Below are positions 1-34,619 of a DNA stretch of 34,619 nt, piece after piece. Positions within the stretch are counted from its first letter, which is position 1, and every line of letters starts with the position of its first letter. The notes beneath the pieces were generated by a model, which had not been told where the DNA came from, did not search any database, and saw nothing but the letters and a program-made list of their open reading frames with translations. This stretch comes from Gammaproteobacteria bacterium (GTDB lineage: Bacteria; Pseudomonadota; Gammaproteobacteria; RBG-16-57-12), in assembly GCA_021647245.1 (NCBI GenBank), contig JAKIVC010000030.1, forward strand, positions 1 to 34,619, given 5' to 3'. The translations under genes were made by a program, and so were the position numbers.

Positions 1-111
1 AGACTACTTACATCGATAGTTCTTTCGATCTACCTCTAACGCAAGCACCCACACAGATTACTTGATCAATTTTTTAAAGAGCGGTTCGAGTCTTTCGATT
101 CGAGGTGGCGA
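1..111 (-). promoter_or_regulatory. rRNA operon leader with boxB-boxA-boxC antitermination elements
   Basis: Read on the minus strand, 82-74 is GCTCTTTAA, the core of the rRNA boxA that binds NusB/S10. It is preceded at about 107-89 by a hairpin with a GAAA loop (boxB-like) and followed at about 58-38 by the GTGTGGGTGCTTGCG block typical of boxC in gammaproteobacterial 16S leaders. The leader runs off the window at position 1, so the 16S rRNA gene itself is not present but should begin within some tens of bases beyond the edge. Nothing protein-coding is visible in 1-470. Confidence 0.85.
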
Positions 112-139
112 ATTATACTCCGCCAGTTTTGCTTGTCAA
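112..139 (-). promoter_or_regulatory. rRNA operon proximal promoter (P2-like)
   Basis: On the minus strand a perfect -35 TTGACA (139-134), a 16-base spacer and a perfect -10 TATAAT (117-112) lie just upstream of the boxB/boxA leader. The sequence upstream of the -35 (about 140-180) is very AT-rich, as expected of an UP element. The 16-base spacer is usual for rRNA promoters. Confidence 0.85.
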
Positions 140-292
140 TAAGTATTTAAAATTATCTACTTATCAAATACTTAAACAACAATATGCGCTTGCTAAGTAC
201 CGACTCATTCCAATCATGAACTTATTATTTAACCCTAAGTACAATCCGGCTTCGCCGCTTCTCTGCCCGGCTTTAACCTGACTGAGCGGCGC

Positions 293-320
293 ATTCTACG
301 CCTTTTCTATCCACCGTCAA
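293..320 (-). promoter_or_regulatory. rRNA operon distal promoter (P1-like)
   Basis: On the minus strand -35 TTGACG (320-315), a 16-base spacer and -10 TAGAAT (298-293) are followed by a GC-rich discriminator (TGCGCCGCTC), a mark of stringently controlled rRNA promoters. The bases upstream of the -35 (321-355) are AT-rich, a likely UP element. The remaining sequence up to 470 shows only a 5-bp inverted repeat (447-461) just beyond tyrS and no clear terminator. Confidence 0.8.
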
Positions 321-470
321 TAACTTTCTTAGGTTTATTTTACATCGAGAAAAATAGGCTTTCTGCGAGCCATGCTAGGCCGACCCATTCCGGGTGTTTC
401 ACGAGTTTACGCAAAGATCGACAGGCGCTTGGTTTTGCAGGGAGATTGCGCAATTCGCGCATTATCTAGG

Positions 471-1670
471 CTATACAACCTTAACTTTGGCAAAGCGACG
501 CTTTCCAACCTGATAGACATGTTCACTGCCCAAACTCATTTTTAAACGCACATCCTCCACACGCTCACCATCTATTTTGACAGCACCCTGCTTAACCATA
601 CGCATTGCATCCGAGGTACTTGGGGTTAAGCCCACGGCTTTCAATAGCGAGGCGATACCTATCACGCCATCCACTGCGGTTACACTCTTCTCCTCAATCG
701 CATCCGGCATCGCTCCTTTTTGAAAGCGCTGAATAAAAGCCTCTACAGCCTTGTCGCCCTCCTCTTTCCCATGGAATCTGGCAACCAGCTCGCGACCCAA
801 CTCAAACTTAACATCTCGTGGGTTTTTGCCCTGCCTCACCTCTTCTCTCCACGCTTCGATCTCTGACATCGGGCGAAAACTCAGTAATTCAAAATATCGC
901 CACATAAGCTCATCCGATATGGACATCAACTTACCAAACTGATCATCAGGAGCATCATTTATGCCAATATAGTTATTGAGTGATTTGGACATTTTTTGTA
1001 CGCCATCCAGCCCCTCAAGAATCGGCATTGTCATCACTACCTGCGGTTTTTGCCCAAATGATGTTTGCAGCTGACGGCCCACCAATAGATTGAACTTCTG
1101 ATCGGTACCACCCAACTCCACATCTGCCTTCATGGCTACTGAGTCATAGCCTTGTATTAATGGGTAGAGGAATTCATGGATTGAGATTGATTGCCCCGAG
1201 TTATAACGCTTGCTGAAATCATCCCGCTCCAACATGCGTGCAACCGTGTGCTTACCTGCCAACTGAATCAAATCGGCGGATGACATTTCATTCATCCAGC
1301 TGGAGTTAAACATCACTAATGTTTTTTCCGGATCAAGCACCTTGAAAATTTGCTGCTCGTAGGTCTTTGCATTTTCAATCACATCATCACGTGTCAACGG
1401 TGGACGTGTGGCACTCTTACCCGTTGGGTCACCAATCATCGCGGTGAAGTCGCCGATAAGGAACATCACCTCATGACCGAGATTCTGGAAACAACGCAGC
1501 TTGTTAAGCAATACGGTGTGCCCAAGATGAAGATCGGGCGCCGTTGGGTCGAAGCCTGCCTTTATCCGCAACGACTTACCCTGCTTGAGCTTCTCAACAA
1601 GCTCATCCTCCAGCAGCAACTCTTCGACACCGCGCTTTATTTCTGTTAGCTGCCTTTGCAACTCAGACAT
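471..1670 (-). CDS. tyrS: Tyrosyl-tRNA synthetase (TyrZ type)
   Basis: Charges tRNA-Tyr with tyrosine in the cytoplasm. The 399-residue protein is a complete class I synthetase: the HIGH-type motif HLGH is at residues 48-51, KMSKS at 226-230, the tyrosine/tRNA binding Rossmann core lies between, and a C-terminal S4 RNA-binding domain occupies about 337-397. The length and N-terminus match the 399-residue TyrZ of Pseudomonas rather than the 424-residue E. coli TyrS. The ATG is preceded by GGAGG six bases upstream. The gene is divergent from the M23 peptidase gene and lies upstream of an rRNA operon, an arrangement also seen in Pseudomonas. The leader shows no T-box. Confidence 0.97.
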
Positions 1671-1781
1671 ATTTCCTCCAACTTGACTCTAATTCTTGTT
1701 ACCACGAACTGAATGATATCAGCTCAACACCCCTCATTATCCCACACTCCACCCATTGGGCAAAACAGCCGTAAAAAGAGT

Positions 1782-1840
1782 AAAAGTTGAGGCGCGGCTC
1801 TCAAGCTTGGGAGCCGCACCGTCGCAATCACTCAACTTTT
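1782..1840. repeat. Nested inverted repeat between tyrS and the M23 peptidase gene
   Basis: An outer pair, AAAAGTTGA (1782-1790) and TCAACTTTT (1832-1840), encloses an inner stem GCGGCTC (1794-1800) / GAGCCGC (1811-1817) that extends to GG/CC at 1791-1792 and 1819-1820 across one mismatch. The plus strand could fold into a two-part stem ending in a T-rich run, so it may be a 5' leader structure, a small RNA, or a DNA-level repeat. Function unknown. Confidence 0.6.
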
Positions 1841-1907
1841 ATTATATAGTTCCAATATCAGAGAGTAGGCGCTTCGCTATAGTGTATGAAACAGCAACCA
1901 GGTCAAC

Positions 1908-3272
1908 ATGATTAATCACGACTTCAAATCTGGGAAACTAAAAAATCCCTCCGCCCTAAAAAACAGGCTCTCAACAACTCACTGGATACTATTAAGTTGC
2001 GGAATCCTGTTAGCTGCAGTGATTACCCTGCTACCAACAAACGATGCGGAGGCTACCCGTGCTGCAAGTAGCGATCACTTACCGCTAAAAAATCTCCAAT
2101 TAAGTATCCCGCCGCAAATTGAGTCCGTTGCAACCACGCCTACTAAGGAGAGTGCGCCGCCTACCTTTCAAGAGAACAATGTGACGGTCAAAAAAGGGGA
2201 TACACTTGCGGCCATCTTCAAGCGCGAAGGGTTTAGCCCTCGCGAACTGCACGATATAATGCAACTTGGGCCTGTAACGGCCGCACTCAAAGATATACGC
2301 CCTGGGCACTCTCTAGCGTTCCGCGCCGATAATACGAAACAATTAGCGGGACTGAGCTATAAAACGGATGCCACCCACACATTAATTATTGAGCGTGATA
2401 GCAAAGGCTTTAGCGCCCGAGAAGAGATACGCTCACCCGAGCTGCGTATTACACATGCCAGCGCCACCATTAGCAGCTCGCTCTACCGGTCTGGGCAACA
2501 GGCGGGACTTACTGATAACCTCATCATGGAGCTGGCGGGAATTTTTGGCTGGGACATTGATTTCGCATTGGATATACGCCAAGGGGATCGCTTTACCGTC
2601 CTTTATGAGGAGAAATACCTTGATGGTGAGAGGATAGGCTACGGCGATATCGTAGCCGCACAATTTACCAACAGAGGGAAAACCTTTGAAGCTGTCCGCT
2701 TCACCAATGCAAAAGGGGTCAACCAATATTTCACCCCCGAAGGACGCAGTATGCGGAAGGCATTCCTTCGCTCACCCGTCGACTTCCGGCGCATATCATC
2801 ACGTTTCACCCGTGAACGACACCACCCCGTCCTCGGCAAGAAACGCCCTCACCGTGGCGTTGACTATGCAGCCGCTACGGGGACCCCCATAAAAGCAGCG
2901 GGTGATGGTAAAATCATATTCCGAGGAACAAAAGGGGGTTATGGCACGACCGTAGTGATCCAGCACGGGACACAATATACGACGCTCTACGCTCATCTTT
3001 CCAATTTCAAACGCGGACAAAAAAAGGGTAGTTACGTTAAACAAGGCGATATTATTGGTTTTGTCGGCAGCTCCGGGCTTGCCACAGGGCCACACCTTCA
3101 CTATGAGTTCCGTGTCAATGGCACACACCGCAACCCACTGACCGTTAAGTTCCCAGATGCACAACCCATCAAGACCGCCTACAAAAAAGAGTTTTTGGCA
3201 CAAACCCAACCTATTTTGGCCCAGCTAAATGTTTTAAGCCGTGGCATTGCACTGGCCAAAAACAGCCTCTAA
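1908..3272 (+). CDS. M23 family murein DD-endopeptidase (MepM-like)
   Basis: Predicted membrane-anchored periplasmic peptidoglycan hydrolase of 454 residues that would cut peptide cross-links in murein. Residues 26-43 form one N-terminal membrane segment. An OapA/LysM-like region spans about 91-140 (VKKGDTL start), a Csd3-like second domain about 200-265, and the LytM/M23 zinc peptidase domain about 305-415, with the metal ligands H315xxxD319 and H396xH398. Start: ATG at 1908 with only a weak ribosome site. Its TAA stop shares one base with the ATG of anmK, so the two genes are translationally coupled; hydrolase and anhydromuropeptide-recycling kinase fit one cell-wall turnover unit. Pseudomonas has the same pair beside tyrZ. 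Confidence 0.93.
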   Translation: MINHDFKSGKLKNPSALKNRLSTTHWILLSCGILLAAVITLLPTNDAEATRAASSDHLPLKNLQLSIPPQIESVATTPTKESAPPTFQENNVTVKKGDTLAAIFKREGFSPRELHDIMQLGPVTAALKDIRPGHSLAFRADNTKQLAGLSYKTDATHTLIIERDSKGFSAREEIRSPELRITHASATISSSLYRSGQQAGLTDNLIMELAGIFGWDIDFALDIRQGDRFTVLYEEKYLDGERIGYGDIVAAQFTNRGKTFEAVRFTNAKGVNQYFTPEGRSMRKAFLRSPVDFRRISSRFTRERHHPVLGKKRPHRGVDYAAATGTPIKAAGDGKIIFRGTKGGYGTTVVIQHGTQYTTLYAHLSNFKRGQKKGSYVKQGDIIGFVGSSGLATGPHLHYEFRVNGTHRNPLTVKFPDAQPIKTAYKKEFLAQTQPILAQLNVLSRGIALAKNSL

Positions 3273-4399
3273 TGAGAGACAAAGCAACTCGCCGTGAGAT
3301 CTATATCGGCCTGATGTCGGGCACCAGTTTAGATGCCGTAGATAGTGTCGCTATCGAGTTCTGCAACGACCAACTCTCTCTCTTAGGTACTCTCAGCACT
3401 GAAATGCCAGCGCAACTGCGCAAAAAAATTATTGCATTATGCGCACCAGGCAATAATGAGCTGGAGCGATCAGGAGCGCTCGATTACCAGCTGGGAGAGC
3501 TCTTTTCAGATACAGTACTTCAGCTCCTCCACAAACAACAGCTCTCTCCAAACCAGATCACCGCCATTGGCAGCCATGGGCAGACTATACGCCACCGCCC
3601 GGACGCAAAACCGCCCTTCACAATTCAAATAGGCTCGGCTGCCGTGATTGCTCAGCGCACCGGAATCACCACCGTCGCAGACTTCCGCAGCCGTGACATT
3701 GCAGCGGGAGGAGAGGGCGCACCGCTAGTCCCAGCCTTTCATGCACTGTTATTTGACTCAGAACAAGAGCAGCGCTGCATTCTTAATATCGGTGGCATTG
3801 CCAATCTTACTTTTTTATCCGGCAAAGCAGGAAGCGTGGTGAGTGGTTTTGATTGCGGGCCCGGTAACTTATTGATGAATGCTTGGTGCGAACGCCATAT
3901 ACAGCAGCGTTACGACATTGATGGCCAATGGGCCAGAACCGGCCGTGTAGTGCAGCCACTTCTGGAGAGCCTACTCCAAGAAGAATACATCCAGCGCCCT
4001 CCACCAAAAAGTACTGGCCGTGAACTCTTTAACATTGAATGGCTTGACCAGCATTTAAAGGCATTTCCATCAACCTCTCCCCAGGATGTGCAGGCGACAC
4101 TGTGTGAGTTGACCGCCTCCTGCATTGCCATGGCGGTCAATAGACACCCCACTGCCATTTCAGCCGTATATGTCTGTGGTGGTGGGGCGCATAACAAACA
4201 ACTCATGCGCCGATTAAAGCAGCTACTAGAAGCTCCGTTCCTTCACTCCAGCAAAAAAATAGGCCTCGACCCTGATTGGGTAGAGGCCTGCGCTTTTGCC
4301 TGGCTGGCACGGCAAACATTAAATAGTGCCACGGGTAACTTACCGGAGGTGACGGGGGCGGAGCAGCCGGTCATTCTCGGCGCTATTCACCCTGTCTAA
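3272..4399 (+). CDS. anmK: Anhydro-N-acetylmuramic acid kinase
   Basis: Cytoplasmic kinase that opens and phosphorylates 1,6-anhydro-MurNAc released from murein turnover, giving MurNAc-6-phosphate for recycling. The 375 residues are the usual family length. The N-terminal ATP-binding signature GLMSGTSLDAVD is at residues 13-24, the RDIAAGGEGAPLVP block at 141-154, and the conserved GFDCGPGN with the presumed catalytic Asp194 at 193-200; a VCGGGAHN block near the C-terminus also fits the family. The ATG overlaps the stop of the upstream murein hydrolase by one base. The gene ends 16 bases from the convergent citrate synthase gene. Confidence 0.96.
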   Translation: MRDKATRREIYIGLMSGTSLDAVDSVAIEFCNDQLSLLGTLSTEMPAQLRKKIIALCAPGNNELERSGALDYQLGELFSDTVLQLLHKQQLSPNQITAIGSHGQTIRHRPDAKPPFTIQIGSAAVIAQRTGITTVADFRSRDIAAGGEGAPLVPAFHALLFDSEQEQRCILNIGGIANLTFLSGKAGSVVSGFDCGPGNLLMNAWCERHIQQRYDIDGQWARTGRVVQPLLESLLQEEYIQRPPPKSTGRELFNIEWLDQHLKAFPSTSPQDVQATLCELTASCIAMAVNRHPTAISAVYVCGGGAHNKQLMRRLKQLLEAPFLHSSKKIGLDPDWVEACAFAWLARQTLNSATGNLPEVTGAEQPVILGAIHPV

Positions 4400-4415
4400 G
4401 CATAAGAGTGTTCTG

Positions 4416-5573
4416 CTATCGTTTATCTAATGGCACATACTCTCGTTGTGGCTCACCTATATAGACTTGAGTCGGCCGGAAAATACGATTATCCAATAAC
4501 TGCTCACGCCAGTGTGCTAACCAACCCGCCGCACGGGATATGGCAAAGATCGTGGTGAACTGATCAACCGGGATGCCCATTTCGCGATACAAAATCCCCG
4601 AGTAAAAATCAACATTCGGGTAGACACCCTTCTCTGCCAACCGCTCTTCTGCGGCTTCTTCCAGCGCCATGGCGGTCTCAAACATCGGGTCAAGCGCACT
4701 CCCTTTGCTCTCCATCAGCTCCAGCGTCAGCTTTTGCAGAATGGTGGCGCGAGGGTCTTTTACCTGGTACTCGCGGTGCCCTAAGCCCCAGATCTTCTCT
4801 TTATTGGCCAGTTTCTTATCCAGCCAGGCGACCACATTGGATGGGGAGCCGATTTCACCCAGCATATCCAGCACTTTTTCATTCGCCCCACCATGCAGTG
4901 GCCCTGAGAGGGTACCAATTGCCGCCGCAATAACACTGGTGGGTGAAGCCAGCGTGGAGCTGGTAACCAGTGAAGCAAAGGTGGAGGCATTGATCGTATG
5001 CTCCGCATGGAGAATCAAGCAGGTATCGAAGATTTTAGCCAGCATCGGGTCGGGCTCTTCACGATTGAGCATAAAGAGGAAGTTTTCTGCAAACGATAAA
5101 TCATAGCGCGGCTCTTCAGGGTCATAACCACTGCGGATATGCTCCCACATGGTGACAATAACCGGCATACGTGCCAGGATTTTCACCGTCATGTTATGCA
5201 CATAATCGAGATCGTTACACATTTCCGGGCTGGTCAAACAGTCGTTCGCGGGATAAAACATTCCCAGACTCGCCACCGCCGTTTGTAGCATCTCCATGGG
5301 GTGGCCACTGGCAGGTAACGACTCCATCATCGAACGAATATTATATTTAACCCGGCGGTTTGCCTTCAGTTGTTCATCAAAGAGCGCAAGCTCGTCAGCC
5401 GATGGCAGCCGCCCATCCAACAACAGTAGTGTCGTCTCTTCAAAGCTACTGTGCTTACTCAGCTGCTCAATCGAGTAACCACGGTATGAAAGGATTCCTT
5501 TTTCACCGTCAATATCCGAAATGTTTGATTTGGTCGCTGGCACACCCGCCAAGCCTGGCAAATATTCACTCAT
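4416..5573 (-). CDS. Citrate synthase, short (about 385 aa) form
   Basis: Condenses acetyl-CoA and oxaloacetate to citrate at entry to the TCA cycle. Family features: LHAEHTINAST (His192), GPLHGGANE (His227), GLGHREYQ (His266) and PNVDFYSG (Asp322), covering the catalytic His/His/Asp and the oxaloacetate-binding histidine. At 385 residues it belongs to the short citrate/2-methylcitrate synthase type rather than the 427-residue NADH-regulated E. coli GltA, so 2-methylcitrate synthase (PrpC) is an alternative; no other prp genes are nearby. Start: the frame is open to 5621, but the ATG at 5573 has an AAGGTG ribosome site and gives the conserved N-terminus MSEYLPGLAG. Last gene of the minus-strand run. 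Confidence 0.92.
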   Translation of the reverse strand: MSEYLPGLAGVPATKSNISDIDGEKGILSYRGYSIEQLSKHSSFEETTLLLLDGRLPSADELALFDEQLKANRRVKYNIRSMMESLPASGHPMEMLQTAVASLGMFYPANDCLTSPEMCNDLDYVHNMTVKILARMPVIVTMWEHIRSGYDPEEPRYDLSFAENFLFMLNREEPDPMLAKIFDTCLILHAEHTINASTFASLVTSSTLASPTSVIAAAIGTLSGPLHGGANEKVLDMLGEIGSPSNVVAWLDKKLANKEKIWGLGHREYQVKDPRATILQKLTLELMESKGSALDPMFETAMALEEAAEERLAEKGVYPNVDFYSGILYREMGIPVDQFTTIFAISRAAGWLAHWREQLLDNRIFRPTQVYIGEPQREYVPLDKR

Positions 5574-5662
5574 CGATTTTTCACCTTTTACGCTGTGCAA
5601 AAGAAAAAGGAGGCTTAACACCTCCTATTTTTGTGGGTCACCCCGTCAACTCAAAACGGCTA

Positions 5663-6019
5663 TCAAACTGAAAATGACGAACCGCAACCACACGTTGTTG
5701 ATGCATTCGGATTGCGAATGACAAACTGAGACCCTTCCAGCCCTTCAGTATAGTCAATCTCAGCACCGACAAGATACTGGTAACTCATCGGGTCAATTAA
5801 GAGTTTAACCCCATCATTCTCGACACATGTGTCACCATCATTAACGGCTTCATCAAATGTAAAACCGTATTGAAACCCGGAACAACCGCCGCCTGATATA
5901 AAGACTCGCAGCATTAAGGCATCATTTGCCTCTTCGACAATGAGTGCTTTAACCTTGCTGGCCGCTGAATCGGTAAAAATAATAGGGTTCTCTTCTTCAA
6001 TCGCTAATTCAGTCAACAC
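5663..6019 (-). CDS. erpA: Iron-sulfur cluster insertion protein ErpA (A-type carrier)
   Basis: A-type Fe-S carrier that passes [4Fe-4S] clusters to apoproteins, notably those of isoprenoid synthesis and respiration. The 118-residue protein has the three conserved cysteines: Cys46 in [10 protein letters not shown] and Cys110/Cys112 in the C-terminal CGCGSSF. An acidic N-terminal extension precedes the HesB/IscA fold, as in ErpA. The start is GTG at 6019 with a strong GGAGG ribosome site six bases upstream. It lies 28 bases downstream of the bactofilin gene. erpA near argC and anmK is also the order in Pseudomonas. Confidence 0.95.
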
Positions 6020-6047
6020 TTAACCTCCTCTCCAAAACCAATAACAC

Positions 6048-6506
6048 TTAATGTGGGGCCTTCTCGTCAAGATAGCCCATTACGGCAGATTCTACCACGT
6101 CTTGCTGCTCTTTTACGCCAACCGCATCTTTCTGCTGCTGCTCCTTGGACTGATGAACCAGACTACCGTTCACTTCAGCTCCCATTGCCATTTCGAGAAG
6201 ATCATAATAGACATCGCCCTCCACTCGCGCTTCAGAAGCCAATTCAACACTTTCAGAAGAGTAAACATCTCCTTTTACCTTGCCATTCAGAACCACATGA
6301 TCAACCTGAACATTGCCTTCGATATAACCCTGCTTGCTAACAATCAGAGTCGACGTGCCTTCGCCATCAGAGACAATATTGCCAATAATTTTTCCATCAA
6401 CATGCAGACCACCGTTAAAGAGTAAGTCGCCATGGATGACGGTATTTGGGCCGATCAATGAGTCAATTTTACCATTGGCATTACTCTTTTTTTTCTTATC
6501 CCACAT
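6048..6506 (-). CDS. Bactofilin family polymer-forming cytoskeletal protein
   Basis: The 152-residue protein consists of a short basic N-terminus, a bactofilin (DUF583) beta-helical core at about residues 15-115 built from short repeats such as GKIIGNI, GNVQVDHVVLNGKVKGDV and EGDVYYD, and a charged Gln/Lys-rich tail. Bactofilins polymerise without nucleotide and localise cell-wall enzymes or define cell shape. The ATG at 6506 has GAGGTG upstream. It is in line with the coiled-coil membrane protein and erpA; the nearby M23 peptidase and anmK are wall-related, and bactofilins often work with M23 peptidases, so a functional link is possible but inferred. Confidence 0.92.
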   Translation of the reverse strand: MWDKKKKSNANGKIDSLIGPNTVIHGDLLFNGGLHVDGKIIGNIVSDGEGTSTLIVSKQGYIEGNVQVDHVVLNGKVKGDVYSSESVELASEARVEGDVYYDLLEMAMGAEVNGSLVHQSKEQQQKDAVGVKEQQDVVESAVMGYLDEKAPH

Positions 6507-6564
6507 AGTTCACCTCACTTTAGCCAAGCTTCCGGACTAGTATTTTTAACAAAAAACGAGGAAC

Positions 6565-7290
6565 CTACCGCCCCTCGATCACCGCTCCTGGCCAGGAAAA
6601 ACGTTCACTTATAGTGTTTCCACCACGCCGCGGCTTGACAACCACCTCAACCGAGCGCGGCGAGAAGCCATCAGGCAGCCGTAGGCTGCCCTCAAACATC
6701 TGAAAATATTTAAATCGGTAGTTTAGTGTTTTCTTTGCGCCATCATCAACCTCCTGAAGCGAGAGGTGATGAGCACGCCCCTCTAAAACACCGGAAAGCG
6801 TGATCTCCACCACCCCCCTTGTCACCCGCTCATTCTTTAAAACCTGGGTTAGCACCAGCTGGTAGTGAAACAGCTGTGCGGCGGCCAAGGGTACAATCTT
6901 TAAGCGCTGAATAAGCGTGCCGGATCTAGCCTCAGACGGCGAAACAATGCCTCGATAAAAAGCGTTCTCCTCTCTCAACTCCAAAAAGGCTTGTTGCTGC
7001 TCTTTCAGCAGCGCCCTGACTTCAGTGATCGCCGCTTCATCGACCTTTTGCTCCTGGGCTGATCGTAGCAGTTGCAGCTTTAATTCATACAGCTGCGCCC
7101 GCTGCTCATCCAGTGTCAATTGCTGCTGCTCTATCTGTTGCGGCAATAACTGCAGCAGCTCACCCGCACGTTGATACCCCAGCAGGTAGCCCATTGCAAG
7201 AGCTGAAAAAAGCAGGAGAACCCGTACAAGCTGCTTCATCCATTTCGAGCGATAAGCTCTAATCTCCAGCCCTGTAGAATGATTACTCAA
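6565..7290 (-). CDS. DUF6776-like inner-membrane coiled-coil protein
   Basis: 241 residues: a short cytoplasmic N-terminus with a basic patch, one membrane segment (about residues 20-40, VRVLLLFSALAMGYLLGY), a Gln/Leu/Glu-rich coiled coil (about 45-112) and a beta-rich C-terminal domain (about 120-241). This matches the DUF6776 proteins found beside bactofilin and argC in many gammaproteobacteria. No enzymatic motif is visible. The start is a TTG at 7290, just after the argC stop and without a clear ribosome site; ATG at 7239 would remove the basic N-terminus that homologues seem to keep. Probably part of an envelope or bactofilin-associated complex; function unproven. Confidence 0.75.
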   Translation of the reverse strand: MSNHSTGLEIRAYRSKWMKQLVRVLLLFSALAMGYLLGYQRAGELLQLLPQQIEQQQLTLDEQRAQLYELKLQLLRSAQEQKVDEAAITEVRALLKEQQQAFLELREENAFYRGIVSPSEARSGTLIQRLKIVPLAAAQLFHYQLVLTQVLKNERVTRGVVEITLSGVLEGRAHHLSLQEVDDGAKKTLNYRFKYFQMFEGSLRLPDGFSPRSVEVVVKPRRGGNTISERFSWPGAVIEGR

Positions 7291-7301
7291 CTGATTTCAA
7301 A

Positions 7302-8333
7302 CTAGGGCAGCAGTGCAACATGATCAATTCCTGCCGTCTCATCCAGCCCCAGCATAATATTCATATTGTGTATCGCTTGGCCTGCTGCCCCTTTGACTAA
7401 GTTATCGATAACCGAAAGAACCACCACAACATCACTGTTTTGTGGCCGGTGTATCGCGATGCGGCATAAATTAGACCCCTTGACACTGCGCGTTTCGGGG
7501 TGCGCTCCTGCGGGTAAAACATCCACAAAACAGTCATCTGCATAACGCTGTTCATAGAGTGCCTGTAGATCAACATCCCGATCAATAACAGTCGCATACA
7601 GTGTTGCATGAATACCACGCACCATGGGTGTCAGGTGGGGAACAAACGTCAACCCTACCGGCCTGCCAGCCTGACTGCTTAATGTCTGACAAATTTCAGG
7701 CTGATGCCGATGCCCCGGCACAGCATACGCTTTCATCGACTCACTCACTTCACATAGAAGGTGTGCGACGTGCGCTTTTCTCCCTGCACCACTCACCCCA
7801 GACTTCACATCTGCAATCAAGTGGTTCACATCAGCCAGGCCCGCTTCAATCAGCGGTAAAAACCCCAGCGTGGTGGCTGTGGGGTAGCAACCCGGATTGG
7901 CAATCAAGCGGGCATTTTGAATCGCTTCACGGTTGATTTCTGGCAGACCATACACCGCCTCATCGATCAACTCGGGGCAGGCATGTGGCATGCCGTACCA
8001 CTCACTCCAGAGTGACACATCTTTAATTCGGAAGTCAGCTGCCAAGTCAATAACCTTCACGCCAGCCGCCAACAGAGCGGGCACCATCTTCATCGCCACG
8101 CCATTGGGTGTAGCAAAAAACACCACATCGCACGATGCTAAAAGTGCCAGGTCAGGCGCTTTGAAAGGGAAGTCTACATGACCCCGAAGGTTAGGAAACA
8201 TCTCAGAAACCAGCACACCGGCATCAGCACGCGAAGTCACCGCAGCCAGGATCACTCCAGGGTGCTTTACCAGCAAACGCAGCAACTCAACCCCGGTATA
8301 ACCGGTACCCCCTACCACGCCTACCTTAACCAT
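7302..8333 (-). CDS. argC: N-acetyl-gamma-glutamyl-phosphate reductase
   Basis: Third step of arginine synthesis: NADPH-dependent reduction of N-acetylglutamyl-phosphate to the semialdehyde. The 343-residue protein has the N-terminal dinucleotide motif [14 protein letters not shown] (8-21), the catalytic Cys149 in ANPGCYPTA and the [11 protein letters not shown] block. The frame is open up to 8414, but ATG at 8333 gives the conserved [14 protein letters not shown] start and follows a GGAG ribosome site eight bases upstream, so the longer start is rejected. It lies 22 bases beyond the stop of the tri-haem cytochrome frame, so the two may be cotranscribed. Confidence 0.96.
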
Positions 8334-8355
8334 GCTGCTCACTCCAAATTTAAAT

Positions 8356-9258
8356 TTATGACTCTTTTTCCAACGGATAAAACGCCCGGTTAATGTAAGC
8401 GACCAGTGCGGCAATCTGCTCTGCCGTTAGCACTGATTTCCACGCCGGCATTTTGGTATCAACCACACCATCCTCGATCGCCTTGGTCAGCCGACTAGCG
8501 GTCATACCGGCCATCTGCTCCGGGTCAGTCAAATCGCGAGGCAGTGGCTCCAGGAAACTACCAATCCAATTTTTACCGGTGCCCGCCATGCCATGACAAA
8601 AAGCGCAGCCATCCTGAAACAGCGCCTCTCCTTGCTGCTCCTGCTCGGTCAGGTCATCAATAATGGGTTTGATGTCATGCTTGCCAAAAACAGAGGCTTC
8701 AGAAACCGCATCCGGCCTTACCGAGCGGTGTGAGTATCCGTTACGAGGGTATGAGACAGCCTTGGGAACCCATGCATCACCCTCATTTCTGACCTTACCC
8801 CGATCATGGCACGCCACGCAACTCTCCATAAAGAGTTTAAGCCCAGCGATCTGTTGCTCTGTGAGCGCCTCTTCCAGTGAATCTGTTGGGATTTCACCGG
8901 TTGCGAATGGGAACGCAATGGCATAACGCTCATGATCGGGCCAGCCATTTTTAGCGGTATGATAGCGTGTGTTATCACGCTTATTAAGCATAAACTCTTG
9001 CCGAGCAAACTCGACCACCAACTCAATTTCATCCGATGTTAACCACGCATCAAAGCTCTTCATAGCCGTGCCGGGCTTACCCAGCGTCACCACTTCCAGC
9101 ATTTTTTCTTTGGTTAACTTTAAGGGGTCAGTCGTGCGAAAGTTTCTTGGCTTTGGATCCAGATAGGTTGCCGCCTGAGTCACCGCATCACCTGAATAAC
9201 CGTGACAAAAATAGCAACGGTAGTTATAGATTGCTCGGCCCCGTTCATAGTCGGGCAC
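8356..9258 (-). CDS. Tri-haem c-type cytochrome, probable C-terminal half of a hexahaem protein
   Basis: 300 residues from a GTG at 9258, with three CxxCH haem sites (C15-H19, C147-H151, C218-H222) and candidate axial methionines in AMKSFDAWL and KMPAWKSVL. Covalent haem attachment needs export, yet this start gives no signal peptide and has no convincing ribosome site. The frame stays open upstream to 9393 and reads as plausible protein (YDPSEQIKQGGPILVAHSDY), but contains no ATG, GTG or TTG above 9258. The previous gene ends inside this stretch in the other frame, at a run of ten A. Most likely the sequence is the continuation of the upstream cytochrome, joined by frameshifting, transcript slippage, or a one-base indel in the data. 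Role: periplasmic electron transfer, partner unknown. Confidence 0.8.
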
Positions 9259-9374
9259 ACTCTTATTTTGAGAAATGCTGAGGTAGTCAGAGTGTGCTAC
9301 CAGAATAGGGCCGCCCTGCTTTATCTGCTCACTCGGGTCATACAGTAATACCGAATCAGCAGCAGGCTCAATGG

Positions 9375-10484
9375 CTACTCGTTTTTTTTTTGCTTAACTT
9401 TATCCAGATCCTCTTCGCTCACTCCCGGCATATCACTACGAATAAAGGCACGGAAGACAAACTCGGCAACATTAGCCACCTCTTGATCGCTCAGCACTTT
9501 ACTCCAGGCCGGCATCACACTCCCTGACAAGCCCTTATAGACAGCCTCATATATTTTGGGGCGATTCAGTGCACGACGAGAATCCGAGCTAATAAAATTA
9601 CGCGGTTTCGGGTTAATAAAGAAAGCACGGGGGCCTTGTCCGTCACCCTTCACGCCATGACAGACAAAACAGTTGCGAACAAAGATCTCCCGCCCTTCAT
9701 TAGGATCACCATAGAGTCCATTTGGAAAGGGGATTGACATAAACCGCTTGGGATCGTCAAATGCCAGCCCCGTTGAGGGGCTGTCTCGCCGAGACCCCTC
9801 CAGAATCGATTTCTCAGCCAGAACGGCCTCTACCGGCAAGCCCATTAAGGCAAGGCGGATATAGTCAACCATTGAGGAGATCTCTTGCTGGTTCAACCGC
9901 GAGCCATAGGGCATCATCGCCTTGCCTGCCCGGCCATAGGTGATTGACTCAATCATACGCTTGCGACTCAGCTCACCCTTGGTGCGATCAGTAGTAAAAT
10001 TACGCGGCGCCGTCGCCATATTGGAGCGCGTCCAGACGCCTGTCTCGCCAAAATCCCCATGGCAAACAGAGCAGTTGTCCATGTAGGTTTTCTCGCCTGC
10101 CTCCAGGTTAAGCCGTAGCTCTTCGGGAAGAGCCGCTTTTACTTCGGCGATAAAGGTATCGTATATGTAATCCGATACCTGCCTTATTTCATCACGACTC
10201 AAACGCGAATCCCAAGCAGCCATAGCGCTATTCGGACGCCCTTTTGTGGTGGAGATATAGATACGTATCGGGTCCAATTCAAATGCGCTCTGCATTGAAG
10301 TGAAATCACGGGGAGGAGGGTTTAATGTGCTGCCTCTGCCACCACCATCAATACCATGACACGAGACACAATGTTCTTGGTAAATACTCTCGCCAGTTGA
10401 AGCGGCAACAGCACTTGAAAAGCACAGCGCCAGAGCAAATAGCCCTCTAAAAAGAGCCGTAAAAAAAGTTTTATTCATCCCCAT
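9375..10484 (-). CDS. Exported tri-haem c-type cytochrome, probable N-terminal half of a hexahaem protein
   Basis: 369 residues. An Sec signal peptide (about 1-27, ending SSAVA) is followed by three haem modules with CxxCH at 39-43, 138-142 and 272-276. Each module contains a PRDF or PRNF block and a later Met-containing motif (MAAWDSRL, MMPYGSRL, VMPAWSKVL), so it is an internal repeat of mono-haem cytochrome c units. The long frame is open to 10583, but the signal peptide favours ATG 10484 (AGGT upstream) or ATG 10478. The stop lies just beyond an A10 run where the frame of the next tri-haem segment begins. Presumably a periplasmic electron carrier or oxidoreductase subunit; the redox partner cannot be told from the context. 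Confidence 0.88.
   Translation of the reverse strand: MGMNKTFFTALFRGLFALALCFSSAVAASTGESIYQEHCVSCHGIDGGGRGSTLNPPPRDFTSMQSAFELDPIRIYISTTKGRPNSAMAAWDSRLSRDEIRQVSDYIYDTFIAEVKAALPEELRLNLEAGEKTYMDNCSVCHGDFGETGVWTRSNMATAPRNFTTDRTKGELSRKRMIESITYGRAGKAMMPYGSRLNQQEISSMVDYIRLALMGLPVEAVLAEKSILEGSRRDSPSTGLAFDDPKRFMSIPFPNGLYGDPNEGREIFVRNCFVCHGVKGDGQGPRAFFINPKPRNFISSDSRRALNRPKIYEAVYKGLSGSVMPAWSKVLSDQEVANVAEFVFRAFIRSDMPGVSEEDLDKVKQKKNE
9382..9391 (-). other. A10 slippery tract joining two cytochrome frames
   Basis: On the minus strand the end of the first cytochrome reads CAA AAA AAA AAC GAG TAG. It contains the heptamer A AAA AAC in the zero frame, a known -1 slip site. A -1 slip, or one extra A in the transcript, continues as AAA CGA GTA GCC into the second cytochrome frame. 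A purine-rich AAGAGGA lies about 17 bases upstream. No strong downstream hairpin is obvious. A homopolymer sequencing error or a recent indel would give the same picture. Confidence 0.5.
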
Positions 10485-10628
10485 AACTACCTGTTTATAT
10501 CCACTGATTATTCTATGTAGTAATGCTATCACAGAACAATCACTGGCAGGAAAAGCTAACCCGGGTATTTCATTAATTAACACAAAGGTCTTGCAGGATT
10601 TGGGTTTTACAAAGGGGTGAGATTACAC

Positions 10629-11057
10629 TCACTTGCGACAGGGAGGCGCTTTACAATTTTCAATAATAGATAGCTGCCCAACACCAAAATCCTGGCCAAG
10701 GCGGGTTAATAGCTGCTGATAACAGCGGGAAGCGTAAGCGGAGAAATTTGTCTCAGACCACTCATTCAGCTCAACCCTCAGCTGGCCACCCCCCTCAAGG
10801 CTTAAACGCAGATCCATGGCACTCAAATTATTGCGAATCAAATATACTCGCTGCTGGCCCGTGCCGGTAATCGACATCGTGGCACTTCTTTTAGAGAAGC
10901 AGCCATCACGATGGCGCCGCAACGCTGCAACGGTGCGCTTCAGTTGGACAGCATTTTCACTGCTAAACCCGCTGTTGACGGTAACCACCGACTTTGTAGA
11001 GTAACTACATGCCGAGAGCAAAAACAGAGAAAAAAACAGGCCCCATACCAAGCGCAC
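10629..11057 (-). CDS. Small predicted lipoprotein of unknown function
   Basis: 142 residues from GTG 11057, which has GGGAG eight bases upstream; a GTG at 11072 would add five residues and lacks a ribosome site. The N-terminus is a lipoprotein signal peptide ending LLSAC, so the mature protein starts at that Cys, followed by Ser-Tyr-Ser, which suggests outer-membrane sorting. The mature part holds four further cysteines (two in the final ENCKAPPCRK), possibly disulphide-bonded in the periplasm. I do not recognise a family. It is in line with the cytochrome genes, 144 bases upstream of the first, and divergent from darP. Confidence 0.7.
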   Translation of the reverse strand: MRLVWGLFFSLFLLSACSYSTKSVVTVNSGFSSENAVQLKRTVAALRRHRDGCFSKRSATMSITGTGQQRVYLIRNNLSAMDLRLSLEGGGQLRVELNEWSETNFSAYASRCYQQLLTRLGQDFGVGQLSIIENCKAPPCRK

Positions 11058-11200
11058 AACTAAAGCTCCCACATCAACACACTTATTCTATTATAGGACA
11101 ATAATCTAACGGGCGAATTCCCCACCCCTAAATTGCGAGTACACTCTGCAACGCCCACGGGTTAGAATGCAGGAATACAGATCATAACCACGGTACCCAT

Positions 11201-11722
11201 ATGAGTGATTATTTCGACGATGACGCGCTGGATGGTGAGGATATTAAAAGCAGATCCGAACTAAAGCGTGAAGTACAGGCACTACAGTCACTTGGCAGAT
11301 TACTCACTAAGTTGCCCGCAGCGCAACTCGACAGCATGAGTTTACCTGAAAACCTGCGCGGTGCACTCGCCGATTATCAGCGCTTCACATCACGCGCCGC
11401 CATGAAACGTCAGTTGCTCTATATTGGCAGGGTCATGCGTAACATTGACCCCGAACCGATCAAGCAGGCTCACCAACGCTTGCTCAACCAAGACCACAAA
11501 GTCAACGCCCACTTTCACCGACTGGAAAAATGGCGTGATCGTTTATTGAGTGAAGGTGATAGCGCACTCACAGAGCTCATCGACGAAGCCCCCGGAATCG
11601 ATGCACAACAGGTGCGCCAAATGATTCGAAGTGCACAACGTGAAGCCAGCCAAAACAGACCGCCCAAAAGCGCCCGAGCCATTTTTCAGTATTTGAAAGG
11701 GGCGCTAAAGAGTGATGGTTAA
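11201..11722 (+). CDS. darP: Ribosome biogenesis factor DarP (YjgA, DUF615)
   Basis: 173 residues matching the YjgA/DarP family, which binds late 50S ribosomal precursors and promotes peptidyl-transferase-centre maturation. Diagnostic stretches are KSRSELKREVQALQSLG (residues 16-32), LPENLRGALADY near 48 and the helical, basic C-terminal half ending PPKSARAIFQYLK. The length is usual for the family. The gene begins at an ATG in CATATG with a poor ribosome site. In many gammaproteobacteria darP sits beside pmbA; here it is followed instead by hairpins and a MITE-like repeat, suggesting local rearrangement. Confidence 0.93.
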   Translation: MSDYFDDDALDGEDIKSRSELKREVQALQSLGRLLTKLPAAQLDSMSLPENLRGALADYQRFTSRAAMKRQLLYIGRVMRNIDPEPIKQAHQRLLNQDHKVNAHFHRLEKWRDRLLSEGDSALTELIDEAPGIDAQQVRQMIRSAQREASQNRPPKSARAIFQYLKGALKSDG

Positions 11723-11822
11723 GCGGCTAGTTGAAGCACTATCAAAGGAGTCGCCAGCTGATCGACAAAGTGCTCTTGCATTCGCGTGCAGAGCCGGTGT
11801 TGATACCGGGAGAGATTCCTGA
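11715..11822 (+). CDS. Possible 35-residue ORF overlapping the darP stop
   Basis: An ATG inside the last codons of darP (ATGGTTAA overlap) opens a 35-residue frame beginning MVKRLVEAL and ending at a TGA inside the first arm of the hairpin at 11819-11848. The start overlap would allow translational coupling, but no ribosome site, domain or homologue is recognised. It could be the remnant of a gene cut off by rearrangement, or chance. Confidence 0.2.
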   Translation: MVKRLVEALSKESPADRQSALAFACRAGVDTGRDS

Positions 11823-11848
11823 CTCCCACGGCCACCCGTGGGAGTCAG
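11819..11848. repeat. Perfect 12-bp hairpin downstream of darP
   Basis: CTGACTCCCACG (11819-11830), a 6-base loop and CGTGGGAGTCAG (11837-11848) form a perfect GC-rich stem 97 bases after darP. No T run follows on either strand, so it is not a standard intrinsic terminator, though it could block 3' exonucleases or be part of the adjacent repeat cluster. The gene-free stretch 11723-12084 consists of this hairpin, the MITE-like element, a stray repeat end and a second hairpin. Confidence 0.6.
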
Positions 11849-11852
11849 AAGC

Positions 11853-12019
11853 CTAGGAGGCTGTCGGACTTAGGTGATCGTAGCGAGGGAAAGCCATTTT
11901 GAGTCCATTTTTTTGATCGTTTGAGGCGAATATTGGGCATATTTAACGAAAATGATCGGATAAATGGGCCGAGATGACTTTTCCGCAGTCGATTCACCCT
12001 AAGTCTGACAGCCTCCTAG
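11853..12019. mobile_element. MITE-like element with 22-bp terminal inverted repeats
   Basis: The left end CTAGGAGGCTGTCGGACTTAGG (11853-11874) is matched in inverted orientation at 11998-12019 with one mismatch, and the match extends imperfectly inward (TGATCG / CGATTCA). The element is about 167 bases long and encodes no protein. The outermost CTAG at each end may be a 4-bp target duplication, as made by some IS5-family elements, or part of the repeat itself. This is the structure of a non-autonomous miniature transposable element. Family assignment is inference. Confidence 0.7.
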
Positions 12020-12033
12020 GACCACCTCAGTTC

Positions 12034-12072
12034 GACAGCCTCCTTCCTAAAGCGGTGTGAGCGCTTTAGGAA
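12034..12072. repeat. Solo repeat end plus 11-bp perfect hairpin
   Basis: GACAGCCTCC at 12034-12043 repeats the right end of the MITE-like element (12007-12016), 27 bases away and in the same orientation. It abuts a perfect stem, TTCCTAAAGCG (12044-12054) / CGCTTTAGGAA (12062-12072), with a 7-base loop. The hairpin ends 12 bases beyond the ycgL stop and could terminate minus-strand transcription, but there is no T run on that strand. Confidence 0.5.
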
Positions 12073-12084
12073 AATTTCCGTTAT

Positions 12085-12363
12085 TTATGACTTCTGGCGC
12101 TCGTAGCTGCCTACTTTTACATTCAATACTTCATGTTTTGGCGGCATTTGCAGAAAAAATCCTTGCGCTTCAATTTGTGTCAATATCTCTTCGGCATTAC
12201 CGTTTGCCAGTTTGCTTTCCAGGGTGATTTCAATCTCCATTGCCAGGACAAATTCGCCCATTAATCGTTTGATGGTATCGGGTATCGGGTCAAAATTATT
12301 CGCTTCGGCGAGATAAATATAGTGGTCTTCTCGGCGCTTTCCACGGTAGATGCTGCATTTCAT
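12085..12363 (-). CDS. ycgL: YcgL domain-containing protein
   Basis: 92-residue cytoplasmic protein of the YcgL family, recognised from MKCSIYRGKRREDHYIYLA at the N-terminus and the EILTQIEAQGFFLQMPP block at about 68-84. The biochemical function is not established. The frame is open to 12429, overlapping the upstream gene, but the ATG at 12363 gives the conserved start and has AGGA upstream. It lies 19 bases downstream of the outer-membrane barrel gene and probably forms a unit with it and mfd. Confidence 0.9.
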   Translation of the reverse strand: MKCSIYRGKRREDHYIYLAEANNFDPIPDTIKRLMGEFVLAMEIEITLESKLANGNAEEILTQIEAQGFFLQMPPKHEVLNVKVGSYERQKS

Positions 12364-12382
12364 GGTGATAATCCTATCTAAA

Positions 12383-13084
12383 CTAAAATTGGTGTGAGAA
12401 AAAAAGTGCCGCGCCGCGTTGTGCTCCACTACGGGCGATTAATTCAATGCGGCCATTGTGGCTGGTTTTGTAACCTATCGAAGCATAACTCCCGCTGTTG
12501 TTGAGGCTGTTAAAACGCTGGTTACTGCTCTGGCTGCTGGTATTGGTTGTGAGAGTACGTTGTTCGGTTCCCTCTATTCGTGCGAAGAATTTCCCTAGGG
12601 AGAAGCGCAAGGCAGCTCTGTTTATAATAAGGCCTAACTCGGCATTTAGGTCGTGCCAGCTGAGGGTGGTAGCGGTTGTGGTTTGATCACCCTTCAGTCG
12701 ATTGTAGCTATAAGCAAGCGACCAGTGCAGTTCGAACTGGCGGGGTTGGTGTTGTGGTTTTCGCAGCTGAATGCCTACAAATTGACCTGAAGGTAAGGTG
12801 CCCGAAGCCCAGAGCTGATCATCATGGGAGGCGTTCAGGTAGCCAATGTGTAGCCCGCCCTGTAGCCACTGATAGGGTGATTCGTAGGCGGTTAATTTTA
12901 GTCGCTGCGTCTGTATTGTGCTTTGATTGGTGTTGGCCTGATGCTGTAGCTGCTGCCTGTAATTCTCGATGGAGAGGCTGATCTCAGCACCGGGTCTGAG
13001 ATAGCTGCTCTCATCAAATGCCGATGCCGTGGAGGTAATGCCAAAGCCTGTAATCAGTGTGCAGAGTATCTTGCCATATTTCAT
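12383..13084 (-). CDS. Predicted outer-membrane beta-barrel protein
   Basis: 233 residues. A signal peptide (about 1-22, cut after STASA) is followed by alternating polar/hydrophobic strands throughout, such as WLQGGLHIGYL, QFVGIQLRKP, FELHWSLAYSYNRL and ASIGYKTSHNGRIELIARSG, and the last residue is phenylalanine (FFSHQF), the signal recognised by the BAM machinery. Probably an 8- to 10-stranded barrel; no specific family is recognised. The ATG lies five bases beyond the mfd stop, and its GGAGGAG ribosome site overlaps the last mfd codons, so translation is likely coupled to mfd. That partnership has no obvious functional reason. Confidence 0.8.
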   Translation of the reverse strand: MKYGKILCTLITGFGITSTASAFDESSYLRPGAEISLSIENYRQQLQHQANTNQSTIQTQRLKLTAYESPYQWLQGGLHIGYLNASHDDQLWASGTLPSGQFVGIQLRKPQHQPRQFELHWSLAYSYNRLKGDQTTTATTLSWHDLNAELGLIINRAALRFSLGKFFARIEGTEQRTLTTNTSSQSSNQRFNSLNNSGSYASIGYKTSHNGRIELIARSGAQRGAALFFSHQF

Positions 13085-13089
13085 GTTGG

Positions 13090-16000
13090 CTACTCCTCCA
13101 GTGTTGAGAGTAGTTTGTCCACTGCCGCAATACGGTCAGCCACCTCAACCAGTGGCTGAATTATTTTAAGCCGTTGCTGGGGGTCAAGCTGATAGCGCTG
13201 TGCTTGCGACTGAATCAGTTGGATGATTTTAATGGGATCAATGTTGGGTTTTTCATCAAATGTGATGCGTCCACCGCCTGCTCCCATTTCTATTTTTTGA
13301 ATTCCCATTGGGGTGGCTTTCAGCTTTAGTTTGGTGATGTTAAATAGGTTTTTAAGTTGTTCTGGCAGTAGTCCAAAACGGTCGATCATCTCCACTTGAA
13401 GCTCGCGCAGGGAGGCCAGGCTGCTGGCACTGGCGATACGTTTGTACATCATCAGGCGATTATGAACATCGGGCAGGTAGTCATCCGGAATCAGGGTTGG
13501 GGCTCCAATATCAATCTCGGCACCGTGGTCCAAGGGGCGCTCTAAGTCGGGCTGGCGTCCCTCTTTTAAATCTTTGACGGCCCTGTCGAGCATATCCATG
13601 TACATGTTGTAGCCAATTTCATGCATTTGACCACTCTGGTCTTCGCCGAGCAGCTCTCCCGCGCCACGAATCTCCAAGTCGTGGGTGGCGAGGGTAAAAC
13701 CGGTGCCCAGCTCTTTGATGGACTCTAATGCCTCGATTCGCTTCCGGGCATCGGCCGTCATGCTGCGCCGAGGTGGGGTGATCAAGTAGGCGTAGGCTCG
13801 ATGGTGTGAGCGCCCAACCCGTCCGCGCAGCTGATAAAGTTGTGCCAAACCAAAGTGGTCGGCGCGGTCAATAATAATGGTGTTGGCTGTCGGAATATCG
13901 ATGCCCGTCTCAATGATGGTAGTGCAGACCAGAATATTAAAACGCTGATGGTAGAAATCTGACATGACCTGTTCCAGCTCACGTTCACGCATCTGTCCGT
14001 GGGCCACTTCAATTTTGGCCTCTGGAATCAGCTCACGGAGTTCTCGTGCGGTTTTTTCGATGGTCTCCACTTTGTTGTGTAGTAGGTAAACCTGTCCGCC
14101 ACGTTTGATTTCGCGCAGACACGCTTCCTGGATGGTCGCCTTGTTCCACTGCGTTATAAAGGTTTTAACTGAGAGGCGTTTCGCTGGTGGGGTTGCGATA
14201 ATGGAGAGGTCGCGCATGCCGGACATTGACATATTCAAGGTGCGTGGAATGGGTGTGGCAGTGAGGGTCAATATGTCCACTTCGCTGCGCATGGCTTTGA
14301 ATTGCTCTTTTTGACGCACACCAAAGCGGTGCTCCTCATCAATGACTAATAATCCCAGACGTTTGAATTTGATACTGCTTTGCAACAGTTTGTGGGTACC
14401 GATGACAATATCAACGGTGCCATCGGCCAAGCCCGCCAGTGCGGTATCGCTCTCTTTTTTCGAGCGAAAACGTGAAAGAGTCGCGACATTAATCGGCCAG
14501 TCGGCAAAACGGTCTTTGAAATTTTCAAAGTGCTGCTGTGCCAGCAAAGTAGTGGGCACCAGCACCGCCACCTGTTTTCCCGCTTGAGTGGCTAAAAAGG
14601 CCGCACGCATCGCCACTTCTGTTTTTCCAAAACCCACATCACCACAGATCAGTCGATCCATTGGCTTGGTGGAGGTCATATCATCGATAACATCCAGAAT
14701 AGCTTGCGCTTGGTCGGGGGTCTCTTCAAATGGAAATTGGGCGGTGAAGGCGTTGTAGAAGTTTTGGTCGTAGCGATATTGAAAGCCTTCGCGTGCTTCA
14801 CGTTTGGCGTAAATGGCGAGCAGCTCAGCCGCCACATCACGAATTTTCTCTTTTGCTTTTTTCTTAGCCTTCTCCCATTGGCTGCTGCCAAGTTTATGTA
14901 GCGGGGCATGTTCTGGATCTGACCCGCTGTAACGGCTAATGAGGTGCAGCGATGAGACCGGCACGTAGAGTTTGTCACTGCGGGCGTACTCGAGGGATAG
15001 AAATTCATTTTCCATGCCCCCGGCAGTGATTTTTTGTAACCCCAGGTAGCGGCCTACGCCATGATCGATGTGCACCACGGGTGAGCCGATTTGTAGCTCT
15101 GCGAGGTTATGAATCGCTTTTTCGCCTTCATTGTTACGGCGTTTACGGTGGCGGCGCTGCATAACCTGCTGGCCAAAAAGTTGTGGCTCGGTAATGACCG
15201 CAATTTGGGGTTGGTCCAGCAGCAAGCCATGCTCTAATGGCGCAATGGCGATACCAATTTTGCTTGAGTCGTTTACAAACGCCTGCCAGCTATTAAATAG
15301 CTGAGGGCGGATGTCGTATCCTTTTAGCAGTTCTAACAACGCTTCACGGCGGCCTGCGGACTCTGCGGCAAAGAGAACGCGCCCTTTAAAGTCACCCAGA
15401 AAAGCCAATAACGCTTTGGCGGGTTGTTGGCCACGGATATCGAAGGCCAACGGTGGTGGCTGCTGGGTGGCGTAGTTGAAATTACCGGCACCTTCATCAT
15501 GTTCAAAGTGCTGTATGTTGATCAGTGGTAGCTTATTGAGCCGGTTGAACAGCTCGTTGGTTTTCAGAAAGAGGTGCTGTGGTGGCAAAATAGGCCGCTC
15601 GACATCGTGGCGGCGTTGTTCATAGCGATTGGCGACTTCGGTGCCGAATGTCTCGCTAGCATCGTGTACGGCGTGATCGATGCAGGCCAATGTGTTGTCG
15701 GGCAGGTAATCAAACAGGGTGGATGTCTCATCGAAAAAGAGTGGTAAATAGTACTCAATGCCTGCGGGGGCGATGCCATTTTTAATGTCGTTGTAGAGGC
15801 TTGATCTTTGGGTGTCTCCCGCAAATTCATCTCGGTAGCGCTCGCGAAAACGCTTGATTGCCTCGGGTGTAAAAGGGAACTCTTTGGCTGGCAACAAGCG
15901 GATACTATTGACCTTGTCGATGGAGCGTTGAGTGTCAGGGTCAAAGGTGCGGATGGATTCAATTTCAATATCCATCAGGTCGATACGGTACGGTAGCTCG

Positions 16001-16545
16001 CTGCCCATGGGGAATATATCCAATACGCTACCACGCACCGCAAACTCACCATGCTCAACCACTTGGGAAACCGCACGGTAACTGCTGGCATCCAGGCGGC
16101 GGCGGAATGACTCAATCTCCAGCTTGTCGCCCACATCCAGCGTGAGGGTATTACCTTGCAAGTAGTGTTTATCGGGCAGGCGGTGGAGCAGGGTAGTGAC
16201 CGGGACAATTAATATTCCCTTGTCTAACTGGGGTAGCCGGCTCAGGGTGAGCAGGCGTTCGGAGATGATATCTTGATGGGGCGAAAACTGGTCGTAAGGG
16301 AGTGTCTCCCAGTCTGGAAAGTGGATGACGGGCTGATCGTCATGACTGCCTGCATAAAAACGGAGCGCACTCTCCAGCCGAACTGCACTGGGGGTATCTT
16401 CAGTGATGAGCAATACAAGCTGTTTTTTGGCACTCAGCGCTGCGCTGATTGCGAGCGCATCGGCACTGCCATATAAACGCCCCCAGTGGATCTTATCGCG
16501 ACTGGATTTGGGTAGTGTGGGTGTGAGTGCACTGCAATAGGGCAT
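13090..16545 (-). CDS. mfd: Transcription-repair coupling factor Mfd
   Basis: Superfamily II translocase that removes RNA polymerase stalled at DNA damage and recruits UvrA. The full-length protein of 1151 residues carries an N-terminal UvrB-like region (SHDDQPVIHFPDWETLPYD near 68-86), the RNA-polymerase-interacting domain (IGSPVVHIDHGVGRYLGL, about 485-510), the RecG-like helicase core with Walker A GDVGFGKTE (about 634-642), DEEH (about 735), TATPIPRT and QLRGRVGRS, and the C-terminal TRCF autoinhibitory domain. Start is ATG at 16545 with no strong ribosome site. Leads an apparent unit with the barrel gene and ycgL. Confidence 0.97.
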   Translation of the reverse strand: MPYCSALTPTLPKSSRDKIHWGRLYGSADALAISAALSAKKQLVLLITEDTPSAVRLESALRFYAGSHDDQPVIHFPDWETLPYDQFSPHQDIISERLLTLSRLPQLDKGILIVPVTTLLHRLPDKHYLQGNTLTLDVGDKLEIESFRRRLDASSYRAVSQVVEHGEFAVRGSVLDIFPMGSELPYRIDLMDIEIESIRTFDPDTQRSIDKVNSIRLLPAKEFPFTPEAIKRFRERYRDEFAGDTQRSSLYNDIKNGIAPAGIEYYLPLFFDETSTLFDYLPDNTLACIDHAVHDASETFGTEVANRYEQRRHDVERPILPPQHLFLKTNELFNRLNKLPLINIQHFEHDEGAGNFNYATQQPPPLAFDIRGQQPAKALLAFLGDFKGRVLFAAESAGRREALLELLKGYDIRPQLFNSWQAFVNDSSKIGIAIAPLEHGLLLDQPQIAVITEPQLFGQQVMQRRHRKRRNNEGEKAIHNLAELQIGSPVVHIDHGVGRYLGLQKITAGGMENEFLSLEYARSDKLYVPVSSLHLISRYSGSDPEHAPLHKLGSSQWEKAKKKAKEKIRDVAAELLAIYAKREAREGFQYRYDQNFYNAFTAQFPFEETPDQAQAILDVIDDMTSTKPMDRLICGDVGFGKTEVAMRAAFLATQAGKQVAVLVPTTLLAQQHFENFKDRFADWPINVATLSRFRSKKESDTALAGLADGTVDIVIGTHKLLQSSIKFKRLGLLVIDEEHRFGVRQKEQFKAMRSEVDILTLTATPIPRTLNMSMSGMRDLSIIATPPAKRLSVKTFITQWNKATIQEACLREIKRGGQVYLLHNKVETIEKTARELRELIPEAKIEVAHGQMRERELEQVMSDFYHQRFNILVCTTIIETGIDIPTANTIIIDRADHFGLAQLYQLRGRVGRSHHRAYAYLITPPRRSMTADARKRIEALESIKELGTGFTLATHDLEIRGAGELLGEDQSGQMHEIGYNMYMDMLDRAVKDLKEGRQPDLERPLDHGAEIDIGAPTLIPDDYLPDVHNRLMMYKRIASASSLASLRELQVEMIDRFGLLPEQLKNLFNITKLKLKATPMGIQKIEMGAGGGRITFDEKPNIDPIKIIQLIQSQAQRYQLDPQQRLKIIQPLVEVADRIAAVDKLLSTLEE

Positions 16546-16676
16546 GAAAGCGGCCGATTAATCAACATTTTGGGGCGGCTAGTTTAACCTAAATTTGTCC
16601 ATCCACCGAATTTAGTGGTAGTGCTAGCTAACCATCCTATCTGTTTCTACCCGAAAATGAGGGGTGGCGGTGGTGG

Positions 16677-17444
16677 CTACTCTGTCGTGTTTTCGGCGTT
16701 GGGTTGACCCATGTTGATGCTGTGGCGCATGGGTTGTGGGTTGTGTTCGATAGGCTTCTCGGCCTCTACTTCAACGCCTAGGCTTTTTAATATCTCTACC
16801 GCTTCGTTTACCTTGAGTTGGTGAGCGCTTTTAAGCAGGTGGATTGCCATCTCTTGGTCTTTGTCGACACCGTGCCCATTGAGATAAAACAGGCCAAGAT
16901 TATAGAGTGAGTTGCCGTAGGCCTTTTCTGCGCCGATTTGATACCACTTGAGCGCTTCTGCATAGCTCTGCTCGACACCCAGCCCGTTTTCATACATCGC
17001 GCCCAGGTTGTGTTGAGCGATGACGTAGTCTTGCGCCGCGGCCAGACGATACCACTCAATGGCGCGCTTGTAATCTTGTTCAACACCCAAGCCTCGGTGA
17101 TATAACCAACCAATGGTTGACTGTGATTTTGCATGGCCCTGCTCGGCTAGCGGTTGCCATGTTTGCAGAGCAGCAGAGTAGTCTTTAAACCAGTAGTGTA
17201 GCTGGCCTTTCATAAATTGACGATGTATTGGATCGGTGATTCTGCTGAGTTCTGTCTGCTCCTCTTCTTTATCCTCTACCTCTTCGCTTACTACCGGGGT
17301 GGCTGGCTGCTCTTGGGTGAGTGTGCTCTCTGTTTTTTCTGTTATATTTTCCGCCTCAGCGTGAAGTGTGCTGATGCACAGCAGTGGCAGTAAACAGAGT
17401 GCTGTTTTCAAGAAAAACGGGCGATTGGGTTGTGATGCCATCAT
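16677..17444 (-). CDS. Exported Sel1-like repeat protein
   Basis: 255 residues: signal peptide (about 1-28, ending STLHA), an acidic Glu/Thr-rich linker (30-68) and at least three Sel1/TPR-like repeats of about 36 residues (about 90-205), each with the AxxxLGxxYxxGxGVxxxxxxAxxWY pattern, then a polar tail. Such periplasmic proteins act as protein-protein scaffolds; a specific role cannot be read from the sequence. ATG codons at 17444 and 17441 are both possible; neither has a good ribosome site. The gene is flanked by mfd and ettA on the same strand, with 131- and 109-base gaps. Confidence 0.85.
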   Translation of the reverse strand: MMASQPNRPFFLKTALCLLPLLCISTLHAEAENITEKTESTLTQEQPATPVVSEEVEDKEEEQTELSRITDPIHRQFMKGQLHYWFKDYSAALQTWQPLAEQGHAKSQSTIGWLYHRGLGVEQDYKRAIEWYRLAAAQDYVIAQHNLGAMYENGLGVEQSYAEALKWYQIGAEKAYGNSLYNLGLFYLNGHGVDKDQEMAIHLLKSAHQLKVNEAVEILKSLGVEVEAEKPIEHNPQPMRHSINMGQPNAENTTE

Positions 17445-17553
17445 TTTATTTTATACCAGACCGCAGGGCGGTTGCTTGATTAGGAGACTACCCACCGTAT
17501 CGGTAAGGCTTGGTTTTTATTGAGACGGTGCAGCTACTTGTGCAAAGGCCCGA

Positions 17554-19221
17554 TTATATTCCAAATTTCTTATAGGTAATGCGGTGGGGCTGGTCAGCTT
17601 TATCCCCTAAACGGCGTTTCTTATCTTCTTCATATTCGGCATAGTTGCCTTCAAACCACTCCACATGGCTCTCACCTTCGAAAGCCAGCATATGGGTGGC
17701 GATGCGATCCAGAAACCAGCGATCATGTGATATGACGACGACACAACCACCAAACTCCAGCAGCGCCTCTTCCAGGGCACGTAGGGTTTCAATATCAAGG
17801 TCATTGGTTGGCTCATCCAGCAGCAGCACATTGCCACCACTCTGTAGAAGCTTGGCAAGGTGCAGTCGATTGCGCTCACCGCCTGATAGCTCACCCACTC
17901 TCTTTTGCTGGTCACTCCCTTTGAAGTTGAAACGGCTGAGGTAGGCGCGTGAATTGATCTGCATAGTGCCGATGGTGATCACCTCCTGTTCGTCGGAGAC
18001 CTCTTGCCAGACAGTTTTGTTGCTATCCAGTGCATCACGGCTTTGGTCAACGTAAGCGAGCTTTACGGTATCACCCATGCGTAGCTCGCCCGAGTCTGGT
18101 TTTTCGATCCCCATCAGCATTTTAAACAGGGTCGACTTACCGGCACCATTGGGGCCGATAACACCCACAATGCCACCCGGGGGCAGCTTGAAGTTGAGGT
18201 TATCAAACAGTAGGCGGTCACCAAAGCCTTTATTGAGGTCTTTGGCCTCAATTACCAAATCACCCAGGCGTGGGCCAGGTGGAATAAAGAGTTCATTGGT
18301 TTCGTTGCGGCTCTCCATGTTTTGGTTAGTCAGCTCATCGTAACGGGCGAGGCGTGCTTTGCTTTTGGCGTGTCGCCCTTTTTGATTTGATCGAACCCAC
18401 TCCAGCTCCGCCTTCATCGCCTTCATTCGAGTCTTTTCACCCTTCTCCTCTTGTGCCAGGCGTTGGTTTTTCTGCTCCAACCATGAAGAGTAGTTACCTT
18501 CCCATGGGATGCCATGCCCACGGTCAAGTTCCAGAATCCAACCGGCAACGTTGTCGAGGAAGTAACGGTCATGGGTGACGGCAACCACAGTACCTTCAAA
18601 TTCGCGCAAAAACTGCTCTAGCCAGGCGACTGATTCAGCATCCAGGTGGTTGGTTGGCTCATCGAGCAACAACATGTCAGGGGCAGAGAGAATAAGTTTA
18701 CAGAGGGCGACGCGGCGACGCTCACCACCTGAAAGTTTAGTGACATCCGCATCCCAGGGCGGCAAGCGAAGGGCATCGGCAGCAATTTCCAGCTTGCGCT
18801 CCAAATTGTGAGCATCGGCGGCTTGAATAATATTTTCGAGTTTGGCCTGTTCGGCGGCGAGCGCATCGAAGTCAGCATCCGGTTCCGCGTAAGCGGCATA
18901 AACTTCATCAAGGCGGGTCATCGCCTGCTTAACCTCACCCAGCGCCTCTTCGATATTGCCGCGTACATCTTTGTCTGGGTTTAGCTCAGGCTCTTGTGAA
19001 AGGTAGCCAATATTGATGCCGGGTTGAGGGCGTGCCTCACCCTCAAACTCTTTATCGATACCGGCCATAATGCGTAACACGGTAGACTTTCCTGCACCAT
19101 TCAGACCCAAAACACCAATTTTGGCACCAGGGAAAAATGAGAGAGAAATATCTTTTATAATCGTGCGCTTTGGGGGAACCACCTTGCTCACCCGGTTCAT
19201 AGTGTAGATGTATTGTGCCAT
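17554..19221 (-). CDS. ettA: Energy-dependent translational throttle protein EttA (ABC-F)
   Basis: Cytoplasmic ABC-F ATPase that binds the ribosomal E site and gates entry into elongation according to ATP/ADP. The 555 residues match E. coli EttA. There are two ABC cassettes: Walker [10 protein letters not shown] (39-47) and GPNGAGKST (356-364), signatures LSGGE at 163-167 and 445-449, and Walker B/H-loop DEPTNHLD (187-194) and DEPTNDLD (469-476). The EttA-type arm insertion lies at about 94-135 and the interdomain linker, rich in Arg/Lys, at about 245-320. The frame is open to 19323, but ATG at 19221 gives the conserved [13 protein letters not shown] start. Confidence 0.96.
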
Positions 19222-19562
19222 GGTCTTCTTCTGTAAATGAGTTGCGGTCAGGAGAGTGTTTTCCCGAGTATAACCTTTATCCACAAATAGAAACAGAGAG
19301 GCTATATGGGCGCTTGACTCCACAGAAAAATAATACCTGACACATCGATCCGCGCTTCTATTCGGACTTTAAAGCCTCGAGTCATCCCGTTAACAACATC
19401 ACCTTTATAGCCCCTGCAATATCGGCCAAGTCCGCAGCCGGCACAGCTGCCTATCCAGTCTTATCCACTATCTCTATCCGAGGATTAGGGTAATGAATAT
19501 TCACTGCATCTTGCGAGGGTTATGCCTATAATGGGCAAATTTTTTTACAATGACTGGCTGTA
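19222..19562. other. Gene-free region between divergent ettA and prmB
   Basis: 341 bases without a credible gene. A TATAAT at 19527-19532, 31 bases before the prmB start, is a candidate -10 element for prmB, but no good -35 is at the right distance. TGAATATTCA (19494-19503) is a short palindrome upstream. On the minus strand TATACT lies upstream of ettA, again without a clear -35. Nothing else is recognised. Confidence 0.4.
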
Positions 19563-20492
19563 ATGATGAAAGACGAAGCTGTTCGCGATCTTCGCACCGT
19601 TCGGGATTTTATCCGCTGGGGGGTGAGTCGTTTTACCGAAAATGAACTCTATTTCGGACATGGAACCGATAACGCACTGGATGAGTCATTGGCACTGGTG
19701 CTCCACGCGCTGCATCTGCCCTTTGGGCTACCTGATTCACTGCTGGAAGGGCGTTTAACGCAGGCAGAGAAGGCTTCGGTGGTTGAACTGTTGGTTCAGC
19801 GTATTGAGAAGCGGCTGCCCGCCGCTTATCTGACCAATAAGGCGCTCTTTTGTGGCATTCCCTTTTATGTGGATGAGCGGGTGCTGGTGCCTCGCTCACC
19901 GATTGCTGAGCTTATCGAGCAGCAATTTGACCCTTGGGTGAAACCTGATGAGGTGGTAAATATTTTGGATCTTTGCACCGGCAGTGGCTGCATTGCTATC
20001 GCCTCTGCTTATATGTTTCCCAGCGCTCAGGTTGATGGTGTTGATATTTCAAAAGATGCGTTGGCGGTTGCCAATATCAATATCAAACGCCATGAGCTGG
20101 TGTCACGGGTAAGCGCGATTCAATCCGATCTTTTTAGTAGCGTTGTCGGTAAGAAGTATCAAATTATTGTCAGTAACCCCCCTTATGTCGATGCGGGTGA
20201 TATCGCTTCAATGCCCCAAGAGTTTCATCAAGAGCCGGCGATTGGTCTCGCTTCTGGTGTAGATGGCCTGGATATTACACGGAAAATTTTATCGCAGGCT
20301 GCAGCGTATCTAACCGATGATGGTATTCTGGTGGTTGAAGTGGGTAATAGTGAAGCGGCACTACAGAAACAGCTCCCCAGTCTCCCCTTTACATGGCTTG
20401 AATTCGAGCACGGCGGGCACGGTGTGTTTTTACTGAGCCATGAGCAGTTGATTGAGCATAAAGATGAGATTCAGAGGTGGGCACGCAAATAG
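19563..20492 (+). CDS. prmB: Ribosomal protein uL3 N5-glutamine methyltransferase
   Basis: SAM-dependent methyltransferase that methylates a glutamine of ribosomal protein L3 during 50S assembly. 309 residues, with an N-terminal helical substrate-recognition domain (1-90), the [12 protein letters not shown] segment characteristic of PrmB (107-118), the SAM-binding [13 protein letters not shown] (135-147) and the catalytic NPPY (205-208). HemK/PrmC, the release-factor homologue, is less likely because of the PRSPIAELI segment and the length. Start ATG at 19563 (or 19566), with no strong ribosome site. Ends 94 bases before hemN. Confidence 0.93.
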
Positions 20493-20497
20493 CGTGG

Positions 20498-20559
20498 TTG
20501 TTTGCAACGTGCGTGGTGATTATACTGGTTCGCAAAATGACCTGGATCAATCGATTCAG
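20498..20559 (+). promoter_or_regulatory. Putative hemN promoter with downstream palindrome
   Basis: TTGTTT (20498-20503), a 17-base spacer and TATACT (20521-20526) form a plausible sigma-70 promoter. Just downstream, at about +9 to +27, lies the 18-base imperfect palindrome CTGGATCAATCGATTCAG (20542-20559), placed as a repressor operator would be. It does not match the FNR consensus TTGAT-N4-ATCAA. Inferred from sequence only. Confidence 0.4.
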
Positions 20560-20586
20560 ATGATAAAAAATAGAGGAATTTTATAG

Positions 20587-21990
20587 ATGGATCAATTAAT
20601 CATCTTCGATCCGGAACTGATTAAACGTTATGATAAATCAGGCCCGCGCTATACGTCGTACCCCACAGCGGTGCAGTTTGATGAGCGTTTTACCATTGAA
20701 ACCTATCAGACGTGGATTGAGAAAAGTAATGAGCTAAGCCGCTCCCTGCCCAAGCCTAAGCCGATTTCGCTCTATTTTCATATTCCATTTTGTGACACGG
20801 TCTGTTTTTATTGCGGCTGCAATAAAGTGGTGACGAAAGACCGTAGCCGCTCTTCACCCTATCTTGACCGTCTCTGTAAAGAGATTGAGATGCAGGCGGC
20901 CTTGTTTGATGATAATCGGCCGGTTACCCAGTTGCATTGGGGCGGTGGAACGCCTACTTTCCTTAATAATGATGAGATGCGTCGTTTAATGGATTGTACC
21001 CGCAAGCACTTTAACGTGGTGGGCGACGATCAGGGTGAGTTTTCCATCGAGATTGATCCCCGTGAGGCCGATGCCGAAAAGGTCGCGGTACTGCGTGAAC
21101 TAGGCTTTAACCGAATGAGTCTGGGTATTCAGGATTTCGACGAGAAAGTACAGAAAGCGGTTAACCGAATCCAGAGTGAAGAACAGACACTGCTGGTGCT
21201 CAATGCAGCGCGGGCTGAAGGGTTTCGCTCGATCAGTGTTGACCTTATTTATGGACTGCCTTTTCAGTCTGTTGAAAGCTTCCGTCGCACCCTTGATCGC
21301 ATTATTGAAGTTAACCCCGACCGAATCTCGGTCTTTAACTATGCCCACTTGCCGGAGCTCTTTAAGCCGCAACGACGCATTAATGAAGATGATTTACCCT
21401 TGCCGGAAGAGAAACTAAAAATCTTGCAGTTGACCATTGAGCACCTTCAGCAAGCCGGTTATGTCTACATTGGCATGGATCACTTTGCAAAGCCTGATGA
21501 TGAACTCTGCTTGGCGCAAAATGATGATACGCTCTATCGCAACTTCCAGGGCTACTCCACCCATGCAGATTGTGACTTGGTCGGGCTGGGTGTTACTTCG
21601 ATCAGTATGGTTGGGTCAAGTTATAGCCAAAACGTGAAAGGGATGGATGAGTATTATGCGGTTATTGATGCCGGTAAGCTGCCGGTTTTTCGAGGTGTTG
21701 ATCTGAGTGCAGATGACCTGTTGCGCCGCGAAGTGATTACGCGTCTTATTTGCCATTTCCACCTTAATATGCCGCGCATTGAACGTGAATTTAACATCAA
21801 TTTTGCCGACTATTTCGCGGCAGAGTTAGCCGACCTGAAACAGTTTACCGATGATGGTCTGGTCAGCCTCGATGCAGAGGAGATCACAATCAACCCCAAA
21901 GGACGTCTATTGATACGCAACGTCTGTATGTTGTTTGATCGCTATCTGCGGGAAAAGAGAGGCGCGGGTAGTTTTTCAAAGGTTATCTGA
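20587..21990 (+). CDS. hemN: Oxygen-independent coproporphyrinogen III oxidase
   Basis: Radical-SAM enzyme that decarboxylates coproporphyrinogen III to protoporphyrinogen IX without oxygen. 467 residues, close to E. coli HemN. The [4Fe-4S] motif is C69xxxC73xxC76 followed by Cys78 (FCDTVCFYCGCNK). The GGGTP SAM motif is in HWGGGTPTF, and the N-terminal YTSYPTA motif (22-28) and C-terminal HemN domain (about 365-450) separate it from the related HemW. GAGGA upstream of the ATG serves as ribosome site. It supplies haem, which the cytochromes and the haem-type receptor in this window need; a strong terminator separates it from the next operon. Confidence 0.95.
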   Translation: MDQLIIFDPELIKRYDKSGPRYTSYPTAVQFDERFTIETYQTWIEKSNELSRSLPKPKPISLYFHIPFCDTVCFYCGCNKVVTKDRSRSSPYLDRLCKEIEMQAALFDDNRPVTQLHWGGGTPTFLNNDEMRRLMDCTRKHFNVVGDDQGEFSIEIDPREADAEKVAVLRELGFNRMSLGIQDFDEKVQKAVNRIQSEEQTLLVLNAARAEGFRSISVDLIYGLPFQSVESFRRTLDRIIEVNPDRISVFNYAHLPELFKPQRRINEDDLPLPEEKLKILQLTIEHLQQAGYVYIGMDHFAKPDDELCLAQNDDTLYRNFQGYSTHADCDLVGLGVTSISMVGSSYSQNVKGMDEYYAVIDAGKLPVFRGVDLSADDLLRREVITRLICHFHLNMPRIEREFNINFADYFAAELADLKQFTDDGLVSLDAEEITINPKGRLLIRNVCMLFDRYLREKRGAGSFSKVI

Positions 21991-22002
21991 TTATTTTTCA
22001 TC

Positions 22003-22027
22003 AAAAGGGGCGATTTGCCCCTTTTTT
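22003..22027 (+). terminator. Rho-independent terminator after hemN
   Basis: AAAAGGGGC (22003-22011), loop GATTT, GCCCCTTTT (22017-22025) and further T form a perfect intrinsic terminator 12 bases after the hemN stop. It separates hemN from the wsp-like operon. Confidence 0.93.
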
Positions 22028-22059
22028 GTTTCTATCGGAACGATCAGGGTTAAAGTTTG

Positions 22060-22096
22060 TTTTTTCGTTGTCGAAAGTTGATCAACTAAATAGTGA
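22060..22096 (+). promoter_or_regulatory. Candidate wsp operon promoter containing a 12-bp palindrome
   Basis: AGTTGATCAACT (22076-22087) is a perfect 12-base palindrome. It falls within the spacer between a possible -35 TTGTCG and a possible -10 TAGTGA, some 30 bases before the receptor gene. A regulator bound there would block RNA polymerase. The promoter elements themselves are weak; the palindrome is certain. Confidence 0.4.
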
Positions 22097-22122
22097 AAAT
22101 ACCAACATGAGGAGCACGGCGG

Positions 22123-24147
22123 GTGGCTAATTCGTTTACGACGAGGGATGATTCTGTAGCAACGGGATTTCTTGGTCACTGGTCTTTAAGAACAAAGGTT
22201 AACCTCTCTGTTGCTTTTATCTTCGGCTTAGTCATTGTTGTGGTCACCCTGCATACGGTTATGAATGAAGAAGAACGCATGATGGAGATGTTTGAAGTAC
22301 AGGCGAAGGACCTCACCACACTCTATTTTGATAGCCTCAATACCATGATGCTGACCGGTACCATGGACCAACGTACTATTTTCCGTAAAAAAATGCTCTC
22401 CCGTGATGATGTCATCGAGGCCCGAGTGATTCGTGGTGATGCGGTTACCAAACAGTTCGGTGAGGGTAATGGTCATGAATCCATTATTGATGATTACGAC
22501 CGGCGCGCTTTAACGGGAGAAGATATTGCGGTGATTCGCAATGAAGATAACAGCCGTATGTTGACGGTAATCACCCCCTTCAGAGCCACCAGTGACACCC
22601 GTGGGGTTAACTGTTTAGGCTGTCATGAAGTAGCGGAGGGGACCGTAAACGGTGCGGTTAGAATCTCTCTCTCACTGGATAAAATTGATGCGGCGGTCTC
22701 CAAAGCCTTTTGGGTTTCAGTGCTTGCCAATGTCACCTCGGTTTTGCTGGGCCTATTGGTGCTTAACTATGTATTGAAGAGTTGGGTAGTTAACCCGCTT
22801 GGGCGTTTGATCGATGTGATTCAAAGTCGCGCAAAGGGTGATCTTTCGGTACGCGCGCCGGTGACCACAGGTGATGAAGTGGGGCATTTGGCAACGGCCT
22901 TCAACAGCATGTCGGACAGTATGGATGAGGCTTCAAGGCGTGAGCATGAACGCATGCAACAAGAGCATGAAGCGGCGCTGGCATTGCGAGATAAGGTTGA
23001 TCAGTTGCTGGCGGTGGTTAACCAGGTGGCACAAGGTAACCTTGATGTGAACGTTGGCTTTTCGGATGATGATGCGATTGGTGAGCTGGCGACTCAGTTG
23101 CAGCACATGATCCATCAAATCAGGGATTCCATTGATGAAAAACACGAGGCAATGGAGCAGCTTCAACACCGCGTTGACCTTATGTTGGCTGTGGTCAGCA
23201 AGGCGGCCGATGGTGATATGACGGGTCACCTTGAGATTCAGGGTGATGATGCGATGGCAAAACTGGCCGCTGGTTTCCAAAGCATGATCGAACGTTTGAA
23301 TGACCTGGTGACCCAAGTTCAGCACTCAGGTATTCAGGTGGCATCATCGTCCACTGCCATTGCAGCAACCGCAAAAGAGCAGGAGGCGACGGTTGCCGAG
23401 CAGGCGGCAACCACCAACGAGATAGTGACCACCGCAACTGAAATATCGGCAACCGCAAAAGAGTTACTGAATACGATGGAGGAGGTGGCTACGGTCTCTG
23501 AAAATACCGCAGTTTCAGCCGAGAGTGGTCGGGCCGGCCTTTCTCGAATGGAGAATACCATGAGCCAGGTGGTGGATGCGGTACAGACCATCAGCGGTAA
23601 GTTTGAGGTGCTTAATGAGAAAGCCGCCAATATTAATACCGTGGTCACCACCATTACCAAAGTGGCCGACCAAACCAATCTGCTCTCTTTGAATGCGGCC
23701 ATCGAAGCTGAAAAAGCGGGTGAGTATGGTTATGGATTCTCTGTTGTTGCCAAGGAGATTCGTCGACTAGCTGACCAGACGGCCGTGGCAACCCTGGATA
23801 TCGAATTAATGATCAAAGAGATGCAGGGGGCTGTTTCCGCAGGCGTGATGAGCATGGATAAATTCTCTGAACAGGTACGAATGAGTGTCGCCGATGTGGG
23901 CGAGATGAGTGTCCAGCTGACGCAGATCATCGGTCAGGTGCAAGCACTTTCACCGCGTTTTGAGACCGTGCACCAAGGGATGCAGTTTCAGGCTGAGGGG
24001 GCGGATCAAATCAATCAATCCATGATTCAGCTTAATGAGGCCGCACAGCAGACGGTTGAATCTTTACGTGAGTCCAACAGCGAAATTGAAAAACTGAATG
24101 ATGCTGCAAGACGCCTGCAAATGGGTGTCACCAAGTTTAAAGTGTAG
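22123..24147 (+). CDS. wspA: WspA-like methyl-accepting chemoreceptor with periplasmic c-type haem motif
   Basis: 674-residue inner-membrane receptor heading a Wsp-type operon. Membrane segments at about 27-46 and 196-216 bracket a periplasmic domain of about 150 residues with CLGCH at 164-168 followed by [13 protein letters not shown], a c-type haem attachment site. A HAMP domain (217-269) and two further HAMP-like units (about 291-335 and 350-394) lead to the signalling coiled coil; its tip, [20 protein letters not shown], and the [11 protein letters not shown] that follows are of the WspA kind. No C-terminal CheR-docking pentapeptide is present. Start GTG at 22123 with GAGGAG nine bases upstream. 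Pseudomonas WspA, as far as I know, lacks the haem motif. Ligand unknown: redox, NO, CO or O2 are possibilities. Confidence 0.9.
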
Positions 24148-24156
24148 GCTGGGTCG

Positions 24157-24615
24157 ATGTCACTCTACCTACTCTCGATCCACCAAGGGGAGCGTTATTT
24201 AATTCCTACCGCAGATGTTATCGAGGTGGCACCTTACGTTAAACCACGCGAGATTGCCGGTACGCCAGATTATATTGTAGGGATGATCGATTATCGGGGC
24301 GAAACACTTCCACTGGTTGATATCTGCTTTTTGTTGAGTGGCGTGCCTTGTAGAGTTGTACTGTGTAGCCGTATTTTGATTGGTAAAATTAACTCACCTG
24401 GCGGAGAGGTCGTCACCGTTGGTTGGCTGTTTGATGGTGTCACAGAAACATTGCGTATTGATGAGGCGCAGTTTAAAGAGCCCCCTCTACACCTGGATCG
24501 AGTGCCTTATCTGGGTGATGTGGCGACGGATGAAAAAGGCATCATGCAGCGCATGGTTGTTCAGCAGATCTTACCAGAAGAAGCCTATGCCATTTTGTTT
24601 GCTCCCGCTGATTAA
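24157..24615 (+). CDS. wspB: CheW-like coupling protein (WspB)
   Basis: 152-residue single CheW domain covering the whole protein, with IPTADVIEVAPYV near 17-29, PDYIVGMIDYRGETLPLVDI (about 38-57) and a C-terminal LPEEAYAILFAP. It should couple the receptor to the hybrid kinase at the membrane. It starts nine bases after the receptor stop. Named by position: the second gene in the wspABCDEFR order. Confidence 0.88.
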   Translation: MSLYLLSIHQGERYLIPTADVIEVAPYVKPREIAGTPDYIVGMIDYRGETLPLVDICFLLSGVPCRVVLCSRILIGKINSPGGEVVTVGWLFDGVTETLRIDEAQFKEPPLHLDRVPYLGDVATDEKGIMQRMVVQQILPEEAYAILFAPAD

Positions 24616-24720
24616 ACTGAGCGCTGCACTCAGAATATTTAGAAAGCTTACGGCAATAGCGTGTAAACAGTGACGGCTTCCCACTACTGAAATTTATTCG
24701 ACGCACCATTTTCGGGCTTA

Positions 24721-26019
24721 TTGACAGTGAAAATTGAACCGATTGTCAGGTATCTGCAACAACAGATGGGTATGAACCCGGATGCGGTTGGCTTTGATAC
24801 GATGAAAAAAGCCATCTACATTGCGATGAGTGCACATGAGCTGGATGACCTAGACGGCTACTATCAACTTATTCAAGAGGATAGCTCAGCACTGCAAAAA
24901 CTTATTGATACCGTGGTCATTCCAGAGACCTCTTTTTTTCGTGATAAGAAGCCATTCCAGGTTTTAAAAAATAACTTGCGCCTACTCTATCGATCATTAT
25001 GCGATGAGGGTGAGCCGATTAAGATTTTAAGTGTACCTAGCTCCACAGGTGAGGAACCCTATTCGATCGCTATGACCTGCCTGGAGGCCGGGCTTAAATA
25101 TGGGGAGTTCGAAATTCTGGCTTGTGATATTTCACAACGGGTACTGGAGGTCGCACAGCGAGGGCTATACAGTGATTACTCTTTCCGGGGTGGCTGTGAA
25201 GCCTATCAGCAGCGTTACTTCAGCCGCAAAGAGAACCTCTTTCAGATTGATGAGTCGCTGCGAAACTCAGTGACTTTTTTTCAGGGAAACCTAATTGGCG
25301 ATCATTTTATTGACAAAGTGGCCAAAAAATTCCATATCGTTTTTTGCCGCAACCTTTTGATCTATTTCGATAAACATACCAAGTGCAAGGCGGTTTCTGT
25401 TATTGACTCTCTGCTGCATGATGAGGGCTTGTTAGTGGTCGGCCATGCCGATACCGCCGTTTTGTCGAGCTTGGGCTACCGGCGTTTTTCAGATCAACTG
25501 TCATTTACCTATGTTAAAAGCCACAATACACAGCAGGCTGCCGCTAAAATTGATAACCATACCCTTGCTGAAAAAGGTAAGCGGGTTGTGGCGGCATTGG
25601 TGGCTGCCCGCACTGATGTTGCGTCTTCGCAACCTCCCGATGTGGAGGAGGTCACGGCTGCGGCAACCGCTGTTGCTGCCAAGTCGGGCCGCGATCTTAT
25701 TCAAGAGTTTGAAACCCTGTTGTTAAAGAGTGAATTTTGTCGATTGACGGCGCTCTGTCTGCGCCTCATAAAAGAGCCGCATGAGAGCAGTATCGCCAAC
25801 CATTATCTTGGCCGCATCGCTTTTTTAGAGGGTGATATGCCGGGGGCGGAGGAGCGATTTAAAAAAGCGATCTACCTACAGCCAGATGATGAGAAGGCAC
25901 TGCATTTTTTAGCAGAAATATCAAATAATCAGGGTGATGAGGCGGCCGCACAGCGTTATCAGCAGCGAGCTAATAGAATTAAAGCACGCACATCGCAGCC
26001 GCTAAAGAGCACCCCCTGA
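24721..26019 (+). CDS. wspC: CheR-type receptor methyltransferase with C-terminal TPR (WspC)
   Basis: 432 residues. The CheR N-terminal helical domain is at about 5-85, the SAM-binding domain at 100-260 with SSTGEEPYSIAM (107-118), CDIS (135-138) and FCRNLLIYFD (208-217), followed by a low-complexity Ala/Val/Thr linker (265-305) and TPR-like helices (about 365-425, HYLGRIAFLEGDMPGAEERF). It methylates receptor glutamates for adaptation; in Pseudomonas WspC keeps the system active. The TTG at 24721 is the first possible start, with GTG 24727 an alternative; both have poor ribosome sites. The preceding 105-base gap is the only sizeable one inside the operon and contains just a 5-bp stem (24617-24633). 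Its stop overlaps the next ATG by one base. Confidence 0.9.
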   Translation: MTVKIEPIVRYLQQQMGMNPDAVGFDTMKKAIYIAMSAHELDDLDGYYQLIQEDSSALQKLIDTVVIPETSFFRDKKPFQVLKNNLRLLYRSLCDEGEPIKILSVPSSTGEEPYSIAMTCLEAGLKYGEFEILACDISQRVLEVAQRGLYSDYSFRGGCEAYQQRYFSRKENLFQIDESLRNSVTFFQGNLIGDHFIDKVAKKFHIVFCRNLLIYFDKHTKCKAVSVIDSLLHDEGLLVVGHADTAVLSSLGYRRFSDQLSFTYVKSHNTQQAAAKIDNHTLAEKGKRVVAALVAARTDVASSQPPDVEEVTAAATAVAAKSGRDLIQEFETLLLKSEFCRLTALCLRLIKEPHESSIANHYLGRIAFLEGDMPGAEERFKKAIYLQPDDEKALHFLAEISNNQGDEAAAQRYQQRANRIKARTSQPLKSTP

Positions 26020-26675
26020 TGTCTATGAAAAAAATGATCGATAACTGCTGGAACACGACCGGTATCTGGAGCCGGGAGCACACTTGCCCGAAACTAAAGG
26101 AGGTTATTCACTGCCATAACTGCGATGTTTTTCATCAGGCCACCTCGTTTGTTTATGATGCACCATTATCCGAGGAGTACCGGGATGAGTGTACGTTGCT
26201 GTTGCGTGAGAAAAAACCGACTGGGAAAGTAAAAGAGTGCTCGGTTTTAACCTTTGAAATACGGGAAGAGTGGCTAGCGATTCCCGTTAGTTATGTTAAA
26301 GAGATTACAGATTTTCGTAATGTGCAGCGGCTGCCGCACAATAAAAACGCTTTTATTCTGGGGATTGTGAATATTTCGGGTGAAATAGAGGTCAGCTTTT
26401 CACTGGAAAAAATCCTTGGTTTAAGTGGAGGCGAAGGGCAGCAGCATAAACTGCGCCATGTGATTATTGCCGAATATGACAATAACCACTATGTTTTCCC
26501 GGTGAGCCAGCTGGGAGAGGTCTACCGTTATCATCAAGATGATATGCAGGGCGTTCCAAGTGGCCTGGATGAACGTGCCGGTTCATTTATGCACGGCATC
26601 ATTAAGTGGAAACGCCGCAAGGTGGGTGTGATCGATGCTGAACTACTGTTTTCTACCATCAGTAGGAGCTTGTGA
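26019..26675 (+). CDS. wspD: CheW-like coupling protein with N-terminal cysteine motif (WspD)
   Basis: 218 residues. A cysteine-containing N-terminus (Cys10, Cys23, Cys32, Cys35: CWN...CPKL...IHCHNC) precedes a CheW domain at about 73-215 (LTFEIREEWLAIPVSYVKEI, GIVNISGEIEVSFSL). The CWNxxG...CP...IHCxNC arrangement fits my recollection of WspD proteins and helps identify the operon; it could bind a metal, but this is not established. The ATG overlaps the wspC stop (TGATG). It would act as second coupling protein in the receptor array. Confidence 0.88.
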   Translation: MSMKKMIDNCWNTTGIWSREHTCPKLKEVIHCHNCDVFHQATSFVYDAPLSEEYRDECTLLLREKKPTGKVKECSVLTFEIREEWLAIPVSYVKEITDFRNVQRLPHNKNAFILGIVNISGEIEVSFSLEKILGLSGGEGQQHKLRHVIIAEYDNNHYVFPVSQLGEVYRYHQDDMQGVPSGLDERAGSFMHGIIKWKRRKVGVIDAELLFSTISRSL

Positions 26676-29395
26676 TGGGTGATCATGACTTCTCCATGTT
26701 GAGCCTATTGCGCATGGAAGTGGAGCAGCAGTGCTCAGCACTTCGAAGTGCCTTTGCGGGCATTAAAAGCAGACCAGATGAAGCGGTGCTTTTTGATGAT
26801 GCCGGTCGTGCTGCTCATGCGCTAAAAGGGGCTGCTAAACTGGTTAATATTGCCTCTATCCAGCTCTTGGCAGAAGGGCTTGAAAGTGTGATTCAGCGTG
26901 TGATCAATAGTGGAGGGAGGCTGTCGAGTGAGCACTTTATATTACTGGATTCTGTCTTAAAAGAGGCAGAAATGCTCGCGGCACTGGACGACGAAGCGAT
27001 ACAAAACTTTGACACAGGACAGGCGTCATTCACCGCTCTGCTGTCACAACTCAAAGAGGTCGATATTGATCCTGTTGTTACGGATGCTCAAGTAACCACA
27101 GTGGCGCCGGAAAAAGCAACCATCGACTCTTCGATGTTGGAGATGTTTCGTGAGGAGGTTGCCACTCACAGTGCGACCTTGGTGGATTCTCTGCTGATAC
27201 TGGAAGATGATCCCGATAACGATGTGGTGCTAGAGAGGCTGATGCGAGCGGCTCACTCAATAAAAGGCGCTGCACGCCTGGTGGGGGTGGAGGCAATTGT
27301 AACCATCGCCCATGGTATGGAAGACCTCTTTGTGGCGGCGCAAAAAAAGCAGCTGTTATTGGGGGCCGATGCGGTTGATGTGTTGCTGGCAGCCAATGAC
27401 CGAATAGCCACTATTGCCACGTTACCTGAAACCTCAATTTCCACTTGGGCGGTTGAAAATCGTAACGTGTTGGATCAGACAATCGTATTATTAAATGCGG
27501 TTTTTGACGGCACACTGTCTGATATATCTGTTGATAGCACTGCAGCAGTTGATGCAAATAGTGCGCAGGCAATAGCTGAAGTGACGACGCCGAGCCAAAC
27601 AGATAACGGTGAGGTTGCAGTAAAAAGTGTATCGGTGGCTGAAAGCCGAGTGTTAAAGGTGACCGCTGACCGCCTGGATAACATGATGGGGCTTGCGGGT
27701 GAGATAAAAGTAGAAGCGGGCTGGCTGTTGCCGTATCTCGACAATATGATGGTGATGCGTAAAAAACAGCATGAAATGTCATCACTTATTGATGGTGTTC
27801 GCGAATATGTTGCCTCCGAAGTCGATAACCCTGAACTCCTGGCGCGGGTTTCACAGGTGCATCATAAAGTAGTCGAGTTTCGTAATATTATTATCGACCA
27901 GATGAACGACCTGGATCAATATGAACGAAGAATTACGCACCTTACTGAACGCCTACACCGGCAGGCGCTCTCAACCCGCATGTGCCCATTTTCTGACGGC
28001 GTTCATGGCTTTCAGCGTATGGCCAGGGACATCGCTCGTTCGCTGGGTAAAAAAACTCGCTTAGTGATAAAAGGTGAGTCAACACAGGTTGATCGTGATG
28101 TGTTAGAGAGGATGGAGGCACCACTGAATCACATTATCCGTAATGCACTTGATCATGGGGTTGAATCACCGAAACAGCGTCGTAAACTTGCCAAGCCGGA
28201 GCAGGCAACCATTACTCTTTCGGCGTGCCATAATGAAGGTATGTTGCTGATTACGGTCGAGGATGATGGCGGTGGTATTGATGTGGAAATACTCCGCGAG
28301 CGGGTGAAAAAGAAAAATCTGGTAGATCTGAATATGGCGGCCAGCTTGAGTGATGAAGAGCTGCTTGCTTTCCTCTTTTTACCGAGTTTTTCTACCCGGG
28401 ATGAAGTCACTGACCTCTCAGGTCGTGGGGTTGGGCTTGATGTGGTAATGGATGCTATTCACTCGATGCACGGCCGTGTTAACGTTGAGACAAAGCTGGG
28501 TGTTGGTACGAAATTTTTGATGCGATTGCCTTTAACGCTCTCGGTTGTGCCAGGTCTACTTGTTTTGGTGGCAGGTGAGTACTACGCTTTTCCCCTCTCC
28601 AGAATCGTCTGTACCGCAAAGGTACATGTGGATGAAATTGAAAGGGTAGAGGGGCACCAATATGCCACAATCAATGACCAAAATATCACTCTTCTGGCTG
28701 CCAGCCGAGTGTTTGAGCTTGAGAGCGTGCTGGTTGCCCATGATGAGCACCTATCGGTCATTGTGATTACCAATCACGATCAAACATATGGCATTGTAGT
28801 TGATGAGTTTGTGGATCAGCGCGAACTGGCGGTCCAAACCATCGACCCGCGCTTGGATAAAATACAAGATATAAGCTCCAGTGCACTGCTGGAAGATGGC
28901 TCAACTGTTTTGATTGTTGATGTGGATGATGTTGTCCATACTATCGATGTGCTGGTTAAGGGTGGTCGCCTAGGCCACCTTGAGGTGGCAGACCGTACAG
29001 ACAATGTGAAAAGTAAAGCAATACTGGTGGTTGATGACTCCCTTACTGTGCGTGAAGTTGAAAAAAAGCTGCTGGAAGAGGCGGGGTTTGTTGTTGATGT
29101 CGCGATGGATGGCATGGATGGCTGGAATGCAGTGCGGGCAAAAAATTATAGCCTTATCATCAGCGATATTGATATGCCGAGAATGAATGGCATTGAGCTG
29201 GTCAACCTGATCAAGGGAAATAAACAGTTTAAACAAATTCCGGTCATTATTGTCTCATACAAAGATAGAGCAGAAGATCGACAACAGGGAATGGATGCTG
29301 GTGCAGATTATTATCTGACCAAGGGTAGTTTTCATGATGAGTCATTCATTAACGCGGTACATGACTTGATTGGTGAGGCCACCGAGTGCGTATAG
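26675..29395 (+). CDS. wspE: Hybrid CheA-type histidine kinase with two HPt domains and receiver (WspE)
   Basis: 906 residues. HPt 1 (about 5-110, phosphorylatable His48 in AHALKG), HPt 2 (about 150-260, His194 in AHSIKG), Ala/Thr-rich linker, dimerisation helices (about 330-460), HATPase (about 470-620; N box HIIRNALDHG, G1 DDGGGID, G2 GRGVGLD), CheW-like domain (about 625-760) and C-terminal receiver (about 781-900; Asp787/788, phosphoacceptor Asp831, Lys883). It should phosphorylate WspR (cyclase) and WspF (methylesterase). GTG at 26672 is also in frame, but ATG 26675 has AGGAG seven bases upstream and overlaps the wspD stop. A second HPt is extra compared with the shorter Pseudomonas WspE. 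Confidence 0.92.
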   Translation: MGDHDFSMLSLLRMEVEQQCSALRSAFAGIKSRPDEAVLFDDAGRAAHALKGAAKLVNIASIQLLAEGLESVIQRVINSGGRLSSEHFILLDSVLKEAEMLAALDDEAIQNFDTGQASFTALLSQLKEVDIDPVVTDAQVTTVAPEKATIDSSMLEMFREEVATHSATLVDSLLILEDDPDNDVVLERLMRAAHSIKGAARLVGVEAIVTIAHGMEDLFVAAQKKQLLLGADAVDVLLAANDRIATIATLPETSISTWAVENRNVLDQTIVLLNAVFDGTLSDISVDSTAAVDANSAQAIAEVTTPSQTDNGEVAVKSVSVAESRVLKVTADRLDNMMGLAGEIKVEAGWLLPYLDNMMVMRKKQHEMSSLIDGVREYVASEVDNPELLARVSQVHHKVVEFRNIIIDQMNDLDQYERRITHLTERLHRQALSTRMCPFSDGVHGFQRMARDIARSLGKKTRLVIKGESTQVDRDVLERMEAPLNHIIRNALDHGVESPKQRRKLAKPEQATITLSACHNEGMLLITVEDDGGGIDVEILRERVKKKNLVDLNMAASLSDEELLAFLFLPSFSTRDEVTDLSGRGVGLDVVMDAIHSMHGRVNVETKLGVGTKFLMRLPLTLSVVPGLLVLVAGEYYAFPLSRIVCTAKVHVDEIERVEGHQYATINDQNITLLAASRVFELESVLVAHDEHLSVIVITNHDQTYGIVVDEFVDQRELAVQTIDPRLDKIQDISSSALLEDGSTVLIVDVDDVVHTIDVLVKGGRLGHLEVADRTDNVKSKAILVVDDSLTVREVEKKLLEEAGFVVDVAMDGMDGWNAVRAKNYSLIISDIDMPRMNGIELVNLIKGNKQFKQIPVIIVSYKDRAEDRQQGMDAGADYYLTKGSFHDESFINAVHDLIGEATECV

Positions 29396-30405
29396 CTATT
29401 GTTAATGATAAACCTGCAGCCATTGAGCTGCTCAGAGAGATTATTGCCTCAACCCCCCATCGCATTGCATGGATTGCTCATGACGGCGATGATGCCGTAG
29501 CCCGTTGTATCACCGATCGACCTGACTTGATTTTCATGGATATGGCGGTGCCGGGCATGAATGGAGTAGAGGTGACCAAGGCGATCACAACGTCTGCAAC
29601 ACCCAGCTCGGTTTTGCTGGTAACAGAGTCGCTCGTGGAGAGCGCTTCAATGGTTTTTGAAGCCATGGGGGCTGGTGCGCTGGATGTTGTAGAGGTCCCG
29701 AAGGGAACCGTAGAGTGTGCTGAGTTACTCAGCAAATTGCGCAGAATAGAGAAACTATTGGGTTTGAAGGCAGTGCAGCCTATACCCACGGCCGCTATGG
29801 GCAAACCGGTGGCTAAAATCAACCTATTGGCGATTGGCTCTTCTACTGGAGGACCGAATGCAGTTGCAGAAGTGGTTAAATCACTTCCCGCTGATTTCCC
29901 CGCAGCCATCGTGGTCATCCAGCATGTGGATGAAGCCTTTGCGGGCGGCTTTGTCGAGTGGCTCAGTACACAAGCAGCCATGAAAGTAAAAGTGGCAGAA
30001 AATGGTGACCAACTGCAACATGGCACTATTTATGTGGCAGCTACCAATAACCACTTGATTTGTGATGCTATAGGCCGACTAAAGTATACAGAGCAACACC
30101 AAGAGATTGTATACCGACCATCAGTGGATGTTTTTTTCAATAGTTTGGGTACATTTTGGCAAGATAACCTGCTCGCTGTTTTATTAACAGGAATGGGTAA
30201 GGATGGTGCAGCGGGTTTGTTGAGGTTGCGTAAAAAAGGGGTTTATACTATCGCACAGGATCAAGCAACGTGTGCCGTTTATGGAATGCCCCGTGCAGCT
30301 GCTGAGATAGGAGCCGCTAAAACGATTCAACCGCTCGGTAATATCTCACGGATTATAAAACAACAGATAAAAAACCTTACACAAGGGTCATGGCATGACA
30401 GATAA
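29386..30405 (+). CDS. wspF: CheB-type receptor methylesterase response regulator (WspF)
   Basis: 339 residues. Receiver domain (1-120) with IVNDKP in place of the usual double Asp, phosphoacceptor Asp52 (FMDMAVPGMNG) and Lys107 (PKG); then a short linker and the CheB methylesterase domain (about 145-335) with the triad Ser153 (GSSTGGP), His180 (IQHVDEAF) and Asp273 (TGMGKDGAAG). It removes receptor methyl groups when phosphorylated; loss of WspF in Pseudomonas locks c-di-GMP production on. GTG start at 29386 overlaps the kinase gene by ten bases. Confidence 0.93.
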   Translation: MRIAIVNDKPAAIELLREIIASTPHRIAWIAHDGDDAVARCITDRPDLIFMDMAVPGMNGVEVTKAITTSATPSSVLLVTESLVESASMVFEAMGAGALDVVEVPKGTVECAELLSKLRRIEKLLGLKAVQPIPTAAMGKPVAKINLLAIGSSTGGPNAVAEVVKSLPADFPAAIVVIQHVDEAFAGGFVEWLSTQAAMKVKVAENGDQLQHGTIYVAATNNHLICDAIGRLKYTEQHQEIVYRPSVDVFFNSLGTFWQDNLLAVLLTGMGKDGAAGLLRLRKKGVYTIAQDQATCAVYGMPRAAAEIGAAKTIQPLGNISRIIKQQIKNLTQGSWHDR

Positions 30406-31414
30406 TCTGGCGACAGGCTCCTCACAGAACACCATCATCGTGTTGTTAGTCGATGATCAAAAAATGGTTGCCGAAGCCATTCGGTACATGATTGCCGAAG
30501 AGGCAGATATCGAACTCCATTTTTGTGATGACCCCTCACAAGCCGTGCAACTTGCGAGTGAGCTGCAACCCACTGTTATCCTTCAGGACTTAGTAATGCC
30601 TGATGTCGATGGCTACACCCTACTGCGCTTTTACCGGGCGAATCCGGCGACCGCTTCAATACCTGTGGTGGTTTTATCAAGTAAAGATGATCCGCAGGAC
30701 AAGAGCCAGGCCTTTACCAATGGTGCAAATGATTACTTGGTGAAGCTACCCGACAAAATAGAGCTGATCGCAAGAATAAGAGCACAGTCTAAAAGCTATT
30801 TAGCACAGAAAGAGCGCGATGAAGCCTTCCAGCAGATGCAGAAGCTGCAGCAAGAGCTGGAGGAGAGCAATCAAAAGCTTGAAGAGAGCAACATGATACT
30901 GCAGCGCCTCTCTACACTGGATGGATTAACAGGTTTGGCCAATCGACGTCATTTTGATGAGACATTGGCCCATGAGTGGAAGCTCGCGACCCGTGAAAAA
31001 ACCCCGCTTTCCATTATCCTGTTGGACATCGATTTTTTCAAAAAATACAACGACAACTACGGTCACCAGGGGGGGGATGACTGTTTGCGAACGGTTTCAG
31101 CTGCCATGAATCGAGCGATACGCCGGCCAGGTGACTTTATTGCTCGCTACGGCGGCGAAGAGTTTGTTGTGATCTTACCTAACACTCACTGTAAAGGTGC
31201 AGAAGTGATTGCTGAAGAGATGCGCCTTTTTGTAGAAAATGAGAAGTTACCTCATGAATACTCAGAAGTATCCGATTATGTGACCATCAGTTTAGGTATA
31301 GCCGCCATGCGCCCCGTGGCGGGTGATAAACCGGAAGCCCTTGTTGGCAGAGCGGATAAGGCGCTCTATAAAGCAAAAGGGTCTGGCAGGAATTGTTATA
31401 TAATTGATTGTTAG
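30395..31414 (+). CDS. wspR: REC-GGDEF diguanylate cyclase response regulator (WspR)
   Basis: 339 residues, the output of the operon: makes cyclic di-GMP from GTP when its receiver is phosphorylated. Receiver (about 14-130) with Asp20/Asp21, phosphoacceptor Asp65 and Lys117; a coiled-coil stalk (about 135-172, QKLEESN repeats) as in WspR; GGDEF domain (about 173-337) with active-site GGEEF (253-257) and the inhibitory I-site RPGD (244-247) five residues before it. All residues needed for activity and product inhibition are present. ATG at 30395 overlaps the wspF end by 11 bases. Confidence 0.94.
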   Translation: MTDNLATGSSQNTIIVLLVDDQKMVAEAIRYMIAEEADIELHFCDDPSQAVQLASELQPTVILQDLVMPDVDGYTLLRFYRANPATASIPVVVLSSKDDPQDKSQAFTNGANDYLVKLPDKIELIARIRAQSKSYLAQKERDEAFQQMQKLQQELEESNQKLEESNMILQRLSTLDGLTGLANRRHFDETLAHEWKLATREKTPLSIILLDIDFFKKYNDNYGHQGGDDCLRTVSAAMNRAIRRPGDFIARYGGEEFVVILPNTHCKGAEVIAEEMRLFVENEKLPHEYSEVSDYVTISLGIAAMRPVAGDKPEALVGRADKALYKAKGSGRNCYIIDC

Positions 31415-31454
31415 CCTGGTTTTACCCATTTAGTTGCTTGGTTAAGGTTTTTTG

Positions 31455-31496
31455 CAGCGACAAAATGAGGCCTCATATGAGTCAATTTAATCGCTG
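31455..31496. repeat. Nested inverted repeat after wspR
   Basis: CAGCGA (31455-31460) and TCGCTG (31491-31496) enclose the perfect 12-base palindrome ATGAGGCCTCAT (31465-31476). The position, between wspR and the TPR gene, would suit an operator or a weak terminator for the operon; no T run follows. Confidence 0.4.
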
Positions 31497-31578
31497 TAAT
31501 AAAGTTTTGTAACCCCGAGCTAGATTGCGTATCATCTTCACGGATAAACATATCCCTTAAAAATAAAAAGTGTGGTCA

Positions 31579-32001
31579 ATGGACAGAAAAACTTCAGAAG
31601 CGATATTGAAAAATCAGCTCAATATAACCCCTACTGACGCAAAAGTGGCGGCGGCGCTGGGTAATCACTACTTTGATGAGAAAAACGCAGTAGCCGCTAT
31701 TGCCTACTACCAGCTCTCACTGGCAAATGATCCCAATCAACCCAGCGTAATGACCGATATGGCAACCATGTACTGGAATAATCAGGATGTGGGTTTAGCC
31801 GAGCACTTTTTTTCTCAGGCGATAGAGCAATGCCCCGACTTTGGTAATGCCTACATTAACCTCGGCTTGCTCTATCTTCACGCTAAAAGCGATCAAGCGC
31901 AGGCAAAAGCGAAGTGGCAACAGTTGATAGCGCTCTACCCCGATCACCCTGCGGTGGCCAAGGCCAATGAGCTGATTCAGGCGCTGCAAAATCAGAACTG
32001 A
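31579..32001 (+). CDS. Small tetratricopeptide-repeat protein
   Basis: 140 residues consisting almost wholly of TPR-like helix pairs: about 18-52 (VAAALGNHYFDEKNAVAAIA), 53-86 and 87-120 (NAYINLGLLYLHAKSDQAQAK). No signal peptide or membrane segment, so probably a cytoplasmic binding protein. A GTG at 31570 would add three residues; neither start has a good ribosome site. It lies 164 bases after wspR on the same strand and could be an accessory of the Wsp-like system, which is inference from position only. Confidence 0.75.
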   Translation: MDRKTSEAILKNQLNITPTDAKVAAALGNHYFDEKNAVAAIAYYQLSLANDPNQPSVMTDMATMYWNNQDVGLAEHFFSQAIEQCPDFGNAYINLGLLYLHAKSDQAQAKAKWQQLIALYPDHPAVAKANELIQALQNQN

Positions 32002-32155
32002 ATTATCTTGGCTTGATGAGCCTCCACGGTAAATTTTAGTGAAATTGTGGGCTTGTTGTCCGTTAAATAGTGGCTTGATCGGTATTTTTTAACGTGATTG
32101 TTACTGTTTTCCAGAGAAACAGCAGTCGTTTATGAATTGAAATAATAGGTGATGT

Positions 32156-33337
32156 ATGAGTAGAAATAGACTTTATTCAGCGGTTTTAATCGGCTCGGCA
32201 CTTGCTGTACTGACAGCCTGTGGGGGGGCAGAAGTAAAGCCAATGGTTGAAGAGGGTAAAGTAAAGGCAAAAGAGGCTGTGCAAAAGGCCATAACGCCTG
32301 AAGTGATAGAGAAAGCTGAAGTTAAGGTTGAGGAAAAGGTTGAAGAGCTACTGCAAAAAGCCAAACCTGAAAGTAAGCCTGCGGTAAAGGCAGAGGCTGT
32401 CAAAGTGCAGGCTGCGGTGGTCGATAAAGTGCCTGAAGCGGTGCCAGCACCCAAAGCGGTGGTTAAACCGACAGCCGATGCGGTAAAAAAATCGGTAGCA
32501 AACAATGTGAAGCTGGGTGCGCGTAACCCAACTAAAAACCGGGTGGCTTCTGAAAAAGAGCTAAAGCAGAAAGTCTCATATGCGCGCATGATGTTTATGT
32601 CGAAATCAAGCAAGCGAGTGGCCGCCAGCAATAATGAACAAGCCAAGGCGATGTTGATCGATTCGAAGAGCAAGATGGAACGGGCTAAAACCTTATTGGA
32701 GGCGGGTGATCTTCAAGCTGCACAGACCAATATCGATGACTCAATGCGCCTGTTTAATGCCGCAGCGATTATGGTGCCGAGTGCTGCAGTGATTGCCGAA
32801 CAGCGCAAGCGCTATGAAAGCTTGCTTAAGGTGCTGAGCGCCAACCGGCTAACCCATCAGGAAAACTTTGATCGCATGGTCAAAAAGTCTGGTAAAGAGG
32901 CGGGCATTGAATATGATGTAGAGCAAGTCGATGTTCTGGTGGAAGAGGCAGCTAAAATGGCTGCTGAAAAAGATTACGACAGTGCCGCTGCAACGGTCGA
33001 TAGTGCCAATCGTATGGTCATTGCGGCAACATCCGAGATGTTGCACGATCAAACAATTACCTATGAAATCAACCTTGATACACCTGAGGGTGAATGGGCA
33101 TATGAGCTGGATCGATATTTCGGCTATGAAGAGCTTATCCCCGTTGCGATTGAGAATAAAAAACCGAATAAAGGGCAGCTTTTTCTCATTAATCGCAATG
33201 TCAATAAAGGTAAAGGAATGGCAGAGAAAGCGCGTAAAACCGCAGATGCCGGTGACTACCCCCGCGCTATCGCCATGATACTGGATGCCACTAAAGAAAT
33301 ACGCAAAGCGTTGCGCCTAATGGGTGTTAAGCAGTAA
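32156..33337 (+). CDS. Large Lys/Glu/Ala-rich lipoprotein of unknown function
   Basis: 393 residues. Lipoprotein signal peptide with lipobox LTAC (Cys22), followed by Gly-Gly-Ala. Residues 28-120 are a repetitive Ala/Lys/Val/Glu/Pro-rich stretch (EKAEVKVEEKVEELLQKAKP), probably an extended helical or wall-spanning segment. From about 130 onward come amphipathic helices with two repeats of the type ARTLLEAGDLQAAQTNIDDSMRLF / MAAEKDYDSAAATVDSANRM / ARKTADAGDYPRAIAMILDA, TPR- or DUF4398-like. Likely outer-membrane-anchored and periplasmic. No catalytic motif. Follows the Wsp-like operon on the same strand with its own 154-base upstream gap. Confidence 0.8.
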   Translation: MSRNRLYSAVLIGSALAVLTACGGAEVKPMVEEGKVKAKEAVQKAITPEVIEKAEVKVEEKVEELLQKAKPESKPAVKAEAVKVQAAVVDKVPEAVPAPKAVVKPTADAVKKSVANNVKLGARNPTKNRVASEKELKQKVSYARMMFMSKSSKRVAASNNEQAKAMLIDSKSKMERAKTLLEAGDLQAAQTNIDDSMRLFNAAAIMVPSAAVIAEQRKRYESLLKVLSANRLTHQENFDRMVKKSGKEAGIEYDVEQVDVLVEEAAKMAAEKDYDSAAATVDSANRMVIAATSEMLHDQTITYEINLDTPEGEWAYELDRYFGYEELIPVAIENKKPNKGQLFLINRNVNKGKGMAEKARKTADAGDYPRAIAMILDATKEIRKALRLMGVKQ

Positions 33338-33349
33338 AACAGATGTTCG

Positions 33350-33383
33350 GGCCGGGTTGTTGCCCGGCCTGATGCTTGTTTTT
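33350..33383 (+). terminator. Probable terminator after the lipoprotein gene
   Basis: GGCCGGG (33350-33356), loop TTGTTG and CCCGGCC (33363-33369) form a perfect 7-bp GC stem 12 bases after the stop codon. The T run (GTTTTT, 33378-33383) starts nine bases beyond the stem, later than in an ideal intrinsic terminator. Confidence 0.6.
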
Positions 33384-33466
33384 AGCGGCCGCATCAAAGT
33401 ACCTTTCCACACTTACCCCTCCCCTTCTATTTTTACCTAATGCCTCTCTGAGCAAGGAAATTTAAC

Positions 33467-34447
33467 ATGTCTTTTTTTGATGTATTTAATGGCGATGCCG
33501 ATGGGATTTGTGCCTTGCAACAGTGGCGTTTGGCTAACCCGGAAAAAAGCAGCCGCGTCACCGGTGTCAAACGTGATATCAGCCTGTTGAAGCGGGTGAA
33601 TGCAACATCGGGTGATCAAGTGGCGGTATTTGATATTTCACTGGATAAAAACCGCGATGCGTTGAATACCCTGCTAGCACAAGGGGTGAATATCATCTAC
33701 TTTGATCACCACTTTGCGGGTGAGATTCCAGCCCATGATAATTTTGAGGTGAAGATTGATACCTCTGCAGAAACCTGCACCAGTTTACTGGTTAACCATT
33801 ACCTGAAAGCCGCTTTTCCCCGCTGGGCGATAGTGGGTGCCTTTGGTGATAACCTAGTGGCAACAGCTGAAAAGATGGCAGCGGGTATCGGCTTGAATGA
33901 AGAGGATACAGCACAGCTCAAGCAGTTAGGCGAGTGCATGAATTACAACGGCTATGGTGCCTCGCTTGATGATTTGCATGTCACACCCCAAGCATTAAGC
34001 GAAGAGCTATCGGTATACCAGGATCCACTCGAATTCATTGCAGATGAAAACAGCAGCTATCAGAAGCTATTAAAAGGCTATCAAGAAGATCTGGCGCAAG
34101 CGGCATCGGTACAACCGTTTGAGTGTGACTCACAGGTAGCGCTCTATCATTTGCCAAACCAAGCGTGGGCGCGTCGGGTCAGTGGGGTGTTTGCCAATCA
34201 ACTGGCGACTGAAAACCCGGGGCGGGCTCATGCAATGCTGACTGAGAAGGCAAATGGTCACTATCTGGTAAGTGTACGTGCTCCGCTGAATCGTAAAGAG
34301 GGCGCGGACCAGCTCTGCCTGCAATTTGAAACAGGTGGTGGGCGAAAAGCGGCGGCGGGTATTAACGACCTTCCTGCAGACCAGGTTGAGAGCTTTACTC
34401 GCAAATTTCGTGAAGCCTACGCTCTGAGACCTGTGCACGAAAAATAG
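33467..34447 (+). CDS. DHH family phosphoesterase
   Basis: 326 residues with the DHH superfamily layout: metal-binding motif I NGDADG (Asp10, Asp12), motif II Asp56 (VFDIS), motif III DHH at 80-82 (YFDHHF), motif IV Asp128 (FGDN), and a C-terminal DHHA1-like domain with GGGRKAAAGI (290-299). Such enzymes hydrolyse phosphodiesters such as nanoRNA, c-di-AMP or other nucleotides; the substrate here is unclear. It is not RecJ by size. Start ATG 33467 with AAGGA upstream. Next to a cyclic di-GMP operon, a role in degrading its linear product would be attractive, but there is no direct evidence. Confidence 0.87.
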   Translation: MSFFDVFNGDADGICALQQWRLANPEKSSRVTGVKRDISLLKRVNATSGDQVAVFDISLDKNRDALNTLLAQGVNIIYFDHHFAGEIPAHDNFEVKIDTSAETCTSLLVNHYLKAAFPRWAIVGAFGDNLVATAEKMAAGIGLNEEDTAQLKQLGECMNYNGYGASLDDLHVTPQALSEELSVYQDPLEFIADENSSYQKLLKGYQEDLAQAASVQPFECDSQVALYHLPNQAWARRVSGVFANQLATENPGRAHAMLTEKANGHYLVSVRAPLNRKEGADQLCLQFETGGGRKAAAGINDLPADQVESFTRKFREAYALRPVHEK

Positions 34448-34499
34448 TTCAAAAATGTCGTCCATGGCGGTCAGCCCGTATCTGCCAACATGCCCCCTC

Positions 34500-34619
34500 T
34501 GTCAGCATAGTTGCCCATCCGTTAGAATAAACTTCAATAATCATCGAGCGTGGGCAAAACGAGGCATAAATGAGTTATCCAAAAGAACGAAAAGAGACCG
34601 TACTGAAGAAAATGCTACC
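34500..34619 (+). mobile_element. Left part of an insertion sequence (continues off the window)
   Basis: The region downstream of the DHH gene contains no gene until a transposase start at 34570. The left end probably lies near TGTCAGCATAGTTGCCC (34500-34516), which resembles an IS terminus, but the other end is outside the window, so the inverted repeat and target duplication cannot be confirmed. Confidence 0.45.
34570..34619 (+). CDS. Transposase N-terminus, partial (cut by window end)
   Basis: Sixteen codons are visible, MSYPKERKETVLKKML and then the window ends. The sequence matches the start of small helix-turn-helix transposase proteins of IS3-like elements, which commonly begin M(S/A)YPKE and continue into a KKMLPP segment before the HTH. 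GAGG lies five bases before the ATG. The gene is open at the right edge, so whether it is intact is unknown. Confidence 0.6.
   Translation, partial: MSYPKERKETVLKKML

Follow-up and report, generated by a model that had tools for sequence, protein, structure and literature searches.

A poly-A slip site in a gammaproteobacterial gene predicted to encode both a tri-haem and a hexahaem exported cytochrome c

A single cytochrome gene on the minus strand of a gammaproteobacterial contig (34,619 nt; "the window" below means this whole stretch) very probably yields two exported products, a tri-haem and a hexahaem cytochrome c, by programmed slippage at a run of ten adenines. When the zero frame is kept at this A10, translation would end at a stop one codon later, producing a tri-haem cytochrome c whose tail is rich in lysine. 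In a fraction of cases the mRNA would gain one A via RNA-polymerase slippage, or the ribosome would shift by –1 on A_AAA_AAA/A_AAA_AAC, and this shifted fraction would be read through the second frame to yield approximately 707–709 residues with six haem sites, the hexahaem product relying for export on the one signal peptide of the first frame. From comparison of genome sequences we infer slippage in the cell and the product ratio, with the polymerase at A9/A10 runs and the ribosome at the heptamer GGGAAAG, found in some relatives, as the chief routes. Two products from one gene, arising by –1 frameshift or transcript slippage, had been proposed in an earlier note made from the window alone, and the comparative evidence supports this proposal.

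The first frame, ORF1 (9375..10478, minus strand, 367 aa, with an alternative ATG at 10484), encodes a tri-haem cytochrome c with a predicted export signal and three PF13442 stretches. Its signal peptide, MNKTFFTALFRGLFALALCFSSAVA, inferred from the residue pattern of the translation, corresponds to 10404..10478, and haem sites 1 to 3, CVSCH (10356..10370), CSVCH (10059..10073), and CFVCH (9657..9671), all on the minus strand, are invariant in ORF1 alignment A1. The 3' end of ORF1 is AAG CAA AAA AAA AAC GAG TAG, where TAG (9375–9377) is the zero-frame stop, and the A10 slip site (9382..9391, minus strand) is read as CAA AAA AAA AAC in the zero frame and as GCA AAA AAA AAA CGA in the –1 frame. 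The second, –1 frame, ORF2 (8356..9393, minus strand, 345 codons), is also tri-haem and has neither a usable start nor a signal peptide; it extends without interruption from 9393 to its stop at 8356, the first ATG, GTG or TTG being a GTG at 9258. Haem sites 4 (CYFCH, 9202..9216) and 6 (CAFCH, 8593..8607) are invariant in ORF2 alignment A2, and site 5 (CVACH, 8806..8820, seen in the same alignment) lies in a cytochrome c-550-like module with a PF14495 match. The frames overlap by 19 nt (9375..9393, minus strand), and the shift must fall inside this overlap. Translation bears out the reading in the earlier note of ORF1 as having a signal peptide and a stop shortly after CAA AAA AAA AAC, of the second frame as lacking both a signal peptide and any ATG, GTG or TTG before 9258, and of three CxxCH sites in each frame; the PR(D/N)F-like block ascribed there to all six modules is clear in five, while the fifth (8806–8820) is of a type different from the others.

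The A10 at 9382–9391 is the longest homopolymer of the window, and the only other A/T run of at least 8 nt is found at 6487–6494. The sequence CAAAAAAAAAAC occurs once in the window, compared to 0.01 occurrences expected by chance, and the entire source genome (2.57 Mb) has 15 places with at least nine A's or T's (16 overlapping matches). The downstream neighbor of ORF2 is an argC-like gene with semialdehyde dehydrogenase domains by Pfam. The 8-nt run at 6487–6494 lies at the 5' end of a bactofilin gene (6048–6506, minus strand).

Both ORF1 and ORF2 belong to the cytochrome c family, combining CxxCH sites with Pfam PF13442/PF00034 profile scores above gathering (131.6 bits for ORF1 and 93.7 bits for ORF2; cut-off 27). 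By profile match, their CxxCH modules resemble those of PF13442/PF00034 c-type cytochromes (cbb3 subunit III-like), but, unlike these, neither ORF fits a named subfamily, every NCBIfam match being below its cut-off. A search of a plasmid collection produced weak and partial cytochrome matches only.

Relatives were collected by a class-wide search with the alignment of the ORF2 half (matches in 39 out of 369 genomes), by a phylum-wide search (24 out of 398), and by searching the whole of family f72, in which slip sites of both kinds occur (20/20 genomes); junctions of all fetched loci were read by one common procedure. The two-frame layout, with the second frame always at –1, is present in all 46 slip-site genomes, all of them Gammaproteobacteria, from 13 families, among which the ORF1 identity falls to approximately 41%. 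As the junction pattern recurs in 46 genomes, it is far beyond chance. Many of the surveyed genomes are draft or metagenome assemblies, and the A-run is present in many independent ones. The junction is A9 in 33 genomes (including locus L134, where the open –1 frame reaches far upstream), A10 in six, GGGAAAG alone in six, and A8 plus GGGAAAG in one, so that a junction run of about nine or more A's is conserved, with the GGGAAAG clade and the single A8 as exceptions. Two separately assembled congeneric genomes (ORF1 identity 93% and 79%) share the A10 and the offset of the window, and A10 is also present in a genome of the same family (ORF1 identity 52%). The earlier note had suggested comparing run length and frame continuity in related genomes, and no tract-bearing relative proves to have a run length that gives a single frame. 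In 34 of the 39 A-run genomes the zero-frame stop follows the run within 12 nt, and only three other A/T runs of at least 9 nt are found in 142 kb of surveyed gene regions. At two loci, L090 and L092 (genomes G078 and G205), ORF1 is limited to two CxxCH modules, and therefore the slip product there would be penta- rather than hexahaem.

For the A-run junctions, two published criteria give opposite answers: the conserved length of nine A's is a signature of purposeful polymerase slippage (Baranov et al., PMC1088944), while the conserved direction of the shift is a mark of ribosomal shifting (Antonov et al., PMC3711429). A variant of our explanation, in which all junctions, the A-runs included, operate by –1 ribosomal frameshifting with no polymerase slippage, is possible, if rather doubtful. 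It accounts for the direction, which is –1 in 46/46 genomes, for the in-phase A_AAA_AAN or G_GGA_AAG present in all overlaps, with A_AAA_AAN properly phased in every A9 and A10, and for the GGGAAAG clade, which should be ribosomal and has a GGAG-like element approximately 10–14 nt upstream of the heptamer, found at GGGAAAG sites only. Yet seven bases suffice for the ribosome, and neither A7 nor A_AAA_AAG is used at the junction in any of the 39 A-run genomes. Instead, a run of at least nine A's is kept in every codon phase seen (29 A9 runs are read as AAA AAA AAA, the other runs as GAA AAA AAA A, CAA AAA AAA AAC or GTA AAA AAA AAA), also in genomes of 60–67% GC, where AAA is often a minor lysine codon. 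Nor is there a consistent signal, at A-sites, of downstream RNA structure or an upstream Shine–Dalgarno-like element as general stimulators; downstream folding is mildly stronger than in the control, with scattered values (mean z –0.76), and at GGGAAAG sites shows no excess over the control. The constant direction fits the polymerase as well, since one A added to the mRNA likewise yields –1. Because these runs keep a length of at least nine irrespective of codon phase, RNA-polymerase slippage is probably the main mechanism at A-runs. The overlap in the GGGAAAG clade contains no in-phase X_XXY_YYZ motif besides G_GGA_AAG; as slippage by the polymerase is improbable at this site, these genomes would use ribosomal –1 shifting.

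On the ORF2 tree (72 rows), the GGGAAAG genomes fall into a single clade (98/93) inside the A9 radiation. Its sister group consists of loci with A9 alone (L128), A9 plus GGGAAAG (L127), and A8 plus GGGAAAG (L126), all three states coexisting within one genus. As these congeneric relatives retain A9 and both double signals, one slip signal has apparently been replaced by another, the offset being kept. In another genus, locus L131 has an A9 followed six bases on by an in-phase G_GGA_AAA, a second case of a double slip signal.

Genomes without the slip site provide a contrast in the organization of the two halves: in 18 of them the halves are separate neighboring genes, their offsets and gaps vary, and ORF2 begins with a hydrophobic leader, while in nine further ones ORF2 is present alone, again with such a leader. 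The leader hydropathy of ORF2, defined as the highest mean over 11 residues ahead of the first haem, reaches the threshold of 2.0 in none of the 44 slip genomes scored (L096, which begins at a contig edge, was left out), compared to all 27 genomes without the slip site; the split is complete, and its significance (Fisher p = 6e-19) is inflated by relatedness. Thus, the export signal is missing exactly where the slip site joins ORF2 to ORF1. Separate genes, each having a signal peptide, had been named in the earlier note as evidence against a joint product; such genes are found, but they are confined to lineages that lack the slip site (27/27), and this strengthens the case for two products. 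Moreover, 21 out of 45 slip genomes lack any start codon in the –1 frame upstream of the first haem, and only one of the 45 has an ATG there. The dN/dS ratio between close pairs is 0.03–0.24 for ORF2 and 0.04–0.19 for ORF1, so that purifying selection acts on ORF2 as it does on ORF1, pointing to translation and use of ORF2. A downstream frame under purifying selection, with no expression signals of its own, is what is expected of a programmed frameshift.

The same observations bear on the possibility that ORF2 is a gene in its own right, its translation being coupled to that of ORF1 or re-initiated past the ORF1 stop. Overlapping gene ends are indeed typical of coupled genes, and ORF2 is truly a separate gene in relatives without the slip site, but start codons are wholly absent in many of the slip genomes, the offset is always –1, as opposed to the mixed offsets of truly separate genes, and, as no slip genome scored has a hydrophobic ORF2 leader, a re-initiation product would have no way into the periplasm, where haem is attached. 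We consider this possibility very unlikely and reject it on the missing ORF2 starts and leaders.

Phase variation, with replication slippage in the homopolymer toggling the fusion across the population, is equally improbable. While homopolymers of such length are generally known to be mutable (see also PMC3711429), none of the 39 A-run genomes has the in-frame run length, a non-repetitive heptamer takes the place of the tract in one clade, and ORF2 is under strong purifying selection; the run lengths and the GGGAAAG clade led us to reject it. Sequencing error, or a recent indel mutation or pseudogene, has a negligible probability and was rejected as well: homopolymers are error-prone and the window comes from a draft assembly of 64 contigs, but the same layout is present in 46 genomes from 13 families with dN/dS well below 1 on both sides of the junction, contradicting the one-base indel and assembly error that the earlier note had listed as alternatives.

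Programmed slippage thus stands as the preferred explanation, and the rarity of true fusions has a bearing on its role. A single-frame hexahaem fusion is found in one genome only (locus L094, genome G193, ORF 1773–3764, with no A-run at the junction), although a one-base insertion in the A9 tract would create a permanent fusion, and so the short product seems to be required as well as the long one. For the history of the locus, we lean toward a scenario in which separate exported cytochrome genes became one gene, the slip site taking the place of the second start and signal peptide; the second half would then exist solely as an extension carried by a fraction of the first-half molecules, and later, A9 polymerase slippage would have given way to GGGAAAG ribosomal shifting via double-signal intermediates, with selection maintaining the supply of tri- and hexahaem forms rather than the mechanism. 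The 72-row tree does not decide whether A9 had a single origin, or whether slip-joined frames arose from separate genes or gave rise to them.

In its layout, the cytochrome gene comes closest to tssM of Citrobacter rodentium, in which transcriptional frameshifting at A11 produces two length variants, both of which, and their ratio, are needed (PMC4256274). There, too, an A-run lies just before the stop of the first frame, and added A's restore the frame, but tssM is an unrelated gene, and the phenomenon has been shown in one species and a Yersinia gene (PMC4256274), whereas the gene described here encodes an exported cytochrome, occurs in 13 families, and has two-gene relatives and a later switch of the slip signal. 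In dnaX (tau/gamma), A9 polymerase slippage in Thermus and ribosomal shifting in E. coli (PMC1088944) similarly achieve one outcome by the polymerase in some lineages and by the ribosome in others; however, the dnaX shift leads to the shorter product and the cytochrome shift to the longer one, and the cytochrome has retained intermediates of the switch in a single genus. Long products made by joining overlapping frames at A/T runs or heptamers are also known from orfA/orfB fusions of IS elements and from Shigella mxiE (PMC1088944), the former being mobile elements and the latter a regulator, and neither an exported redox protein. In the open-access literature, we have found no report linking slippage with a bacterial c-type cytochrome, although an undiscussed listing in frameshift surveys is possible.

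The comparative record of this gene is unusually complete, comprising two-gene relatives, slip-site relatives, one true fusion, and slip-signal intermediates, and the system offers a direct test of why recoding is kept over simple fusion. It also implies that standard annotation splits the cytochrome wrongly in dozens of environmental Gammaproteobacteria.

The genomic neighborhood differs between the two organizations: a divergent multihaem, usually pentahaem, cytochrome is located directly upstream in 40 of 45 slip loci and in none of 18 two-gene loci. This cytochrome mostly has a KHDFTG motif, and its Pfam matches are to doubled-CXXCH, cytochrome c7, and MtrC-like domains; the pentahaem KHDFTG type is found upstream, on the opposite strand, at loci L004, L005, L033, L037, and L068–L101. 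Where the flank read sufficed, an NHL-propeller protein adjoins the divergent cytochrome. Clusters for extracellular electron uptake also hold NHL-repeat proteins and doubled-CXXCH cytochromes (PMC10734462), and, as these neighbors recur there, our working guess is that the slip-site cytochrome may relay electrons through the periplasm, delivering them to an outer partner or receiving them from it. In the source genome the pentahaem cytochrome is on another contig (C6), and an A9 run is observed approximately 10 nt upstream of the start of its match (G000:C6:76897-76905, minus strand). At locus L036 the divergent cytochrome (7440–8075, minus strand, in reverse-strand coordinates) appears shortened, with three CxxCH sites, compared to L035, reflecting a frameshift or an assembly error; an 829-aa NACHT-domain protein, a candidate defence gene, is encoded near the same locus (L036:767-3256, plus strand).
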